Shown: positions 1 to 64,000 of the stretch, in pieces | How positions within the stretch are numbered: the first letter of the stretch is position 1 | How the letters are laid out: each line of letters starts with the position of its first letter | Assembly (NCBI GenBank): GCA_031272515.1 | Contig: JAISTR010000003.1 | Location: 1-64,000 of the forward strand | Length of the DNA stretch: 64,000 nt | Origin: Erysipelotrichaceae bacterium | GTDB taxonomy: Bacteria; Bacillota_I; Bacilli_A; Erysipelotrichales; Erysipelotrichaceae | Direction of reading: 5' to 3' | Notes under the pieces: model-generated | The model's input: only the letters and a program-made list of their open reading frames with translations | Told to the model about the DNA's origin: nothing | The model's database searches: none | Translations under genes and position numbers: made by a program

Positions 1-114
1 ACGATCGCCTCTGTTGGCAGCGCCCCCAAGGGAGCGCGGGTTGGCATTCATGCCAGCCCTGCCGATAAGCGGTCGCCGGGGACCCCTGAAGCCCAAGGCT
101 TTAGCCTTGGGTAG
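1..114 (+). CDS. C-terminal tail of a TnpB-like protein (partial)
   Basis: The frame open from base 1 encodes 37 residues and stops at 112-114 within the terminal hairpin of the IS end. The tail is rich in Gly, Ala, Pro and Arg with no domain. This fits the poorly conserved C-terminus of TnpB, the RNA-guided nuclease of IS200/IS605 elements, whose gene commonly ends within the right-end hairpin. The assignment rests on position more than on protein sequence. No catalytic region is in the window. Confidence 0.4.
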   Translation, partial: TIASVGSAPKGARVGIHASPADKRSPGTPEAQGFSLG

Positions 115-119
115 TTCAC
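1..119 (+). mobile_element. Right end of an IS200/IS605-type element (cut by window edge)
   Basis: A perfect 9-bp hairpin (CCCAAGGCT at 92-100, AGCCTTGGG at 103-111) is followed by a short tail ending near 119. A reading frame open from base 1 stops inside the hairpin at 112-114. A hairpin overlapping the 3' end of tnpB is the usual right-end layout of IS200/IS605 elements and also encodes the 3' part of the omega RNA. The downstream flank is the middle of a ydjC-like gene, so the element appears to have inserted there. The exact boundary is not visible because the other end lies outside the window. Confidence 0.55.
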
Positions 120-473
120 ATGCCGATTCAGCACGAATCGGTCTATAAGATTCTCTATGCGGACAAGGCCGAGGACCGCCAGAAATATGATCCGGTTTCC
201 TGGTTTATTGAGGACCCGGATCATATGCAAGAGCACAAAGTGGCGATTGCGGCTTTCCATCCGGGCTATCTCGATGACTTCATCTACTTTGATTCCTCGA
301 AGCATTTCAACCTGGCCCGGTTGATGGACATTGAAGCCCTGTCCTCCGACAGGCTTAAGGCCTGGGTGAGGGACAACCGCATTGAACTGGTGAACATGAC
401 GGATGCCCTCTATGGCACTAACGAGTACCAGGCGCACCTGAAGGCATCGGGCAAAGACTACGCTTTGGACTAG
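120..473 (+). pseudogene. ChbG/YdjC-like carbohydrate deacetylase, 3' fragment
   Basis: The 117 encoded residues resemble the C-terminal part of the YdjC/ChbG family, which deacetylates chito-oligosaccharides and related sugars. The visible marks are a FHPGYLDD segment followed by a region ending ELVNMTD, as in the last third of family members. Full-length proteins are about 240-300 residues, so the N-terminal half with most metal ligands is missing. The ATG at 120 lies at the junction with the IS end and has no Shine-Dalgarno site, so it is probably an internal codon. The gene was most likely split by the element. Whether its 5' part survives is outside the window. Confidence 0.6.
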
Positions 474-475
474 CG

Positions 476-1558
476 TTATTTGCGCTGGTTTTTATAAACG
501 CTGGTAGGCGAATAGCGCAGAGCGGTCCACTGATGGATGTTTTTGGTATAGGAAACAAAGGTGTGATCACCCCGGACCATCTCCGTCTTTTTGTCATAGT
601 TTTCCGGATTCTTCAAAACCTGCTCGGTTGTGTCCAAAAGATACTGAAGCATAATCGGATGGGTGTCGAACATGCCATGTCCGGGAAAGACCCCGGTCAT
701 GTCTTTCAAGCGCGGCTGCAGCTTGATTAGGGCGTCGTGCATCGCCTCCACCGTACAGAACTCTTGGTGCGGGCCTGCGGTTCTGCCGCCCACACCGGTG
801 CAGTCACCGATGAAGATGGTGCCGTTATGCTTGTCATAGTAGGCGCACTGCCCGGCGCTGTGTCCGGGGATCAATACCGCCTCGACAAGATAGCCGTCCC
901 CCAAATCAAATTCATAGCCATCCGGGACCCCGACGACATTGTAGGGCTTGTAGTTTTCCTTGTGGTCCAAATCCACAATCAAATCTTTTTTATCGAAGTG
1001 CGTATAAACCGGCTCTCCCGGTTTGACTTCCTCGTTTTCTCCAACCACAATCGTCTCTCCGGTTTGATTGAACAGGTAGTCCCAGATATCGGGATTGTTC
1101 TTGCTTTGGATATCAAACACTTCGTTTTCATGGCAGTAGCAGGTATCAAACTGGGCATTGCCATAGCAGTGGTCAAAGTGATGGTGGGTGTTGCAGACAA
1201 TGACCTCCTTGTCGCCAACCAGATGGCGGATTAAGCCTTTGAGGTCGCCTACCCCAAAGGAGGTATCGACAATCAGGGCTTTTTTGGGGCCGTTGATCAA
1301 ATACATCCAGACATCCCCGGCACCATCGAAACTCTCGTTAAACAAAGCCCAGGTGTTGTCCCGGACCTTGTAGCACTCGGTGTAGGGGTTAATCTCCGGA
1401 TAAAATTCTTTTAATGTACTGAATTCCCTTAATACTTTCAGAAAGGACCAGCGCACGACGTGCTCCGGTTCAAAGATAATCCGTTTCGATTTCAGATCGG
1501 ATTTGATGGGACGCGGGATGCCGTTGATGGCTTTGCTGTTTGTTAGTGGACCAGGCAT
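476..1558 (-). CDS. MBL-fold metallo-hydrolase (360 aa)
   Basis: Metallo-beta-lactamase-fold hydrolase of unknown substrate. The sequence shows the metal-binding motif NTHHHFDH, a later PGHSAGQC segment supplying another His, GDCTG with the bridging Asp position, and a C-terminal FPGHG. There is no signal peptide, so it should be cytoplasmic. The start is supported by an AAGGAGA site just upstream. A paralogue lies at 7539-8513; this copy has about 15-20 extra residues in the middle (around the GENEEVKPGEP segment) and a longer N-terminus. It sits downstream of the mannose-family PTS operon but behind a strong terminator, so it is probably transcribed separately or by read-through. Its substrate cannot be deduced. 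Confidence 0.85.
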   Translation of the reverse strand: MPGPLTNSKAINGIPRPIKSDLKSKRIIFEPEHVVRWSFLKVLREFSTLKEFYPEINPYTECYKVRDNTWALFNESFDGAGDVWMYLINGPKKALIVDTSFGVGDLKGLIRHLVGDKEVIVCNTHHHFDHCYGNAQFDTCYCHENEVFDIQSKNNPDIWDYLFNQTGETIVVGENEEVKPGEPVYTHFDKKDLIVDLDHKENYKPYNVVGVPDGYEFDLGDGYLVEAVLIPGHSAGQCAYYDKHNGTIFIGDCTGVGGRTAGPHQEFCTVEAMHDALIKLQPRLKDMTGVFPGHGMFDTHPIMLQYLLDTTEQVLKNPENYDKKTEMVRGDHTFVSYTKNIHQWTALRYSPTSVYKNQRK

Positions 1559-1574
1559 TTTGGTTCTCCTTTCT

Positions 1575-1610
1575 CAAAACAAGGCTGGCAGTATAGCCAG
1601 CCTTGTTTTG
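1575..1610 (-). terminator. Strong terminator after the PTS operon
   Basis: Perfect 15-bp inverted repeat (1575-1589 with 596-610) and a 6-nt loop. The stem carries an A-tract and T-tract at its two edges, so it can work in both directions. It lies between the YcxB-like gene and the MBL gene on the minus strand. Confidence 0.85.
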
Positions 1611-1614
1611 CCTG

Positions 1615-2097
1615 TTAAGAAATCGTTTGTTGTTCCAGAAGGCTGACCAGCTTGCGTAAAAATCCGGTTTCTTCTGATAATTCTCTTTGCGGGATGAGTA
1701 TCATTTCCTCATTGGCCAGATAGAGCACAATCATATCCAGCAGCACATAGTAGTTTTTGATTTTGGTGCTTTGGCGATTGACTTTCAGGCTCTCCTGTTT
1801 CAACTCCAATTCCACCTTATCGACGATGCTGGAATTTTTGATGTGGTCCTTAATGACCTTGTTTAATAGATCTGTGTAGAGCCAGCGGGAAATGACAAAT
1901 ACCCACAAAACCATAAAGACGCATCCGCCAATCCACCACCATAACGACAAGCGCAAGACCACTAGCAGGCTCAAGGGGAGTACCACTCCCCAAAGAGCCA
2001 TTTTGATTCTAGACTGCCGCATTTGCTTGTCATTCAGCAGGATCTGCTGATAATAGGACAGGTAGTCCGCTGGTGTCAGCTGGTATTGCAGATGCAT
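1615..2097 (-). CDS. YcxB-like membrane protein
   Basis: A 160-residue protein with two closely spaced hydrophobic segments near residues 33-75 and a soluble C-terminal part. The C-terminal part (VDKVELELKQESLKV, then residues resembling YYVLLDMIVLYL and a run ending ILIPQREL) looks like the YcxB-like domain, whose function is unknown. It is the last gene of the PTS operon, 18 bases after the IID gene, and a strong terminator follows. Its upstream ribosome site is weak (AAGGG). The neighbourhood suggests it is co-expressed with the transporter, but no role can be assigned from sequence. Confidence 0.7.
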   Translation of the reverse strand: MHLQYQLTPADYLSYYQQILLNDKQMRQSRIKMALWGVVLPLSLLVVLRLSLWWWIGGCVFMVLWVFVISRWLYTDLLNKVIKDHIKNSSIVDKVELELKQESLKVNRQSTKIKNYYVLLDMIVLYLANEEMILIPQRELSEETGFLRKLVSLLEQQTIS

Positions 2098-2115
2098 GGG
2101 GTCCGCCCTTTTCTT

Positions 2116-2967
2116 CTAGGCCAGAAGGGTCGTGAAATAACCGATGGCAGCAACCGGAATCATCCACAGGATGATGGCTTGGGCCGACATCTTCTTGTAC
2201 TTAATCAGCCAGAAGGTAATCAAAGCGGCGGCCAGGGAGAGGCACTTCGGCAAGAAGGCATCAAAGACCTGGGTTTGGAAATTCACCGTCAATTCCCCGC
2301 TGGTAAAGATCAAGCCGGATTTGACATTCATGATGCTGGCAAGAACACCGCCGATGACTAAGACACCAAGGGTCTCCAGCGCCGGAATCAGTCTGTCCTT
2401 CACACCGGAGTTGACCAGGATATCAGCACTGGTCAGACCAAGGCGGAAACCGGAACGGAATAAGAGGTAGGATAAGACGCCATTGGCAATGGTATAGGCC
2501 AAAAACATGAAGATCGGGCCCATCGGCGAGCCGGTGGAGCTCATGCCGATACCGATGGAAATGATGATTGGCGTCAAAAGCGCCTGAATCAGGGAATCGC
2601 CGATACCGGCAATGGGGCCGGCCAGGGCGGTTTTGATACTTTGGATGACTTCATTGGGAACTTCATCCGCTTTCGCCCGTTCCACTTCCAGGCCCAGGCA
2701 GGTACCATAGATCACAGCACCCAGACCTTGTTGGGTATTGAAGAACACGCAGTGGTTCAACCCGAGGCGTTTTTGTTTTTCCACATCCCCCGGATACAGG
2801 TCTTCGGCGACATTGAGCATCAGGGAGGTCATGGATAGACCGAGCATTCTTTCTCTGGTGAAGCACATGGGAATCGCCCAGTTGTAAGTCCAGAATGCCT
2901 TGCTGACAAATTTCTTGTCATTTTTCAGGGAGTCAAGACGTTCGATTTCTTTTGCGCTCGCAGTCAT
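2116..2967 (-). CDS. PTS mannose/fructose/sorbose family IID subunit
   Basis: Membrane subunit IID of a mannose-family phosphotransferase permease. With IIC it forms the sugar channel in the cytoplasmic membrane. At 283 residues it has the family's usual length, an N-terminal cytoplasmic region with the CFTRERMLGLSMTSLML stretch, the conserved GPIAGIGDSL loop, and C-terminal hydrophobic segments. The start lies two bases after the IIC stop, so translation is probably coupled. The gene order IIB-IIC-IID is standard, but no IIA gene is present. The transported sugar cannot be told from sequence. Confidence 0.93.
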   Translation of the reverse strand: MTASAKEIERLDSLKNDKKFVSKAFWTYNWAIPMCFTRERMLGLSMTSLMLNVAEDLYPGDVEKQKRLGLNHCVFFNTQQGLGAVIYGTCLGLEVERAKADEVPNEVIQSIKTALAGPIAGIGDSLIQALLTPIIISIGIGMSSTGSPMGPIFMFLAYTIANGVLSYLLFRSGFRLGLTSADILVNSGVKDRLIPALETLGVLVIGGVLASIMNVKSGLIFTSGELTVNFQTQVFDAFLPKCLSLAAALITFWLIKYKKMSAQAIILWMIPVAAIGYFTTLLA

Positions 2968-2969
2968 GA

Positions 2970-3743
2970 TTATTTTCCCTCCTTCGCATCGGCAGGTTTA
3001 CTGCAAAGATAGATGACATAGGCTACCAGGCAGCCGATGGCCGTAATTGACATCGTGTTGAGGCCCATGGAAGCACAGAGCATAAAACCGACAATAAAGA
3101 AAATGAATTGCAGATTGTCGTGAATCAGGGTAACCAGCAGCATCATAAAGCCGACGGCCGGAACTAAGCTGATGTAGACATTCAGGATACCGCTTACCCA
3201 GGAGGGAATCGATTCGACGAATGCTTGAATCGCCGATTGCCCAACCAGGCAGATGACGGTCACAAAGACAAAGCTGGTAATGAAAGTGGAGATGTGTGAC
3301 AGATACGGAAACCAGACCGCCTGTTTGATTCTTCCGCGTTCAATCAAAGCATCATCAGCATGCAGGATGAATTGCTTGAAGATGTTGCCCAATTCATTGG
3401 CAAACGTGTTGATTGGCGCAAACGCCAAGCAGATGGTCAGGGTAATGGCAGCATCCGCCCCGGAAATCAACGAGAGCGGCAAAGCAAACCAGAGGGCGGT
3501 GCCGATGTTTGGCAGAGTGGCAACCCCGCCGATTGACATTTGCCCGATGTAAGCTGCTTGAATGACGCAGCCAACAATCATTGCGTCCGCTACATTCCCC
3601 ATAATCAAACCGATAATCAGACAGTGGATCAGCGGTTTTGACATGATGTTCATGCTCAGCCAGCCTAGCGGGAAGACGCCGGTGGCAGTGATGAAACTGA
3701 AAAAACCCAGCAGTACTGCCTGAACTACACTAATAGAAGCCAT
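2970..3743 (-). CDS. PTS mannose/fructose/sorbose family IIC subunit
   Basis: Integral membrane subunit IIC (257 residues) of a mannose-family PTS, which with IID forms the translocation channel. It is hydrophobic along its length, with the family's N-terminal FFSFITATGVFPLGW-type segment and the repeated IGLIMGNVADAMIVG region that precedes the transport loop. The start has a clear AAAGGAG site. It lies 29 bases downstream of IIB and 2 bases upstream of IID on the minus strand. A second, distinct IIC lies at 40233-41012. Confidence 0.92.
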   Translation of the reverse strand: MASISVVQAVLLGFFSFITATGVFPLGWLSMNIMSKPLIHCLIIGLIMGNVADAMIVGCVIQAAYIGQMSIGGVATLPNIGTALWFALPLSLISGADAAITLTICLAFAPINTFANELGNIFKQFILHADDALIERGRIKQAVWFPYLSHISTFITSFVFVTVICLVGQSAIQAFVESIPSWVSGILNVYISLVPAVGFMMLLVTLIHDNLQFIFFIVGFMLCASMGLNTMSITAIGCLVAYVIYLCSKPADAKEGK

Positions 3744-3772
3744 ACTTTTTTCTCCTTTCGCAATGGAATTTG

Positions 3773-4261
3773 CTAATACTTGCCCTTAATACTGTTCCAA
3801 GATATTGCAGGGCTGGAAGGATGTTGCTGAATGACGACGTCGACACCGTTATTCCCCATTTCCTTCACGGCATTCAGCTCTTTTTCATTCAGATAACAAT
3901 GATCTTCGAGCTTAACCTGGACTTCTCCGACCACAGCGGGTACGGTCGCAATGTTCAAATACATTGGCAGACCGTCAACTGCCCGGTACAAATCCGCGAA
4001 AACGCTGGGAACACGTGCCAAAATCAATGTTCTGACATCGTCGTTCATTGCTTCTTTGATCAGCGCGACACCTTCGTCAAAATCCACGACGGTGCACTCC
4101 ACTCCATGTGGTGCTGCCATTTCGTAGATTCTTTTTAACATGGGATTGGATGCATTGATTTTATCAATGGTAATAACACGCTTTATTCCATTGAGGGGAA
4201 TAATGCGTGTCTGAACCTGACCATGTATCAGGCGGTCATCGCTTCTCATCACGGCAATCAT
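3773..4261 (-). CDS. PTS mannose/fructose/sorbose family IIB subunit
   Basis: Cytoplasmic IIB phosphocarrier of the operon (162 residues). The DDRLIHGQV motif near the N-terminus holds the His that is phosphorylated by IIA in this family and passes the phosphate to the sugar. The start has a strong AAGGAGG site. It is the first gene of the operon. The 222 bases upstream contain no regulator gene, and I see no convincing sigma-54 -24/-12 promoter. No IIA domain is fused to IIB (a fused AB protein would be about 320 residues), so phosphate must come from a IIA encoded elsewhere. Confidence 0.92.
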   Translation of the reverse strand: MIAVMRSDDRLIHGQVQTRIIPLNGIKRVITIDKINASNPMLKRIYEMAAPHGVECTVVDFDEGVALIKEAMNDDVRTLILARVPSVFADLYRAVDGLPMYLNIATVPAVVGEVQVKLEDHCYLNEKELNAVKEMGNNGVDVVIQQHPSSPAISWNSIKGKY

Positions 4262-4483
4262 ATAGCCAAATCCTCCTTTCCGAATGATAAAGAGATGAAA
4301 CCCTTTTCACTAACTTTAGTTTAAGGGAACAACAAAAAGCATTTAATATCAGAAAATCCGCACAGGTAAAAGGAAAAACATGGAGGATTTTATCCCTTCT
4401 TTTTTTTCGTGAATTTACAGATACATTTTCATCTTAAGTTATGCTTTTCTTTTTTTTAAAATAGGAGCATAGACAGGAGGCAT

Positions 4484-5863
4484 ATGAGCCAAACAGCGAA
4501 AAAACAAGTTGGTACAAACTTGACAGAAGGGCCTATTTTCCGGAATCTTTTGATTTTTGCGATGCCGATTGTTTTGACGACTTTGTTGCAACAGTTTTAT
4601 TCGATGGTGGACCTGATGGTTGCCGGGCAGTTTGTCGGCAGTATCGGGACGGTCGGTGTGTCCATTGGCGGTGAGCTGGCTGACTTGTTGGCGCCGGTGG
4701 CGATGAGCTTTGCGACGGCCGGCCAAATCTATATTGCGCAGCTGTTTGGTGCGAAGGATCTCAAGCGGACCAAGGAGACCATCGGTACCTTATTGACGGT
4801 GATGATGGGATTTTCCATTTTTGGAATGCTTTTGATTTTTGTATTAAGGGAGCCATTATTGCACTGGCTGAACTGTCCGCCGGAAGCCTGGAACCAGGCA
4901 ATGTCCTATCTGATTATTACCACATTCGGTTTGCCGTTTGTGTTTGGGTATAACGCCGTGGTTGGGATTCTGCGGGGTATGGGGGAATCCAAACGCCCGC
5001 TCTATTTTATTATGGTAGCCACCGTTGTTAACATCGTGGCGGATATCATCCTGGTCGCCGTCTTCCGCTTGGAGGCAGCCGGCACGGCTTTGGCAACCAT
5101 TGCTTCGCAGTTTGGTTCCTTTGCGGCGGCTTTCTATTACATGTACAAGCACCGGGAACACTTTGATTTTGAGCTGAAGCTTTCCTATTTTAAAATGCAC
5201 AGCCATCACCTGAAGGTCATCGTGAAGCTGGCAATTCCGCAGATTGTGCGCTCTTCCTTTGTGCGCTTCTCAATGCTGTGGGTGAATTCGCATATCAATG
5301 CCTATGGACTGGTGGTCTCTGCGACCAACAGCGTCGGCAATAAGATCTCCAAGTTCCTGGAGGCTTTTGTGGCCGGTATCGATACGGCAGCCGGGGCGAT
5401 GATCGGGCAGAACCTGGGGGCCCGCCAGCATCAGCGGGCAGGCAGGATTGTTTGGGTAACTTTAGCCTGCTGCCTGAGTATTGCGACGGTTTGTTCGGCT
5501 TTGGGGCTGTTTTTCCCCAAACAAATCTTTTCCATGTTTACCACCGATACGGCAGTATTGGCCATGAGTGTGGTGTATCTGCAGATCTATGTCATGAGCT
5601 TTTATATGTCGGCGATTACCGGGACCTTTCAGGCAATGGTAACCGGCTGCGGTTTTGTCTCCCTGGGATTCTTGATTGGAATTCTGGATGCGGTGGTTTG
5701 CCGGATCGGGTTCTCGCTTTTGTTCTCTGAGGTATTCCATCTGGAACATCTGTCCTATTGGCTGGGAACCGGGTTTTCAAGGACCCTGCCGGGACTGTTA
5801 TGCTTCCTCTACTTTATGAGCGGCAAGTGGAAGACCAGGAAGTTGCTTTCGGAGCAGAAATAA
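4484..5863 (+). CDS. MATE family efflux transporter
   Basis: Multidrug and toxic compound extrusion protein (459 residues) expected to span the membrane 12 times and to export cations or drugs in exchange for Na+ or H+. The N-terminal FAMPIVLTTLLQQFYSMVD segment, the LRGMGESKRPL loop and the second-half GMIGQNLGA segment are typical of the family. The start follows an AGGAGG site at the normal distance. The gene stands alone between the divergent PTS operon and its own terminator. The substrate cannot be assigned; DinF-like and NorM-like subgroups are both possible. Confidence 0.92.
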   Translation: MSQTAKKQVGTNLTEGPIFRNLLIFAMPIVLTTLLQQFYSMVDLMVAGQFVGSIGTVGVSIGGELADLLAPVAMSFATAGQIYIAQLFGAKDLKRTKETIGTLLTVMMGFSIFGMLLIFVLREPLLHWLNCPPEAWNQAMSYLIITTFGLPFVFGYNAVVGILRGMGESKRPLYFIMVATVVNIVADIILVAVFRLEAAGTALATIASQFGSFAAAFYYMYKHREHFDFELKLSYFKMHSHHLKVIVKLAIPQIVRSSFVRFSMLWVNSHINAYGLVVSATNSVGNKISKFLEAFVAGIDTAAGAMIGQNLGARQHQRAGRIVWVTLACCLSIATVCSALGLFFPKQIFSMFTTDTAVLAMSVVYLQIYVMSFYMSAITGTFQAMVTGCGFVSLGFLIGILDAVVCRIGFSLLFSEVFHLEHLSYWLGTGFSRTLPGLLCFLYFMSGKWKTRKLLSEQK

Positions 5864-5891
5864 GGGGAGCAGATAGCTTTACTCATACATC

Positions 5892-5923
5892 AAAAAAAGG
5901 AGGCAGTTGTTGCCTCCTTTTTT
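5892..5923 (+). terminator. Terminator after the MATE gene
   Basis: GGAGGCA (899-905 of the 5,000s) pairs with TGCCTCC at 5911-5917, flanked by an A-run and a T-run, so it could also serve the convergent methyltransferase gene. Confidence 0.85.
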
Positions 5924-5963
5924 TCATCCTTATTAAGCTTCTGCGCCTTGTTTTACAAACGTC

Positions 5964-6560
5964 TCAATCTTTCTGCAATTTCACTACCTGCGCATATCCG
6001 TCATAGGCATAGCCGGAAAGCGAAAAGCCATACCCGGAAAACCTCGACGCTGTTTCTTCGACACTGAAAAACTCCCCAACGACACGAAACAGGCGTAAAA
6101 GTCCATTCATAGCTTTGCGGATGGGAAATGGCAAACGCGGGTCGGCTATATACAGGATCCCGCCAGGTTTGAGAAGCCTCGCTGCTTCCTGTGCGAATCC
6201 GGGCTTATCGCTGAAATGGTGATAAGCCATACAGGCAACAATCGCATCAAAGCTGTTGTCATCAAAAGGTGTCTGCTCACTACGGGAAAGCCGAATATCC
6301 ATCTCTGGACATTTTGCTTTTGCTTGCTCTACCATAGCTTTTTTTATGTCAATCCCATAGGCGCTAAACGCACAATCAGCACACAGTTTTTGCAACAGTG
6401 CACCGGTACCGCAGCCCACATCCAACAGGGACATTCCCGGTTTCAAAGCCACCTCTTTTTGCAGAAGCTGATAGAATTTCCGGGAGGCTTTCCCCTCGAA
6501 GCCGTCATCGTATGCGGATGCCCGTTTTGAAAATTTGAAGTCTTTCTTGTCTGATGACAT
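5964..6560 (-). CDS. Class I SAM-dependent methyltransferase
   Basis: A 198-residue cytoplasmic methyltransferase with the SAM-binding motif LLDVGCGTG (motif I), the acidic AYGIDI strand end (motif II), and a DAIVACMAYHHFSD region (motif IV), resembling the UbiE/Methyltransf_11 group. The substrate is unknown. The start chosen (MSSDKKDF) lies 17 bases after the stop of the CsoR-type repressor gene, so the two form an operon; a longer open frame that runs into the repressor gene is not needed. The pairing suggests metal- or electrophile-responsive expression, but this is an inference. Confidence 0.85.
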   Translation of the reverse strand: MSSDKKDFKFSKRASAYDDGFEGKASRKFYQLLQKEVALKPGMSLLDVGCGTGALLQKLCADCAFSAYGIDIKKAMVEQAKAKCPEMDIRLSRSEQTPFDDNSFDAIVACMAYHHFSDKPGFAQEAARLLKPGGILYIADPRLPFPIRKAMNGLLRLFRVVGEFFSVEETASRFSGYGFSLSGYAYDGYAQVVKLQKD

Positions 6561-6577
6561 GATTTCTTCTCTCTTTT

Positions 6578-6853
6578 TTAAACGATGCGCGAAAACTGCT
6601 CGATGGCAGACGATAACTTCTTGATGATTTCTTCGCCATTCCCCTCGCGGACACCATCCAGTACACAATGTTGGAGATGCCCCTCCAAAATAACCTGACC
6701 GGTTTTATGCAAAGCGGATTTCACCGAACTAATTTGAATCAGGATTTCATCACATTCTTTGCCATCTGCGACCATCTTCATTAACCCGCGTACTTGCCCC
6801 TCTATTCGCTTTAAACGGTTTGTAATTGCGTCAACATCCATACAAGGTTTCAT
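6578..6853 (-). CDS. CsoR/FrmR-family metal-sensing repressor
   Basis: A 91-residue all-alpha repressor of the DUF156 family. Numbered from the second ATG, Cys34, His59 and Cys63 reproduce the Cys-His-Cys spacing (25 then 4) of the copper sensor CsoR, while formaldehyde and nickel sensors of the family keep a different set. RLKRIEGQVRG at the N-terminus is the family signature. The second of two adjacent ATGs fits the GGAGG site better (7 bases). It is transcribed with the methyltransferase gene. CsoR usually controls copper exporters, none of which is nearby; Cu(I) sensing is likely but a persulfide-type sensor is possible. Confidence 0.88.
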   Translation of the reverse strand: MKPCMDVDAITNRLKRIEGQVRGLMKMVADGKECDEILIQISSVKSALHKTGQVILEGHLQHCVLDGVREGNGEEIIKKLSSAIEQFSRIV

Positions 6854-6884
6854 CATTGTACCTCCAAAAAAATAGGCAATAGTA

Positions 6885-6915
6885 TATACCATATACCCCT
6901 ATACCCTATTATGTG
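6885..6915 (-). promoter_or_regulatory. Candidate operator of the CsoR-type repressor
   Basis: Just upstream of the repressor start the sequence holds TATACCCCTATACCC followed by TATTAT (6892-6911). Tracts of C or G flanked by AT steps are typical of operators bound by this family. The site overlaps the promoter region, which fits autoregulation. Not proven. Confidence 0.5.
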
Positions 6916-7031
6916 CCTTTGTAAAGAACGAGTCAAGAGATGTCGACAAGTTCCGCTATAATAAGTTTAGGCGGTATGTTGACCTATAACGCAATTACAA
7001 AGAGCAAACAGCTGATACAGGGAGAGAAAAA

Positions 7032-7388
7032 ATGGATTAGGATAAAATTTTTGTAAGTGCAATGTTAAATGAACTGACTAATGTGAACCTTACCTGCTAT
7101 AAAAGCAGCTTGAGCGATTCTGACAAGCCGCAGCAAAACGATGATCCCTCCTGACGCGCAAGAAGCGTAATCGTTAAGCTGCCAAAAGAGGATCAAAAAA
7201 AGCTTTATGACTTCATACAGCTTGCGATTATTGACACCGCATCCACAATATTTTGGACGATTGATGGCTCTCATTTCCCGGAAACGCTTGACGAGGATTT
7301 TGTGCTGAAATATGGTGAGGAAGAAATACAAGGGCTTCTTCAGGACGACCTGATTGAACTTGCTGAGGAAATGGGTGTTTATAGTTAA
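7032..7388 (+). pseudogene. Degraded unknown gene with two in-frame stops
   Basis: A single frame of 118 codons runs from ATG 7032 (with a GGAGAG site before it) to TAA 7386-7388. It is interrupted by TAG at 7038-7040 and TGA at 7152-7154. The second half reads as a normal acidic globular protein, with segments such as DFIQLAIIDTAST and LQDDLIELAEEMGVYS, so the gene was once real and decayed by point mutation without frame loss. I do not recognise the family. A promoter-like TATAAT (about 6958) precedes it. Apart from this remnant, the 6857-7538 gap holds only the repressor promoter region and a terminator at 7482-7513. Confidence 0.6.
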
Positions 7389-7481
7389 TTGTGCTGTAAT
7401 GATTACGAATGTGTTTTATGGCTTTAAACTTGTGTCGTTGCCAACGAACAATTTAACTCATACAGTTTCATCTTTTCCCCA

Positions 7482-7513
7482 CCAAAAAAGAGGCCTTCCA
7501 GTCTCTTTTTTGG
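7482..7513 (-). terminator. Terminator after the second MBL gene
   Basis: Perfect 11-bp inverted repeat (7482-7492 with 7503-7513) whose arms are A/T runs, giving a U-tract in either direction. It lies 26 bases after the stop of the minus-strand MBL gene. Confidence 0.75.
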
Positions 7514-7538
7514 ATTCATTGAAAGTGAATGCTTTGCT

Positions 7539-8513
7539 CTATTTAATATTTGTCATACTGTAGCGGATTGCGGAACCCTGATAGATGTTTTTGGTATACA
7601 CCGTGCGGGTTTGTCCCCAACGGCTGAACTCCCGTTTGGAGTCATAGTGATCCGGATGTTCAATCACGTGGTTGCAGGCATCCAGCAAGTACTGCAGCGT
7701 CACACCGCTTTGGTCCAGCATTCCATGTCCCGGAAAGACACCTTGAATCTCATCGAAGCGCGGCTGCAGCTTCACCAAGGCATCGCGCAGGGTACTGACC
7801 TTGCAGAACTGGGGATAGGGTTCCCCTTCAGGGGCGTCGCTGATGCCAGAGGTATCACCGATAAAGATGGTGTGGTTATGCAGGTCATAATAGCCGCACT
7901 GTCCCGGGGTATGCCCGGGCAAATGCACCGCTTCCACCAAGTAGCCATCCCCCAAATCAAACCGGTATCCATCCGGGATTCCAACGATCTCATAGGGATG
8001 ATATTCAACAATATCCGCCCGGTCAAACTCGGTAAAGAGCGGCTTGCCATCCTCCCCAAACAGATAGTCCCAGATATGGGGGTTGTTCTTCTCACGCATG
8101 CGCGGCACTTCCGCCTCATGGCAATAACAGACCTCAAACTGACAGTTGCCATAGGCATGGTCAAAGTGGGAGTGGGTATTGGCGACGATGATTTCCTTGT
8201 CACCGACCAAATGGTGGCAGAGGCCCTTGAGGTCCCCGACACCAAAGCCGGTGTCAATCAGCATCGCTTTCTTGGGCCCGTCAATCAAAAACATCCAGGG
8301 ATCCCCGGCACCATCAAAGCTCTCGGTGAAGATCGCATAGGTATTGTCCCGCATTTGGTAGACCTCGGCATAGGGATTGATATCCGGATAAAACTGCTTC
8401 AGGGTACTGTATTCCCGCAGGATCTTCATGTAAGACCAGCGGATGGGTCTTTCTTCTTCAAAGACGATTCTTTTCGATTTCAATTCAGACTTAATCGGTC
8501 TTGGATTTGCCAC
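7539..8513 (-). CDS. MBL-fold metallo-hydrolase, paralogue (324 aa)
   Basis: Paralogue of the protein at 476-1558, with the same N-terminal segment (RPIKSELKSKRIVFEEE), the metal site NTHSHFDH, PGHTPGQC, GDTSG and the final FPGHG. It is cytoplasmic and its substrate is unknown. The start is GTG at 8513, supported by an AGGTG site six bases away; no ATG fits. It lacks the middle insertion of the other copy. The two genes have the same strand and are separated by 6 kb of unrelated genes, so they are a dispersed rather than tandem duplication. It stands alone with its own terminator. Confidence 0.85.
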   Translation of the reverse strand: MANPRPIKSELKSKRIVFEEERPIRWSYMKILREYSTLKQFYPDINPYAEVYQMRDNTYAIFTESFDGAGDPWMFLIDGPKKAMLIDTGFGVGDLKGLCHHLVGDKEIIVANTHSHFDHAYGNCQFEVCYCHEAEVPRMREKNNPHIWDYLFGEDGKPLFTEFDRADIVEYHPYEIVGIPDGYRFDLGDGYLVEAVHLPGHTPGQCGYYDLHNHTIFIGDTSGISDAPEGEPYPQFCKVSTLRDALVKLQPRFDEIQGVFPGHGMLDQSGVTLQYLLDACNHVIEHPDHYDSKREFSRWGQTRTVYTKNIYQGSAIRYSMTNIK

Positions 8514-8776
8514 AAAATCACCTCTTTCTTATTCCATTATAGAAAAACTCAGCATGAAACTTAATAGCCAAAAAGCGTACATCAATGTGGAAAATGAGTA
8601 CGCTGTTCTTCTTTTCATCCATGAAAAAATGAAAGAAAACCCGGCTTTTCACAAAACATTCAGAATTTAAGCGGGCTGTCTTTCTTGACGATTCGGCATT
8701 GCCGAATTATGCTGGAAAAGACAGAAGAAATTCAGCCATTGATTCCAAGTGATTCGATGACAGGGGGGACATTCTT

Positions 8777-9274
8777 TTGACAGACAGCACTATGAATCAA
8801 CCGGTCACCATTACCTTGAGTGACCGGGTCATTATCTGCGATCCGACTTACGGTTTACAACAATCCAAAGACTTGAACATTCTGCCCGGAACCTATTTAA
8901 TCATGGCTCCCTTTAAGCCGCTGGAGAGCGGTGAGTACCAGGACGGCAGCGTCATCAAGTGGCAGGAAGTGATTACCCATCTGACCTTGATTCACTCCAG
9001 CTGCTTTCCCGACCAGCTGCCGATGATGGAGGAAGCAGGGGAGTTTGACATGGATTCCGGCTTGGCCGGGGTCTTTGATGCCAGCCTTTGGGACATGGGG
9101 ATCAGACAGGCGGTTTCCCTGGAGTTTTCCAATGGCCATGCCGGCCACAGCCGCTGGGGTTTACTGGATTGCGGCCGGGGCGTGGTCATTGAAAGCGGTG
9201 ACCGGGAGGGCAGCTGCCTCTTGAATGTCGGCTACCGCGGAAACCTCGTCGTTGCCATGGATCTGGTGTTTTAA
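8777..9274 (+). CDS. Hypothetical protein, possibly DUF4241-like
   Basis: A 165-residue soluble protein with no signal peptide or membrane segment. The N-terminal IICDPTYGL segment, the central DASLWDMGI and the later GLLDCGRGVVIESGDREGSC stretch suggest a compact beta-rich domain; there is a faint likeness to DUF4241-type proteins, which I cannot confirm. The TTG start at 8777 has a strong AGGGGGG site eight bases upstream; ATG 8792 is the alternative. It is a single gene followed by its own terminator. The 263 bases before it contain nothing I can name. Confidence 0.65.
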   Translation: MTDSTMNQPVTITLSDRVIICDPTYGLQQSKDLNILPGTYLIMAPFKPLESGEYQDGSVIKWQEVITHLTLIHSSCFPDQLPMMEEAGEFDMDSGLAGVFDASLWDMGIRQAVSLEFSNGHAGHSRWGLLDCGRGVVIESGDREGSCLLNVGYRGNLVVAMDLVF

Positions 9275-9318
9275 TTTGCCTTACCTCCCTCTTCATTTTT
9301 GAAGGGATTCGCATATTT

Positions 9319-9358
9319 CAGCCATAGAAGCGCTTGGCAAACTCTGTGGCTGTTTTTT
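9319..9358 (+). terminator. Terminator after the 8777 gene
   Basis: CAGCCATAGA at 9319-9328 pairs with TCTGTGGCTG at 9343-9352 (one wobble), then a run of seven Ts. Confidence 0.75.
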
Positions 9359-9360
9359 TA

Positions 9361-9388
9361 AAAAAAAGGAATTGCTTCAAGCAATTCC
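9361..9388 (-). terminator. Terminator after the M24 peptidase gene
   Basis: GGAATTGCTT at 9368-9377 and AAGCAATTCC at 9379-9388 form a hairpin; the A-run on the plus strand gives a U-tract for minus-strand transcripts. Confidence 0.8.
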
Positions 9389-9405
9389 TGTTAATCAATC
9401 ACTTC

Positions 9406-10458
9406 TTATAAGATGACCTCGTCATCCTTGGGGTAGTGGTTCAGCACTTCACAGCCGTCTTTGGTAACCAGCACCAAATCCTCGATGCGAACCCCGCCTT
9501 TGTCTGGGATATAGATTCCCGGTTCAATGGAGAAGCACATCCCCGGCTCGACGATGGCCTGGTTGCTGCGGGAGACATCCAGGGGTTCATGCACTTCCAA
9601 CCCGATGCCATGTCCGGTCCGGTGGGTGAAGTATTCCCCATAGCCGGCAGCCGTGATGACATCGCGGGCGGCTTTGTCGATATCGCAAAAGCGCACACCG
9701 GGCTTCACGGCTTCAATGGCCGCCAGATTGGCAGCCAGCACCGTCAGATAGATGTCCTGCATCGGGTCATCCCCGACAAAGAAGGTGCGGGTCATGTCAC
9801 TGCAGTAGCCGCGATAGCGGCAGCCCATGTCAATCACGATGCTCTGACCTTCTCTTAAAATCCGGTCGCCGCTGACCCCATGGGGGTCGGCCGCATTCGC
9901 GCCAAAGGCGATGATGCCGCCATAGCTGACTGCTTCGGGATCCTCGCTTTGAAAAAGGGAAGCCAGTTGTGACTGCACTTGTACTTCACTGACACCGACC
10001 TTCAAAAGACCCCTGACTTTGGCCATCACCGCGTCATTGATTAACGAGCTCTTGCGCATGTATTGTTGCTCTACTTCATCCTTGATGCTGCGGCAGCGGT
10101 TGATCAGGTCACTGGCTAAGGAAAACTTGAGTTTCCAGTTGGCACTTGTCATCCTTAACAGAAAGCCGCTGGGGAATTCATGGTCCACCCCGACCTTGCC
10201 TTCCAACAAATACTGGGCTAAAATCAGAGCAGAATCTTCGGTGTCATCAAACTGGACATAGTCCAGGTCGCTCTTCTTGTTTACCGGAAACATCCGGTTG
10301 ATAAACAGGGTCGCCTTGCCTTCTTTGGGAATCGCCAAAGCCAAAAGGCGCTCACCGCAGAAGTACAGATCACCGCTGAAATACTCGATGCTCTTGGGAT
10401 TGGAAACGATGAGCCAGTCCAATTCCTGCATGATTTTTTGGATTTGATTGATGCGCAT
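9406..10458 (-). CDS. M24 family Xaa-Pro peptidase
   Basis: Cytoplasmic dinuclear metallopeptidase (350 residues) of the aminopeptidase P/prolidase type, which removes residues before proline from peptides. It has an N-terminal creatinase-like domain (residues about 1-120) and a C-terminal pita-bread domain. The five metal ligands are visible in VIDMG, YCSDMTRTF, RTGHGIG, SIEPGIY and RIEDLV. The start has an AGGAGG site five bases upstream. Length matches PepP/PepQ-like proteins of Bacillota. It is a monocistronic gene, divergent from the LytTR operon. Confidence 0.92.
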   Translation of the reverse strand: MRINQIQKIMQELDWLIVSNPKSIEYFSGDLYFCGERLLALAIPKEGKATLFINRMFPVNKKSDLDYVQFDDTEDSALILAQYLLEGKVGVDHEFPSGFLLRMTSANWKLKFSLASDLINRCRSIKDEVEQQYMRKSSLINDAVMAKVRGLLKVGVSEVQVQSQLASLFQSEDPEAVSYGGIIAFGANAADPHGVSGDRILREGQSIVIDMGCRYRGYCSDMTRTFFVGDDPMQDIYLTVLAANLAAIEAVKPGVRFCDIDKAARDVITAAGYGEYFTHRTGHGIGLEVHEPLDVSRSNQAIVEPGMCFSIEPGIYIPDKGGVRIEDLVLVTKDGCEVLNHYPKDDEVIL

Positions 10459-10559
10459 AGACCCTCCTGACTATCCACTTGCCTTGGATTTTCAACCTGT
10501 TACCGTTCATTATAACGCAAATTGAATCCCTTAGAATATAATACCTGTGAGGAACCTAA

Positions 10560-11021
10560 ATGAAGATTCGAGTTGAGATTGATGAAACACTGCAGGAAGA
10601 CGAGCTGATCATTCACTGCCGCAAGGTGGATGAATCGATTGCCGCCATTCAAAACTTTGTGTCTTCACAAAAGAAGGCTCCTACCTTTGAGTTTCGCAAA
10701 GGCGACCAGGAATACTTCCTGGACCTCAATGACATCCTCTTTTTTGAAACCGGGGACGACATCGTCTTCGGGCATACCCGGGAGGATGCCTATCAGATTA
10801 AGATGCGCCTTTATGAACTCGAAGATCTTCTACCCAAGAATTTTGTGCGTATCTCGAAATCGACCATCGCAAACATCCTGCACATCCGTTCGCTGCAGCA
10901 CCGCTTCAATTCCGCAAGTCTGATCCAGTTTCGCGATACCCACAAAGAAGTCTATGTGTCGAGGATGTATTACAAAATCCTGAAAGAGAAAATGCAGGAA
11001 AGGAGATATTATGAGAAGTAA
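10560..11021 (+). CDS. LytTR-domain transcriptional regulator
   Basis: A 153-residue DNA-binding protein without a receiver domain. Residues about 45-145 form a LytTR domain, with the IEF/FFETGDDIVFGH and FVRISKSTIANI blocks typical of it. Proteins of this small type usually pair with a membrane protein that controls them. The downstream gene encodes a membrane protein and overlaps by 11 bases, so the two are translationally coupled. A TATAAT at about 10536 and a GAGGA site precede the start. Target genes are unknown; autoregulation is common in this group. Confidence 0.85.
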   Translation: MKIRVEIDETLQEDELIIHCRKVDESIAAIQNFVSSQKKAPTFEFRKGDQEYFLDLNDILFFETGDDIVFGHTREDAYQIKMRLYELEDLLPKNFVRISKSTIANILHIRSLQHRFNSASLIQFRDTHKEVYVSRMYYKILKEKMQERRYYEK

Positions 11022-11769
11022 AAATTTGATTTGGGGGATGATGTTTGTGGTTTTGGCCGGATTGATCCTGCTGCAATCGATGGGAATTGGCCCCTCCATT
11101 AATCCGTGGACCCTTGTCTTTACCTTCTTTTTGGTGCCGATGCTGTTCTATTCGATTCGCGGTGGCCAGATTTTTGGCATTGTCTTTAGCCTGGGCATTC
11201 TCTATGCCCTCTATGACAATTATCTGCCCGCTCCCTTCAATCAAATCAGTACCTGGAATATGATTTTGATCAGCCTGCTCTTGGCAATCGGGCTGAGCTT
11301 AATCTTCCGCAAGCGCAAAAGCTGGGTATCTGTTGGCGGTTACCACAGCGGTGTTGACGGGGATTATATCAAAAGCAAGGTGGAAGATAAGCTGCGCGAC
11401 AAGTTTGTAAACACTACCACGATGGAAGACCTGGAGGGGGAGAGTGTCTATGGCAGCGTGAGCTTTGGCGATGCCCTCAAGTATGTCTATTCGCAATCGC
11501 TGGAGGAAGCCCATTTTGATTGCAGCCTGGGGGCGATGAAGCTGTTTTTGGACAATGCGAAGCTCAAGGATGACCAGGCGACCCTGCATCTGGAGTGCAG
11601 CCTTGGCAGCATTATCGTCTATGTACCGATGAGCTGGCGCATCATCAATAACCTGTCTGTGGTTTTGGGGGAAGGGGATACCGGCAATGACCATGTTACC
11701 GGGGATGCCCCCACCCTGATAGTCACCGGTTCGGTGAACCTTGGCTCGATTAAATTTGTCAGAGTCTAA
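11011..11769 (+). CDS. LiaF-like membrane protein
   Basis: A 252-residue protein with about four hydrophobic segments in residues 5-100 and a soluble C-terminal domain rich in repeated short beta strands (FDCSLGAMKLFLDNA, LECSLGSIIVYVP). This resembles the LiaF C-terminal domain that senses or transmits cell-envelope stress. It overlaps the LytTR gene and has its own AAAGGAG site. By analogy with LytTR-membrane protein pairs, it may hold the regulator inactive until the envelope is perturbed; this is inference. A terminator follows at once. Confidence 0.75.
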   Translation: MRSKNLIWGMMFVVLAGLILLQSMGIGPSINPWTLVFTFFLVPMLFYSIRGGQIFGIVFSLGILYALYDNYLPAPFNQISTWNMILISLLLAIGLSLIFRKRKSWVSVGGYHSGVDGDYIKSKVEDKLRDKFVNTTTMEDLEGESVYGSVSFGDALKYVYSQSLEEAHFDCSLGAMKLFLDNAKLKDDQATLHLECSLGSIIVYVPMSWRIINNLSVVLGEGDTGNDHVTGDAPTLIVTGSVNLGSIKFVRV

Positions 11770-11789
11770 CGCCTGAAAAGGCGTTTTTC
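11769..11789 (+). terminator. Terminator after the LytTR-LiaF operon
   Basis: ACGCCT (11769-11774), GAAA tetraloop, AGGCGT (11779-11784), then five Ts. The stem begins in the stop codon. Confidence 0.85.
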
Positions 11790-11853
11790 TTAGGCAGAAA
11801 AACCGGGATTTAAAAGACCCTATGATATACTCTTTGGTGTATCAGGAGGTATG

Positions 11854-12219
11854 ATGGAAATCTATTGTTACAACCGCTGCTCTACCTGCAGCAAGGCTCT
11901 AACCTGGCTGCAACAGCACAAAATTAAAGCGGATATCAAGGATATCAAGGACCAGCATCCCGACCTTTTGACCTTAACTTCCTGGGTCAAGCAAAGCGGC
12001 TTGCCGCTCAAGCGCTTCTTCAACACCAGCGGACTCTTGTATAAAAACAAAAATCTTAAAGAGCGGCTTGTTGGCATGTCTGAAGACCAACAGCTGGAGT
12101 TGTTGGCGAGCGATGGCATGCTGGTGAAGCGGCCGGTACTGGTTGGCAAGGATTTTATCCTGGTGGGATTCAAGGAAGCAGAGTGGGCTAAGGCCCTGTT
12201 AGCACAGGAGGCTGTATGA
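11854..12219 (+). CDS. Spx/ArsC-family thioredoxin-fold protein
   Basis: A 121-residue protein of the arsenate reductase-like/Spx family. It has a CSTCSKA motif at the N-terminus (Cys-x-x-Cys near residues 10-13), the LKRFFNTSG block, and the VKRPVLV strand that carries the conserved Arg-Pro. Members without a third catalytic Cys are often called YusI-like reductases and their substrate is unknown; true Spx proteins regulate RNA polymerase. Two ATGs are adjacent; the second is better spaced from AGGAGG. The gene overlaps the alcohol dehydrogenase start by four bases, so they form one operon, possibly for redox stress. Confidence 0.85.
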   Translation: MEIYCYNRCSTCSKALTWLQQHKIKADIKDIKDQHPDLLTLTSWVKQSGLPLKRFFNTSGLLYKNKNLKERLVGMSEDQQLELLASDGMLVKRPVLVGKDFILVGFKEAEWAKALLAQEAV

Positions 12220-13409
12220 AAGAATTTACCTATTTTACCCCGACGAAAGTTGTCTTTGGGATTGGGGTTAGTGAGCGGACTGGTGCGCTATTGAAAGAAG
12301 CGGGAGCCAGTAAAGTGCTTTTGCACTATGGCGGCGGTTCGGCGGAGCGCTCTGGGTTGCTTACAAAAGTCAGGAGTCATCTGCAACAGGCCGGTATCGG
12401 CTTTGTGGAGTTGGGCGGGGTTAAGCCCAATCCGCGCGTATCGCTGATTCGCGAGGGCATCGCTTTGGCAAGGAAGGAAAAGGTTGACTTTATCCTGGCG
12501 GTGGGCGGTGGCAGTGTGATAGACTCTGCCAAGGCCATCGGCTATGGTATTCCCTATGACGGTGATGTCTGGGATTTCTATAATTTCAAGGCGGTGGCGA
12601 AGACTGCTACCCCGGTTGCGGCTTTGTTGACGCTGGCGGCAGCCGGCAGTGAGATGAGCGACTCCTCTGTGATTACCAATGAGGAAGGCTGGATTAAGCG
12701 CGGCACCAACAACAATGTCTGCCGCTGCAAGCTGGCAATCATGGATCCCCAATTGACTTTGAGCGTTTCCGACTATCAGACTGCCTGCGGCAGTGTGGAT
12801 ATTCTGATGCATACCCTGGAGCGCTATTTCAGTGCGGAGAAGACCCTGGATTTGACCGATGCCATTGCCGAAGGGCTGATGCGCACCGTCATCAACAATG
12901 CCCTAAAGCTGAAGGAAAACAGCCAGGATATTAGTGCCCGGGCGGAGATCATGTGGGCTTCCTCCCTGTCACATAACGGCTTGACCGGGTGCGGCAGCGG
13001 GGTTGGCGACTGGGCTTGCCATAAGCTCGAGCACGAACTCTCCGGCTTATATGATGTCGCCCATGGCGCCGGCTTGGCGGCAATCTGGTCAGGCTGGGCC
13101 CGCTATGTCTATGACACCAATCCCGCCCGCTTTGCGCAATTGGCGAATCGCGTTTTCAATATTGAAGGAGAAGATGAGACAAGTCTGGCTTTGGCGGGAA
13201 TCTGTGCGATGGAGGACTTCTTTAGCGAAATTGATATGCCTGCCTGCCTCAATGAGCTCAAGGATGATATTTCCGATGATGAGATCTTGTTAATGGCAAA
13301 AAAATGTGTGGGCAGCAGTCCGACCGGGAAGGTCGGGGGTTTTAGGGTGTTGGAAGAACCGGATATGATTGAGGTTTATAAGATTGCCCGAACCAGATTG
13401 AAGAAATAG
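12216..13409 (+). CDS. Iron-containing alcohol dehydrogenase (butanol/aldehyde type)
   Basis: Group III metal-dependent alcohol dehydrogenase of 397 residues. It has the nucleotide-binding GGGSVIDSAKAI motif, the AAAGSEMSDSSVITN block, and the iron ligands in the MHTLERYF and HKLEHELSG...AHGAGLA region (Asp and three His). Close in form to BdhA/YqhD proteins, which reduce short-chain aldehydes with NAD(P)H. Start chosen by AGGAGG spacing and the ATGA overlap with the upstream gene. Together with the thiol protein it could detoxify reactive aldehydes, or serve fermentation. Confidence 0.9.
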   Translation: MKEFTYFTPTKVVFGIGVSERTGALLKEAGASKVLLHYGGGSAERSGLLTKVRSHLQQAGIGFVELGGVKPNPRVSLIREGIALARKEKVDFILAVGGGSVIDSAKAIGYGIPYDGDVWDFYNFKAVAKTATPVAALLTLAAAGSEMSDSSVITNEEGWIKRGTNNNVCRCKLAIMDPQLTLSVSDYQTACGSVDILMHTLERYFSAEKTLDLTDAIAEGLMRTVINNALKLKENSQDISARAEIMWASSLSHNGLTGCGSGVGDWACHKLEHELSGLYDVAHGAGLAAIWSGWARYVYDTNPARFAQLANRVFNIEGEDETSLALAGICAMEDFFSEIDMPACLNELKDDISDDEILLMAKKCVGSSPTGKVGGFRVLEEPDMIEVYKIARTRLKK

Positions 13410-13413
13410 CAGA

Positions 13414-13438
13414 AAGGCTGCCTGTGGCAGCCTTTTTT
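13414..13438 (+). terminator. Terminator after the alcohol dehydrogenase gene
   Basis: AAGGCTGCC (13414-13422) and GGCAGCCTT (13426-13434) with six Ts. It may also end minus-strand smpB transcripts. Confidence 0.88.
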
Positions 13439-13456
13439 GTACTGTGTCTTTTTTTA

Positions 13457-13915
13457 TTACCGTCGGTATTTCCCGGCTTTCTCAATCTCGCGCCTCGCAT
13501 CTTTCTCTTTCAAAGCCTGGCGCTTATCATAGGTATGCTTTCCTTTCGCCAGGGCGATTTCCACCTTGCAGCGGCCATGGGAAAGATACACTTTGGTGGC
13601 GACGCAGGTATAACCCTGCAGTTTAATCTTCTGTTCCAGTTTCCGTATTTGCGCTTTATGCAAAAGCAGCCGCCGATCCCTTTTTTCCTCATGGTTAAAG
13701 CGATTGCCGAATTCATACTTGGCAATCGAAGCATCCACCAGATAGGCCTCTCCCTTGTCAAACTTGACATAACTGTCGCGCAGTTGGACAGACCCTCTGC
13801 GGACGGATTTGATTTCCGTGCCCAAGAGTTCAATGCCGGCTTCCAGCGCCTCTTCAATGAAGTAGTCATGGAAGGCCTTGCGATTGTTGGCGATGACTTT
13901 GATGTTGGTAGCCAT
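13457..13915 (-). CDS. smpB: SsrA-binding protein SmpB
   Basis: The tmRNA partner in trans-translation, which rescues stalled ribosomes. The 152-residue protein has the family's N-terminal IKVIANNRKAFHDYFIEE block, the EAGIELLGTEIKSVR and YLVDASIAKYEFGN segments, and a basic Lys-rich C-terminal tail (residues 130-152). A terminator separates it from secG. The usual rnr gene between secG and smpB is absent, and no tmRNA gene is seen in the window. Confidence 0.96.
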   Translation of the reverse strand: MATNIKVIANNRKAFHDYFIEEALEAGIELLGTEIKSVRRGSVQLRDSYVKFDKGEAYLVDASIAKYEFGNRFNHEEKRDRRLLLHKAQIRKLEQKIKLQGYTCVATKVYLSHGRCKVEIALAKGKHTYDKRQALKEKDARREIEKAGKYRR

Positions 13916-13919
13916 GGGT

Positions 13920-13941
13920 TAAAAAAAGGCTGATTGCAGCC
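13920..13941 (-). terminator. Terminator between secG and smpB
   Basis: AGGCTG/CAGCCT stem (13926-13941) with a seven-base T-tract on the minus strand, placed directly after the secG stop and only a few bases before the smpB start. It may act as partial attenuator rather than full stop. Confidence 0.75.
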
Positions 13942-14163
13942 TCAGAGAATCTTTCTCAGAATTACCAGTACAAAGAAGAGTATGCCAATCGCCATGGTCG
14001 CATTGGCGATGACTTTTTCACTTCCTCTTTCCTTCACATTGGAGAAGAGGTTCAAGCCGCCGCTTCCGGTAAAGGCACTGGAAATCCCGTCGGATTTTCC
14101 GCTTTGCAGCAAAGCGAGGACAATCAGAATTCCGGATGTAGTAAAGATTGCAATATCCAGCAT
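13942..14163 (-). CDS. secG: Preprotein translocase subunit SecG
   Basis: A 73-residue membrane protein with two hydrophobic segments (residues 2-18 and 52-72) joined by the Gly-rich loop typical of SecG (LLQSGKSDGISSAFTGSGG). It assists SecYE and SecA in protein export. It has a good AAAGGAG site and a TATAAT promoter at about 14195. The gene order secG-smpB is common in Bacillota. Confidence 0.93.
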   Translation of the reverse strand: MLDIAIFTTSGILIVLALLQSGKSDGISSAFTGSGGLNLFSNVKERGSEKVIANATMAIGILFFVLVILRKIL

Positions 14164-14234
14164 GTCACAGGACTCCTTTCGTGTGCCTGTTAATTATAAC
14201 AAAGGGCCACAGAAAAAACAATCACAACTTTGCC

Positions 14235-15410
14235 TCAGCTTCGCTGACGCCATAGAGATAGCAGAATCGGCAGTCCCAACAGAAAGAAAACCACCAGGGA
14301 AGCATAAATCCCATAGAAGATATTGATATCAGCGACCTTGTTGACAAGCCAGACCGTGGGCAGGTAGAGAAGCTGTCCGACGGAGCGGGTCAGGGAAATA
14401 ACCGAGGTCTCCTCGCTGGGCTTGGTGTACTTTTGTACCAGCGGCAGCATCGTCGCATTGGTCCAGCCTTGGGTGACCCCCATCAAAAGATAGAACCAGA
14501 CAGTGAGAAGGTTCAAATGAATTGAGATTACGCCTAAGCCAATCACCGGCAGCAAGAGGGCGAAAAGAAAAATCTGCCACTCCTTCATGCGGCGCTGAAG
14601 GCGCTGTGCCAGCCAGGAGCCAATGGTATTGGCTAAGGTATTGAGGGCCCAGCCCAGCGAGACGATTTCCAAAGGCACACCAGCCAATAACAGCAGGGGA
14701 GTATAAATCCAGATTACCGCATGGGTGGACTCACGGGCTACCGCGTAAGCCCAGATGCGAAGTCGCAGCGGTGGGTTTTTTATGCTGGAGGCGATGACCC
14801 GCAGGATATCCGCAAACGGATTCTTTTTTTCGGGCACCAGCAGTTCACTGTCATCCTGGATAAAAAGGGAGGCAAGGGCTCCCAGGGCAAAGGGGACTGC
14901 GGAGGCCGCAATTGCCAAACGGAAGCTGATGGCACCAAGGGGTCCGCCCAAAAGGATCAATATCAAAAAGGCAACATATTGCAGAGTTGAGATGCGGGCT
15001 GCGTTGCTTCTATACAGCTCCCCGCTTTGATCGCGCTTGCGGCAGAAGTGGCGCAGCAGGGTGCTGTCCACCCCGGAGGACAGGGACATAAAGATACCGG
15101 ACAGGGCTTCCGCCAATACCACCATCATAAAGCTGTTGGCTGTTGAGTAAAGAAGAAAAGCCAGGGCGGTGCCGAAGTCCCCGATGACATTTGCCCACTT
15201 GCGGGAAAAGCGGTCCGCAATCCAGCCGGCAGGAATATTGAAAAACATCATGAATAGCGTAAACAGCATCTGGGAAAAGGCGATCATTTCCTGGTTCATG
15301 GCGATGCTGTTATAAAACAGGGTCATGAAGGGGATGCACAAAACCCCGGCGGTAATCACCGATTCAAAGGCAATCAAAAACAGATTTCGCTGGATGTCCC
15401 GGTTGCTCAT
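14235..15410 (-). CDS. MFS transporter
   Basis: A 391-residue major facilitator carrier with about 12 membrane segments. The loop GWIADRFSRKWANVIGD after the second segment is the MFS signature. The substrate is unknown; the form resembles drug or metabolite exporters. The start MSNRDIQ has an AGGA site five bases upstream. The same frame stays open upstream to 15497 through the end of an IS200/IS605 remnant, so an in-frame fusion with its TnpB-like tail is possible but unlikely to be used. The element therefore sits directly against the ribosome site, and a promoter inside it points to this gene. Confidence 0.88.
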   Translation of the reverse strand: MSNRDIQRNLFLIAFESVITAGVLCIPFMTLFYNSIAMNQEMIAFSQMLFTLFMMFFNIPAGWIADRFSRKWANVIGDFGTALAFLLYSTANSFMMVVLAEALSGIFMSLSSGVDSTLLRHFCRKRDQSGELYRSNAARISTLQYVAFLILILLGGPLGAISFRLAIAASAVPFALGALASLFIQDDSELLVPEKKNPFADILRVIASSIKNPPLRLRIWAYAVARESTHAVIWIYTPLLLLAGVPLEIVSLGWALNTLANTIGSWLAQRLQRRMKEWQIFLFALLLPVIGLGVISIHLNLLTVWFYLLMGVTQGWTNATMLPLVQKYTKPSEETSVISLTRSVGQLLYLPTVWLVNKVADINIFYGIYASLVVFFLLGLPILLSLWRQRS

Positions 15411-15420
15411 AGTATTCCTA

Positions 15421-15561
15421 TTTTGACGTCCTCCCCATGGCTTAAGCCGGGGGATTCTTACCGCCGCTAATACGGCCTCGATGGGTTCCTGCTTCATCTG
15501 GCAGTCTTATGACCTCGCCATCCGACAGGCAATTTATCACTCCGGGCGTCCCCCGGACTAT
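15421..15561 (-). ncRNA. Candidate stand-alone omega-RNA-like transcript
   Basis: Transcription from the promoter at 15568-15596 would start near 15561 and run about 140 bases to the element end, the length and position expected of a TnpB omega RNA scaffold. The bases after 15421, which would act as guide, are the ribosome site and start codon of the MFS gene. No intact tnpB is in the window, so activity would need one in trans. This is a positional inference. Confidence 0.25.
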
Positions 15562-15567
15562 ATAGAC

Positions 15568-15596
15568 TTTATATCGCAAATTCTATTTTATTTCAA
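15568..15596 (-). promoter_or_regulatory. Promoter inside the IS remnant, reading toward the MFS gene
   Basis: On the minus strand TTGAAA (15596-15591) is followed by exactly 17 bases and TATAAA (15573-15568). This is close to the sigma-A consensus and is the best promoter upstream of the MFS gene. Confidence 0.6.
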
Positions 15597-15738
15597 GAAC
15601 AAATACGCATATTCTTCGCTCATCCTTTAAAAACAAAACAGTTGTCCCTTTAGAAAAGAAGAACAGCTGCAGTTGTTTTACTGGTGCGCCTTATATCCCC
15701 ATGTCTAAAGGCAGGGGTTTTACGGCGATGTTTGATAA

Positions 15739-15760
15739 AAAAAAGGACCTAAGCCCTTAT
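15739..15760 (-). terminator. Terminator overlapping the 3' end of the phosphatidyltransferase gene
   Basis: On the minus strand AAGGGC, loop TTAG, GTCCTT (15758-15743) then a run of Ts. The stem begins within the last codons of the gene. Confidence 0.6.
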
Positions 15761-16291
15761 TACATCTTTTTTCAGCAGATTCATGTACAGTTCATGCAGA
15801 CAGGAGGCTGTAGCCACCAGACAAAGGCCGACGGCGAAGCTGTCGCGGAAGTATTGGGGAAACAGAAAGATGACGAAGATGCAGAAAGCGGTGAACTTGT
15901 TGAGGATGGAATGCATCGGCAGAAACTGCTTCCACTTGATTTTGCGAATCAGCCAGGCAGTGATGCGCACCACACAAAGTAGGGCAATCCAAACGAAGAT
16001 CCACCAGGGAAGGTGGTAGTGCTGCAGAAAGCGCAGAATCATAATCGAGTAGAAGGTCAAATCCGCAATCGTATCCATAATCGTGCCAAAACGGGAAATC
16101 GCCTGAAACTTGCGGGCGAAATATCCGTCCAGAACATCGGAGAGCCCGCAGGCCAGGTAGATCAGATAGTATGAAAACGAATAATAGGGGACAAAGATCA
16201 GGACAATCGACAATAAAACCCGGCCTCCGGTCAAAAGATTCGGGACCATTTTTTTTAATGATGATGTGGCAGGCAGGACGTTTTGCTCCAT
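15749..16291 (-). CDS. CDP-alcohol phosphatidyltransferase (PgsA-like)
   Basis: Membrane enzyme (180 residues) that transfers a phosphatidyl group from CDP-diacylglycerol to an alcohol, such as glycerol 3-phosphate. The complete catalytic motif D-x2-DG-x2-AR-x8-G-x3-D-x3-D is present in residues from SDVLDGYFARKF to GTIMDTIAD. About six hydrophobic segments follow. The start MEQNVL is six bases downstream of an extended -10 element and has no Shine-Dalgarno site, so the mRNA may be leaderless. Which alcohol is used cannot be told; a second pgsA elsewhere is possible. Confidence 0.85.
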   Translation of the reverse strand: MEQNVLPATSSLKKMVPNLLTGGRVLLSIVLIFVPYYSFSYYLIYLACGLSDVLDGYFARKFQAISRFGTIMDTIADLTFYSIMILRFLQHYHLPWWIFVWIALLCVVRITAWLIRKIKWKQFLPMHSILNKFTAFCIFVIFLFPQYFRDSFAVGLCLVATASCLHELYMNLLKKDVIRA

Positions 16292-16297
16292 ACTCAA

Positions 16298-16306
16298 ATT
16301 ATAGCA
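16298..16306 (-). promoter_or_regulatory. Extended -10 promoter six bases before the pgsA-like start
   Basis: TGC-TATAAT on the minus strand; the hexamer ends at 16298 and the ATG begins at 16291. The usual start site would fall on the A of the ATG. No -35 hexamer is evident. Confidence 0.6.
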
Positions 16307-16353
16307 CAAGGGTCTTTTTCCGTTTATAATGGTTGCGTAAAGGAGCTGGGATT

Positions 16354-17592
16354 TTGGCTTATCAATTCACTACAAACCTGAGCCCGTCAGAATTTGACCG
16401 CTTTGCGAAAAACCATCCGCTCGCCAGCATTCTACAGACCAGCGGTTGGGCAGATGTCAAAAAAGAATGGACTTCCTATTTTACCGGGGTGTTATCTGAA
16501 GGCAAGGTCATTGCTGCATCGCTGGTTTTGGTTCGCCGTCTGCCTTTGGGCTTCACACTGTTCTACCTGCCCCGGGGACCCTTGTTGGATTTACAGGACA
16601 GCGATCTTTGCACTTTTTATTTTTCAGAGCTGAAACAGTTTGCGAAGAAACAAAGAGCCATCTCGATTAAGATCGATCCCAATATTGTCATCTCTGCCCT
16701 GCCTTACGATGAGTACCAGCAAAGTAAACCGATTACCGCACATCCTTTGGTGGATGTTTTAAAAGCGTATGGCTTTATTCATAAGGGCTTCAACCGTGAT
16801 CTGACCTCCACGGCCCAGCCGCGCTTTGCGGCTGTGATTTATAAGAGTCAGCCGGAGAGCGACTGGCGTAACAGCCCCGGTGGCAAGCAGGCCCGCAAAG
16901 CCGAGAAGAAAGGCGTGGAGATTGTACAGAAACAAAACGCCGTAGGTGAGTTTGCGCCTTTGATGGGCTACACCTCAAAGCGCAAGCAGCTCTACCTGCG
17001 CAACCAGGAATACTACCAAAGGCTGGTTGATGCCTTTGTCAGCGACCACCACTTTATCTTTTCGAAACTGAACCTGAAAGAATATTTGCTTCGTTGTGAG
17101 ACAGAAGCGAAAGACTGCGAGAAGCAGTTTCGCAATCCGGATGTGAAAGAGAAGAACCTCTCGGTAACCAAAACCCGCTACCAGTCGCTGCAGAAGGAAA
17201 TCGCCAGGGTCAAGCAATTTATCGCTGAAGACGGGGATGAGGTGTTATTGTCCGGCTCGCTGATGGTCAAGGATAAAAAGGCCTGCTATTTTCTTTACTC
17301 CGGCTTCAACGACAAATACCAGCGTTATCTGGGACCGGACTATGCCCAGATTGCCAAGCTGGAATGGGCTTTTTCACAGGCAGTAGAGAAAGCGGACTTC
17401 GGCGGGGTACCTGGCAGCCTGGATGACGGCATCGCCAAATACAAGCTGTCCTTTCATCCCTATATTGATGAATATCTCGGTGAGTTTGATCTGCCGGTGA
17501 AAAAATGGCTCTATCCGCTCTTTGAGCACTTTTTGCCCAAGGCCAAGCTGTGGGTGATGAAATGGGCGAGAAGGAGAAACCGACATGCTTGA
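16354..17592 (+). CDS. FemAB-family peptidoglycan aminoacyltransferase (first copy)
   Basis: Enzyme of the FemX/FemAB type (412 residues), which adds amino acids from aminoacyl-tRNA to the lipid II stem peptide to build the cross-bridge. It has two GNAT-like folds, with LPRGPLLD in the first half and SGFNDKYQRYLGP plus FGGVPGSLDDG in the second, and a charged coiled-coil insertion (about residues 225-285). The TTG start at 16354 has an AAAGGAG site eight bases before it; an upstream TTG at 16333 has none. It overlaps the second copy by eight bases. The amino acid used is not evident. Confidence 0.9.
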   Translation: MAYQFTTNLSPSEFDRFAKNHPLASILQTSGWADVKKEWTSYFTGVLSEGKVIAASLVLVRRLPLGFTLFYLPRGPLLDLQDSDLCTFYFSELKQFAKKQRAISIKIDPNIVISALPYDEYQQSKPITAHPLVDVLKAYGFIHKGFNRDLTSTAQPRFAAVIYKSQPESDWRNSPGGKQARKAEKKGVEIVQKQNAVGEFAPLMGYTSKRKQLYLRNQEYYQRLVDAFVSDHHFIFSKLNLKEYLLRCETEAKDCEKQFRNPDVKEKNLSVTKTRYQSLQKEIARVKQFIAEDGDEVLLSGSLMVKDKKACYFLYSGFNDKYQRYLGPDYAQIAKLEWAFSQAVEKADFGGVPGSLDDGIAKYKLSFHPYIDEYLGEFDLPVKKWLYPLFEHFLPKAKLWVMKWARRRNRHA

Positions 17593-18808
17593 GCTGCTCG
17601 ACAAACAGACCTATGATGCCTTTGTAGAGAAACATCCCTATGGGCACTACCGCAAGATGTCATACTGGGCGAAGTATCTCGAACCTCAGAAATACCAGGC
17701 GGTTTATCTGGGATTGAAAGAAAACGGAGAACTGCAGGGCACAGCCATGGTGTTAAGAAAGAACATTCTTTTCGGGCACTATGACTATGTGCTTTGGGGT
17801 CCCTGTGTTGACTATACAAACCAAACAAGTGCTGAGCTTTTTCTGAAAGAATTGATCGCCTTTAGCAAAGGCCATAAAGCGGTCTTTCTTAGAATTGACC
17901 CCAATGTGATTCGGGTCTCGCGCAATATTGACGGCAGTCAGAAAGAGGGGCTGGATCAAGAGTATATTACCGATTATCTGAAAGAGCTGGGCTTTGCGCA
18001 CCGGGGCTATGGCTATGGCTATGATGGCAGTTGGACCAACCGCTTTACGCTGATGCAAGACCTCAGCATACCAATGCCACAAATCATCAGCCAGTTTGCC
18101 AAGTCCAAGCAGAATGTGCTCAAACGCCATGACCAGATTGGGGTCAGCAGCAAAGAGGGGAGCCGGGATGATCTGGACTACCTGGTGGACTTTGGAATTC
18201 AGCTCTCCAAGATTCAAAAGTTTGAACCGCATGACCGTAAATACTTTGAATACTTGCTGGACTGCTTGAAAGAGCACGGACATCTCTATATCACGGAAAT
18301 CGAGGTGCCGGTGATGATCGCCCATATTGAAGAGGAGATTGAAAGCGGCAAGTACAAAAAAGACCCGGAAGCTCTAAAAGCCAAAGAAAGGGATCTGGCT
18401 TTGGCAAAGAACTGGCAAAAGCTGGGGGACAGACTGGTGATTGCGGCGGGGATATTTATTGTCAATGGTGACAAGTCATGGAACCTGTTTACCTATAACC
18501 ACAAGGACTTCAATTCTTTAAAACCGACAGACAATCTGCACCGATATGCAATGTCCAAGATGAAAGAATTGGGTGTGAAGGACTATGACTTTGTGGGCTT
18601 TTCCGGACGGACCGACAAGGACGACCGCTATTATGGCTTATACGAATACAAGAAGAGCTTTGGCAGTGAGTTTATAGAGTACATCGGGGAGTTCACGATG
18701 GTTTTTGGCAAGAGTCGCTATCAATTGTTCTTGTTTGGTGAAAAATTGAAAAAAGCAATCGGTTGGAGATGGCGGAAGCTGAAAAGAAGATTGCGCGGGG
18801 AAAGATAA
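17585..18808 (+). CDS. FemAB-family peptidoglycan aminoacyltransferase (second copy)
   Basis: Paralogue of the preceding gene (407 residues) with the same two-domain plan and coiled-coil insertion. Visible marks are WGPCVDYTN in the first domain and FVGFSGRTDKDDRYYGLYEYK in the second. Tandem FemAB genes usually add successive residues to one bridge (as FemA and FemB do), so the pair predicts a bridge of at least two added residues; this is inference. The start overlaps the end of the first gene. A hairpin without U-tract follows the stop, and no clear terminator is seen before the feo promoter. Confidence 0.9.
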   Translation: MLELLDKQTYDAFVEKHPYGHYRKMSYWAKYLEPQKYQAVYLGLKENGELQGTAMVLRKNILFGHYDYVLWGPCVDYTNQTSAELFLKELIAFSKGHKAVFLRIDPNVIRVSRNIDGSQKEGLDQEYITDYLKELGFAHRGYGYGYDGSWTNRFTLMQDLSIPMPQIISQFAKSKQNVLKRHDQIGVSSKEGSRDDLDYLVDFGIQLSKIQKFEPHDRKYFEYLLDCLKEHGHLYITEIEVPVMIAHIEEEIESGKYKKDPEALKAKERDLALAKNWQKLGDRLVIAAGIFIVNGDKSWNLFTYNHKDFNSLKPTDNLHRYAMSKMKELGVKDYDFVGFSGRTDKDDRYYGLYEYKKSFGSEFIEYIGEFTMVFGKSRYQLFLFGEKLKKAIGWRWRKLKRRLRGER

Positions 18809-18932
18809 TTCAGGCAGTAAAGACAAAGTCGGGGCAGGCAAGTCCACCCTGGCTGTTTTGTCATGTCCTTGTTTCAATTGTTTGCAGCGAACCAAAACCC
18901 AATAAAAAAGTAAGCAAATGCAAACATTTTCC

Positions 18933-18961
18933 TTGACAAGCAGACAGCCACCCGCTATGAT
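18933..18961 (+). promoter_or_regulatory. Promoter of the feo operon
   Basis: TTGACA (18933-18938), 17 bases, TATGAT (18956-18961). Near-perfect sigma-A promoter 46 bases before the first feoA. Confidence 0.85.
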
Positions 18962-18969
18962 GTTTCTAT

Positions 18970-18987
18970 AGTTAGACGAAGATAACT
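18970..18987 (+). promoter_or_regulatory. Candidate iron-regulator operator of the feo operon
   Basis: AGTTA (18970-18974), eight bases, TAACT (18983-18987): a dyad across the transcription start region. Position and TTAG-rich content fit a DtxR/MntR-type or Fur-type repressor site, but the exact family cannot be decided. Confidence 0.45.
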
Positions 18988-19006
18988 TTAGTACGAAGGT
19001 GGTGTT

Positions 19007-19219
19007 ATGATGCCTCTGTCTCTGGTCCGTCCGGGAGAAACCAGCTATATCAAGAAGGTTAAGGGAAAAATGGAAACCCGGGCTTTTTTGGAGAAGCTTG
19101 GTTTTGTGGAAGGATGCCGGGTCACAGTAGTCAGTGAAAACCGCGGAAATGTTATCGTCAGTATCAAAGAGTCCCGGGTCGCAATCAGCCGGGAAATGGC
19201 CAGAGAGATTCTGGTTTAA
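19007..19219 (+). CDS. feoA: FeoA family protein (first copy)
   Basis: Small cytoplasmic SH3-like protein (70 residues) that supports ferrous iron uptake by FeoB. The FLEKLGFVEGCRVTVVSENRGNV region is the FeoA core; the C-terminal half carries the usual V-I-x-I-x-x-x-x-x-A pattern. It is the first gene of feoA-feoA-feoB, 11 bases before the second copy. Two adjacent ATGs exist (19007, 19010). Confidence 0.92.
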   Translation: MMPLSLVRPGETSYIKKVKGKMETRAFLEKLGFVEGCRVTVVSENRGNVIVSIKESRVAISREMAREILV

Positions 19220-19230
19220 GGAGGAAAGGC

Positions 19231-19452
19231 ATGAAGACACTGCGGGAAGTAAAACCGGGTGAAACCGTTACCGTCACCAAAATTGAAGGCAGCGGTCCGG
19301 TCAAAAGACGCATCATGGAAATGGGTGTAACCAAAGGCATTGCGGTATTTGTCCGCAAGGTCGCACCGCTGGGAGATCCGGTGGAGGTGACCGTGCGCGG
19401 CTATGAACTCTCGTTGCGCAAGGCCGATGCCCAGAATATTATCGTAGACTAA
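19231..19452 (+). CDS. feoA: FeoA family protein (second copy)
   Basis: Second FeoA-like protein (73 residues), with the fuller family pattern: LREVKPGETVTVTKIEG at the N-terminus, RRIMEMGVTKG in the middle and the VTVRGYELSLRKADAQNI end. Two divergent FeoA proteins before FeoB are known in Bacillota and may form a hetero-oligomer with FeoB's cytoplasmic domain. A GGAGG site lies upstream. Confidence 0.94.
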   Translation: MKTLREVKPGETVTVTKIEGSGPVKRRIMEMGVTKGIAVFVRKVAPLGDPVEVTVRGYELSLRKADAQNIIVD

Positions 19453-19521
19453 GCGCGGAGCGAAAGCTCCGCTCGTATTAACAAGATTTGTTAGCATTAA
19501 CTAACTAAGGAGGATACAGCT

Positions 19522-21693
19522 ATGCCAATTACCATTGCTTTGGCGGGGAACCCCAACAGCGGAAAAACAACCTTATTCAATGCTTTGACCGGTGCCAATC
19601 AATTTGTCGGCAACTGGCCGGGGGTGACGGTTGAGAAGAAGGAAGGAAAACTGAAAGGGCATAAGGATGTCACGGTTACCGACCTGCCGGGGATTTATTC
19701 CCTGTCTCCCTACACCCTGGAGGAAGTGGTTGCCCGCAATTACCTGATTGATGATAAAGTCGATGTGATTTTAAACATCGTTGACGGCACCAACCTGGAG
19801 CGCAATCTGTTTTTGACCACCCAGCTTTTGGAAATGGGAATTCCGCTGGTGGTGGTCGTCAATATGGCCGACCTGATTCAAAAAAGCGGGGACCAAATCA
19901 ACCTGGAGGCCATGTCCAAAGAACTGGGCGTACCGGTCTATGCGATTTCCGCTTTAAAACAAAGCGGCATTGCGGAGGCCGTCAAGGCCGTCCTCGATGC
20001 AGCTGCCGGAGTCAAACCGGTGCCCAAGCACAATTTCAGCGGCAGCATAGAGCATGCAATAGCCCATATTGAAGAAGCGGTATTGCATGATCTGCCGGAG
20101 GAAAAACAGCGGTTTCTGGCGATCAAGCTCTTTGAGCGGGATACCAAAATCATGGAGAAGCTCAAGATCAAAAAACAGGACCTGGCTCATATCAATGATG
20201 ATATCAAGGCCTGTGAAAAGGAGTTGGGGGATGACAGCGAAAGCCTGATTACCGCCCAGCGCTATGACTATATAGATTCCATCATCCACGACTGCCTCAA
20301 GCGCAAGAATGCCGGGGCCATGACCATCAGCGATAAAATCGATAAGATCATCACCAACCGCTGGCTGGCTTTGCCAATATTTGCCCTGGTCATGTTTCTG
20401 GTGTACTACATCTCAGTCACTTCGGTCGGCACCATTGTCACCGACTGGACCAACGACAGCCTCTTTGGCGAAGGCTTCAATTTCTTGGGAGCGGAAATTC
20501 CGGGAATCCCGGTTCTGGTATCCGATCTGCTGGCCTCGCTCAACACCGCCGAATGGCTTTCCGGTTTAGTGGTGGACGGGATTGTGGCCGGGGTTGGGGC
20601 TGTGCTTGGCTTTGTGCCGCAGATGTTGATTCTCTTCTTCTTTCTGGCCTTCTTGGAAGGCTGTGGGTATATGGCGCGTATCGCCTTCATCATGGACCGG
20701 ATCTTCCGCCGCTTTGGTCTCTCTGGCAAATCCTTCATCCCCATCTTAATCGGGACCGGCTGCGGAGTTCCGGGCTTGATGGCTTCGCGCACGATTGAAA
20801 GCGACCGTGACCGCAAGATGACGATCATGGTCACGACCTTTATTCCCTGCAGCGCCAAGCTGCCGATTATCGCCTTAATTGCCGGGGCACTGTTCGGCGG
20901 TGCCTGGTGGGTGGCTCCCAGTGCCTACTTCTTGGGCATGGCCGCCATTGTCTGCTCAGGGATTATCCTTAAGAAAACCCGCTTATTTGCGGGGGATGTA
21001 TCACCCTTTGTGATGGAACTGCCGGCCTATCACTGGCCGACCTTCGGCTCCATTCTTCGCTCGATGTGGGAGCGCGGCTGGTCCTTTATCAAGAAGGCTG
21101 GAACGATTATCCTGCTGGCGACCATCTTTGTCTGGTTTACGAGCTCCTTTGGCTTTGCGGACGGCAAGTTTCAAATGGTGGATATGTCTGAGAGCCTTCT
21201 GGCTGCTGCCGGCAATGCCTTTGCCTGGATCTTCTCACCGCTGGGCTTTGGCAACTGGAAGGCAACGGTGGCAACCATCACCGGCTTGATTGCCAAGGAA
21301 AATGTGGTTGGAACATTTGGTATACTATATGGGTATGCGGAAGTTGCCGAGGACGGTGCTGAGATCTGGGGCGCCCTGGCGCTTGAACTGCCGGCTTTGG
21401 CTGCCTACTCCTTTTTGGTATTCAATCTGCTCTGTGCTCCCTGCTTTGCGGCAATGGGTGCCATCAAGCGCGAGATGAACAATACCAAGTGGTTCTGGAT
21501 TGCGATCGGTTATGAATGCGTATTTGCCTATGCGGTTGCCTTTGTAATTTATCAGCTTGGCTTGTGGCTGACCGCTGGCGCCTTCTCGCTTTACACGATT
21601 CTCGCTTTAGCTGTTTTGGCTGGCTTTGTATATCTGTTGGTACGCCCGCAAAAAGCGGAGAAAATCGGTTCTCCGGTTTCCGTCGAGGCGTAG
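19522..21693 (+). CDS. feoB: Ferrous iron transporter FeoB
   Basis: Cytoplasmic-membrane Fe(II) transporter (723 residues). The N-terminal GTPase domain shows G1 GNPNSGKT, G2 region around GVTVEKKEG, G3 DLPGIYSL and G4 NMADLI (here NMAD rather than the common NxxD form), followed by the guanine-dissociation-inhibitor helical part (to about residue 265). The membrane part has two Gate motifs (IGTGCGVPG and ITGLIAKENVVGTFG). The start follows AGGAGG. It is the third gene of the operon and is followed by a small Cys-rich membrane protein. Confidence 0.97.
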   Translation: MPITIALAGNPNSGKTTLFNALTGANQFVGNWPGVTVEKKEGKLKGHKDVTVTDLPGIYSLSPYTLEEVVARNYLIDDKVDVILNIVDGTNLERNLFLTTQLLEMGIPLVVVVNMADLIQKSGDQINLEAMSKELGVPVYAISALKQSGIAEAVKAVLDAAAGVKPVPKHNFSGSIEHAIAHIEEAVLHDLPEEKQRFLAIKLFERDTKIMEKLKIKKQDLAHINDDIKACEKELGDDSESLITAQRYDYIDSIIHDCLKRKNAGAMTISDKIDKIITNRWLALPIFALVMFLVYYISVTSVGTIVTDWTNDSLFGEGFNFLGAEIPGIPVLVSDLLASLNTAEWLSGLVVDGIVAGVGAVLGFVPQMLILFFFLAFLEGCGYMARIAFIMDRIFRRFGLSGKSFIPILIGTGCGVPGLMASRTIESDRDRKMTIMVTTFIPCSAKLPIIALIAGALFGGAWWVAPSAYFLGMAAIVCSGIILKKTRLFAGDVSPFVMELPAYHWPTFGSILRSMWERGWSFIKKAGTIILLATIFVWFTSSFGFADGKFQMVDMSESLLAAAGNAFAWIFSPLGFGNWKATVATITGLIAKENVVGTFGILYGYAEVAEDGAEIWGALALELPALAAYSFLVFNLLCAPCFAAMGAIKREMNNTKWFWIAIGYECVFAYAVAFVIYQLGLWLTAGAFSLYTILALAVLAGFVYLLVRPQKAEKIGSPVSVEA

Positions 21694-21706
21694 GTAAGGA
21701 GATTCT

Positions 21707-21883
21707 ATGATCAGGTTTTTACAAGAAAACTTCGGCACGCTTTTGGTAGGAACCGTACTGCTGGTGATTGTCATTGCGATTATTGCCAATATGGTGAAAA
21801 CCAAAAGGGCGGGGAAATGCATCGGCTGCAGCTGCGGCTGCGGCAGTGCGGACTGCCCGCATCACAAACAGCACAGCTCTTGA
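21707..21883 (+). CDS. FeoB-associated Cys-rich membrane protein
   Basis: A 58-residue protein with one N-terminal membrane helix (residues 10-29) and a short tail CIGCSCGCGSADCPHH, carrying five Cys and then His residues. Proteins of this kind occur directly after feoB in many Bacillota and take the place of FeoC; their tail may bind iron or a cluster. A GGAG site lies seven bases before the ATG and the gene begins 13 bases after the feoB stop. Its function is inferred from position. Confidence 0.85.
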   Translation: MIRFLQENFGTLLVGTVLLVIVIAIIANMVKTKRAGKCIGCSCGCGSADCPHHKQHSS

Positions 21884-21923
21884 ATTAAAGTGTTTGAATC
21901 TTTACAAAACGAATGCAGCAAAC

Positions 21924-21948
21924 AAAAACCCGGAAAACCGGGTTTTTG
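21924..21948 (+). terminator. Terminator of the feo operon
   Basis: AAAACCCGG, AAAA loop, CCGGGTTTTT around 21925-21947. Confidence 0.88.
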
Positions 21949-22100
21949 TTTGCCGCAGTATAATTACAAAACATAAAAAACAACTTTAATATCATAAATA
22001 AAGGGAAAATCCACCAGTATCACACAGATGAAATCTAAAATCACATAAAATTACATATTAACTCGATATTCTCCCGATAATTAATTTGTATCCTATAGAT

Positions 22101-22215
22101 GTAAGTAATCATTGCTTACCTGTACGGACCTCTTCTCCTACAATTCCCAAAAACAAAGCCGTACAGTATCTATCCCCTTAAACGGAAAAAGGCCTCTCCC
22201 AAGGCCTTTTTCCAT
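22101..22215 (+). ncRNA. Candidate structured small RNA with its own terminator
   Basis: In the gene-free stretch 21950-22345 three nested structures follow each other: GTAAG/CTTAC (22101-22119), TGTACGG at 22121-22127 with CCGTACA at 22159-22165, and a perfect 12-bp terminator stem (22184-22195 with 22202-22213) ending in Ts. A TATAGA-like -10 lies at about 22094. No convincing ORF ends at this terminator. This could be a small RNA or a leader attenuator of the membrane LuxR gene at 22346. Confidence 0.4.
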
Positions 22216-22345
22216 TATCGGGTGTTTTTTTATTGAAATCAGAATTATGGCTGCTTTAAAGCTTCCCTGGAATTTCCCGGGGGAAAACCCCCAACTTATG
22301 GTATATTTATAGGGAATCACCGTTTTTTTCATTTTCAACCCCACT

Positions 22346-23743
22346 ATGAAAAAACAATTTTCTGTCACCAATCTAAAAAATGTAAGGAAACAAAACTGGC
22401 CATATATCACGACCTGGATTCTTTATTATGCCTGGGTGATTGTCTTTACCACCTGGTGGGTTGCCTCCCCGATTACCGACAGCCTTCTGGGCACCGGTTC
22501 CCGCGTGCTTTTGCACTCACTCAACCTGATTGCCTCCGCCATTGTGGTCGTGGTTTTAAAAAAGGAGTACTTCCGGATTTCCGGTGTCATCGGCAGCATC
22601 ACCATCCTTTTCACCGCCGCTTTTTCGCTTTTGGTCAAAGACCCGCAGCTTCATACCATCGCCATCGTGCTTTTGGCGATATCGCTGGGGATTGTCAACA
22701 TCTCGATTTTGGTGCCGATGGTCTACATCATGAACAACACCGAGAAGTTTGTCAGCATCCTGTCGACCTTCCTTCTGATCAGCGTCGTCATGCTTTTGGA
22801 GGAAACCGGAATCCTCAACAGTGCCAACGGCTTCTGGTTTTCCTTTCTGGCCTTACTAGTATCCGTCATCCCCATCTTCTTTTTCAAAAGCAGTGATTTG
22901 GATACTTCACTTCCCAAAGACTTCAATTTAATCCCAAAAGGGAAAAAGGTCCTCTATATCACCGTTTTGATGAACTGCTGCTACGCGATCTTCTGCAAGG
23001 GCATCGGCAAGTCCCTGGTGGACTCTGTCATCAACGCGATTGGCTATTCATTGTTTCCGGCTTACTATACCGGCGCTTTATTGGGCTGTGTGTTCTATTA
23101 TGGCATCTACCGCTTCTTTAAATATGCCAACCACATCACCTGGAATGTGACCTTTGCGATGTTTGCTTTGGCGATGGTGTTTTATCCCTTGGCCCAACAG
23201 CAGAGTATGGCTTTGGCCTTTGCGGGGATGATCGGGGCTGCTTCCACAATGGGCATGATCAACATGTACTACATTGTCGGGGTGGTGGGCAAGAAATACT
23301 GGAACTACTTCTATGTCAAGGCCAGTGTGGTTTTGATCGGACTTTGCGGGGGGATGGCAGGAACCCTTTTGGGCAGTCTCTTTGCGCGCAGCACCTTCGC
23401 CTTTCCCTATGGCGGCTTGCCGGTACTGGTTTTCTCGGTTTTGATTATCCTGCTTTTGATTATTCTCTCTCCGATACTGGAGAATACCTACTACAAGGAA
23501 GACTGGGCGAGCGACTCTGAGAAGGTTGATATTGACAATGAGAAGGTCTTCCGCTTTGCGGATTACCATCTCAATCCAAGGGAGACGCAGCTATGCCAGT
23601 ATCTCTTGCAAGGCCATACCATCCGCCAGTCCGCTTCCTTAATGAACATTCAGGAATCGACCTGCAACTCCTATTGCAAGGACCTCTACCGCAAGCTGGG
23701 CATCAACAGCAGGGTGGAGCTGCTCAACCTCTTCCAGGATTAA
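22346..23743 (+). CDS. Membrane-bound LuxR-type regulator (first copy, 465 aa)
   Basis: The first 390 or so residues are hydrophobic, with about 10-12 predicted membrane segments in an MFS-like array. Residues about 400-465 form a LuxR-type helix-turn-helix (RETQLCQYLLQGHTIRQ, then ESTCNSYCKDLYRKLGINSR). There is no receiver or kinase domain, so the membrane part is probably the sensor itself. Such proteins are frequent in Eggerthella-type actinobacteria. No Shine-Dalgarno site precedes the ATG. A GGGGG-AAAA-CCCCC hairpin lies at 22279-22292 upstream. The ligand and targets are unknown; the lipoprotein cluster downstream is the obvious candidate. Confidence 0.82.
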   Translation: MKKQFSVTNLKNVRKQNWPYITTWILYYAWVIVFTTWWVASPITDSLLGTGSRVLLHSLNLIASAIVVVVLKKEYFRISGVIGSITILFTAAFSLLVKDPQLHTIAIVLLAISLGIVNISILVPMVYIMNNTEKFVSILSTFLLISVVMLLEETGILNSANGFWFSFLALLVSVIPIFFFKSSDLDTSLPKDFNLIPKGKKVLYITVLMNCCYAIFCKGIGKSLVDSVINAIGYSLFPAYYTGALLGCVFYYGIYRFFKYANHITWNVTFAMFALAMVFYPLAQQQSMALAFAGMIGAASTMGMINMYYIVGVVGKKYWNYFYVKASVVLIGLCGGMAGTLLGSLFARSTFAFPYGGLPVLVFSVLIILLLIILSPILENTYYKEDWASDSEKVDIDNEKVFRFADYHLNPRETQLCQYLLQGHTIRQSASLMNIQESTCNSYCKDLYRKLGINSRVELLNLFQD

Positions 23744-23747
23744 AAAA

Positions 23748-23782
23748 CCGGTACCCCTAAAACATGGGGGTACCTTTTTTTT
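23748..23782 (+). terminator. Terminator between the two LuxR-type genes
   Basis: GGTACCCC (23750-23757) with GGGGTACC (23767-23774) and an eight-base T-tract. Confidence 0.88.
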
Positions 23783-23821
23783 GATTTTGCTTTATTCTTA
23801 AGGAAACACCGGGAGGGAAGT

Positions 23822-25219
23822 ATGAGCGAAAGAGAAGAACAGGCCGGTTTAGCTGTTAACAAGCGCGGGATTTCCTTTGCGAACATCCGCTATCAGCAGT
23901 GGTACTTTGTGTTTCTGTTTCCTTTGGCCATCATCATGGGCGATGTCCGTTTATTGGACATCGGCGTCAGCTGGCTGTCTTTGGACAGCTTTGTCTGGGA
24001 GCTGATTGCCTACAGTGCGGCGGTGCTGCTGTTTTTCTTTCTGCCGCAAAAAAGGATTTTGCCAACGGCAAAGGCCGGATCGGTTCTCATCGCCTTGGTG
24101 CTTTTGTATCAGATGTTTCTGATGCCAGATGATCAGCTCTGGGCCTATTTACTGTATTCCTTTGCGGATGGCCTGTGTCTGGGCTTCGGCTTTTTTGTTT
24201 TCTTCTTTATCCTCAACAATGCGGAGCGCCTGTTTTCCTTAATCTTAGTGGAGCTCTACTTTGTCATCGGGGTGGATTATCTCTGGCTGACGCTCGACCT
24301 GGGCGCCTTCATGATGAATCAGGCAGCCTTTGTGTTTGTTTTATGCTTTTTGCTTTGTATCTTCTTTACTCCAAAAGAGCAGGTGCCGGTACTGGCTTTT
24401 AAACAGGAGAGTACAAACGGGGAGAAGACCTGGTTCTCCTTTGTTTTATATGCCTTGTACATGGTGGTGGAGCTGCTGGCAATCTATCTCAACTATGACA
24501 CCAGCATCGTCGAACCCATCCTTTATACCAGCGCTTCCCTGCTGGCGATTTTGTTGGTGTTATGGGTGCTTTTGACCCTGCGGGTGAACGCCTTGCACCT
24601 GTGGAATTTCTTTCTGGTGCTCTCGCTATTGGCAATGGCACTTTTGTCTTTGGACAGCTTGCTTTGGGTCAATGCGGGTTCTTTCCTCTATGGTATCTGC
24701 AGGACGTCCGGCTACATCATCATCTTTTATCTGGTAGGCTGTGCTGCCAGGCGCAGCTATACCCTGCAGTTTTTCCGGTGGTTTTGTTTGTTGGAGTTTT
24801 TTGTCACCGTGGTGTTTACCCCGGGGCTGGAGAGCATCTTCTCCAGTATTGGCGACCACTACAACCTGATTGCCTTGGGCCTGACGATCGTTTTGGTCTG
24901 CTGCTCGCTGTTTCTCTCACCCTATCTCAACCGCCATCTGTTCTTCAGTGACTGGATTGACGACTTGTATTCGGTGAATTTAGAACAGTATCAGAAGCAG
25001 CTGCAGGAGATCACCCAAAGCGAAAACCTGAACCTGACCTACCGGGAGCGGCAGCTGTTTCTGTTGATGCTGACGGATGTGACCCCCAAGGAGATTGCCG
25101 CACACCTGCATGTTTCACTGGCCACCGTCAACTTCCACAGCACCAACCTCTACCGCAAGCTGGGCATACAGAGCCGAAGGGAGCTGCTGATCAAGTATGC
25201 GAACCATCCACCCCAGTAA
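23822..25219 (+). CDS. Membrane-bound LuxR-type regulator (second copy, 465 aa)
   Basis: Same plan and exactly the same length as the preceding gene product, but strongly diverged. It has about 10-12 hydrophobic segments and a C-terminal LuxR helix-turn-helix (TYRERQLFLLMLTDVTPKEIA, then ATVNFHSTNLYRKLGIQSRRE). The recognition helix differs from that of the first copy (ATVNFH against STCNSY), so the targets probably differ. A GGAGGG site precedes the ATG. It is followed, 66 bases on, by the first zinc-ribbon gene of the lipoprotein cluster. Confidence 0.82.
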   Translation: MSEREEQAGLAVNKRGISFANIRYQQWYFVFLFPLAIIMGDVRLLDIGVSWLSLDSFVWELIAYSAAVLLFFFLPQKRILPTAKAGSVLIALVLLYQMFLMPDDQLWAYLLYSFADGLCLGFGFFVFFFILNNAERLFSLILVELYFVIGVDYLWLTLDLGAFMMNQAAFVFVLCFLLCIFFTPKEQVPVLAFKQESTNGEKTWFSFVLYALYMVVELLAIYLNYDTSIVEPILYTSASLLAILLVLWVLLTLRVNALHLWNFFLVLSLLAMALLSLDSLLWVNAGSFLYGICRTSGYIIIFYLVGCAARRSYTLQFFRWFCLLEFFVTVVFTPGLESIFSSIGDHYNLIALGLTIVLVCCSLFLSPYLNRHLFFSDWIDDLYSVNLEQYQKQLQEITQSENLNLTYRERQLFLLMLTDVTPKEIAAHLHVSLATVNFHSTNLYRKLGIQSRRELLIKYANHPPQ

Positions 25220-25285
25220 ACCTATTAATTTTTTTAGGTAGTAAATCCAAGGGATTGGCGCTATGGTAAAGCTGGAGGAAGGGAT

Positions 25286-25579
25286 ATGGGAAAGCCAGAA
25301 CCAAACAACACCTATGTCTGTCCGGATTGCCAAAAAGCCGTAACGGCAGAAATGCAGCACTGCCCTGGGTGCGGGCGCTTATTATGGATTGTCTGCCCCG
25401 GCTGCGGGATGAAAACCCGGGCTTACAAACACTGCGAATTCTGCGGAGTGCTACTGTACATCCGCTGTCATCGCTGCAACAAGCCGGTCTACTTTGACAA
25501 TCAGTACTGTGCAAACTGTGCGCAGAAAGTCAAGGACCGCTACCGTATTCTGCATCATCCCCTAAAGGACAATGCTTGA
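25286..25579 (+). CDS. Triple zinc-ribbon protein
   Basis: A 97-residue cytoplasmic protein made almost wholly of zinc ribbons. Six Cys pairs are visible (CPDC, CPGC, CPGC, CEFC, CHRC, CANC), enough for three four-Cys zinc sites. No DNA-binding or enzymatic domain is attached. It begins the run of nine same-strand genes to 33162. A GGAGG site precedes the ATG. Similar treble-ribbon proteins act as protein-binding modules, but no function can be assigned here. Confidence 0.75.
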   Translation: MGKPEPNNTYVCPDCQKAVTAEMQHCPGCGRLLWIVCPGCGMKTRAYKHCEFCGVLLYIRCHRCNKPVYFDNQYCANCAQKVKDRYRILHHPLKDNA

Positions 25580-25643
25580 AGACAAAAAAAGGTGATATCA
25601 CCTGAAGAGGTGTATCATAGAAAAACAAAAAAGGAGAACAGAT

Positions 25644-26426
25644 ATGAAACGATTATTATTGGCTTTGCTGAGTGGTTTGCTGATTGCTTTGAGCTTAAGC
25701 GGCTGTGCGAAGAAAACCGATGCCGGCAGCAGCGGTGCTGCCGATTCCAGCGGGTCCAGCGGTGCTGTACAAACACCGGTGATTACCGAAAAGCTGAGTC
25801 CTAGCGATTCCTACAGTGCCTTCAATGAAGGCAAGGCATTGCCGCTGGATCGCATCATCAATGCCTTCTATGAAACGGAGGACATGTGGGGAATTGGCAT
25901 GACGCTGTCCAATGTCTACTGGGCGGATTTGACGATGATCTCGCTTGCCTTCTTTACCGGGGATGAAGCGACTACCAAAAGTGCCCTGGCAATGTTAGGT
26001 TTGGGGGATGCGGATTATTCCCAAAGCGGCAATACCTATACGCTGAAGTATGACTCTGATGACGGAATCAAATATGTGGATACCGCCGTCTATGATGCCA
26101 CCAAGGATTTCATGGTCTTTGAACAGCTTGCGGACGGCGCAGTGACAATCCACACGGAATACTACCGTACCGCAACCGGCTACATCGCGGTCTATAATTC
26201 CGCATCCAGCGAAGGTGGATACCTGGTCTATAAAATCTATGCGGACGGGCAGGATGGCTCTGTCGGCATCGAGCAAAGCGACAGTGTCGTGACCTTAAAA
26301 GGCAATGAGACAAAAGACTTTGCGACCAGCTCACCCCAGTGGTATAAGGTCGAAGGGGACCTGGTTACCGGTATCGACAGCAATGGCAATCCCATCGAAT
26401 TAAGTGCTATTATAGAGTCAGAGTAA
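25644..26426 (+). CDS. Lipoprotein, unknown function
   Basis: A 260-residue exported lipoprotein. The leader is MKRLLLALLSGLLIALSLSG with lipobox LSGC, so Cys21 should be lipidated and the protein held on the outer face of the membrane. A low-complexity Ser/Gly linker (residues about 26-45) follows, then a beta-rich domain of unknown type. It has an AGGAG site. It does not look related to the three-member family further downstream. A short hairpin lies just upstream. Confidence 0.7.
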   Translation: MKRLLLALLSGLLIALSLSGCAKKTDAGSSGAADSSGSSGAVQTPVITEKLSPSDSYSAFNEGKALPLDRIINAFYETEDMWGIGMTLSNVYWADLTMISLAFFTGDEATTKSALAMLGLGDADYSQSGNTYTLKYDSDDGIKYVDTAVYDATKDFMVFEQLADGAVTIHTEYYRTATGYIAVYNSASSEGGYLVYKIYADGQDGSVGIEQSDSVVTLKGNETKDFATSSPQWYKVEGDLVTGIDSNGNPIELSAIIESE

Positions 26427-26440
26427 AGGGGGATTCGCTT

Positions 26441-27046
26441 ATGCCAATATGCAATGCCTGCCTTGCGGAAGTACCCGCAGGCAGTAAGTTTTGTACGAAC
26501 TGCGGAGCGCTTTTAAGCGCTCCTGAAGGTGTCAAAGGCAGTGAAGAGGAGGCGAAGAGTGAGGATAAAATAGAAACCACGCACGCTTCGCATAAGAAAC
26601 ACGCTGACCCGAAAGCGGCAGAGAAAGCACCTGAAGAGAGTGTTTCACAAGCGGCAATAGAGCCTGAGGAAATCAAACCGGAAGCGGTTGAAGTGAAACC
26701 GGAACCGGTGAAAGCCAAAGAGCCCGAGCCGGTGCACCAGCCGCAAGCGCCGGTGTACGAGCAGCCTGCTAAACAACCGGCAAAGCCGGTTGTTGCGGAA
26801 AAGCCGATTACCGCCGGCAGCTATGCCTTTCGCATTATCCTGTCCTGGATTCCGATTATCGGTTTGATCTACAACCTGATTGTGAGTCTGGGCAAAAAGC
26901 ATCCCAACCGCGCAGCCTTTGCGAAGGCCAACCTGATCTTCGGCATCATCCTGCATGTCATCATCATCGTCGCCGTAATCCTGGTGCTTTGGGTCTTGCC
27001 GGGCGACAAGGTCGAGTTGGGATTTATGGAACTGGTATTTTATTGA
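26441..27046 (+). CDS. Zinc-ribbon membrane protein
   Basis: A 201-residue protein with an N-terminal zinc ribbon (CNAC and CTNC, residues 4-23), a long Glu/Pro/Lys linker (about residues 30-125, with repeated KPEPV-like units) and two membrane segments (about residues 133-150 and 165-188). The topology puts the ribbon in the cytoplasm. Zinc-ribbon plus membrane proteins of this kind are common in Bacillota and generally uncharacterised. It is 14 bases after the lipoprotein gene, so co-transcribed with it. Confidence 0.7.
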   Translation: MPICNACLAEVPAGSKFCTNCGALLSAPEGVKGSEEEAKSEDKIETTHASHKKHADPKAAEKAPEESVSQAAIEPEEIKPEAVEVKPEPVKAKEPEPVHQPQAPVYEQPAKQPAKPVVAEKPITAGSYAFRIILSWIPIIGLIYNLIVSLGKKHPNRAAFAKANLIFGIILHVIIIVAVILVLWVLPGDKVELGFMELVFY

Positions 27047-27065
27047 GAGAAAGAGAGGAAACAGT

Positions 27066-27479
27066 ATGAAAAAAGTGATTTTGGGATTGGTCCTGGTATT
27101 GCTGCTTTTGAGCGGCTGTTCCAAAGGCAAGAAGTTGACCTGCACCGGTACTGTTGAAGGCATGGATGCCACCATTACCTTCACCGGTGAAAAACCGATT
27201 ACCGCTTTGTCGGTCAAATTCTCAATGGACGGTGCTCTTATGGGGATTGACAAAGATACCTTTAGTACCTACAAGGGTATGCTGGAAGCGATGTTTGAGT
27301 CGGAGTTGGGCGGGGAAGTGGAACTTTCCTACAGCAATGACAAGCTTATTGTCGAGGCGTCCTTCAAAAGCGATAGCCTTGGGGATAATTTCGGTGATTT
27401 TGGCGCTGGTGATTACAAGACCATCTCGCTGGCAGATTTGAAAGCGCAAATGGCAGAGGAAGGATTGTCCTGCAAGTAG
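27066..27479 (+). CDS. Small lipoprotein, unknown function
   Basis: A 137-residue lipoprotein with leader MKKVILGLVLVLLLLSG and lipobox LSGC. The mature part is short, begins with a Lys-rich stretch and reads as two beta sheets; an LTCTGTVEGM segment near the front and a C-terminal Cys (residue 136) could pair as a disulfide. Its overall form resembles DUF1307/YehR-type lipoproteins, but I cannot confirm that. It has a GAGAGGAAA site and lies 19 bases after the zinc-ribbon membrane gene. Confidence 0.65.
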   Translation: MKKVILGLVLVLLLLSGCSKGKKLTCTGTVEGMDATITFTGEKPITALSVKFSMDGALMGIDKDTFSTYKGMLEAMFESELGGEVELSYSNDKLIVEASFKSDSLGDNFGDFGAGDYKTISLADLKAQMAEEGLSCK

Positions 27480-27509
27480 AAGTAGAAAGAAAATGGGGGG
27501 AGTTTAAAG

Positions 27510-28172
27510 ATGAAGAAGATATTTACAGCATTACTGGTTTTGTTTCTGTTATTAAGCGGCTGTTCCAAAAGCCCGGCTGCTTCCGGCAGCAGTGGAAGTA
27601 CTGGCAGCAATGGCAGCAATGGGGAAGGCAAGGTCATCGAACCTGTCGTTTCCGGTTTGGAGGCTTGTATTGAAAGCGGTGAGTGCATCTATGAATATGA
27701 GATTGTAACCGAAAGTCCCAATGCCGGCGTCAGCACGACCCAGGCAACCTTCGCCATCAAAAACGGACAGATTTACACGCAACACATCACCGACGGGGAA
27801 TCCGGTCGCGTCTATATTTTGGATGATGGAATCTTTGTCGCTGACGACTCGTTTCAGGTTTTGATGGAAATGACCGGCAGCGAAGCCGATGAATTCAGGG
27901 CAGACATGACTCAAGAGTCCCTGGACATCGACCTGAAGGAAACAGAGTATTATATGGGCTCTGGCGAAGAGGAATTTGCCGGGCAAATCGCGCAATACGA
28001 GGAATACGATCTGGATGGCATCATCTACAAGGTCTACACCGTCAATGGCGATCTGCTGGGAAGCTATATGGTAATCGATGATATTGTTTCCACGACCGTA
28101 TATAAGGGTTATTCCACCACCGTACCGGATGACCTGTTTGTACTTCCGGATTATGAGATAGTCGAATACTAA
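27510..28172 (+). CDS. Lipoprotein of a three-member paralogous family (first)
   Basis: A 220-residue lipoprotein with lipobox LSGC (Cys at about 17), a Ser/Gly linker and a mature domain shared with the next two genes. Shared blocks are YEYEIVTE, KNGQIY, GEEEFAGQ and a C-terminal DDLFVLPD. The domain alternates short strands with acidic loops, suggesting a sheet-rich fold. No known family is recognised. A GGGGGAG site precedes the start. Confidence 0.7.
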   Translation: MKKIFTALLVLFLLLSGCSKSPAASGSSGSTGSNGSNGEGKVIEPVVSGLEACIESGECIYEYEIVTESPNAGVSTTQATFAIKNGQIYTQHITDGESGRVYILDDGIFVADDSFQVLMEMTGSEADEFRADMTQESLDIDLKETEYYMGSGEEEFAGQIAQYEEYDLDGIIYKVYTVNGDLLGSYMVIDDIVSTTVYKGYSTTVPDDLFVLPDYEIVEY

Positions 28173-28191
28173 TCAAGGGGGAGAAGTTTTT

Positions 28192-28878
28192 ATGAGGAGA
28201 AGTGTATTCGCGGCAGTTGTTTTACTGCTGTTGCTTGGCGGCTGCATCCGCAAGAATGATGACACAAAGAGTACCGCCAATAACAGCAGCGAAAGCAGTG
28301 AACAACAAAAAGAAAGCACGGTAGTAGTACCGAAGGAAACCCAGGAAGAACAGGAAGGGGAGTTTGTCATCATCGGCGGCAATCTCTTGGATTACATGCA
28401 AGCCGGGCAGTTTGTCTACGAATATGAAAAGACCTACAACATGGGAACCGGGGATTTTGCAAGTAGCGGGATGGTAGCCATGAAACACGGTCAGCTGTAT
28501 GTATCCAACAATACGTTTGGGACTGACAGCTACACCCTGGTTTTGGCAGACGGGGTCTATGAAGTGGATAACCAGGCGCAGTCCTATCGAAAGTCGAGTT
28601 ACAGCGCAAAGACCTTGCTGGAAGACTATGTGGACTTCTGTGAACTGAGTCTGAGCGCACCGCTGGAGTCGGGGGAAGAGGAGTTCAACGGGCAGTTGGC
28701 CCATTACGACCTCTATGACTATAACGGGACTGATTTCAAAATCTATTCACTGGACCGGGAAATCCTCGGTTTTCAAGCCACCACCAGTGATTCCGTCACG
28801 ACCATCATCATCAAAAGCGCATCCTATAAGGTCCTTGACTCCCTGTTTAAAATTCCAAGCGGATACACCCAAAAATAA
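28192..28878 (+). CDS. Lipoprotein of a three-member paralogous family (second)
   Basis: Second family member (228 residues). The leader ends LLLLGGC (lipobox GGC, Cys at about 18), followed by a polar linker with several Ser, Glu and Gln. The domain blocks match the first copy: YEYEKTYN, KHGQLY, GEEEFNGQ and a C-terminal DSLFKIPSG. It lies 19 bases after the first copy and carries its own GGGGGAG site. Identity between copies looks modest, so the duplication is not recent. Confidence 0.7.
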   Translation: MRRSVFAAVVLLLLLGGCIRKNDDTKSTANNSSESSEQQKESTVVVPKETQEEQEGEFVIIGGNLLDYMQAGQFVYEYEKTYNMGTGDFASSGMVAMKHGQLYVSNNTFGTDSYTLVLADGVYEVDNQAQSYRKSSYSAKTLLEDYVDFCELSLSAPLESGEEEFNGQLAHYDLYDYNGTDFKIYSLDREILGFQATTSDSVTTIIIKSASYKVLDSLFKIPSGYTQK

Positions 28879-28901
28879 GATAAAAGCGAAGGGGAAGATG
28901 A

Positions 28902-29510
28902 ATGAACCGGGTACTGGGGACTGTGTGTGATCTGATGCTGCTGTTATTTGGCGGGATCCAAAAGTCGGATTCGGATGTGGCAATGCCTGCTAAACAGGCC
29001 ATGGGCAGAATTTTGCCCAAATGGCTGCCGGCGGGACAATTGCGTTATACCTTGAAGGCGATTATGGAGTATCCGGAGCGCTTCGATGTCATCCCCGGAT
29101 GTGTGGCTATGAAGAATGGCTTCGTGTATGTGGAATTAGTGAGTGATGAGCACGGTAAGGTCCGCTATTACCTCTTGAAGGATGGCATCCATGTGGTTTA
29201 TGAGAAAGCCCAGGATTCCCTGGCATTTTCAAAAACGGCGGAAGAGCCGGAAGAATTCATACAGCAGCGCGAGGCCTTGGATCACACCCTGAGTGTCATT
29301 AGCGAGGGTGAAGAGGAATTTGTCGGTGTCAAAGCCCATTACCGGCTTTATCGCCATCAAGAAAGCGAATACCGGATTTATTCATACAACCGCGAGGTGA
29401 TCGGCTTTGTGTCCACTTACCGCGATTTGACCTCCACCCTGATTATCAGCGAAGCGGCCAACAGGGTTGAGGATGAAGTATTTGTCTTACCAAAAGAAAA
29501 CGAACATTGA
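28902..29510 (+). CDS. Paralogous family (third), lipobox lost
   Basis: Third member (202 residues) with the same domain blocks (KNGFVY, GEEEFVGV, VFVLPKEN). Where copy two reads GGC-IRK, this one reads GG-IQK: the lipid-bearing Cys codon is missing, and the leader has only one basic residue before a short hydrophobic core. It would be retained as a membrane-anchored or poorly exported protein. The polar linker after the leader is also shorter. It has a GGGGA site and follows 23 bases after copy two. Confidence 0.7.
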   Translation: MNRVLGTVCDLMLLLFGGIQKSDSDVAMPAKQAMGRILPKWLPAGQLRYTLKAIMEYPERFDVIPGCVAMKNGFVYVELVSDEHGKVRYYLLKDGIHVVYEKAQDSLAFSKTAEEPEEFIQQREALDHTLSVISEGEEEFVGVKAHYRLYRHQESEYRIYSYNREVIGFVSTYRDLTSTLIISEAANRVEDEVFVLPKENEH

Positions 29511-29524
29511 AAGGAAATTTTGCC

Positions 29525-30997
29525 ATGACGAAAAAGAACTTGAAACCACTGACGATTCTGCACTCCAACGACATCCATGGTGATTTCATGGCAGAAGTGA
29601 TCGAAGAAAAGACGTTGGGGGGCGTCTCGATGCTGTCGGGATATCTGCAGAAAGTCAGAAAAGAAGAGAAGAATGTGATTTACACCATCTCCGGGGATAT
29701 GATCCGCGGCTCGCTGATTGACAGCGAGTATCAGGGCCTTTCCACCATCGACATCATGAATGCGCTGGCACCGGATGTGGTGACTTTGGGAAACCATGAA
29801 GTGGACTATGGCGTTGCCCATCTGCTGTTTCTGGAGCGCTGTGCCCGCTTTCCGATTATCAATGCGAACCTGTATCTGACCAACAGCGGGGTGAGGCTGT
29901 TTCGTTCGCACTTGATCAAGGAGATCGATGGCATGAAGATTCTCTTTATCGGGGTCATGACTGAGGAGGTTTTGGCCTCTGCCAGACAGGAGAAGCTGAT
30001 TGGCTCCTTTGTGGATGTCAGGGAGGCGGCTGGAGAGATTGGCAAGATCTGCAATAACTACCAAAGCGAGGACATCGATTTTACCGTCATCCTCACCCAC
30101 ATCGGCTTTGAAGAGGACAAGAAGCTGGCGGCGCTCTTGGATGAGCGCTGGGGCGTCGATCTGATTATCGGCGGACACAGCCATACGCTATTGGAAGAAC
30201 CGGCAGTGGTCAATGGCATCCCGATTGTCCAGGCGGCGATGGGAACCGACCAGCTGGGCCGCTTTGATATCATGGTGAATACCGACACCAATACCATTGA
30301 CAGTTACAAATGGCAGCTGGTGGAAATCTCCGAAAAGAACTGTCCCCGGGACAAGGAACTGGAAGCCCTGGTAGAGCAGTATCAGTCGCAGACCGATGCC
30401 AAGTACGGGCGCTATCTCACCCGCTTCAAGGAAGTCTACACCCACCCTAGAAGGGATCGGGAAACCCAGCTGGGGAGCTTATTCGCCGATATCTTCTGCG
30501 ATGCCCTGGATTTGGATGTGTTCTTTCTGGGCTCCGGGTCCATCCGCCAGGAATCGATGGGCACGATTGTGCAGTACAAGCATTTATCCGAAACGTTCCC
30601 CTACGCCGATGAGATTTACCGCATCACCGTAACCGGGAAACAGCTCAAAAAAATGATTGAAACCATCTACCGTCCGGAATCATTTTCAGGAGAACATACT
30701 GAGTTTTATCAGTATTCTCATGGTATGATGATAGAGGTCTCATGGGGTGAGAAGAAGGTGAAATCCATCACCTTCAACGGGGAGGATATCCCCGATGACG
30801 CGACCTTCAATGTCGGTCTGCAGTCTTTTCACTTCAAGAACATGCAAGCATTTTTGGGACTCAGCGAAGAAGAGGTTGGCGAGATCCGCAAACCGCGGGT
30901 GGTCACTACCTCCAGTACCGACATTCTAGATGAATGGCTGAGCACGCATGAACTGGTGGTCGCACCAACCACTCCGAGGCTGATTATTACCGACTAA
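29525..30997 (+). CDS. 5'-nucleotidase/cyclic phosphodiesterase-like protein
   Basis: Two-domain metallophosphoesterase (490 residues). The N-terminal domain has the motifs SNDIHGD, SGDMIRG, LGNHEVDYG and GGHSHT for a dinuclear metal site; the C-terminal domain matches the 5'-nucleotidase C-terminal region that binds the base. UshA/YfkN relatives are exported, but this one has no signal peptide and should act in the cytoplasm, on nucleotides or cyclic nucleotides. The start chosen (MTKKN) has an AAAGGA site; the upstream TTG does not. It belongs to the run of cluster genes. Confidence 0.85.
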   Translation: MTKKNLKPLTILHSNDIHGDFMAEVIEEKTLGGVSMLSGYLQKVRKEEKNVIYTISGDMIRGSLIDSEYQGLSTIDIMNALAPDVVTLGNHEVDYGVAHLLFLERCARFPIINANLYLTNSGVRLFRSHLIKEIDGMKILFIGVMTEEVLASARQEKLIGSFVDVREAAGEIGKICNNYQSEDIDFTVILTHIGFEEDKKLAALLDERWGVDLIIGGHSHTLLEEPAVVNGIPIVQAAMGTDQLGRFDIMVNTDTNTIDSYKWQLVEISEKNCPRDKELEALVEQYQSQTDAKYGRYLTRFKEVYTHPRRDRETQLGSLFADIFCDALDLDVFFLGSGSIRQESMGTIVQYKHLSETFPYADEIYRITVTGKQLKKMIETIYRPESFSGEHTEFYQYSHGMMIEVSWGEKKVKSITFNGEDIPDDATFNVGLQSFHFKNMQAFLGLSEEEVGEIRKPRVVTTSSTDILDEWLSTHELVVAPTTPRLIITD

Positions 30998-31011
30998 GAA
31001 GGAGGGTAGGT

Positions 31012-32766
31012 ATGAAGAAGAAGATTACATTGCTGATGGTTCTGCTGTTGCTGGTGAGCATTGTTTCCTGCGGCAAGAAAACCCCGGAGACGGATGTTGT
31101 AACGGAGCCCAATGCGGAATTTGATGCGTTTGTAGAGGGATATACCGCAGCTTTATTTGAGCCGGAAGATTTCTCTTTGAATTTCTATTTTGATCATCCG
31201 GAAGACTATGGCTTTGAGCGTGGCAACTACACTTTGTCCTATATGGACAAGAGCGACTGGGATGAGTACATGAGTGAGTCAGAGGCGGACCTTGAAAAGC
31301 TGCACTCCTTTGCCCTTAGTACCCTGACCCAAAAGCAGCAGCTGACCTACTACCTGCTCGAGAATGAACTGCAATCCTATCTGGCAGTCAAGAATTTCTA
31401 CTACCATGACAATGCCTATCTGGGCACTTACCTGAAGTTTCAGGCTTCATTGCCCATCTATCTGGAGGAATTCACCTTCAATGATGAGAAGGACCTGATC
31501 GGCTATTTCTCCATGCTGGAGGATGCCCCGACGGCTTTGCATAACTACTATCTGATTGAAGTTGAGCGCCAAAAGCAGGGCGTGGGTTTGAACACCCGCA
31601 TCATGGAGGGCATCATCGAGCAGGCCAACAAGGTCGCGGATGATCCCAACTACTACCTGATTGAGGAATTCAATGCCAAGGCGGACGAATTTGATTTTGA
31701 ATATGAAGGGACTTTGGACCAGCTCAAGGCGAAGAACAAGGAATTGATCATCAATTCCCTGCAGGCTGCCTACCGCACCCTGGCCGAAGAACTCTCCACC
31801 ATCGATACCTCCGGTATGGATGGGAAAACCCTGGCGGATATGCCGGGTGGCAAGGACTACTACAATGCGCTGCTGATAACCAATGTTGGAATTTCCATGA
31901 CCGGGGATGAGCTGGAAGTCTACCTGGATGAATGGATTGACAAGGGTTATGAAGAATTCATTTCAGTGTACTGGAGCATGGATGCCAGTGAAGCCAGCAC
32001 TGCCTTCGACAGTCCGCAGACTGACTTTGACGACTATCTGCCCTTATATGAGTACCTGTATGCGCAAATGGAAGGGGACTTCCCGCTGGTCGGTTTTTCC
32101 GCGGTCGATGTAAAGAAAATCAATGAAGCCAATGCCGAGAATACCTCTCCGGCCATGTACTTCACTTCCAAAATCGATACGGATGAGAGTGTGCCGGAGC
32201 GGATTCTGGTCAATGGGATCTTCGATCCGATGGACTTCCAGACCTATGCCCATGAAGGCTACCCGGGCCACCTGTATCAAACGGTCTATGTCAAAAAGAT
32301 GGACCTGCCGATTATTCATCAGATTCTGGGCAGCACCGGCTATGCCGAAGGCTGGGCAACGTATGCGGAGAACTATGCGCTCAAATACAGCACCCTGACC
32401 GAAAATCAGCAGAAAGCCTACTATTACAATAACCTGCTGACTTATGCGCTGTATGCAAAGATGGATGTCTTAATCAACTACAAGGGCTATTCGCTTGAGG
32501 AGTTCAATGGCTTTATCTCCGAATGGTTTGGGACCCTGGACCAGGAAACCCTGGAATCGATTTATTATCAATTGTTGGAGGAACCCACCAACACCCTGTA
32601 CTACTATGTATCCTTCTTACGCTTTACGGATTTGTGCAACCGCATGAAGGAAGTGCGGGGCAGCAGTTATACGGATTTGGAATTTCATACCTTCATAGTG
32701 GAGCATGCCGGTCTGTCTTTTGATCAGCTGGATGCCCTTATGGAAGAGTATTTACAAAAGAAATGA
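31012..32766 (+). CDS. DUF885 family lipoprotein (predicted metallopeptidase)
   Basis: A 584-residue exported lipoprotein with lipobox IVSC (Cys at about 20). The mature part has the DUF885 layout: helical throughout, with the HEGYPGH motif in the last third (metal-binding pattern His-Glu-x3-Gly-His type) and a later GYAEGWATYAE block supplying the third ligand. DUF885 proteins are thought to be zinc peptidases; substrates are unknown. It has an AAGGAGGG site 14 bases after the phosphoesterase gene. It is the largest secreted product of the cluster. Confidence 0.82.
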   Translation: MKKKITLLMVLLLLVSIVSCGKKTPETDVVTEPNAEFDAFVEGYTAALFEPEDFSLNFYFDHPEDYGFERGNYTLSYMDKSDWDEYMSESEADLEKLHSFALSTLTQKQQLTYYLLENELQSYLAVKNFYYHDNAYLGTYLKFQASLPIYLEEFTFNDEKDLIGYFSMLEDAPTALHNYYLIEVERQKQGVGLNTRIMEGIIEQANKVADDPNYYLIEEFNAKADEFDFEYEGTLDQLKAKNKELIINSLQAAYRTLAEELSTIDTSGMDGKTLADMPGGKDYYNALLITNVGISMTGDELEVYLDEWIDKGYEEFISVYWSMDASEASTAFDSPQTDFDDYLPLYEYLYAQMEGDFPLVGFSAVDVKKINEANAENTSPAMYFTSKIDTDESVPERILVNGIFDPMDFQTYAHEGYPGHLYQTVYVKKMDLPIIHQILGSTGYAEGWATYAENYALKYSTLTENQQKAYYYNNLLTYALYAKMDVLINYKGYSLEEFNGFISEWFGTLDQETLESIYYQLLEEPTNTLYYYVSFLRFTDLCNRMKEVRGSSYTDLEFHTFIVEHAGLSFDQLDALMEEYLQKK

Positions 32767-32784
32767 CAGGAGGGAGGACAAAAC

Positions 32785-33162
32785 ATGCCGTCATTTTTAG
32801 ACAAGGTTAAAGAAGCTGGAAAGAATTTGGGAGAGAAGATTGGCGATACCGTAGAGACCACGAAGCTCAATGGTAAAATCGGAGATGCGAAGAAGGCAAT
32901 CGAAGATGTTTACAAGAAAATCGGGGAAGCCGCTTACGCTGCCCACAAGGCTGGCGAGAAGCTGGACATTGCGGAACATCTGGCATCGATCGATGAGCAC
33001 AATGCCCTGATTGATGATCTGAAGGCGCAAATCGAAAAGATTAAGGAAGAGGAGGCTGCGAAAAAGGAAGCAGCCAAACCGCCGGTCTGCCCGCAATGCG
33101 GGGAAACCGTGGAACCGGATGCGAAGTTCTGCCCCAAGTGCGGAGCGAAGCTGGGCGAATAA
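32785..33162 (+). CDS. Coiled-coil protein with C-terminal zinc ribbon
   Basis: A 125-residue cytoplasmic protein with a long charged amphipathic helical part (residues 1-98, rich in Lys, Glu and Ala) and a C-terminal zinc ribbon (CPQC and CPKC, residues 103-121). Similar small proteins are widespread and uncharacterised. It is 18 bases after the DUF885 gene and ends the cluster at a terminator. It probably acts as a scaffold or adaptor; this is inference. Confidence 0.75.
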   Translation: MPSFLDKVKEAGKNLGEKIGDTVETTKLNGKIGDAKKAIEDVYKKIGEAAYAAHKAGEKLDIAEHLASIDEHNALIDDLKAQIEKIKEEEAAKKEAAKPPVCPQCGETVEPDAKFCPKCGAKLGE

Positions 33163-33174
33163 TTGAACACTTGA

Positions 33175-33202
33175 AAAACTTCCCGAAAGGGGAGTTTTTT
33201 TG
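33175..33202 (+). terminator. Terminator of the lipoprotein/zinc-ribbon cluster
   Basis: AAACTTCCC, GAAA loop, GGGGAGTTT with seven Ts (one wobble pair). Confidence 0.8.
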
Positions 33203-33236
33203 TGGGGATAAATAGGAACCGGAAGGACGCATAATA

Positions 33237-33269
33237 CGCGGAATCTTTAAAAATAATATAGATTCCGCG
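33237..33269 (+). promoter_or_regulatory. Perfect 10-bp inverted repeat before the ATPase gene
   Basis: CGCGGAATCT (33237-33246) and AGATTCCGCG (33260-33269) flank a 13-base AT-only spacer containing a TAATAT. The repeat ends five bases before the AGGAGG site of the ATPase gene. It looks like an operator or a translation-blocking hairpin. Confidence 0.55.
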
Positions 33270-33284
33270 GATTAGGAGGCAAAG

Positions 33285-34693
33285 ATGATTGGCAGAAGTA
33301 AAGAGAAAGAAATGCTGTTGACATGCGAGGAGCCGAAGGAAGCGGAATTTGTGGTCCTCTACGGTAGAAGAAGAGTCGGGAAAACCTATTTAATCAACAG
33401 TCTGTTTGATAACCGCTTCACTTTCCGGTTTACGGGGATTGAAAATGGCAATACCGAGCTCACAATCAATGCCTTTCGCCTGGCTTTGGAAAACTATGGT
33501 GCAGTTAACCTATCGGAAAAAAAGGAATGGCTCTATTGTTTTAACGACTTGCGCAAACTCATAGAACAATCCCCGCAAAAAGGCAAAAAGATTGTGTTTT
33601 TGGATGAACTGCCATGGATGGATACCGCCAACTCTGATTTTCTGCCAGCCTTTGAGCACTTTTGGAATGGCTGGGCCAGTTCACGCAAAGACCTCATGTT
33701 AATCGTCTGCGGTTCGGTTACATCCTGGATCATTCGGAAGTTGTTCCGGAATGTGGGCGGTTTGTTTAACCGGGTCACCAGACAGATTCGTTTACAAGCG
33801 TTCTCACTGCGGGAATGTCGGGAATATTTCCTGGATCAGGGTTTTAACTATAGCCAACGCGAGGTGATAGAGAGCTATATGATTTTTGGAGGGATTCCCT
33901 ATTATTTGTCGCTGTTTCGCAAATCCTACAGTTTTAAAGGAAATATAGACCAAATCTGTTTTGGCAATAATCCTGCTTTACGGGATGAAATGGAGCATTT
34001 ATTGGCAACACTGTCCAGTAGTTCTAAAACTTATCTTGAAGTGATTTTCTGTATGAAAAAAAGCAAGCAGGGATTTCCCGTGAGGAACTGCTACAACAGC
34101 TGAAAATAACTGATGGAGGATACTTAAGCGAAATTTTGGAAGACCTAGAAAACTGTGATTTTATCCGGAAATATACACCTATTCATTCCAAGAAAAAAGG
34201 ATCTTTATACCAATTGTATGATTCTTTCCTGCTGTTTTATCTGGAGTTTATACAAGAGCAGGGAAGAACCGAAGGCTTCTGGTCCAGCTATGCCCAGTCT
34301 CCGGCACACAGCGCCTGGAGCGGCTATGCTTTTGAAATTGTCTGTCTGCATCATCTCGAACAGATTCGCTTTAAACTGGGAATCAGTGGTGTTATTACCA
34401 ATCCCTGCAGCTGGCGCAGTACCCAGAAAAAGGGCGGTGCCCAGATTGACCTGATCCTCGACCGCAATGATAACATCGTCAATCTGATTGAAATGAAATA
34501 TATCAAAGAGGAGTATTCAATCAGTGATGCCTACGCAAAGCAATTGGAAAATAGAATCGCCATGTTTATGCATGAAACCAAAACAAAAAAGACCCCGCAT
34601 CTGAATTTTATCACGGTGAATGGGTTATACAGGAATCAGAATTACAACCTGGTTTCTTCCGAGATACTTGCGGACGATTTGTTTAAGCTATAG
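33285..34693 (+). pseudogene. DUF234-type AAA ATPase, frameshifted
   Basis: Reading frame one (33285-34103) gives the ATPase part with Walker A GRRRVGKT (residues 27-34), Walker B KIVFLDELPWM and a sensor CGSVTSW. It ends early after an A-run at 34055-34061. One base less or more there joins frame two, which continues without break (ISREELLQQL, then through 34136) to 34693, with the C-terminal nuclease-like part (GAQIDLILDR and LIEMKYIK, resembling a PD-(D/E)XK core). The intact protein would be about 470 residues. The family's role is unclear. A sequencing error, phase-variable repeat or true decay are all possible. Confidence 0.75.
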
Positions 34694-34706
34694 AAAGCCG
34701 GAAAAT

Positions 34707-35537
34707 TTATCTCAGTAAATATTGGAAGCTGTCACCGGATTGAATATAGGTGATTGCAAGTTCATTTCCTAAAACCTCCGGCAGCCACTTGGTCATGTAT
34801 TTCATTCCGAGTTCCTCCGCATTGAAGTGGCCCATTTCAATGATGGCTTTGGGTGAACCCAGCGTGACTGCGTCCCGGATATAAGCAGATACAGTCCAGT
34901 CGCAGATCTCCAGCGGAATCAGGACATCTGCTTTGTGTGCTTCCAAAAGCTTGTTGAGGTCGTGCTTGCCGCCAAAAATATGCTCGCAGATAAAGACGGT
35001 GGAGACCGGTGCGTTTAAGTCACCAACCACCCGCAGACCATTGAGGTTGTATTTGTCCAATAAGAACCGGGCGAGTTCGCTGACGGTGGTTTGCGGCAGC
35101 TTGTACCACAGCGGTTTCAGTTTGTCGCCGATCACATAATCCTGCCAGCCCAGCTCACTCATGATGCCATAGAAGATGTAGTCGGGATTATAGCGTACTT
35201 CGCTGAAGGGCTTGCCCATCCCATGGATGTGGTCATGGTCCCGCCAGACGACAATCCCGGTGTCTTTCAAAAGTTTGTGCTTGGCAATAAAGAAGGGGTC
35301 TTCCCCCAACTCCTCAGCAGTAAATTCATCCCCGAAGAAGATGGATTCATGGGTGATAATCAGGTTGATGCCCAGGGCATGGGCTTTTTGAATGACCTCT
35401 GCAGTTGCCTGGCAGGTAACGGCAATCCCGGTGCATTCCTGCATTTCATCACCCGCTTTGACGGTATCCTTGGTTTTCGGGTTTTCAAAGGGCTGATGGA
35501 AGGCTTTGATCTTATCGATGACTTCAATGATTTTCAT
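34707..35537 (-). CDS. Nif3-like dinuclear metal-centre protein
   Basis: A 276-residue member of the Nif3/YbgI family (GTP cyclohydrolase 1 type 2 homologues). Conserved blocks are TGIAVTCQAT near residue 40, LIITHESIFF with metal His, DHDHIHG, and the C-terminal IIEMGHFNAEELGM with Glu and His ligands. The family forms hexameric rings; the reaction is unknown. It lies alone, divergent from the PRD regulator, with a GGAGAA site. The gene length is shorter than fused Nif3 proteins with a PII-like insert. Confidence 0.88.
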   Translation of the reverse strand: MKIIEVIDKIKAFHQPFENPKTKDTVKAGDEMQECTGIAVTCQATAEVIQKAHALGINLIITHESIFFGDEFTAEELGEDPFFIAKHKLLKDTGIVVWRDHDHIHGMGKPFSEVRYNPDYIFYGIMSELGWQDYVIGDKLKPLWYKLPQTTVSELARFLLDKYNLNGLRVVGDLNAPVSTVFICEHIFGGKHDLNKLLEAHKADVLIPLEICDWTVSAYIRDAVTLGSPKAIIEMGHFNAEELGMKYMTKWLPEVLGNELAITYIQSGDSFQYLLR

Positions 35538-35683
35538 ATTGTTCTCCTTTACTTGGTTGCTTCTTCATAGCTGATTATAAGGGAAAATCGGTGTCAACTT
35601 AAGCCCGGAAAAGGCTTTAGTGTCCCGGTGAAAACAGAAGGGGAAATTCGGTGTTGTGATAAAATGAAGGCAGAGGAACTACC

Positions 35684-37675
35684 ATGGTATTGTTGGGGAA
35701 GCAGTTTGATGAAAGTCCTGCAGCGATTGTAACGAATAAGGATTTTTTGGTGGTCTTCCATTTGTTAAGTCAGTCCAATCCCCTCTCCGGGATTCATCTG
35801 GAAAAGCTGACCGGACTTAAGATCAAGACGATCAAGCGCATCATCACCATTTTCAACGGCAATATTGCCAACAGCGGTCTGGAAATTGCGGCTGCCACCG
35901 GCAGCGGTTATTCGGTTGTGGTCCAAGACGAAGAGAAGGCTAAAGAGTTCAAGCGAACCTTCTTTATCCGCTATAACCGCAATCTCTACTTTGATGACAA
36001 TGCCAATGAGTTCATCCATTTTTTCATTCGTTTGATTCTCTTTAGAAAAGAAGGAATCTTTATTGCCGACATTGCCGAGAAGACCTTCTATTCCATCTCC
36101 AAAATCAACCATGACATCATCCAGGTCAAGCGCATCTTCCAACGGTATCAGCTGTACTTGCAAAACCACACCAACAAAGGCCTGCAGATTGCCGGCAATG
36201 AGTGGAACATCCGCATGCTGATGCTGTATGAACACAAAGTCTTTTTGAACTTTCCCCGCAACCTTTTGAGTGATGAGTGGGAATTTGAGAAGTGGTTTCT
36301 GCCAGGCAGTGATGTGTTCTCCTCGATCAGCAGTATCTTTAAGCAGAAGCTGTCCCAGTACCAGCTGGTGATTCCCTTCAATATCGTCATCCGTGCTGTG
36401 AATTTGATTGTTTTGTCTGTGACCCGGCGTAAATACCGTGATGAACTGGTCTTTAGCAACGAAAGCAAAGCGTATCACCAAAAGACAGCCACCTATCATT
36501 TTTGTGAAGATCTCTATTCCACCTTGAGTTCGCTTTTGGATGTGGTGGATTACGACGAACGCGACATTCTGTCTTTGACCGCTTTTTTAAACTGCCATGT
36601 ACTGGAGGTGAAAGATGACTTTCGCAGTTTTTCGGATTATCTGAGCCTGCGCCGGCTTGCGAATGAATTTGTAAACTGTTTGCATCAGCTGATTCCCGTC
36701 AATCACTTCTCCAATTTACCGGTTCTCAAAGAGTGGCTGACCAAGTACTTAATCACCTTCACCAACCGCTACCGGCTGTCACTGCCTTTGGACAGTGAGG
36801 ATTACCGGCGGGTGGAAAAGGATGGGCTCATCAATCTGAAGTTTTGCAATATCCTCTACGACTTTTTAAAGCAAAACGGCTATCCGCTAATCCGGGCGGT
36901 CGATGCCATCAGCTTCTATGACCTCTTTGTGTCCTTTCTTCTGGAAAACGAAACCCCGGTTGTTCTTCGGGTATTTCTGGTCAGCGGCAAAGGAAGCCGT
37001 TTTGTGCAGGTGACAAAACAGCGGATTGAAACCCTGTATTCGCAGATTGGTTTTTCTTTCTTTGTATCCAACCAAACCTTTATCTCCAAAGAGGAAAAGC
37101 AGAACATGTCAAAACACTATGACCTGGTGGTCACCGATCTGCCGGAATTTGAAACAAGGAACATCACCATTCCCGTCTTCTATCTCTATGACAACAAGCA
37201 CAGCAGTGACTATGAGCCTTTGGCACAGATTCTAAACACTCTGACCCGCCTGGACCCCAGGTCCTGTTTCACCCCTCAGGATTTCTATCATACGTCGCTG
37301 TTTGACAAGGAGGATTTCTACCGCTGGGTAAAGGAACACTTTGCAAATGAGATTGAACCCGATGCTTATCTGCAGGACTTGAAAAACCAGGAGGACTTCC
37401 TCGCTTTCACCCGCAAGAACAATCTGTGCCTGGTTTCTTCACTCCGGGATTTCTTTCATAGAACCTTCATTAAGGTTTTGATCAATGACCGCCAGCTGAA
37501 ATGGGGGGATGCTTTCTGTCAGCTGATTGTCATCTACAATGTTGCCGGCAATGACATCAACCAGCTGAAGACCATCGGTGCCTACCTAGTGAACTTTTTG
37601 AATAATGATAATGTGGTAAAGATACAAAACGGCCAAGCGGGTTACCAGGAGGTCCTGGCTCTGTTTGAAACCTGA
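35684..37675 (+). CDS. PRD/Mga-like PTS-type transcription regulator
   Basis: A 663-residue regulator. Helix-turn-helix segments are visible at residues about 20-65 and 110-160, followed by helical regions that resemble PTS-regulation domains (about 190-400), then an EIIB-like alpha/beta segment (about 425-510, with VSGKGSRF and YDLVVTDL) and an EIIA-like end (590-663). The usual EIIB Cys is Ser, and the EIIA His motif is not seen, so phosphorylation must act through the PRDs if at all. It stands directly before the second PTS locus, which it probably activates. GAGGA site and a TGATAAAAT promoter element precede it. Confidence 0.82.
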   Translation: MVLLGKQFDESPAAIVTNKDFLVVFHLLSQSNPLSGIHLEKLTGLKIKTIKRIITIFNGNIANSGLEIAAATGSGYSVVVQDEEKAKEFKRTFFIRYNRNLYFDDNANEFIHFFIRLILFRKEGIFIADIAEKTFYSISKINHDIIQVKRIFQRYQLYLQNHTNKGLQIAGNEWNIRMLMLYEHKVFLNFPRNLLSDEWEFEKWFLPGSDVFSSISSIFKQKLSQYQLVIPFNIVIRAVNLIVLSVTRRKYRDELVFSNESKAYHQKTATYHFCEDLYSTLSSLLDVVDYDERDILSLTAFLNCHVLEVKDDFRSFSDYLSLRRLANEFVNCLHQLIPVNHFSNLPVLKEWLTKYLITFTNRYRLSLPLDSEDYRRVEKDGLINLKFCNILYDFLKQNGYPLIRAVDAISFYDLFVSFLLENETPVVLRVFLVSGKGSRFVQVTKQRIETLYSQIGFSFFVSNQTFISKEEKQNMSKHYDLVVTDLPEFETRNITIPVFYLYDNKHSSDYEPLAQILNTLTRLDPRSCFTPQDFYHTSLFDKEDFYRWVKEHFANEIEPDAYLQDLKNQEDFLAFTRKNNLCLVSSLRDFFHRTFIKVLINDRQLKWGDAFCQLIVIYNVAGNDINQLKTIGAYLVNFLNNDNVVKIQNGQAGYQEVLALFET

Positions 37676-37716
37676 AAGTCCACAATTATAAGTACTCTTT
37701 GGATATTAAGTCCTGT

Positions 37717-37750
37717 CCTCACTTTTGCTATGGTAAATACGAAAGTGAGG
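37717..37750 (+). promoter_or_regulatory. Inverted repeat around an extended -10 promoter
   Basis: CCTCACTTT (37717-37725) and AAAGTGAGG (37742-37750) flank TGC-TATGGT (37726-37734). The dyad therefore brackets the promoter and its start site, 9 bases before the start codon of the ceramidase-like gene. This is the form of a regulator-bound operator, but the hairpin would also sit at the mRNA 5' end. Confidence 0.55.
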
Positions 37751-37758
37751 GTTTCGTT

Positions 37759-39000
37759 ATGTTGAAGGCAGCAATGCATAAAGTATGTATCACACCGCAT
37801 GGTGATTATTGTTTAACCGGTTATGGAAAACCCTTTGACGGACAGGTCTGCAAGGGCGAGGGTGTGCATGATGACATCTATGCGACTTCCATACTGTTGA
37901 GTGTGGATGAGGAAAAGATCTTTCTTTACAATGCGGATTTCATCGAATTTGAATACGGCTTTTGTGAAGAGGTAAAGCTGAAACTGCAGCAGCAGTTTGG
38001 CATTGACAAGAACCTGGTCTTCTTTTCTGCCACCCACAATCACCAGTCGGTGATGAGCCAACAAAGAGTTTGGCACAATATTGAATTCTCCCAGGAATAC
38101 TATGATTTTATTGTTTCTACGGTACTAAAAAGCTATCAAGCCTGTGTAAACAGCCTGCAGGAAGTGAAAGCATACTTTGGACACGACGTGATTCTGGGCT
38201 ACTATGGAAGCCGTATCCATCATGGTGAAGAGGCTGATAACGAGGTAATCCTGCTTCAATTCCGCAATTCTGATGACGAAGTGGTGGCCGCGATCTGCAA
38301 CTGGGCCACCCATTCTACGGTTGTGGGTATGGAAAACCATCTGGTGACTGCCGATCTGGCAGGCAATGTGCGGGAGAAATTGATCGGGTTAAAAGGATAC
38401 AACTGCGCGATGGTGGTCGGTGCTGCCGGCGACGCTTCAACCAGAGCATTCCGGCAGGGGATTGACTTTGCGGAGCTGGAACGGGTGTCATCGGCTTTAG
38501 CCGAGAAAATCGCAGCTATTCAAGTGGATCAGCCTTTGACTTTGTCCTTTACGGATGACTACTTCATCAAACACCGGGTCTACTATGACAATACCGGCAA
38601 GCACGAAGCTGCCAGGGCGAAACTGGCACCGCTACAAAAACAGTATGAAGCATGCACGGATGACGGGCAAAGGAAAATCCTGCGCGATCAGATTGGCAGC
38701 ATCAAGCGCGGTCTGGAAATCGGCGTGGTCGATGTCCATCTGTTTGCCTCAGTAGTGCGGCTTTGCGATCTGGAAATCATCAGTATCCCCGGGGAACTGG
38801 GTTCGCGCTATGGCAAGGATTTCAAGCAGCTCTCCAAAGCCAAGTGCACTTTAATCTTCGGCTATACCAACGGCCATTTCCACTACCTGCTGCCGCCGGA
38901 AGAATACGGCCTGTCCTTTGAGACCTTGGGCTCCGTCTATCGAAGCACGGATGTGGAGGCTTATGTAAACAAAATCAAACAGGTCTTAAAAGATGAGTGA
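37759..39000 (+). CDS. Neutral ceramidase-like metallo-hydrolase (no signal peptide)
   Basis: A 413-residue protein of the neutral/alkaline ceramidase N-terminal domain type, which hydrolyses amide bonds with one zinc ion. The family blocks are visible: FFSATHNHQS with zinc His, CNWATHSTVV, LVTADLAGNVREKL and VVGAAGDASTR. Known ceramidases are exported or lysosomal and longer; this one lacks a signal peptide and the C-terminal domain, so it should act in the cytoplasm. The ATG has a GTGAGGG site; the longer frame starting TTG would lie in the operator. It is the first gene of the PTS operon, overlapping the MFS gene. Confidence 0.8.
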   Translation: MLKAAMHKVCITPHGDYCLTGYGKPFDGQVCKGEGVHDDIYATSILLSVDEEKIFLYNADFIEFEYGFCEEVKLKLQQQFGIDKNLVFFSATHNHQSVMSQQRVWHNIEFSQEYYDFIVSTVLKSYQACVNSLQEVKAYFGHDVILGYYGSRIHHGEEADNEVILLQFRNSDDEVVAAICNWATHSTVVGMENHLVTADLAGNVREKLIGLKGYNCAMVVGAAGDASTRAFRQGIDFAELERVSSALAEKIAAIQVDQPLTLSFTDDYFIKHRVYYDNTGKHEAARAKLAPLQKQYEACTDDGQRKILRDQIGSIKRGLEIGVVDVHLFASVVRLCDLEIISIPGELGSRYGKDFKQLSKAKCTLIFGYTNGHFHYLLPPEEYGLSFETLGSVYRSTDVEAYVNKIKQVLKDE

Positions 39001-40159
39001 ACGCTTATTGAATCGAAACTTTGTCTTCATGTTACTGACGGCTTTTTTCATCTACCTGTCGATGTCGATGACGGGGTCGCTTTTGGCGAAATATCTGGAT
39101 TATTTGCATACAAGCGATGTGATCATCGGTTTTATCACCGGCGTTTTTGCGGTGGCGGCGCTATTGATTCGCATTGTTTCCGGACGGGCTGTGGATGTTT
39201 TTGACCGTAACCGTATTTTGGCTTTGGTGATGGCTTGCGTAGCCATCAGCTGCTTTGGCTATGGTCTTTCCAAAAGTCCCCTGGTCATTACCGGCTTTCG
39301 CATTTTGCATGGTTTGGCCTGGGGTTTTGGTTCCACCACCTGCCTGACGGTGGCGGCCGATTCCTTAAGTGCGCAAAAAATGACCCAGGGGATTGCCGTG
39401 TATGGCATCTTTCAGCAGATTGCCCAAATGATTGCCCCGGCTTTGGCGTTATACTTTCTTGGCTACTTCAGCTATCAAAACGCCTTCTGTATCACCTCCA
39501 TTTTTGCGCTATTGGCACTGTTTATGACGCTTTTGGTCAAGGCGAAAAAACCGGCAGGTTGCAAGCAGCCATTCTTCAGCCAGCTCACCTTTGACAACAT
39601 CATTGAAAAGAAAGCGGTTTTGCCAGCGGTTTTGATTCTGTTAATCTCCCTTCAGGCAGGAGGCATCAGCGCTTTCATGATCCTCTATGCGGACTGGCTC
39701 AAGATCACCGGCATCTCCGCTTACTTCATTGTCAATGGGGTTACGATGATTCTTTTGCGCCCGTTTCTGGCAAAGATTCTGGACTGGTTAAAATTGAAGA
39801 GAACCATTATCCTCGGGCAACTGCTGCTTTTTCTTTCCTTGATTGGGATTGCAGTTGCCCGGGATTTGAACCTGTTATTGGTCATGGCGGTAGTCAGTGC
39901 GGTAGGATTTTGTCTGGTTCAGCCGACTTTGATGACCCTTTGCATTAATGCTGCGGGTGAAGAGCGGCGCGGCGTCGCCAGCTCCACCAACTACATCGGA
40001 ACGGACATCGGTACTTTCTTGGGCAGTTTTTTCTCCGGGCTTTTGGTTACCCTTGGCGGTTTCCGGTTCATGTTTGCGCTGCTCTGTATCCCTGCTTTAA
40101 TCGCAATTGCGCTGTTTTGTGCTTATTATAAGCCGACAGCAGCAGCCAGCGGGCTTTAA
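38993..40159 (+). CDS. MFS transporter in the PTS locus
   Basis: A 388-residue major facilitator carrier with about 12 membrane segments. The loop GRAVDVFDRNRIL between segments 2 and 3 and the repeat GEERRGVASSTNYIG in the second half are typical. It begins eight bases before the end of the ceramidase-like gene (ATGAGTGA). It could export the product of that enzyme or import its substrate; the substrate is not known. It differs clearly from the MFS protein at 14235-15410. Confidence 0.88.
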   Translation: MSERLLNRNFVFMLLTAFFIYLSMSMTGSLLAKYLDYLHTSDVIIGFITGVFAVAALLIRIVSGRAVDVFDRNRILALVMACVAISCFGYGLSKSPLVITGFRILHGLAWGFGSTTCLTVAADSLSAQKMTQGIAVYGIFQQIAQMIAPALALYFLGYFSYQNAFCITSIFALLALFMTLLVKAKKPAGCKQPFFSQLTFDNIIEKKAVLPAVLILLISLQAGGISAFMILYADWLKITGISAYFIVNGVTMILLRPFLAKILDWLKLKRTIILGQLLLFLSLIGIAVARDLNLLLVMAVVSAVGFCLVQPTLMTLCINAAGEERRGVASSTNYIGTDIGTFLGSFFSGLLVTLGGFRFMFALLCIPALIAIALFCAYYKPTAAASGL

Positions 40160-40183
40160 ATATAATGCTTATTCCCGTATTAA

Positions 40184-40197
40184 GTTAAGCGCTTCCT
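40184..40197 (+). promoter_or_regulatory. Candidate catabolite-response (cre) site
   Basis: GTTAAGCGCTTCCT contains the AAGCGCTT core of CcpA-binding sites and lies before a TATAAT (about 40201) and the PTS IIC start. The flanks match the consensus only partly. Confidence 0.35.
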
Positions 40198-40232
40198 TTT
40201 TTTATAATCAAATAAATGAGGAGGTGTGAATT

Positions 40233-41012
40233 ATGTTTACTGGATTTCAGATTATCGCCATCACCCTCTTGATGTTTCTGTCCGGGCTGGAAGGGTCTTT
40301 AAGCGGCTTTTTCTTTACTCCGTATGGATCGTCAATTCTGTTAGGCTGGATTACCGGCTTAATTATGGGTGATACGAAAATCGGTCTGACCATCGGCGGT
40401 ACCATGGAACTGATGGGCATCGGCATGAACCCCTTGGGCGGTTCTTCGGTTCCCAACTATTCCATCGGCACAGTCATTGGTACAGCCTTTGCGGTCGCCA
40501 GCGGTGTTGGCATCGAGATCGGCATTGCGACCGCCATCCCGGCGGCAACCCTCAGTGTCCAGCTGGATGTATTACAAAAAGCTTTGGGCAGTTTCTTCTA
40601 TCATAAGGCCATGACTGCCAATGAAAACGGAAACCACAAAGCGATGTACAACTGGATTCGTCTGGGCTTTCTGCCGCAGCTGTTTATTGGTACCTTTGCG
40701 GTCATGTTGATGCTGGTGGGCGGTTCTGCGGTAGTAGAGCTGGTCATCAATACCCTGCCGCAATGGCTGTTGACCGGGTTCCAGAAAGCCGGCGGCGTAT
40801 TACCGGCTCTGGGGTTTGCGATTCTGCTCAGGTCCTTACCGATTCAGGGGAATTTCATGTATGTGCTGATTGGCTTTGTATTGGCCAGTTATATGGGCTT
40901 GCCGATGCTGGCGATTGCCATCATCGGACTGGCTTTGGCAATGCTTGCCTACAAGCAAAACAAGCGCTTCCATGAATTATCCGAGGCGAAAGGAGTGATT
41001 GACGATGAGTAA
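40233..41012 (+). CDS. PTS mannose/fructose/sorbose family IIC subunit (second system)
   Basis: Membrane IIC subunit, 259 residues, hydrophobic throughout. The blocks IMGDTKIGLTIGGTMELM and GTAFAVASGVGIEIGIATAIP are characteristic and differ in sequence from the first IIC. An AGGAGGTG site precedes it. Its last codons overlap the IID start by eight bases. It begins 73 bases after the MFS gene, with a TATAAT between them, so it may be transcribed both with the upstream genes and alone. Confidence 0.93.
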   Translation: MFTGFQIIAITLLMFLSGLEGSLSGFFFTPYGSSILLGWITGLIMGDTKIGLTIGGTMELMGIGMNPLGGSSVPNYSIGTVIGTAFAVASGVGIEIGIATAIPAATLSVQLDVLQKALGSFFYHKAMTANENGNHKAMYNWIRLGFLPQLFIGTFAVMLMLVGGSAVVELVINTLPQWLLTGFQKAGGVLPALGFAILLRSLPIQGNFMYVLIGFVLASYMGLPMLAIAIIGLALAMLAYKQNKRFHELSEAKGVIDDE

Positions 41013-41796
41013 ACTGGAAAAGAAAGACCTGTTTTGGGCAATGCTCAAAGGCTGGTGCTATCAGCCGTTCTCCTTCAACTATGAAACGATGCAGTCTCCC
41101 GGCTGGGTTCACGCAATCGGTCCGATTCTGGAAAAGGTTTATGGGGATGATCCGGAACTCTTGAAGGAAAAACTCCGCAAGCACTTTGTTTTCTACAATA
41201 CCCAACCCTGGATGAGCCAGTTGATTCTGGGCAGCTGCGTAGCCATTGAAGAGAGTCAGGAACCGGAATGCACCGAGACCGCGATTGGGCTACGGACCGG
41301 GTTGATGGGTCCCTTTGCGGGACTGGGCGACTCTTTGTTCTTTATCACCGGCAAGGTGATTCTGTCGTCCATCGCTGGCTACATGGCTTTAAACGGCAGC
41401 CTGTTTGGAATGGTCATTATCCTGGCGGTGATGGTAGGCATCAGCTACCTGAAGTACAAATTCTTCTATCTCGGCTACCAACAAGGCGCCAAATTTATTA
41501 CCGACCAGCGGGCAAATCTGGAGATGCTGACAGCATCGGCTATCATCATCGGTTTTGTCGTAGTAGGGGCAATGATTCCCTCAATGGTAAGCGTGGCAAC
41601 GCCGCTGACCTTCCAGGTCGGCGATGTAACGATTGTTGTCCAAGAAATGCTCAACACGATTTTACCGGGCTTGCTGCCGGTGGTTGTTACCGGACTGATT
41701 TACTACGGCCTGGCCCTTAAGGGCATGACGACCGTACGGATGGTCTGGCTGATTATTGTTGTTGCCATTGCTTTGAGTTGTATTGGTATTATCTAG
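41005..41796 (+). CDS. PTS mannose/fructose/sorbose family IID subunit (second system)
   Basis: Membrane IID subunit, 263 residues. It has the conserved N-terminal RxL/GWCYQPFSFNYETMQ-like region, the GLMGPFAGLGDSLFF loop and C-terminal hydrophobic segments. The start used (MSKLEKK) follows AAAGGAG at eight bases and overlaps the IIC end. Somewhat shorter than the first IID (283). It forms the channel with IIC. Confidence 0.93.
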   Translation: MSKLEKKDLFWAMLKGWCYQPFSFNYETMQSPGWVHAIGPILEKVYGDDPELLKEKLRKHFVFYNTQPWMSQLILGSCVAIEESQEPECTETAIGLRTGLMGPFAGLGDSLFFITGKVILSSIAGYMALNGSLFGMVIILAVMVGISYLKYKFFYLGYQQGAKFITDQRANLEMLTASAIIIGFVVVGAMIPSMVSVATPLTFQVGDVTIVVQEMLNTILPGLLPVVVTGLIYYGLALKGMTTVRMVWLIIVVAIALSCIGII

Positions 41797-41805
41797 GACC
41801 AGGTC

Positions 41806-42285
41806 ATGGCGAACATCTGTGATGTCAGAATTGATGAACGATTGATTCACGGCCAGGTAGCTACTTTGTGGCAGGGGACCTGGAAATGTCAGCGGATTAT
41901 GGTGATTGACGAAGCTTCCGCAAAGGATGACCTGATGAAATCGGTGCTGCGGATGTCCTGTCCTTCCACCGTGAAGCTAAGTGTATTGGAACCGGTGAAA
42001 GCTGCGGAAAACCTCGCCAGCGGACGCTATGGGGATGAGCGGATTACGATTGTAACCAAACATCCCGGCAATCTGGTGACCTTGCATGAACATGGCTTTG
42101 ATGTCAAGAAAGTCACGGTTGGCAATATGACCAATGGCGAAGGCAAAAGGCAGATTACCAAGAGCGTCTTTGTGACACCGGCGGATATTGAGAACTTCAA
42201 ATTGCTGGAAAGTTTGGGTGTAGAGATGAAAGCCCAGATGGTTCCTTCCGAAGTGGCAGTGGATTTTATTCCCTTGTTGAAGTGA
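41806..42285 (+). CDS. PTS mannose/fructose/sorbose family IIB subunit (second system)
   Basis: Cytoplasmic IIB phosphocarrier, 159 residues, with the active-site motif DERLIHGQVATLW holding the phosphorylated His. The overall form is closer to the canonical IIB of mannose and sorbose systems than the first copy is. It follows IID by nine bases and is the last gene of the operon, ended by a hairpin at 42318-42349. No IIA gene follows, so the phosphate must come from a protein elsewhere. Confidence 0.93.
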   Translation: MANICDVRIDERLIHGQVATLWQGTWKCQRIMVIDEASAKDDLMKSVLRMSCPSTVKLSVLEPVKAAENLASGRYGDERITIVTKHPGNLVTLHEHGFDVKKVTVGNMTNGEGKRQITKSVFVTPADIENFKLLESLGVEMKAQMVPSEVAVDFIPLLK

Positions 42286-42317
42286 ATGCGCAGTGATTTG
42301 GATTGAATATTTCCTAA

Positions 42318-42349
42318 AAAAAGAGCGGCACGATGTGCTGCTCTTTTGT
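42318..42349 (+). terminator. Terminator of the second PTS operon
   Basis: AAAGAGCGGCAC (42320-42331), loop GAT, GTGCTGCTCTTTT (42335-42347), one wobble pair, with a short T-run. Confidence 0.8.
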
Positions 42350-42415
42350 AGGCACACTGTCCCCCCTTGTTATGCATCTGCCGTATAATAAAACCCATAG
42401 GGAGGAATTGTCTGA

Positions 42416-43525
42416 ATGGATAAAGCAAAAGTCTACTACACGAACCTGCGTACGGTAATGGGCGACAGCCTGATTGAAAAACTGGAGCGCCTGGTGAAGA
42501 AGGCGGGCATGATGAACATCGACTTCAATCAGAAGTACACGGTCATCAAGGTCCACTTCGGGGAACCGGGCAACCTGTCTTATCTGCGTCCCAACTTTGC
42601 GCACCGGATTGTGGATTTAATCAAAAAAGCAGGAGGGAAGGTATACCTGAGCGACTGCAATACCCTCTATGTCGGCCGCAGGGCCAATGGCCTGGATCAT
42701 CTGGAGGCTGCCTATGAGAACGGCTACAATCCCTTTCAAACCGGCTGTCACATCATCATTGGGGATGGGGTCAAGGGCTTGGATGAAACTTTGGTGCCGA
42801 TTGATGGCAAACATGTGAAAGAGGCAAAAATCGGCAAAGCGATCATGGAAGCGGATAACTTCATCTCCCTGACCCACTTCAAGGGCCATGAAGCCACCGG
42901 TTTTGGCGGAGCCCTCAAAAACATCGGCATGGGCTGCGGTTCAAGGGCAGGCAAGATGGAGCAGCACTACAGCGGCAAGCCCAAGGTCAATGTCAGCAAG
43001 TGCAAAAAGTGTCATGCCTGCATCAAAAACTGTGCCCATGGCGCAATTTCCTTTGGGGAGGATGGCATTGCCCAAATCGACATCAACAAGTGCGTCGGTT
43101 GCGGGCGCTGCATCGGCTCCTGCAACTTCCATGCGATCTCCCCGCGCCAGGGTTCTGCCAATGACCTGTTGAATGAGAAGATTGCGGAATATGCCTGGGC
43201 TGTGGTCAAGGACCGTCCCAACTTCCATATTTCGATTGTCATCGACATTTCCCCGAACTGCGACTGCCATGATGAAAACGATCTGCAGATTGTGCCCAAT
43301 GTCGGGATGTTCGCGTCCTTTGATCCGGTTGCTCTGGATGTTGCCTGTGCGGATGCCATCAACCGCATGCCGGTGATTCCCGGTTCCTGGATGGATGATG
43401 TCGACAAGAGTCACCACGACCATTTCATCGATGCCCACCCGGATACCAACTGGAAGACCTGTGTTGCCCATGCGAAGGAGATTGGTCTGGGTAATGACGA
43501 ATACGAATTGATTGAAGTAAAATAG
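42416..43525 (+). CDS. DUF362 protein with two 4Fe-4S clusters
   Basis: A 369-residue protein: residues 1-185 form a DUF362 domain (VIKVHFGEPGN at the front), followed by a bacterial ferredoxin module with two clusters (CKKCHACIKNC and CVGCGRCIGSC, residues about 198-240), then the rest of DUF362. These iron-sulfur proteins occur in many anaerobes and their reaction is unknown. GGAGGA site present. It is a single gene with no obvious partner. The two-cluster module suggests electron transfer. Confidence 0.88.
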   Translation: MDKAKVYYTNLRTVMGDSLIEKLERLVKKAGMMNIDFNQKYTVIKVHFGEPGNLSYLRPNFAHRIVDLIKKAGGKVYLSDCNTLYVGRRANGLDHLEAAYENGYNPFQTGCHIIIGDGVKGLDETLVPIDGKHVKEAKIGKAIMEADNFISLTHFKGHEATGFGGALKNIGMGCGSRAGKMEQHYSGKPKVNVSKCKKCHACIKNCAHGAISFGEDGIAQIDINKCVGCGRCIGSCNFHAISPRQGSANDLLNEKIAEYAWAVVKDRPNFHISIVIDISPNCDCHDENDLQIVPNVGMFASFDPVALDVACADAINRMPVIPGSWMDDVDKSHHDHFIDAHPDTNWKTCVAHAKEIGLGNDEYELIEVK

Positions 43526-43607
43526 CAGCCTGTACAAAACACACAAATCCTTGACAATTCTTGGCGATGCCGCATGATAGAATGGCCTTGTATCGAAGGA
43601 GTTTGGT

Positions 43608-44330
43608 ATGGATTCTATCTTTTCAAAGACCCCGGTCGGAATTCCCCTTGTGGAATTCTCGCCATTGCATCTCACGGTATTAGCCTTGTTTGTTTCGTTT
43701 TTGATTGTTACCATCGTCTTCAAAAAGCGGATTCAGGCGAATCCGTTTTTGTGTAAACGGCTGCCCCTGTATCTGGGCTTTGGCTGTTGGGCTTTTGAAC
43801 TGGTTTTTCATGTTTGGTCCTGGTACTGGAGTTTGGACTTCATTGAAACTTTGATTCCTTTGCAGCTTTGTTCGATCTCCCTATTGATGACCATTTGGCT
43901 GGTACTAAGCGACAGCCCCAAGGTCTTTCAGTTCTACTACTTCTTTTCCTGGGGAGCAGTGCTGGCTTTGTTATTTCCCAGCATTTCCTATTCGTTTCCC
44001 CATGTGCGCTTTCTTGGCTACTTCTATTGCCACAGCTATATCGTCTGGCTCAATGTCTATTATCTTTGTGTGCGTCAGTTTAAGATTGAAACCACCGCTT
44101 TCAGAAATCTGGTGATAGTGATGATTCCGCTGGCAGTTGCGGTGCGCTGGATTGATCTGACTTTCCACTATGACTACATGTTTTTAAGCGGTCCCTCCGC
44201 TACAGAATCACCTTTGAACTTTCTGGGTGACGGCATGGAGTATTTTTTCAAGCTTTTGGGATTGGCCCTGGCGGGCTTCTATCTGCTCTATCTTTTGGCC
44301 CCCAAACAAAGGAAAACGGGGTCTTTATGA
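43608..44330 (+). CDS. YwaF/TIGR02206-like membrane protein
   Basis: A 240-residue integral membrane protein with about seven hydrophobic segments. The IPLQLCSISLLM and GAVLALLFPSISYSFPH blocks resemble the YwaF (TIGR02206) family of unknown function. A consensus-like TTGACA precedes it at 43552, and an AAGGAG site lies before the ATG. It is a single gene. Confidence 0.75.
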   Translation: MDSIFSKTPVGIPLVEFSPLHLTVLALFVSFLIVTIVFKKRIQANPFLCKRLPLYLGFGCWAFELVFHVWSWYWSLDFIETLIPLQLCSISLLMTIWLVLSDSPKVFQFYYFFSWGAVLALLFPSISYSFPHVRFLGYFYCHSYIVWLNVYYLCVRQFKIETTAFRNLVIVMIPLAVAVRWIDLTFHYDYMFLSGPSATESPLNFLGDGMEYFFKLLGLALAGFYLLYLLAPKQRKTGSL

Positions 44331-44431
44331 GGCCTTAACAGATTTATGAAAATCTTAAGGAATTGCTAAGAGTTTCGAAAGTTTTGCTTGCTACAATCAT
44401 CTTGTCTTGATAGAAGACAGGAGTGATGTGA

Positions 44432-44635
44432 ATGAACCAGTTTCAAGTACTGACAATTGCAGGATGTCTGCTAAGAGAGAGGGCAGCATCAGACATGACT
44501 CAGGTATTCGCCAAATGGGTGAGTACAGCTCAGTCAAGTTTTACAAAAGATTTTGACTGGGGTTGGATACTGGTGGGAATTGGCATCATCACCATCCTTT
44601 ACCAAGTCAAAAAAAACAGGGATAGTAAGCAATGA
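44432..44635 (+). CDS. Small single-span membrane protein
   Basis: A 67-residue protein with one membrane helix (about residues 44-60) and a basic C-terminal tail. The start has an AGGAGTG site, and an extended -10 (TGC-TACAAT, about 44390) and a strong terminator frame the gene, so it is a monocistronic unit. No family is recognised. Such small membrane proteins are sometimes toxins or regulators, but nothing here proves it. Confidence 0.55.
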   Translation: MNQFQVLTIAGCLLRERAASDMTQVFAKWVSTAQSSFTKDFDWGWILVGIGIITILYQVKKNRDSKQ

Positions 44636-44670
44636 GAAAAGGCCGCACAGGCGAATGATCACCATAATTT

Positions 44671-44697
44671 AAAACCGCCATTGTGCGGTTTTTTCTT
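44671..44697 (+). terminator. Terminator after the small membrane gene
   Basis: AAAACCGC (44671-44678), GCGGTTTT (44685-44692) and a T-run. CCGCACA at 44643-44649 can pair instead with TGTGCGG at 44682-44688, an alternative fold. Confidence 0.82.
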
Positions 44698-44871
44698 TGT
44701 CACAAAAGAAAAAACCCTGAATTTAGGCTGGTGATTGGTGTCGAGACCGCGTTTTGGTAGCCAAACCACCGTAGTTTTTGGTAAACTGGAGAAGTAGGTT
44801 TATGATAGAAGGGTTTAGGGTGGATGGATGATTCCCATTAATATAAAGGCGATGGGGGGGCCGGAGTGTTT

Positions 44872-45378
44872 ATGAGCGCGAAGATCCCCCACAACGAGTG
44901 CTATACCTATTTTGCCATCGATGGCAATTTTGATCCCGAGCTGATTACCAAGCGGCTGGGGCTTAGGCCTTCCTATACCCATCGCATCGGCGATCAGGAT
45001 ACCAGGCTGGGCAATGAGTATATCTGGCCGGTTTGGCAGTATGGCATGTACCGGAAATATGACAACTGCATCAACAACATGCTGATGAAGACCATTGAGG
45101 ACCTGCTTCCCAAGGTCGAGCTTTTACAAAGCCTCAAAGCGGAATTTGACTTGAAGTATTTTTTACGGGTGGTTTTGACGGTATACCCCTATAATGTCTC
45201 CCCTGATTTATCCCCGGGGGCAGAGGTCATTTCCTTCCTCTACCATACCGGCACCCAGTTTAGCGTCGACCATTATTGCCAGGACCCCTTTGAAGTCAAG
45301 CGGGAGGGCAATGGCATGGAGGAAATCTGGGAAGCCTTGAAGATGCACAACAAGGCAAATCAGAAAAACAACAGTTAA
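44872..45378 (+). CDS. DUF4279 domain protein
   Basis: A 168-residue soluble protein resembling DUF4279: the front part reads CYTYFAIDGNFDPELITKRLG and the middle has a WPVWQYGM segment, followed by strand-rich parts. DUF4279 proteins are often found near toxin-immunity loci, but no toxin is nearby here. The ATG at 44872 is chosen over the GTG six bases upstream because of GGAG spacing. Region 44700-44860 upstream has palindromic sequence (GTTTTGGTAGCCAAAC) of unknown meaning. Confidence 0.75.
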   Translation: MSAKIPHNECYTYFAIDGNFDPELITKRLGLRPSYTHRIGDQDTRLGNEYIWPVWQYGMYRKYDNCINNMLMKTIEDLLPKVELLQSLKAEFDLKYFLRVVLTVYPYNVSPDLSPGAEVISFLYHTGTQFSVDHYCQDPFEVKREGNGMEEIWEALKMHNKANQKNNS

Positions 45379-45408
45379 AACAAGAGACCCTATAGTCTCT
45401 TGTTTTTG
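45377..45408. terminator. Bidirectional terminator
   Basis: AACAAGAGAC (45379-45388) with GTCTCTTGTT (45395-45404), A-run on one side and T-run on the other, between convergent genes. Confidence 0.88.
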
Positions 45409-45410
45409 TC

Positions 45411-45956
45411 TTAGTGGAAGGATTCCCCGTAGGTTTTTCCGGCTTGAATCAAGGCTTCCAGCATGTATTCCCTGCTGAAGCGGGTGACGGGCAGGCGTTC
45501 CACCGGCACCATTTCAAAGTGCTTGAGTGTGACCTCCAGCTTCTGTAAGCACGGGATGGCACCGTTGCCGGAGCCGCCGGCACAGGCTACCAGCATGCAG
45601 GTCTTGTCTTTGAGCCAGTGGTTGTGACGGGTTTCGCACCTTCTTAAGCGGTCCAGGAAAGCCTTGAAGTTTTCCGTCAGATCATGCCAATACACGGCTG
45701 TCACAAACACAATGCCTTCACTCTCTGCCAGTTGTTGGTAGATGGCTGTAAAATCATCTTTGAGAATGCACTCGCCTTTAGAGCGGCATTGGCCCCAGCC
45801 ATCGCCGCAGATCTTGCAAAGCTGGATGTTCTTCTCGCAAAGGTCCACCAGGACTGCCTCTTTGCCGCTGGCCACAATGCCGCTTTGTACCCGCTTGGCG
45901 GCAGTTTCGGTTAAGCCATCGGTGTTGGGACTGCCAAATAGAATGGTTATGCTCAT
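45411..45956 (-). CDS. NAD(P)H-dependent flavin oxidoreductase (flavodoxin-like)
   Basis: A 181-residue flavodoxin-fold enzyme. The N-terminal LFGSPNTDGLTETAAKR loop binds FMN phosphate, and FVTAVYWHDLTENFKAFLDRL is the second FMN loop. A CKICGDGWGQCRSKGEC segment (residues about 48-65) adds four Cys, as in iron-sulfur-flavoprotein relatives, but without their usual spacing being certain. Electron donor NAD(P)H is typical. It has a GGGGTG site and extended -10 TGC-TACAAT upstream. Confidence 0.85.
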   Translation of the reverse strand: MSITILFGSPNTDGLTETAAKRVQSGIVASGKEAVLVDLCEKNIQLCKICGDGWGQCRSKGECILKDDFTAIYQQLAESEGIVFVTAVYWHDLTENFKAFLDRLRRCETRHNHWLKDKTCMLVACAGGSGNGAIPCLQKLEVTLKHFEMVPVERLPVTRFSREYMLEALIQAGKTYGESFH

Positions 45957-46061
45957 TTTGTCTCACCCCTTTTGACTTTCATTGTAGCATGATTGATTTG
46001 GCAGTAAACGGCAGAAACCCAAACAAGCAACAGGTTGCATATATGGGATTGGTGCGGATTG

Positions 46062-46070
46062 TGCTAAGAT
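46062..46070 (+). promoter_or_regulatory. Extended -10 element before the glycerate kinase gene
   Basis: TGC-TAAGAT ends ten bases before ATG 46081, leaving almost no leader, and no ribosome site is visible. No -35 at 17 bases. Confidence 0.4.
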
Positions 46071-46080
46071 AATGATAACT

Positions 46081-47316
46081 ATGAACCAGCTTCACCAGGA
46101 TGCGGTTTTGATTTACCAGGCGGCGATTGCTGAAAACCTGCCGGACAAGGCAGTGTCTGAATACTTGCGGACACATGCATTTTCAGAGCGGCTTTTTCTG
46201 TTGGCCATCGGCAAGGCTGCCTGGCGGATGGCCAGGGCAGCCTATGAGGTTTTGGGCAAGCAGATTTATAAAGGCATGGTCATCACCAAGTATGGCCATA
46301 ATGAAGGAGCGATTGAACACTGCACCATCTTTGAAGCGGGTCATCCGATTAGTGACCAGGCCTCAATCAATGCCACAACCGCGGCCATCCAGCTCTTAAA
46401 TGAAACAGAAGATGGGGACCGGGTGCTCTTTCTTATCTCCGGCGGCGGGTCCGCCCTTTATGAAGCGCCCATCCCCGGATGCACATTAAAGGACTTGCAG
46501 GAGGTTCAAAGACAGCTGATTGCCAGCGGTGCCGATATCACAGAGATCAATGCAATCCGCAAGCGGCTTTCCTTGGTCAAAGGCGGAAAGTCAGCCGCGC
46601 TTTGTGCGCCTGCCAGGGTCACAGCTTTGGTTTTGTCGGATGTCGTCGGAAACCCTTTGGATGTCATCGCTTCCGGGCCTCTAACTGCTGATTTGACCAC
46701 TGAGGCAAAGGTAAAGGCGATTCTAAAGAAATATCCTATTGTACTCAAGGAAGAATTGCGTGAACAATTATTTCAGCCGCAGCCGCCAATTATCACAGAG
46801 GTCGACACCCATATCATCGGCGATTTAAACAAGCTTCTAAAGAGTGCCGCCAGTAAGGCAAAAGCGCTTGGTTATCAAACAAATTGGATTCAAGAACCAC
46901 TCATTGGGGATGTAAGTGAAGCAACTGAACACATTTGGTCCCACTATCAACCGCAAGATAAACCGACGGCCTGGCTGTTTGGCGGTGAGCCAACAGTGGT
47001 AATAAAAGGTCAGGGCAAGGGCGGCCGCAATCAGGAGCTGGCCTTGCGCATGGCTTTCAGACTGGCTGCCTGTAAAGAACCTTTGTTGTTTTTCTCCATC
47101 GGCTCGGATGGCACCGATGGGCCCACCGATGCGGCCGGAGGCTATGTTACCAGTCAAACCATCGAGAAATTAAAACAGCATGGCATCGATGTGGATGCCA
47201 TGCTGCAAGACAATGATTCCTATACGGCTTTAAAAGCAATTGATCAACTGATCATCACGGGCCCCACCGGCACCAATGTCAATGACCTAATGTGCCTGCT
47301 GCAAGGGAGGCGTTGA
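46081..47316 (+). CDS. Glycerate 2-kinase (MOFRL/DUF4147 family)
   Basis: Cytoplasmic enzyme (411 residues) phosphorylating D-glycerate to 2-phosphoglycerate. Family blocks are LLAIGKAAWRMARAA near the front, FLISGGGSALYEAP (nucleotide or substrate loop), VLSDVVGNPLDVIASGP in the middle and the C-terminal MOFRL domain with GKGGRNQELALR and GSDGTDGPTDAAGG. The start is uncertain: ATG 46081 or 46072, both without a ribosome site. Its end overlaps the convergent MBL gene by 38 bases. Confidence 0.9.
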   Translation: MNQLHQDAVLIYQAAIAENLPDKAVSEYLRTHAFSERLFLLAIGKAAWRMARAAYEVLGKQIYKGMVITKYGHNEGAIEHCTIFEAGHPISDQASINATTAAIQLLNETEDGDRVLFLISGGGSALYEAPIPGCTLKDLQEVQRQLIASGADITEINAIRKRLSLVKGGKSAALCAPARVTALVLSDVVGNPLDVIASGPLTADLTTEAKVKAILKKYPIVLKEELREQLFQPQPPIITEVDTHIIGDLNKLLKSAASKAKALGYQTNWIQEPLIGDVSEATEHIWSHYQPQDKPTAWLFGGEPTVVIKGQGKGGRNQELALRMAFRLAACKEPLLFFSIGSDGTDGPTDAAGGYVTSQTIEKLKQHGIDVDAMLQDNDSYTALKAIDQLIITGPTGTNVNDLMCLLQGRR

Positions 47317-48013
47317 TCAAAGCCTGCAGCTGCGGATGGATATCGCCTTTGACGATGCCGCCATGGGCAGTGATGACGATTTCAATGGGGTAGTCCAAAA
47401 GCTTGGCCAAAGACTGATAGGCCAATGGTTTATCGGCGGTATAGACGGGATTGGGTCCGGTCAGTTTTTTATTGGCAGCACCCAGAGCATCCCCGGCCAC
47501 CAGGATTTGCTCGCTCGGGTGATAGAGGCAGATATGACCGGCCGTATGGCCAGGGGTGGCGATGACTTTCAAGCCTTCGATGACCTGTCCGTCCTGCAAT
47601 AATTCATCCACGGGGACCTTGATTTCCTCATAGGTCTCCTTGAGCATCGCCAACCGTTCCTCCTCCACACTTGAGAGGTGGGGGCGGTTTGCCAAAGCGG
47701 CAATCTTCTCCGGGATCAGGGTGCCATTAATATAGGGCGCTTCCGCTTCAAAACAGCAGATTTTAGCACCGGTTTTCTGGCGCAGGGCTTTGGCATTACC
47801 GATATGATCGTGGTCCTGATGGGTCAGGATAATGGTTTTGAGATCCTGCAGGGAGAAGCCTTCGTATTCAATTGCTTCCTGAATTTGGGGCAGCTGGCCA
47901 GCATAGCCGGTATCCACCAGAATCAGGTGATCCTCATAATAAAAAAGTGCGAGATGAATATAGAGGCCATCATCGCCAATTTTCAAGTCAAAACAGTGAT
48001 CGGAAAGTTTCAT
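47279..48013 (-). CDS. MBL-fold metallo-hydrolase (glyoxalase II-like)
   Basis: A 244-residue cytoplasmic hydrolase of the metallo-beta-lactamase fold. The metal site THQDHDHIG, the TPGHTAGHICLY segment, GDALGA and the final TAHGG are visible, a complete set of ligands. The form is that of glyoxalase II-like or general thioester/lactone hydrolases. It is not closely related to the two paralogues at the left end. The ATG at 48013 has a GGGGGG site; a longer frame begins upstream without one. The tail-to-tail overlap with the kinase gene is 38 bases. Confidence 0.85.
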   Translation of the reverse strand: MKLSDHCFDLKIGDDGLYIHLALFYYEDHLILVDTGYAGQLPQIQEAIEYEGFSLQDLKTIILTHQDHDHIGNAKALRQKTGAKICCFEAEAPYINGTLIPEKIAALANRPHLSSVEEERLAMLKETYEEIKVPVDELLQDGQVIEGLKVIATPGHTAGHICLYHPSEQILVAGDALGAANKKLTGPNPVYTADKPLAYQSLAKLLDYPIEIVITAHGGIVKGDIHPQLQALINASLAAGTLGH

Positions 48014-48196
48014 ATTGCCCCCCTGTAGTAGTTTCATTATAGCAAGATTGAATCTTGATAAGTCTGAGAGAATGATGAAAAAAGATGTGAAGGGACAAGG
48101 CAGGGAAAAAATACCAAAATGGCCTTAAGAAACGGGGAAAGCACAGAAATGTGAGCGCTGTTATGCCGTTTTCTTTTAAATTGCATTAGAATAGGG

Positions 48197-48589
48197 ATGG
48201 ATTATTTCACCCATCACAAAGAAACGCTTCACAAAACCATGGACAAAACGAAACAAATAAACACCTACCGCCAATTTCACGGACAGCTGCTGATCAGTGA
48301 CATTGGCAAAGAACTGCGCCGGATTGCGAAAATCGAACGGGGCACCTTTAAGATTTTGACCGGCTATGGCGCCAGTACCGGGGTTTCGCAATCCAAGCAG
48401 GCAGCCTTGAAGTCTTTGGCAAACATGAAGCGGGAAGGGCTGATTGCCGGATATCTGCCTGGCGATATCCGCAATCAGGCGTTAAGCATCTCCTCGCCGT
48501 TCTATGACACAAAATCCAAATACTGGCCGCAGATTAAAACAGATCCGGACTATGGCAACCGGGGAATCATCTTTGTATTTGTGAAGTGA
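48197..48589 (+). CDS. Hypothetical protein, weakly Smr-like
   Basis: A 130-residue basic protein. Residues about 52-100 (FKILTGYGASTGVSQSKQAALKSL) have the look of an Smr-type nucleic-acid domain, where a G-x-G loop follows a strand, but the match is weak and the family's His motif is absent. A TAGAAT -10-like element directly before the ATG leaves no leader or ribosome site, so a later start (ATG 48239) is possible. A terminator follows at 48677-48719. Function unknown. Confidence 0.5.
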   Translation: MDYFTHHKETLHKTMDKTKQINTYRQFHGQLLISDIGKELRRIAKIERGTFKILTGYGASTGVSQSKQAALKSLANMKREGLIAGYLPGDIRNQALSISSPFYDTKSKYWPQIKTDPDYGNRGIIFVFVK

Positions 48590-48676
48590 TGCCCTTTTTT
48601 TAAAGCTTTGATAATCGCGGTTTTACAGGCAAAATGGTTTGGTTGACCCCTTCTATATGACAAGAGTGCAGAGATT

Positions 48677-48719
48677 TCATGAATTATCGCATCTTTTAAG
48701 GCAATTCATGATTTTTTTT
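48677..48719 (+). terminator. Terminator after the Smr-like gene
   Basis: TCATGAATT (48677-48685) with AATTCATGA (48703-48711), then eight Ts. Confidence 0.75.
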
Positions 48720-48766
48720 GCGGCTCTTCCGGTATACTAAAGGGTAGTGAAAGGGAGAGAAAAGCT

Positions 48767-49588
48767 ATGACATTTACCACGCGGGCATTGGGGGATGGCG
48801 ACCGTCAGGAAGCGGTGCGGGTGGAGGAAGCCGCAGCACCGGGGTATCCGTATCTCAATGATGCCTGGGATTATTTTTTAAGACAAACCGAAGGTGATTT
48901 GACCGGAGTATTCCTGGATGAAAAACTGGTGGGAGTTGGCAAGCTGACCCGCCTGTTTCATGATTATGGCTGGCTGGAGACCCTCCGGGTTGACCCCCAA
49001 TATCAGGGCCAGGGAGCAGGGAAGGCAATCTATGCAGCCTATCTGAAAGAAGCCAGTGAGCGAGGGTTGCGCGCTTTGGGCATGTATACCGGATCCAAGA
49101 ATGTCATCAGCCGCCATTTGGCTGAGAAAAACGGCCTGGCCTTGGCCGGGACCTTTGATGAGTATGTATTGCCCGCAAAGGATGTAATCCCGCATCATCA
49201 TTTTCAACAGGTGGAAGTGGCTCAGGCGGAAGCAATCCTGAGTCCGCATTATAAAGACATGGGGGGTTTTGTATCCCTTAACCAAACCTATTACCCGGCC
49301 AAGGAAGGACTGGGGGCATGCATGGCGGCCAACGGCTGGCTGTATCAAAGCGACAAGGGCGATTTAATCATCGTCGGTGCCCGCTTTCAGCCGGAGCGCG
49401 GCCTTCATGTCGCCTTTGTGTCAAATGACACCAAGAGCGCCATCGACTTTGCGCTCTCTTTAGCCAAAGCGAAGGGCAGCGTCAACCTGCAGGCGATGCG
49501 GGTCGAAGGCCGCGATTGCGGTGATTTACTGGATTGCGGCTTTGAAAAATCACCCCGTCAGCTCATTACCCTGTGGGGCGCTGTTTGA
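48767..49588 (+). CDS. GNAT family N-acetyltransferase
   Basis: A 273-residue protein whose first 150 residues are a GNAT domain; the acetyl-CoA loop is LRVDPQYQGQGAGKAIYAAY. A C-terminal part (about 160-273) of alpha/beta type follows, so it is a two-domain GNAT. The substrate is unknown. TATACT promoter and a GGGAGAG site lie upstream. It is a single gene. Confidence 0.85.
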   Translation: MTFTTRALGDGDRQEAVRVEEAAAPGYPYLNDAWDYFLRQTEGDLTGVFLDEKLVGVGKLTRLFHDYGWLETLRVDPQYQGQGAGKAIYAAYLKEASERGLRALGMYTGSKNVISRHLAEKNGLALAGTFDEYVLPAKDVIPHHHFQQVEVAQAEAILSPHYKDMGGFVSLNQTYYPAKEGLGACMAANGWLYQSDKGDLIIVGARFQPERGLHVAFVSNDTKSAIDFALSLAKAKGSVNLQAMRVEGRDCGDLLDCGFEKSPRQLITLWGAV

Positions 49589-49685
49589 AGCTATAAAAAT
49601 CACAAAAAAATTCGACAATGCTGAACAAATTCACTCATAGAATCCGTCAAAAAGATGGTATGATAGAGGAGGATTAAAAAGAGAT

Positions 49686-50045
49686 ATGGCTAAAACACTC
49701 TATACTTATGCCGGCGCAATCCTCAAAGACGCCGCTGAACCAAAACAGGTTACCGCCATTTTTACGGTCAACAGCACCAATCCTGACCGTATTCATTTAA
49801 CGCATGTGCATCTGGGTGTCTTGCGCAACAAGATGATCGAAGGCTATCCCGATTTGATCCGTTTTTCTGAGCTCGACAAGATTGAACTTTGCCCGGATAA
49901 CGGCTTCAACGATGGGAAACATGTTGCCTTTCGCTTCAAGAGCGGCGACAATCTGATTTACTATTTCAAGCGGGCTGCCAAGGCCAAACAGGCGGTGGCT
50001 AAACTCAATGAACTCAAGGCAGCCAGCGACGCCAAAGGCATCTAA
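49686..50045 (+). CDS. Hypothetical protein, PH-like
   Basis: A 119-residue soluble protein of mixed alpha and beta content. The centre reads like a small beta barrel (KIELCPDN, HVAFRFKSGDNLIYYFK) with a Lys/Ala-rich C-terminal helix, which resembles a bacterial PH-type domain, but this is a guess. Promoter TATGAT at about 49658 and GAGGAGGA site are clear, and a terminator follows, so the gene is real. It is not recognised. Confidence 0.6.
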   Translation: MAKTLYTYAGAILKDAAEPKQVTAIFTVNSTNPDRIHLTHVHLGVLRNKMIEGYPDLIRFSELDKIELCPDNGFNDGKHVAFRFKSGDNLIYYFKRAAKAKQAVAKLNELKAASDAKGI

Positions 50046-50071
50046 CAGAGCAAACAATGCTCTGTTTTTTT
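50044..50071 (+). terminator. Terminator after the PH-like gene
   Basis: AACAGAGCA (50044-50052), TGCTCTGTT (50058-50066), then Ts. Confidence 0.88.
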
Positions 50072-50102
50072 AAACAAAAGCCATCCGTTTAAGGATGGCT
50101 TT
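50071..50102 (-). terminator. Terminator after nrdJ
   Basis: AAAGCCATCC (50077-50086) with GGATGGCTTT (50093-50102); the T-tract is on the minus strand. Confidence 0.85.
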
Positions 50103-50110
50103 GACATTTT

Positions 50111-52624
50111 CTATAGACCGCACTTGAGCTGGGCATTGCAGTTGGTGCAGGTATTGCAACCGCCGATGTCCTCGACGATGCCTTCCAAGCAAATCGGACA
50201 GATATCACCGACTTCGACACCGATGTTGCGGTCAATGCGGTCAGCCCTCAAGTCGGTTTTCTTTTCTTCCGGTACTTTCTCCTGTACCGAAACCCCATAG
50301 TCGGTTATGCTCTTTTGGTCCCATAAGCCATCGTCTTCCGGATTGAGCATCAAGACCTGGGTATCGCGGGAGCCATCCACATAAACGGTACCGCCTTTGG
50401 CGCCGTGCTTGTAGAGATAGCTGTAGACTTCCTGGACCTGGCGCACCGCAAAGTGGCGCGGGGCATTGACGGTCTTGGAGATGGAGGAATCAATCCAGTA
50501 CTGGATGGCACACTGCACATCCGCATGCTCCTGCGGGGACAGCTCCATGGCGCTCACAAAGTAGTCCGGCAGGGATTCCCGGGTCTTTCCCGGATGAAGT
50601 GCCAGCCACTGGTCGACGATGTCGGCGTTGACCTCCAGAAATTTCCCCAGCCTTCCCGAGCGGAAGTAGGAAAAGGAATAGTAGGGCTCCAAACCGGTGG
50701 AAACCCCGATCATGGTTCCGGTGGAACCGGTGGGGGCAATCGTCAGCAGATGGGAGTTGCGGATGCCATGTGTACGAATCCGCTCCCTGGTTTCCTTCGA
50801 CAGGTGCTGGGTATAGCCGGTTTGGATGAAATCCTCCGGGTTTTTCAAGAATGGGAAGCTGCCTTTTTCAATGGCCAAATCAACCGAGGTATTGTAGGCA
50901 GTCTCGGCGATGCATGAGAAGACTTCGTTGATGGTTTTTAATGATTCCGGGGAACCATAGCGTTTTTTATTCCAGATCAACAGGTCATGAAGGCCCATGA
51001 CTCCTAAGCCTACCCGCCGCTCGCCCAGTGCCTGGTTGCGGTTGGCTTCCAGGAAGTAGGGGGTATCGTCGATGACGTTGTCCTGCATTCTCACGGTCAA
51101 AGCCACCGTTTCCTTCAAACGGTCAAAGAGGACCTCTCCGCTTTGTTTATCCACAAACTCTGCCAGGTTGATGGCTGCCAGGTTGCAGACGCTATAGGGC
51201 GCAAGCGGCTGTTCACCGCAGGGATTGGTAGCCACAACTTTCTGGCCATAGGCCTTGGCATTGGTCATGTCATTGGCGTTATCGATAAAGAAGATTCCCG
51301 GCTCTGCCGAATAGGTGGCACAGAAGCAGATCAGATCCCAGAGTTCCCGGGCGCGAATCAGGCGGTAGGTCTTGATGGGAAAGCCGAGCTTTTCCCATTC
51401 GCGCACATCCCCGACTTCATGCCAGTGCGCATCATAGTATTCCTTCTGCGCCTTGTCATAGTTTTCCAGATCCGGAAAGCGCAGGGCGAAGTCTTCATCC
51501 TTTTCCACCGCATCCATAAACTCCCGGGTCAGGGTCACGGAGATGTTGGCACCGGAGAGAAATTCCGGAGCCAAAACCGCCATCTGACCGCCGTCAATCA
51601 GCTTTTCATGTACGAAGTCCGCAATGTGCGGCGGCACGCTGCTGGAAGCAGCGAGCTGCTCATACATCTCCCGCTCCGTGCGCGTCAAAGGCACGAATTT
51701 GAGTTTCTTATTGGCCATGGTGCGGATTTGTTCATCACCGGAGTTATCGGCCAGCCATTTGAGCACCTTGGCATTTTGCATCTTGGATATGATGAATTCG
51801 ATGATATCGGGATGCCAGTCGGCAAGCATGATCATCTGCGCACCGCGCCTGGATCCGCCCTGTTCCACCAGGTGGGTCAGGTTGGCGATGTCATTTAGCC
51901 AGGATACCGCCCCGGAGGACTTGCCCCCCACGCCTTTGGCGGGGGCGGCTTTGGGACGCAGGGTGGAACCGTTGGTTCCAACACCGCCGCCGCGGGACAT
52001 GATTTCCATGACTTCCTTGCGGTGGTCGGCGATGCCGCCGCGCGAATCGCGGACCATCGGCATCACAAAACAGTTGAAGTAGGTGACCTCAGTACCGGAA
52101 CCGGCGCCATAGAGGACGCGGCCGGCCGGGACGATGCGAAGTTTTTGTAATTGCTCTGAAAACAGCTTGGCATATTTTTCCCGCAGCTCAAGGCTTTGCT
52201 CGGTGGAGGCCAGGGCTTTGCCGACACGGCGGGCGATTTGTTCATAAAAAATCTCCATCGGTTTATCGATTTCTTTGAAGGCCCGGCGGATGATGCCGGT
52301 GTTGGATTCTTCCGGATCCTCCAGGGTTCCGCGGAATTCCTCCTCGATTTCGATGGTGACTGTTTCGGTTTTGCGGTCGACGCTTAAGATAGTGCCGATG
52401 CCGCGGGCTGGATATTTGGGGTCTTCCTTGATGACGGTTAAAACGAGATCGCCGACGCCAAGACTAACCAAATCCCTGTCCTTCTGTGAGTAGCGGTCCA
52501 GCATGACCAGGCGACTGACACCTTTGTGAGTTAACTTGTCTTCCCCCCGAATGGGAAACAGCAGCGGGAAGTACCCCTCAATGTCCCGGTTCAATTTCGC
52601 GATGGTCTCTGGTTTATAGGTCAT
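50111..52624 (-). CDS. nrdJ: Adenosylcobalamin-dependent ribonucleotide reductase (class II)
   Basis: Converts ribonucleotides to deoxyribonucleotides with a radical made from adenosylcobalamin, so DNA precursors can be made with or without oxygen. At 837 residues it has the ten-stranded barrel with the finger loop and active-site residues in NPCGEQPLAPYSVCNLAAINL (quoted in part), and a phosphate loop region near APTGSTGTMIG. A C-terminal zinc ribbon (CPIC, CNTCTNC, then CGL) may hold the Cys pair that is re-reduced by thioredoxin. It is the last gene of the B12 operon, with AGGTAA site and an attenuator-like hairpin upstream. Confidence 0.95.
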   Translation of the reverse strand: MTYKPETIAKLNRDIEGYFPLLFPIRGEDKLTHKGVSRLVMLDRYSQKDRDLVSLGVGDLVLTVIKEDPKYPARGIGTILSVDRKTETVTIEIEEEFRGTLEDPEESNTGIIRRAFKEIDKPMEIFYEQIARRVGKALASTEQSLELREKYAKLFSEQLQKLRIVPAGRVLYGAGSGTEVTYFNCFVMPMVRDSRGGIADHRKEVMEIMSRGGGVGTNGSTLRPKAAPAKGVGGKSSGAVSWLNDIANLTHLVEQGGSRRGAQMIMLADWHPDIIEFIISKMQNAKVLKWLADNSGDEQIRTMANKKLKFVPLTRTEREMYEQLAASSSVPPHIADFVHEKLIDGGQMAVLAPEFLSGANISVTLTREFMDAVEKDEDFALRFPDLENYDKAQKEYYDAHWHEVGDVREWEKLGFPIKTYRLIRARELWDLICFCATYSAEPGIFFIDNANDMTNAKAYGQKVVATNPCGEQPLAPYSVCNLAAINLAEFVDKQSGEVLFDRLKETVALTVRMQDNVIDDTPYFLEANRNQALGERRVGLGVMGLHDLLIWNKKRYGSPESLKTINEVFSCIAETAYNTSVDLAIEKGSFPFLKNPEDFIQTGYTQHLSKETRERIRTHGIRNSHLLTIAPTGSTGTMIGVSTGLEPYYSFSYFRSGRLGKFLEVNADIVDQWLALHPGKTRESLPDYFVSAMELSPQEHADVQCAIQYWIDSSISKTVNAPRHFAVRQVQEVYSYLYKHGAKGGTVYVDGSRDTQVLMLNPEDDGLWDQKSITDYGVSVQEKVPEEKKTDLRADRIDRNIGVEVGDICPICLEGIVEDIGGCNTCTNCNAQLKCGL

Positions 52625-52639
52625 AAGCTTACCTCCAAT

Positions 52640-52684
52640 AAAAAAAACAGGGGCGTATTAATATAATAGCATATCCATACGCCC
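52640..52684 (-). promoter_or_regulatory. Hairpin between the adenosyltransferase gene and nrdJ, with a -10 in its loop
   Basis: GGGCGTAT (52651-52658) and ATACGCCC (52677-52684) form an 8-bp stem followed on the minus strand by an eight-base T-tract, so it can end transcription from upstream. The loop carries TGCTATTAT-like sequence that could be the -10 of a separate nrdJ promoter. Confidence 0.55.
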
Positions 52685-52704
52685 GCGAAACGCTGAAAAT
52701 ACTT

Positions 52705-53175
52705 TCATTTTACGTTTTCTTTTTTCGCACATAATGTCTTGACAAAAAGTGCGTCACTCAGGCGATTCAGCCAGGGTAAAAGCGTCCGGATTTCCGGATT
52801 TTGGGCAGACAGTGTTACCGCCCGGCGCTCCGCTGTGCGCACGCGGGTGCGGGTGTAGTTGATGATTGCCAGGGTCTCGTTTTCATATGGATAGGCGAAG
52901 CCGGTGAAGTGAGTGGTCGCAAGCAGCTCCAGCTCTTCTGCCTTCTCTTTCCAGTTGATGCCGGTATCATAGCCAGCCAAAAGGCTCATAGCTGCAGTCA
53001 GGTTCTGGTTCTCAAGTTTAAAGAAAGGGTCATTGGTTCTGGTATAGCACCAGACCAGTAAGGCGGAACACTCGTCTAACTGGCCCATTACCTCAATGAC
53101 CAGGGAATCCTTCGGGACTTTCTTTCCCGCCAGTTCCGTAAAGCCTTCATCCCCCTGTTTCGTGGAGAGTTTCAT
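52705..53175 (-). CDS. PduO-type cob(I)alamin adenosyltransferase
   Basis: Makes adenosylcobalamin from cob(I)alamin and ATP. The 156-residue protein has the N-terminal TKQGDEGFT ATP-binding motif, the conserved MGQLDECSALL helix, and the C-terminal RTRVRTAERRAV basic motif plus LNRLSDALF. The gene overlaps the ECF S gene by four bases (ATGA). Its product is the cofactor of NrdJ, encoded next. It is slightly shorter than family average (about 180-190). Confidence 0.9.
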   Translation of the reverse strand: MKLSTKQGDEGFTELAGKKVPKDSLVIEVMGQLDECSALLVWCYTRTNDPFFKLENQNLTAAMSLLAGYDTGINWKEKAEELELLATTHFTGFAYPYENETLAIINYTRTRVRTAERRAVTLSAQNPEIRTLLPWLNRLSDALFVKTLCAKKENVK

Positions 53176-53681
53176 GCCTTGATGGCCCTTTGGAACAGCC
53201 AGGTCAAGGGCTTTCTGAGGGAGTCATACAATAACAGGGTCAGGATGTAATTTCCTACGCCATGGATGATGTCGAAGGGCACCCCGGCCAGCCAGTAGGC
53301 CAAGCCGGTGTGTACACCAAAGAGCACCATGTGCACCAAAGCAAAGAGGGCACCAAAGCCCAAGCCAAACGCTGCCAACAACAAAGCCCAGCGGCTGGCT
53401 TTGTCCTGGATCATCGGTTTGAGAAAAAAGACCAATAGAATTAATAGAGGCCAGACCACAAAGTAGCCGATGACCCACTCGCCAAAACCCCACAGCAATG
53501 CTTCCAGGGTATTGAAGACCAGCACCGCAGAAAAAGCCTGCCAGAAGGGAAAGACTGTGCAGTACAAAAGGATCAACAGACTGACCAGTTCAATATTGGG
53601 TATAAGGGACAAGCCGACCTGAGCCGCAAAAAGGGTGGTACCCAAAAGCGCGGTCAAAGTCAGGGAACCGACGGTTTTCAT
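53172..53681 (-). CDS. ECF transporter S component (predicted cobalamin-related)
   Basis: A 169-residue hydrophobic protein with about six membrane segments, the size and plan of the substrate-binding S component of an energy-coupling-factor transporter. Family matches are general (AVLVFNTLEALLWGFGEW and GVPFDIIHGVGNYILT). No EcfA or EcfT gene is nearby, so it should share the central energising module. Because it lies under a cobalamin riboswitch and beside an adenosyltransferase, it most likely imports cobalamin or a precursor; this is inference. Confidence 0.78.
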   Translation of the reverse strand: MKTVGSLTLTALLGTTLFAAQVGLSLIPNIELVSLLILLYCTVFPFWQAFSAVLVFNTLEALLWGFGEWVIGYFVVWPLLILLVFFLKPMIQDKASRWALLLAAFGLGFGALFALVHMVLFGVHTGLAYWLAGVPFDIIHGVGNYILTLLLYDSLRKPLTWLFQRAIKA

Positions 53682-54118
53682 TCAAAGGAATCCGTGAAGG
53701 TGAAGGTGAAGATGTCACCATCATGGATGGGCAGAAAGTCAACCCCGGTACAATAGCCTGCTTCCAGGCATTCCTTGTTGTTGTCAGAATCATAGACCCA
53801 CCAGGGCCCTACCGCCCAGTCCTCGGTCGTATAATCTCCCAGGGTTTCAATCGAGCGCCCGTACGGGTCGCTGGCAGAGCCGGAAAGTGTGACCTCAAAG
53901 TCCGAACTCTTTAACTCCAGTAACAGCTCAGACAGCAGCTCGGCATTGCTTTTGACGGTTTTTTTGTCTATCTGATTGCCTTCAGTATCAATGAAGATGA
54001 GGGTAACCGTCTTGGTGCCAACGGCTGTCTGTGGTTTGGTGAAGTAGCGAAAGCCGAAATACAGACCTGCCGCAAGCACCAGTGCGATCAGGATCCGAAC
54101 GATGTTTTTCTGGTTCAT
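53678..54118 (-). CDS. DUF4430 protein with N-terminal membrane anchor
   Basis: A 146-residue protein with one N-terminal membrane helix (about residues 8-25) and an extracellular DUF4430 domain, a fold related to part of the intrinsic factor/transcobalamin family. The block WWVYDSDNNKECLEAG is typical. It is the first gene after the cobalamin riboswitch and overlaps the ECF S gene by four bases. By position it should capture cobalamin outside the cell and hand it to the S component. The start at 54118 has a GGAGG site; a longer frame runs into the riboswitch. Confidence 0.82.
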   Translation of the reverse strand: MNQKNIVRILIALVLAAGLYFGFRYFTKPQTAVGTKTVTLIFIDTEGNQIDKKTVKSNAELLSELLLELKSSDFEVTLSGSASDPYGRSIETLGDYTTEDWAVGPWWVYDSDNNKECLEAGYCTGVDFLPIHDGDIFTFTFTDSFE

Positions 54119-54133
54119 AGGTTCCTCCATTTC

Positions 54134-54161
54134 CAAAAAAAACACATCCTTCCGGATGTGT
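54134..54161 (-). terminator. Riboswitch-controlled terminator
   Basis: On the minus strand ACACATCC (54161-54154) and GGATGTGT (54149-54142) form a stem followed by eight Ts. It lies between the cobalamin aptamer and the first gene. Confidence 0.85.
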
Positions 54162-54189
54162 AAAAGACGAAAGTTGTCTTTTATCTTAC

Positions 54190-54365
54190 ACCCAGAAGAT
54201 AAAGCTGGTTGGACAGCTGGCAGGTCTACTGGCTGGCGCTTCATCCTAAGAATCCCTTCCCGCTTTTGGCAGTGGTATTTGATTCTTCGTCAGCGCCTAC
54301 AGTTGCTGGGACAGCCTCATATTGAGTTCCCTGTTAGGCGATGTGCACCAAACTGTCTACACCAA
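54190..54365 (-). promoter_or_regulatory. Cobalamin riboswitch
   Basis: Reads on the minus strand. The B12 box AGCCAGTAGACCTGCC (54234-54219) is one base off the usual form, and the other core elements GGTGC, AACAGGGAA, AGGCTGTCCC and CAACTGTAGGCG follow in the correct order. A second hairpin (AAAGAC with GTCTTT, about 54163-54181) lies between the aptamer and the terminator. The arrangement fits transcription attenuation: B12 binding favours the terminator and lowers expression of the uptake and adenosylation genes. Confidence 0.92.
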
Positions 54366-54532
54366 GATTATAGCAGAGAATCGCTGCGCTACATCATGAC
54401 AAAGATGAAAACTGAAAAAAATGCAGGAAGCGGACCGCAAATGAAAGCCGGTTTCATATCGATATTCATTTTCTTTAGGGAAAAAATGTGATTTTTCATA
54501 AAATCATCACATAAATCCAAAACGCTCAGTGC

Positions 54533-54541
54533 TATGATAAA
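54533..54541 (+). promoter_or_regulatory. Extended -10 element before the 54562 gene
   Basis: TGC-TATGAT, about 20 bases before the start codon, with a GTGATTT...AATCAC hairpin at 54488-54513 upstream. Region 54381-54530 otherwise holds only AT-rich sequence. Confidence 0.45.
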
Positions 54542-54561
54542 ACAAGGATTTGGAGACAACA

Positions 54562-55104
54562 ATGAAACCGATTTATGATTTTTCCAATCACATCAGCGGT
54601 TTTGTCGATGACAGTGGAACAGTCTTCGACAAATCCCTCAATATCATCGGAAGGGTGGCAATCGCCAGCATTTTTGAAAGTGGCATCGACGAATACACCG
54701 GTTCCACCAAACTGGGGGAACCGGCTGTCGGCGTATTTTACAAGACGCAGCTGCAGGAAATGGATGATGCGTCTTATATCAGCGAGGAAGATGATGAAGC
54801 CTTCAAGGCCCACTATCGCTGCACCCTGCCGATTTTAAGCCTGGTGAGCTTTATTATGACCCTGGCCTGCATTGCCTTACTGCCCTTTAAGGCCTGTCCG
54901 GTATTTCTGTTTCCGGCTGCCTTTGCCTTCGGCTTTTTCGGCATTAAGAACGAAGTCCACAGCCCGCGCCTATACCGGGCGGGGGTCTGGTTTAGTGCTT
55001 TGGTATCAGGGGCTTTGAGTGTGCTGCTATTGGTGGTGTTTGTACTGCTTGTTAATAAAGCCTATCCGCCGGGGTTTCTGGACTGGCTGGCAATCTATCT
55101 CTGA
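54562..55104 (+). CDS. Hypothetical membrane protein
   Basis: A 180-residue protein with a soluble N-terminal part (residues 1-90, with a repeated SGFVDDSGTVFDKS-like segment and SIFESGIDEYTG that recall 4-fold-repeat domains) and three hydrophobic segments in the second half (about 95-115, 118-130 and 140-165). No family is recognised. GGAG site six bases before the ATG. A terminator follows. Confidence 0.6.
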   Translation: MKPIYDFSNHISGFVDDSGTVFDKSLNIIGRVAIASIFESGIDEYTGSTKLGEPAVGVFYKTQLQEMDDASYISEEDDEAFKAHYRCTLPILSLVSFIMTLACIALLPFKACPVFLFPAAFAFGFFGIKNEVHSPRLYRAGVWFSALVSGALSVLLLVVFVLLVNKAYPPGFLDWLAIYL

Positions 55105-55129
55105 ACAGGACGCAAGTCCTGTTTTTTTT
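55104..55129 (+). terminator. Terminator after the 54562 gene
   Basis: AACAGGAC, GCAA, GTCCTGTT then eight Ts; the stem begins in the stop codon. Confidence 0.9.
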
Positions 55130-55164
55130 CTAAAGAATTCTTAAGATTTGTCTTTGCTTTGTTG

Positions 55165-55173
55165 TGCTATCAT
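55165..55173 (+). promoter_or_regulatory. Extended -10 promoter six bases before ispD
   Basis: TGC-TATCAT ends at 55173; ATG begins at 55180, so the expected start site is the first base of the start codon. A TTGTCT at 55148-55153 is the nearest -35-like sequence, at 14 bases. Confidence 0.55.
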
Positions 55174-55179
55174 GAAGGC

Positions 55180-55839
55180 ATGAACAAGCTCTCTTACAGC
55201 GTCATTGTTTTAGCGGCGGGTAAAGGCCGGCGCATGGAATTGGATATCAACAAGGTGTTACTGCGGCTGGCGGATGGCAGAAGGGTTTTTGACCACTCGC
55301 TGTCATTATTTGAAGCCGATCCGGACTGCAAGCAGATTCTCCTGGTCATTGACCCGGCCCAGCAAAATGAATACAAGGACCTGGATTTGAAAACGGACTT
55401 TGATTTGGTCTATGGCGGCAGCCAGCGCCAGCAGAGCGTCTATCAGGGTTTACTGGCAGTCAAAGAGGATGTGGTACTGATTCATGACGGGGCCAGGCCG
55501 TTTTTGGATTTGGATTGCTTGAACCGCTTGAAGGATGCCCTATTAAAGCATCCTGCCTGCATCCTGGGTGTCCCGGCCAATGACACCATCAAGGTGATAC
55601 AGGGCAATACGGTTTTACAGACACTCAATCGGGCCCAGCTGATTCAGGCGCAGACGCCGCAAGGGTTTCAAACCGAACTGATTAAGTCTTGTTATCAAGA
55701 GGCCAATGCTTCCAAGGTTTTATTGACCGATGATGCCCAGGCGGTGGAGCTCTATGGCAACACGGACATCACTGTAGTGAATGGCAGTTATGACAACATC
55801 AAGATTACGACCAAGCGGGATTTGAAGGGATATGTGTGA
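55180..55839 (+). CDS. ispD: 2-C-methyl-D-erythritol 4-phosphate cytidylyltransferase
   Basis: Second committed enzyme of the MEP isoprenoid pathway: joins CTP to methylerythritol phosphate. The 219-residue protein has the N-terminal CTP loop VLAAGKGRRM, the GGSQRQQSVYQGL block, the IHDGARPF motif and the C-terminal TDDAQAVE segment. It lacks a fused IspF. The start at 55180 has no ribosome site and directly follows a -10 element, so the mRNA could be leaderless. A terminator follows. Confidence 0.93.
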   Translation: MNKLSYSVIVLAAGKGRRMELDINKVLLRLADGRRVFDHSLSLFEADPDCKQILLVIDPAQQNEYKDLDLKTDFDLVYGGSQRQQSVYQGLLAVKEDVVLIHDGARPFLDLDCLNRLKDALLKHPACILGVPANDTIKVIQGNTVLQTLNRAQLIQAQTPQGFQTELIKSCYQEANASKVLLTDDAQAVELYGNTDITVVNGSYDNIKITTKRDLKGYV

Positions 55840-55846
55840 TTGTTAA

Positions 55847-55873
55847 AAAAAAACAGGCAGGAGCCTGTTTTTG
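55847..55873 (+). terminator. Terminator after ispD
   Basis: AAACAGGC (55851-55858), AGGA, GCCTGTTT (55863-55870) with Ts. Confidence 0.88.
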
Positions 55874-55962
55874 ACTTTCTTAAAAGATTTTCTTAAAAAC
55901 AATGTAAAAGTTTTTCAGAGCTAACTGCCCACGTTTTAATCATGGACAGTTGACAGGTTTCT

Positions 55963-57225
55963 TCACTCTTCATATTCATCCAGCACTTCCACCCGGACCT
56001 TGACGATGCGCAGGTCCTCCATTTCAGTGATGGTGACCTTCAGGTCCTCATATTCGAACTGGTCATTCTCCTTGGGGAAGTTGCCCAGGTTTTCCAGACA
56101 CCAGCCGCCGACGGTGGTGTATTCCTCATCCTCCTCCTGCGGCAAGTCTTTATCCAGGGCTTCAAAGAAGTCATCGATGTTCATATCCCCATCCACATCA
56201 TAAATATGGGGGCTGACCTGCTTGAACTCTTCATAAACTTCATCGGTCTCATCCCAGATTTCCCCGACAATCTCTTCCAAAAGGTCCTCTACCGTCAGGA
56301 TACCCAGGGTACCGCCGAAGTCATCGACGATGACTGCCATCGGGATTTTCTGGGCTTGAAGCTCCCTTAAAACCACGGGCAGTAAGGTGGACTGGTGAAT
56401 GTAGGCAACCGGGGTAATCAGGGTCTTCAAATCAATGTCCTCTTTGTCAATCAAAGCCTTCAATAAGTGGTTGACATGGAGTACCCCCAGGATGTTATCG
56501 ATATTGTTTTGATAGACCGGAAAGCGGGAATGATTGGTGTCTTCGATCTGCTTGAGAATTTCATTCAAAGGATCATCGATGTCGATGGCATCGACATCGA
56601 CACGGTGGGTCAATACTTCCTGGGCCTGGGTATTGGCAAAGTCAATGGCGGATTGCAGCAGGTCGGAGCGCTGGGCGTCAATGATGCCTTCCTCTTCGAC
56701 TGTTTCAATGATGGTAACCAGTTCCTCTTCACTCATGCCGCTGATTTTACCCTTGCCGCCCCAGAGCTTGGAGACCAGCTTGACAAAGGCCATGATGATG
56801 ATGACCAAAGGTTTGGTCAGTAACATCAGAAGTCTTAACGGTAAGGCCACAAAGGACACAAAGCGGTCCGCAATGGTATTGGCAATCTGCTTGGGCATAA
56901 TTTCCCCGAAGATTAAAATCAAAGCCGTCATGATGATATCGGCGGCAGCAACCCCGACTTCCCCCACCAAAGCCAGGGCGATGGCGGTGGCCAGGGAGGC
57001 AGCGGCGATATTGACCAGATTATTGCCCATCAGGATGGTGCACAATGCCTGGTCATAGTGCTCAGAGATAAATAACGCCAGCTTTGCCGACAACCTTCCG
57101 GTATTGGCATTTTTGCGCAGGCGCAGCTTGTTGGCACTGGCATAGGCGATTTCGCAGGCGGAAAAGAAGGCGGAGCAGAAAATCAGAAAGACGATGGCGG
57201 ATATGGGGCCCAGAAATTTATTCAT
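55963..57225 (-). CDS. CNNM/CorC-type membrane protein with CBS domains (second copy)
   Basis: A 420-residue hemolysin-family protein. Residues 1-190 form a CNNM membrane domain (three to four helices; SACEIAYASANKLRL and GNNLVNIAAASLATA blocks), then two CBS domains (about 205-330, with RFPVYQNNIDNILGVLHVNH) and a C-terminal CorC/HlyC domain (from about 340). Relatives transport Mg2+ or sense it. Start MNKFLGP lies within the end of the first copy, overlapping by eight bases. Confidence 0.9.
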   Translation of the reverse strand: MNKFLGPISAIVFLIFCSAFFSACEIAYASANKLRLRKNANTGRLSAKLALFISEHYDQALCTILMGNNLVNIAAASLATAIALALVGEVGVAAADIIMTALILIFGEIMPKQIANTIADRFVSFVALPLRLLMLLTKPLVIIIMAFVKLVSKLWGGKGKISGMSEEELVTIIETVEEEGIIDAQRSDLLQSAIDFANTQAQEVLTHRVDVDAIDIDDPLNEILKQIEDTNHSRFPVYQNNIDNILGVLHVNHLLKALIDKEDIDLKTLITPVAYIHQSTLLPVVLRELQAQKIPMAVIVDDFGGTLGILTVEDLLEEIVGEIWDETDEVYEEFKQVSPHIYDVDGDMNIDDFFEALDKDLPQEEDEEYTTVGGWCLENLGNFPKENDQFEYEDLKVTITEMEDLRIVKVRVEVLDEYEE

Positions 57226-58480
57226 GGCTGTCCTCCGCTTGTTTTCGCACCTGCAATTTCGTGATGTGACGGTGCTTGTCCATGCCGGTAACCTTGATGC
57301 GCAGTTCACCCAAATGCAGGGTGCTGCCGCGCTTGATGATGCCAGGCGCTTGCTTTTGTACCCAGGCACCGATGGTGATGCCCAAGTCCAGGGGTTTTTG
57401 ACCCAGTTGCTCCAAGGCATCATCGAGGTCCATGTCGCCGTTGATCTCATAGCGGTTGCCGCCGATTTCCTTGAAGTCCTCACGGACCAGGTCATCCTCA
57501 TCCCAGATTTCCCCGACCAGCTCCTCCAGGATATCCTCCATGGTGATGATGCCCATGGTACCGCCGCGGTCATCCACCACCACCGCCATGTGCTGCTTGT
57601 TTTTGGACATGTCCGCAAAGAGTTCATCGATACGCTTTTTACTGGGGACAAAATAAGGGGCTAACAGAAGTGACTTCAAAGAAACTTTCTTATGCTTCTG
57701 ATACTCCTGCAGGTATTTTCGAATCGGGAAGAAACCGACGATCTGGTCCAGGGACTCTTTATAGACCGGAAGCCGGGAGAAGTGGTTCTTGCGGATCAAG
57801 TCCAGGATTTCCCTGGGCTTGGCTTCGATATCCACGGCTACCAGATTTACTCTGGGAGTCAGGATTTCCGCCGCCGTGGTATCGTCAAATTCCAGGGCGG
57901 ACTGAATCAGTTCGCTCTGGTCCTTCTTGATTTCGCTGTCACTGGATTCACCGATGGACTCAATGATGTCATAGAGCTCATCTTCGGTAACAGTGGGCGG
58001 GCTTTCTGTATGGCTGACTTTGGAAATGAAGGTGCTGATGGCGCCGAAGATCAAAGCCAAAGGCGAGAGCACCACCATAAAGAAGCGCAGGGATCCGGCA
58101 TACAGCAAAGCGATGCGCTCCGGCTTATCGGTTGCTAAGCTCTTGGGAATCATCTCCGCAAACAAAAACACCACCAGCGTAGTTGCCAGGGTAGCCAGGG
58201 TCAGATAGCCATCTCCCCAGGTTCTGCTGACAAGCAGGGTCACCAGTGAGGCGGTAGCGATGTGGGCAATATTATTTCCGACCAAAAGGGTCGACAGGGC
58301 TTTCTCAAAATGCTCGAGGATATAGAGCGCATTCTTCGCTCTATGATCCCCGTTTTCCGCCTGGGTGCGGATACGAATTGCGCTGACGGAGGCAAAGGCG
58401 GTTTCAGCCGAGGCAAAATAGCCGCTGGCCAATAATAGGGCGGCGATAAATAACCATAAGACCCAACCGTCTGCTTCCAT
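57218..58480 (-). CDS. CNNM/CorC-type membrane protein with CBS domains (first copy)
   Basis: Same domain order and same length (420 residues) as the overlapping second copy: CNNM domain (YFASAETAFASVSAIRIRTQ, then LLVGNNIAHIATA), paired CBS domains (about 205-330) and a CorC-type C-terminal domain. The -35/-10 (TTGACA, TATAAT) and AAGGAG site lie upstream; the site-to-ATG gap is rather long at 14 bases. The two proteins probably form a heteromer or serve different ions (Mg2+, Co2+). Confidence 0.9.
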   Translation of the reverse strand: MEADGWVLWLFIAALLLASGYFASAETAFASVSAIRIRTQAENGDHRAKNALYILEHFEKALSTLLVGNNIAHIATASLVTLLVSRTWGDGYLTLATLATTLVVFLFAEMIPKSLATDKPERIALLYAGSLRFFMVVLSPLALIFGAISTFISKVSHTESPPTVTEDELYDIIESIGESSDSEIKKDQSELIQSALEFDDTTAAEILTPRVNLVAVDIEAKPREILDLIRKNHFSRLPVYKESLDQIVGFFPIRKYLQEYQKHKKVSLKSLLLAPYFVPSKKRIDELFADMSKNKQHMAVVVDDRGGTMGIITMEDILEELVGEIWDEDDLVREDFKEIGGNRYEINGDMDLDDALEQLGQKPLDLGITIGAWVQKQAPGIIKRGSTLHLGELRIKVTGMDKHRHITKLQVRKQAEDSHE

Positions 58481-58566
58481 GCGGAATCAATCAACTCCTT
58501 ACGCTTTGTCTTTATGCATTATAGCTATCTTTGCTTGGCACTGTCAAACCATGTGTATTCAAAGAG

Positions 58567-58616
58567 TTGACAGATAGTACCCCAATCTGTATTATAGTAA
58601 GTAATACAGATTGGGG
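58567..58616 (+). promoter_or_regulatory. Promoter-operator with a perfect 15-bp inverted repeat
   Basis: TTGACA (58567-58572), 17 bases, TATTAT (58590-58595): a consensus promoter. Across it lies a perfect 15-bp inverted repeat (58580-58594 and 58602-58616) with a 7-base spacer that covers the -10 and start site. The right arm adjoins the ribosome site of the first lipoprotein gene. A dimeric repressor is the natural reader. Confidence 0.8.
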
Positions 58617-58627
58617 AGGGGTGAAAG

Positions 58628-59044
58628 ATGAAAGCAGGCTGGTTTACTTCCGGGAAGAAGGCGTTTCAAAGAAGCTTAAAACTGCTGTTGATGCTATGGC
58701 TGCTGTCTCTGTCTGCCTGCAGTCTTAAAAGCCAAAAAGTCTTCATCACCGCCTCTTCCTGGAATTCAGATGCGGATGCAGAGCCAAAAAAGCTCAGCTA
58801 CGAGTTTGATTTGAAGAAGGGGGAAATCTACGAGACACTCTGCGGCACTTTAAAGGTCTTAAGCATCGGCCAGGACAAGATCACCATTGAGACTTCACTC
58901 TTGTACGTAGAAGCCTATGATGACCCGCCGTCAGGACTAACACCTGCGGCAATCTTTGAGATTCCGATTGAAAAGCAGCAGCATTTGGTGAGTGAATCTG
59001 AAGATGGCGGCTGCTACCTGATCATACAGTGGCAAAGCGAATAA
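58628..59044 (+). CDS. Small lipoprotein, tandem family (first)
   Basis: A 138-residue lipoprotein; the leader ends LSLSAC (Cys at about 31), later than in the next two because the N-terminus is longer. The mature part has the shared plan: ITASSWNSD at the front, YEFDLKKGEIYET, KVLSIGQDKITIET and a final IIQWQ. The fold is probably a small beta sandwich. No known family is recognised. GAGGGG site directly after the operator repeat. Confidence 0.75.
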   Translation: MKAGWFTSGKKAFQRSLKLLLMLWLLSLSACSLKSQKVFITASSWNSDADAEPKKLSYEFDLKKGEIYETLCGTLKVLSIGQDKITIETSLLYVEAYDDPPSGLTPAAIFEIPIEKQQHLVSESEDGGCYLIIQWQSE

Positions 59045-59069
59045 ACAAAGTAATACAAGGAGGGGGAAA

Positions 59070-59462
59070 ATGCGAAAGAAAAGACTGATTGGCTTGGTGG
59101 TTTGGATGCTGATGTTATTAACCAGCTGTACACCAATCAAAGCCAAAATCAAGATTATTGCGACCTCATGGAACGGCTGGCCTGGGGGTGGTGAGATAGA
59201 GGAATTCGAACACGAATACGACCTGAATATCGGGGATGTGTACAAGACGGAGTCGGGTACCATTACCATCCTGTCCATAAACAAAACAACGATTAAGATC
59301 AAGACCGCTCATGAGTATGGGGTAATGGAGAGTGACGGTTCTGCCGAAGTGGGAATCATCGATACCGAGTTTGAAATTCCGGTCAATACCACCCTGAAGC
59401 TGGTGACACCCACCACTGATGCGGGGGCGATTATGATTATCAGCTGGCAGCTGGATGAATAG
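59070..59462 (+). CDS. Small lipoprotein, tandem family (second)
   Basis: Second copy (130 residues) with lipobox LTSC (Cys at about 20) and the shared blocks (ATSWNGW, YDLNIGDVYKTE, TILSINKTTIKIKT, IISWQ). It lies 25 bases after the first copy. The leader sequence before it repeats part of the operator of the first gene (GTAATACA), which suggests duplication included the promoter edge. AAGGAGGGGG site. Confidence 0.75.
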   Translation: MRKKRLIGLVVWMLMLLTSCTPIKAKIKIIATSWNGWPGGGEIEEFEHEYDLNIGDVYKTESGTITILSINKTTIKIKTAHEYGVMESDGSAEVGIIDTEFEIPVNTTLKLVTPTTDAGAIMIISWQLDE

Positions 59463-59497
59463 AAGAAGGCTTTAGAAAATAAAAACAGGGAGAAAAC

Positions 59498-59890
59498 ATG
59501 AAAAAGAAACTGATCTTATTGGGGATTGGCGTATTGCTGGCAAGTATGCTGGCAGGCTGCGCGCCAAAGAAGGGCAAGATTACCATTATCACCTCCGATT
59601 GGGTGGGGGTGCCTGGCTATGAACCAGAGGAAGTCACGTATGAATTTGATTTAAAGAAGGGTGAGGTCTATGAGACGGATCGCTACCATGGCAGTGTGAA
59701 GGTAGTGAGTGTCTCAGACAAGTCCATCACAATTGAAACCTCGATTGCGTATTCCATCCAAGTCGATGGCGGCATCGATCTCTCCGCCGATACCACGACT
59801 TTTGAGATTCCCGTTGATACGCAAGTCACACTGATTACTCCGTCGTTTGATGAAGGAGAGATCCTGATTATTTCCTGGAAACAAAACTGA
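59498..59890 (+). CDS. Small lipoprotein, tandem family (third)
   Basis: Third copy (130 residues) with lipobox LAGC (Cys at about 21) and the clearest family pattern: ITSDWVGVPGY, YEFDLKKGEVYET, KVVSVSDKSITIET and a final IISWKQN. It is closer to copy one than copy two is, by the KKGE(I/V)YET block. AGGGAG site. It ends the array; a convergent hydrolase gene follows. Confidence 0.75.
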   Translation: MKKKLILLGIGVLLASMLAGCAPKKGKITIITSDWVGVPGYEPEEVTYEFDLKKGEVYETDRYHGSVKVVSVSDKSITIETSIAYSIQVDGGIDLSADTTTFEIPVDTQVTLITPSFDEGEILIISWKQN

Positions 59891-59907
59891 TTCAAAAAAG
59901 TGCAGTT

Positions 59908-60984
59908 TTAGAAAACCAGGGTCTGGCTGATTTCCCGGATGAGTTTTACAAAGCGTTCAGGTTCCTCCAGCATCGGGCTGTGGGCGGAGTGCATGAATTC
60001 AATATAGCGTTTGACCGGTGCTTGTAAAAGCTCAAGATAAGCTTTCGAGAGGTTTTTGTTGACAGTGTAGTCATAAGTACCGGATAAGAAGTAAGTCGGG
60101 ATTTTCAGTTCGGTGACACTTTGCAAGAGGCTTTTTTCAAACAGTTCTTTATTGAGGGCGGTATGCTTGGCGAGAAAGACCTTCGCCCGCCAGTAATTGA
60201 TTTTCTCTTTGAGGGTATAGGCCTTGTGTAAAAGGGAGGGCAGAAAGATGCCGGTGATGACTGAGCGCATGGCATGGGTGGAGCCGACCCCCAGGGCATG
60301 CTGGGCGCTTTCGCGCACCGGGGAGTTATAGAATGCCCAGATTCCGGCCTCGCTGTTTATATCAAAGCCATCCAGCTTTTGAATCAAGTTCCGGTTGCCC
60401 TGCTTTGTACACTCTTCATACAGATATTGCCAGGCCAAACGCTCATTCTCTTTTTCATCGGCAATCTGTCCGATGCCGATATAGCTTGAGAAATACTCGG
60501 GGGCTTGATAAGCTGCCTGAATGCCAATGAAGCTTCCCCAGGAGCAGGCCATTAACATGACCTTCTCTTTTTTGAAACGGGTACAAAGATAGTCCGCAAC
60601 GCTGATGGTATCCGCAATCAGCTGATTTGCGGTGATGGTGTCAGGATCCATGCCTGGCTTCCAGGAAAGGCCGGCCCCACGCTGCTCCCAATAGCATAGG
60701 GTGAAGTCCTCCTGCAGCTTTGCAAAGGGTTTCTCACACAGGTAATACATCGGCACACCCGGTCCGCCATGCAGAAAGAGGATGACGGGATTGTTGATGT
60801 CTTTACCTTGGATGATCATTCCCTGATTGACTCCGTTTATCGGAACCCAGATTTTCTCAGAAATGCTGTTTGGCAGAGTCCTGCCGCTGCTGTCTTTATA
60901 AGGCTTCAGTCTGCCCGGACTTAAAAGCCAGAGAATAAACAGCGGGCTAAGCAATAGTGCGCTGATGATGATAACTGCTGTCAT
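59908..60984 (-). CDS. Membrane-anchored alpha/beta hydrolase
   Basis: A 358-residue protein with an N-terminal membrane helix (about 4-22) and an alpha/beta-hydrolase domain of the proline iminopeptidase type. The HGGPG oxyanion motif, nucleophile Ser in ACSWGS (Ala in place of the first Gly), the Asp in GTYDYTV and the His in HSAHSP are visible. A helical cap lies between about 190 and 270. The substrate is unknown, probably a peptide or ester at the membrane face. GGGGGG site. Confidence 0.85.
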   Translation of the reverse strand: MTAVIIISALLLSPLFILWLLSPGRLKPYKDSSGRTLPNSISEKIWVPINGVNQGMIIQGKDINNPVILFLHGGPGVPMYYLCEKPFAKLQEDFTLCYWEQRGAGLSWKPGMDPDTITANQLIADTISVADYLCTRFKKEKVMLMACSWGSFIGIQAAYQAPEYFSSYIGIGQIADEKENERLAWQYLYEECTKQGNRNLIQKLDGFDINSEAGIWAFYNSPVRESAQHALGVGSTHAMRSVITGIFLPSLLHKAYTLKEKINYWRAKVFLAKHTALNKELFEKSLLQSVTELKIPTYFLSGTYDYTVNKNLSKAYLELLQAPVKRYIEFMHSAHSPMLEEPERFVKLIREISQTLVF

Positions 60985-61037
60985 GGATAATCCCCCCTTG
61001 TTTTATAATGGCAAGACTTTATTGAAAATCGGAAATG

Positions 61038-61592
61038 CTAGAGAATATGGGTGTGCTCCAACAGGATCTTCAAACCCAAAAGCATCAAGGTCGCTCCACC
61101 GAAAGCCTGGGCAAAGGACTGGAAGCGGGTACCCAGGATCTTGCCTAAAGTGACCCCGATGATACAGATGAGGGTGGTGATGATGCCGATGAGCAGAGAT
61201 GCCAGCCAGATGTTGACCTGCAGCAAGGCGAAGGAGATACCGATGGCCAAGGCGTCGATGCTGGTAGCGATGGCCAAAGGCAATAAAGCCACAAGCGCAT
61301 AGTTGTCATCCCCGTTTTCACAATCCCTGCTTTCTTTGATCATATTGAAGCCGATGACAGCCAGAAGGATAAAGGCGACCCAGTGGTCATACTGCTGAAT
61401 GAAGAGCAGGAAGTTGGCTCCCAGAAAATAACCGATGACCGGCATCAGAAACTGAAAAAACCCGAACAAAAGACTGATGGTGAGGGTTTTTTGGATGGTG
61501 ACATGTTTGGTGGCCAGGCTCTTGCATAAGGAGACTGCGAAAGCGTCCATGGCCAGGGATATGCTGATGATGACTAATTCTGCTAAGTTCAT
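61038..61592 (-). CDS. mntP: Manganese efflux pump MntP
   Basis: A 184-residue membrane protein with six hydrophobic segments. The first block ISISLAMDAFAVSLCKSL and the mirrored SIDALAIGISFAL carry the paired Asp residues required for Mn2+ export. It lowers cytoplasmic Mn. The start has a GGGG site. I looked for a yybP-ykoY Mn riboswitch upstream and see none; the leader is short (TATACT at about 61616). Confidence 0.93.
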   Translation of the reverse strand: MNLAELVIISISLAMDAFAVSLCKSLATKHVTIQKTLTISLLFGFFQFLMPVIGYFLGANFLLFIQQYDHWVAFILLAVIGFNMIKESRDCENGDDNYALVALLPLAIATSIDALAIGISFALLQVNIWLASLLIGIITTLICIIGVTLGKILGTRFQSFAQAFGGATLMLLGLKILLEHTHIL

Positions 61593-61842
61593 TTTCTTCC
61601 CCACATAATAAGCAAAGTATAACAAAGACCAAAGACAGCCGCAAATCCCGCCTGCTTGTTCAATCGTTGCCGCTTTTCTTTGATTTGTCTATCTGCTTAG
61701 CAAGAAATGCCTGCTTTATCGCAAAATATCCGGTTTTCCCTATTCTCGCCTGATGATTTTTGCTTTATAATAAAGAAGTATTCGTTGGGTAATTGAATCT
61801 TCCCTTTCCAGGGGGCAGATAGCGGAGAGGAGAGTGCAGTCA

Positions 61843-63711
61843 ATGCTACTGAAGAAAGTAACAATTTTTAAGTATAAGAGCTTTTTCAGTGAACAGACTT
61901 TTCCGGTGGGCGAAGGGTTGACCAGAGTCATCGGCAAAAACGAATCAGGGAAGAGCGCTTTGCTGGAGGCTTTGGCCAAGTCCAACTACTTTGAGATCAA
62001 TCCGGAGTTTTCCTTTGACAAGACCAGGGATTACCCGCGGGGACAATTGGCCTTATTGGGCACGACCAGCCCGGATGCGGTAACCTGTGAGTACAGCATC
62101 ACCAAGGATGTCCTGGCGGCGATTGAGGAGGATTTGGGGGAAGGGGTCCTCAAGCGCAACACGGTGGCAATCACAACCCTCTATGACAATTCCTCGGATG
62201 TCTCCGGGATTGAGGTGGACTTTGAGAAATTCAAGGCGCACATGGTCAAGAAGGTCAATGTGGGGCAAAATGTAGCCCGGGAACTCAAGGATATCCATTC
62301 CTTTGAGGACCTTTTGGACAAGGCGGATAATTCCACCAGCTATGAAGACATCAAGGCGTACCTGCAGCATATTCTGATTGCGATTGAGGCGATCTCCTCG
62401 GTCTGGAGCAACCTCTTGAATAAATACATCTATTTTACTTATTTGAAACCGGCCTTGCCCAAGTACTGGTATTTCAGTGACTACTATCTTTTACCGGCCA
62501 GGATCAACCTGACCAGCTATGCCAATGGCAACCTGGACGGCTCCTTAAGCCCCAGGGAGTATGAGATTGTCAAGGCCCTGTTTGAACTCAGCGGCCTGGA
62601 TGCCACTGGCATCCAGAGCGAGAATGACTTCGAGCGCTTCATCACTGCTTTGGAGACTACCTCCAACAAGATCACCGATGACATGGCGAAGTACTGGTCC
62701 ACCAATGAGAACCTGGAGATCCGCTTTGATATCGAGCATAGCGACAATAACACCCGCTGGCTCAACATCCGGGTCTATTCCCCCCGTTATCGCGTGACCC
62801 TGCCTTTGGAGTCCCGCTCCCGCGGGTTTGTGTGGTTTTTCTCCTTTATGGTCTGGTTCTCCAAAATCCAAACCCATCTGGACAGCCGCTTCATCCTGTT
62901 ATTGGATGAACCGGGCTTCAGCTTGCATGGTTTGGCCCAGCGGGATTTACTGCGGTTTATCAAAGAGGAGCTGGTACCCAATCATCAGGTCATCTTTACC
63001 ACCCACTCGCCCTATATGATTGATCCGGATAAGCTCAATGAGATCCTGAGCGTCATTGATACCAACGACCGCAATGTCGGCTCTGTCATTCATACCATCC
63101 GGGAAGAGAGCGATGCGGATACCCTGGTACCGGTACAATTGGCACTGGGGCATGAATTGGTGAAGAATGTCTTACCGCAAGGCAAGACCCTGGTGGTGAG
63201 GGGACTGAGCGATATGGTTTTGCTTCGCTATCTGTCCTCCCTGCTCAAAGCCAAAAACAAGACCGGACTGCCCAGTGATTTGACGATTATCCCGGTGGAC
63301 CGTTTGGACCAATTGATCGCCTTGATGCTTTTGAACCGGGATACCCAAAGTCAGTGTGTGTGCCTGTATGAGAACTCTGGAAAAGAGCTTCCGGATGAAG
63401 CCAAGAGCCTGCTTTTGGGCAAGAAGATCATGTTCTATAAAGGCAGCAAGAAAGAGAAGACCATTGAGGACCTTTTGATGAAAGAGGAATACCTCAAAGC
63501 CTATGAAGGGGCCTTCAAGCGCAAGATCCGGCGCAATTCCATCGATGCGGAAGCACCGGTTGTTCCGCAGGTGCAGAAGTCGGATGAGGACTTTGACCGC
63601 TATGCGCCGATTGTCTGGCTGATCACAAACAGCGCCACAGAACCCTTGAGCGAGGAAACGCTGGACCGCTTTGAAAAGCTGTTTATCAAGCTTTTGGATT
63701 TATACAGTTAA
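61843..63711 (+). CDS. OLD-like ATPase with degenerate Toprim region
   Basis: A 622-residue ATPase of the RecF/OLD type. Walker A is GKNESGKS (residues 31-38); the signature region is replaced by coil; Walker B FILLLDEPG and the H-loop THSPYM lie at about 350-390. The C-terminal part resembles the Toprim domain of OLD nucleases, but the metal-binding Glu is Arg (LVVRGLSD) and the DxD is Tyr-Glu-Asn (CLYENSG), so nuclease activity is doubtful. No partner helicase is nearby. The ATG at 61843 is preferred for AGGAG spacing. Confidence 0.75.
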   Translation: MLLKKVTIFKYKSFFSEQTFPVGEGLTRVIGKNESGKSALLEALAKSNYFEINPEFSFDKTRDYPRGQLALLGTTSPDAVTCEYSITKDVLAAIEEDLGEGVLKRNTVAITTLYDNSSDVSGIEVDFEKFKAHMVKKVNVGQNVARELKDIHSFEDLLDKADNSTSYEDIKAYLQHILIAIEAISSVWSNLLNKYIYFTYLKPALPKYWYFSDYYLLPARINLTSYANGNLDGSLSPREYEIVKALFELSGLDATGIQSENDFERFITALETTSNKITDDMAKYWSTNENLEIRFDIEHSDNNTRWLNIRVYSPRYRVTLPLESRSRGFVWFFSFMVWFSKIQTHLDSRFILLLDEPGFSLHGLAQRDLLRFIKEELVPNHQVIFTTHSPYMIDPDKLNEILSVIDTNDRNVGSVIHTIREESDADTLVPVQLALGHELVKNVLPQGKTLVVRGLSDMVLLRYLSSLLKAKNKTGLPSDLTIIPVDRLDQLIALMLLNRDTQSQCVCLYENSGKELPDEAKSLLLGKKIMFYKGSKKEKTIEDLLMKEEYLKAYEGAFKRKIRRNSIDAEAPVVPQVQKSDEDFDRYAPIVWLITNSATEPLSEETLDRFEKLFIKLLDLYS

Positions 63712-63718
63712 GAGTTTA

Positions 63719-63747
63719 AAAAAACAGGCGAAGGCCTGTTTTTTTAA
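63719..63747. terminator. Bidirectional terminator
   Basis: ACAGGC with GCCTGT (63724-63739) flanked by A- and T-runs, between two convergent genes. Confidence 0.85.
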
Positions 63748-63755
63748 TGGAAGTT

Positions 63756-64000
63756 CTATTCCTCCAAAGTGATGGAGTAGAGCTTGTAGAGCTCGGAGTA
63801 GACACCTTTTTTCTTCATTAATCCGCTGTGGGTGCCCTGTTCGACAATGCCCTTGTCGGTCAAAACCAGGATCATGTCAGCATTGCGTATGGTGGTCAAG
63901 CGGTGGGCGATGGTGAAGGTGGTCCGGTCTTTGGCAAGCTCCCGCAAAGAGTTTTGCACGATGCGCTCATTTTCATTGTCCAAAGAGCTGGTGGCTTCAT
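63756..64000 (-). CDS. ABC transporter ATP-binding C-terminal part (runs off the window)
   Basis: The last 80 or so residues of an ABC ATPase of the exporter type. It begins at the window edge with the D-loop region (EATSSLDN), then the H-loop motif TIAHRLTTIRNAD and the usual VEQGTHSGLMKKKGVYSELY end. The Walker motifs lie outside. It is most likely a fused membrane-ATPase exporter for drugs or lipids. It converges on the OLD-like gene. Confidence 0.9.
   Translation of the reverse strand, partial: EATSSLDNENERIVQNSLRELAKDRTTFTIAHRLTTIRNADMILVLTDKGIVEQGTHSGLMKKKGVYSELYKLYSITLEE

Follow-up and report, generated by a model that had tools for sequence, protein, structure and literature searches.

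A gene-less IS200/IS605 element with a candidate promoter at the edge of its omega-RNA scaffold, and a sister copy at valS

Results

The window, a 64,000-nucleotide stretch of an Erysipelotrichaceae genome, contains on its minus strand an MFS transporter gene (14235 to 15410; Pfam MFS_1, E=1e-24) and, upstream of it, a CDP-alcohol phosphatidyltransferase-like (pgsA-like) gene (15749 to 16294) whose NCBIfam matches fall below cut-off. Between them lies a 312-bp insertion without any ORF (15423 to 15734, minus strand), which fits between the predicted intrinsic terminator of the phosphatidyltransferase gene (15743 to 15758, minus strand), directly before it, and the ribosome-binding site of the MFS gene downstream of its right end. 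Read along the minus strand, the tetranucleotide TTAT (15738-15735) is followed directly by the left end at 15734, and the element ends in ...GGACGTCAA at 15423 (right tip ...GACGTCAA), after which comes AATAGGAATACTATGAGC, the MFS gene start. These boundaries were set by aligning copies of the element against each other, and they correct by 2-4 bases the extent of 15421-15730 given in the original prediction.

The ends are of the IS200/IS605 type. The left-end hairpin CCCCTGCCTTTAGACATGGGG (15697 to 15717, minus strand) has lost one pair relative to the other copies, and the AAAA just 5′ of it (15721-15718) is likely, by analogy with IS608, to be the left guide tetranucleotide. At the other end, a hairpin (15432 to 15454, minus strand) has GAAT directly before it (15457-15454) and TCAA at the tip (15426-15423); both match guide and cleavage tetranucleotides of the IS608 type, being the ones found in IS608 itself, and would have the corresponding roles here. 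The subterminal hairpins match those of IS605-type elements, and the initial observation that two such hairpins survive with no transposase, tnpB or other coding sequence between them holds. The TTAT adjoining the left end (15735 to 15738, minus strand) is found at all seven left-end junctions in the genome (7/7) and, judging from the biology of IS200/IS605 elements, is presumably the TnpB TAM; the right ends are followed by no repeat of it, that is, there is no target duplication.

The original prediction depended on similar ends being present elsewhere in the genome, and a search of the 2.13-Mb assembly (G000, a single assembly) returned 13 strong matches, one of them nearly full length. This sister copy, on contig C18 (L140, 3533-3843), lies at an unrelated locus, upstream of the T-box leader of valS, and aligns with the window copy over 312 bases without a gap, with an identity of 88-89% overall and 87-89% in each of three segments; the outermost 11 bases of its left end differ. 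A second, separate derivative of about 465 bp is present in two copies (C35:12532-12999 and C3:89068-89536; L017 and L019), which have both ends in common with each other and with the window copy and carry internal tnpB deletions that fuse N-terminal and C-terminal stretches of the gene at a common ACGCGGC. In both copies the omega-RNA is complete and the promoter region of tnpB is still present; the right tips read TTAA rather than TCAA. Further ends coincide with contig ends (right ends at C52, C39, C17 and C8; left ends at C33, C35 and C36), the pattern expected when a full-length element bearing tnpB is repeated. Since the element belongs to a family of copies in this genome, with TTAT before all seven left ends, it is a mobilised non-autonomous IS200/IS605 element (PATE) and not an isolated relic; "remnant", the term first applied to it, does not describe a multi-copy element with copies at unrelated sites.

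As the original prediction had anticipated, the genome contains tnpB sequences with matching right ends: on C52 and C39 the end of a tnpB is followed directly by the same right end, and thus by the same scaffold. The cognate gene is known from pieces (the N-terminal part on C31, the 3′ ends on C52 and C39), no single complete copy having been assembled, and these pieces encode catalytic RuvC residues, D in SIGIDKG (C31) and E in FSEELKIKDM together with D in DDADVNAAINI (C52, C39). The C31 piece (L139, 1-931) has its own ribosome-binding site, lies directly behind an ORF for a small membrane protein and has no recognisable left end. A second, distant TnpB (C29:113396) also keeps its RuvC residues. 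Outside the genome, the nearest TnpB relatives found are about 50% identical and occur in Succinivibrio and Dadabacteria. The suggestion of a TnpB-derived repressor was not borne out: no nuclease-dead TnpB was found in the genome, and the tnpB-family genes detected keep D, E and D in their assembled parts. Neither was a TnpA with these ends found in the genome; the full-length copies, broken by contig ends, look tnpB-only, and the Y1_Tnp matches are either degenerate or part of an element whose ends are different. Another IS200-type element (L012 on C15, L013 on C34), which does have tnpA but does not have these ends, is likewise collapsed at contig ends and is a possible source of transposase in trans.

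The right end comprises a complete omega-RNA scaffold (15423 to 15557, minus strand), running from the 5′ stem to GTCAA, with the guide directly after it, and is separate from any tnpB, as had been proposed. A covariance model built from eight in-genome right ends supports this assignment and identifies homologues of the RNA in 12 further genomes of the family (E < 0.01), one of which, in a coding sequence (L151), is probably a chance match; the family matches having a visible upstream gene lie mostly behind tnpB, several of them directly. In an alignment of 20 sequences, 94.5% of cells pair and 31 of 39 pairs show changes in both partners, counts that lean towards the model because the alignment was fitted to it; none of 500 shuffles reached that number of two-sided changes, and slid controls dropped to 35-51%. 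Covariation between CCGGG/CCCGG and CCGUG/CACGG in the first stem puts the scaffold's 5′ edge at about 15557. Rfam gave nothing relevant for the element, at gathering scores or with E up to 10, and none of its families matches the right end. The folding energy of the right-end RNA, taken as a single sequence, is just mildly better than that of shuffles, and the right ends from Succinivibrio were too divergent in their 5′ half for direct alignment with MAFFT. In the window and C18 copies, the substitutions in the omega-RNA break base pairs about as readily as random changes do (P 0.53 and 0.18). No selection on RNA structure was thus detected in these two copies, and we therefore grade a function of their RNA as possible.

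The guide region, AATAGGAATACTATGA (15407 to 15422, minus strand), coincides with the MFS gene's ribosome-binding site and start codon. Since these occupy the first 16 nt of the guide, its maturation and MFS translation would compete. A scan of the genome for TTAT followed by the guide, allowing up to 3 mismatches, found no other match.

Between the left part of the element and the scaffold lies a 93-bp segment (15558 to 15650, minus strand) common to the window and C18 copies alone, which meets the scaffold at its 5′ edge (~15557). It was not found elsewhere in 273 genomes of the family, 316 genomes of the order or viral contigs; in plasmid and phage searches, plasmids gave end hairpins only and one phage gave a right-end match. 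A derivation from the 5′ region of the tnpB element was considered and rejected, the similarity not exceeding that of shuffles. The segment contains the promoter-like site TTGAAA-17-TATAAA (15568 to 15596, minus strand; -35 at 15596-15591, -10 at 15573-15568), which is the only site of at least 9/12 on that strand at the window locus. The claim of a consensus-like promoter pointing through the right end to the MFS gene thus stands as regards the site and its position, but the -10 box is imperfect: the match to consensus is 10/12, and the T at position 6 is missing, for which reason a strict promoter scan omits it. Matches of this quality (10/12) turn up in the window at a rate of 0.2 per kb of each strand, and when the segment was shuffled 500 times, 19 of the shuffles contained one. 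The C18 copy carries TTGAAA-17-TATTAT, which the strict scan does report, and this conservation adds weight to the window site as a candidate promoter; given that both -10 boxes are one change away from TATAAT, the common ancestor of the two copies may have had the consensus. Counting 7 nt past the -10 box, transcription is predicted to start at 15561 (minus strand) in the window and near C18:3705 in the sister copy, in both about 4 nt 5′ of the first omega-RNA stem, and the predicted product of 139 nt plus a guide agrees with the RNA of about 140 bases, with a guide made of the MFS start region, that had been envisaged.

The strongest evidence that this module acts as a promoter comes from the sister copy and not from the window. 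The valS gene downstream of it (NCBIfam valS) is the only copy in the genome, and its T-box leader (L140:3853-4052; 77.6 bits, below the gathering score, E 2e-17) begins 9 nt past the right end of the element. When the flanks are rejoined, the empty site reads TTGAAT-17-TATAGT, and the junction falls within its -10 box. In all 13 of 13 relatives, valS has a T-box and a sigma-70-like promoter ending within a few bases of its start (the printed promoter-to-T-box distances in relatives include 6 bases of leader). The sister copy therefore interrupts the promoter that an essential gene had natively, and it appears to have replaced it: upstream of the valS leader, no site of at least 9/12 is left but the one that the element brought. 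With the native promoter lost and a sole candidate left, the promoter module very likely works; valS could also be transcribed by read-through from upstream genes. For the empty MFS site, no close MFS homologue or homologous locus was found among 60 relatives.

Discussion

Elements of this kind are known. The PATEs of Haloquadratum have IS605-type ends and near-terminal palindromes and lack terminal inverted repeats, target duplication and transposase, and some of them originate by repeat-mediated deletion of the core (PMC3119063). The element described here is like them in its ends, its palindromes and the lack of terminal inverted repeats, target duplication and a transposase, and the deletion of tnpB at a shared ACGCGGC in the C3 and C35 derivatives resembles those core deletions; it differs in having a conserved promoter-like site set against a complete omega-RNA. 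That study predates omega-RNA and describes none. In a PATE-like sequence of Halanaerobium hydrogeniformans (PMC7290912), a left-end hairpin is fused to the final 58 nt of tnpB, and the right end follows at its full length of 160 nt. The whole right end is kept in both cases, but the Halanaerobium sequence is a single copy with no promoter module described. In IS200/IS605 TnpB/omega-RNA systems the right end is the guide scaffold, the flanking DNA is the guide and the target site is the TAM (PMC8612924, PMC10278001), and the arrangement found here is alike in these three respects. However, in those systems the RNA is processed by TnpB out of the tnpB mRNA, whereas here the element is without tnpB and the RNA would begin at the scaffold edge, driven by a promoter. 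We found no description of an omega-RNA from a gene-less IS605 element, nor of any PATE that has a promoter of its own at the edge of the scaffold or that has taken the place of an essential promoter, although coverage of the literature was incomplete and such an absence is weak evidence. What is known, then, is the PATE itself, including one that retains the whole right end; the promoter at the scaffold edge and the replacement of an essential promoter are what we did not find described.

The reading that we consider moderately probable is that of a PATE in which a promoter module has been set at the edge of the omega-RNA, with a guide reaching into the downstream gene and use by TnpB in trans. 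An IS200/IS605 element would have been cut down to the two ends and would rely for its movement on a transposase provided in trans; transcription would start at the 5′ edge of the scaffold and proceed through the right end and a guide copied from the insertion site into the downstream gene. The module would thereby transcribe the downstream genes, a conclusion that is stronger for valS at C18 than for the window's MFS gene, since the -10 box of the window copy is imperfect. The PATE RNA could also load the genome's own TnpB, directing it to the empty site restored by excision, where TTAT is followed by the guide sequence, so that loss of the element would be penalised. Where the element is in place, TCAA instead of TTAT stands before the guide, and the host copy would be spared. 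Since no nuclease-dead TnpB and no second match to TTAT plus guide were found in the genome, the role of the RNA would most likely be the usual TnpB one, carried out in trans.

The element might instead be an ordinary PATE with a chance outward promoter, in which the omega-RNA segment is a right end recognised by the transposase, plus passenger sequence, that TnpB does not use. Insertion sequences with outward promoters are commonplace, and IS608-type TnpA transposition requires just a hairpin and tetranucleotides. PATEs are established as a class, the Halanaerobium one also retaining its whole 160-nt right end (PMC7290912), and the missing signs of selection on RNA structure in the window and C18 copies fit this account. 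However, both independent deletion derivatives retain the full 134-nt scaffold, beyond the needs of TnpA, and the promoter would start transcription within a few bases of the scaffold's 5′ stem, which leads us to regard it as possible though rather unlikely. Less likely again is a decayed and inactive remnant of a tnpB element, whose promoter match arose by chance and whose MFS gene is read through from upstream. The missing T6 of the window -10 box, the left-end hairpin one pair short and the presence of a 10/12 site in about 4% of shuffles are in keeping with decay; against it stand the intact end tetranucleotides and a gap-free sister copy elsewhere with the same promoter, which appears to have replaced the native promoter of an essential gene.

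A stand-alone guide serving a nuclease-dead, TnpB-derived repressor (TldR-like) elsewhere in the genome seems to us very improbable. A separate guide RNA fits such an arrangement in principle. TldR-guide cassettes likewise use a TnpB-type guide RNA, and the study of them notes a locus whose tldR is disrupted but which may go on providing guides in trans (PMC13418256); here neither a dead TnpB nor a target in trans was found: the partner TnpB and the other TnpB-family genes found retain their nuclease residues, the guide with its TAM matches no promoter elsewhere (within 3 mismatches, TTAT plus guide has no other match in the genome), and the guides of the two copies differ, being merely the insertion flanks.

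A broader proposal, which we put forward tentatively and think doubtful, is that promoter-bearing PATEs are portable promoter-plus-guide cassettes, held in place both by dependence on their promoter and by RNA-guided punishment of precise loss. Because TTAT is part of TATAAT-like sequences, such cassettes could insert into -10 boxes and take over host genes, even essential ones, while their guide RNA would direct the genome's TnpB to cut chromosomes precisely rid of the element. The usual description of TnpB guide RNAs is that they arise as by-products of tnpB mRNA. A gene-less element whose own promoter is directed at the scaffold edge would show that a guide can be made independently of the nuclease gene, and that IS605 elements without genes may also benefit from retention by TnpB. 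With the insertion at valS it can be tested directly whether elements of this type become hard-wired into the promoters of essential genes.

Some minor observations may be added. Genome G143 contains a TnpB-like protein with RuvC-type motifs and no zinc-ribbon cysteines (L162, 34-1386), and the IS605-type right end after its gene is repeated at no fewer than three places in that genome. Another omega-RNA-like right end in G143 (L145, 1501-1624) lies downstream of a gene for an IS110-type transposase, not tnpB, and is possibly another stand-alone scaffold. Elsewhere in the window there is a cobalamin riboswitch (54202-54368, minus strand, 73 bits).
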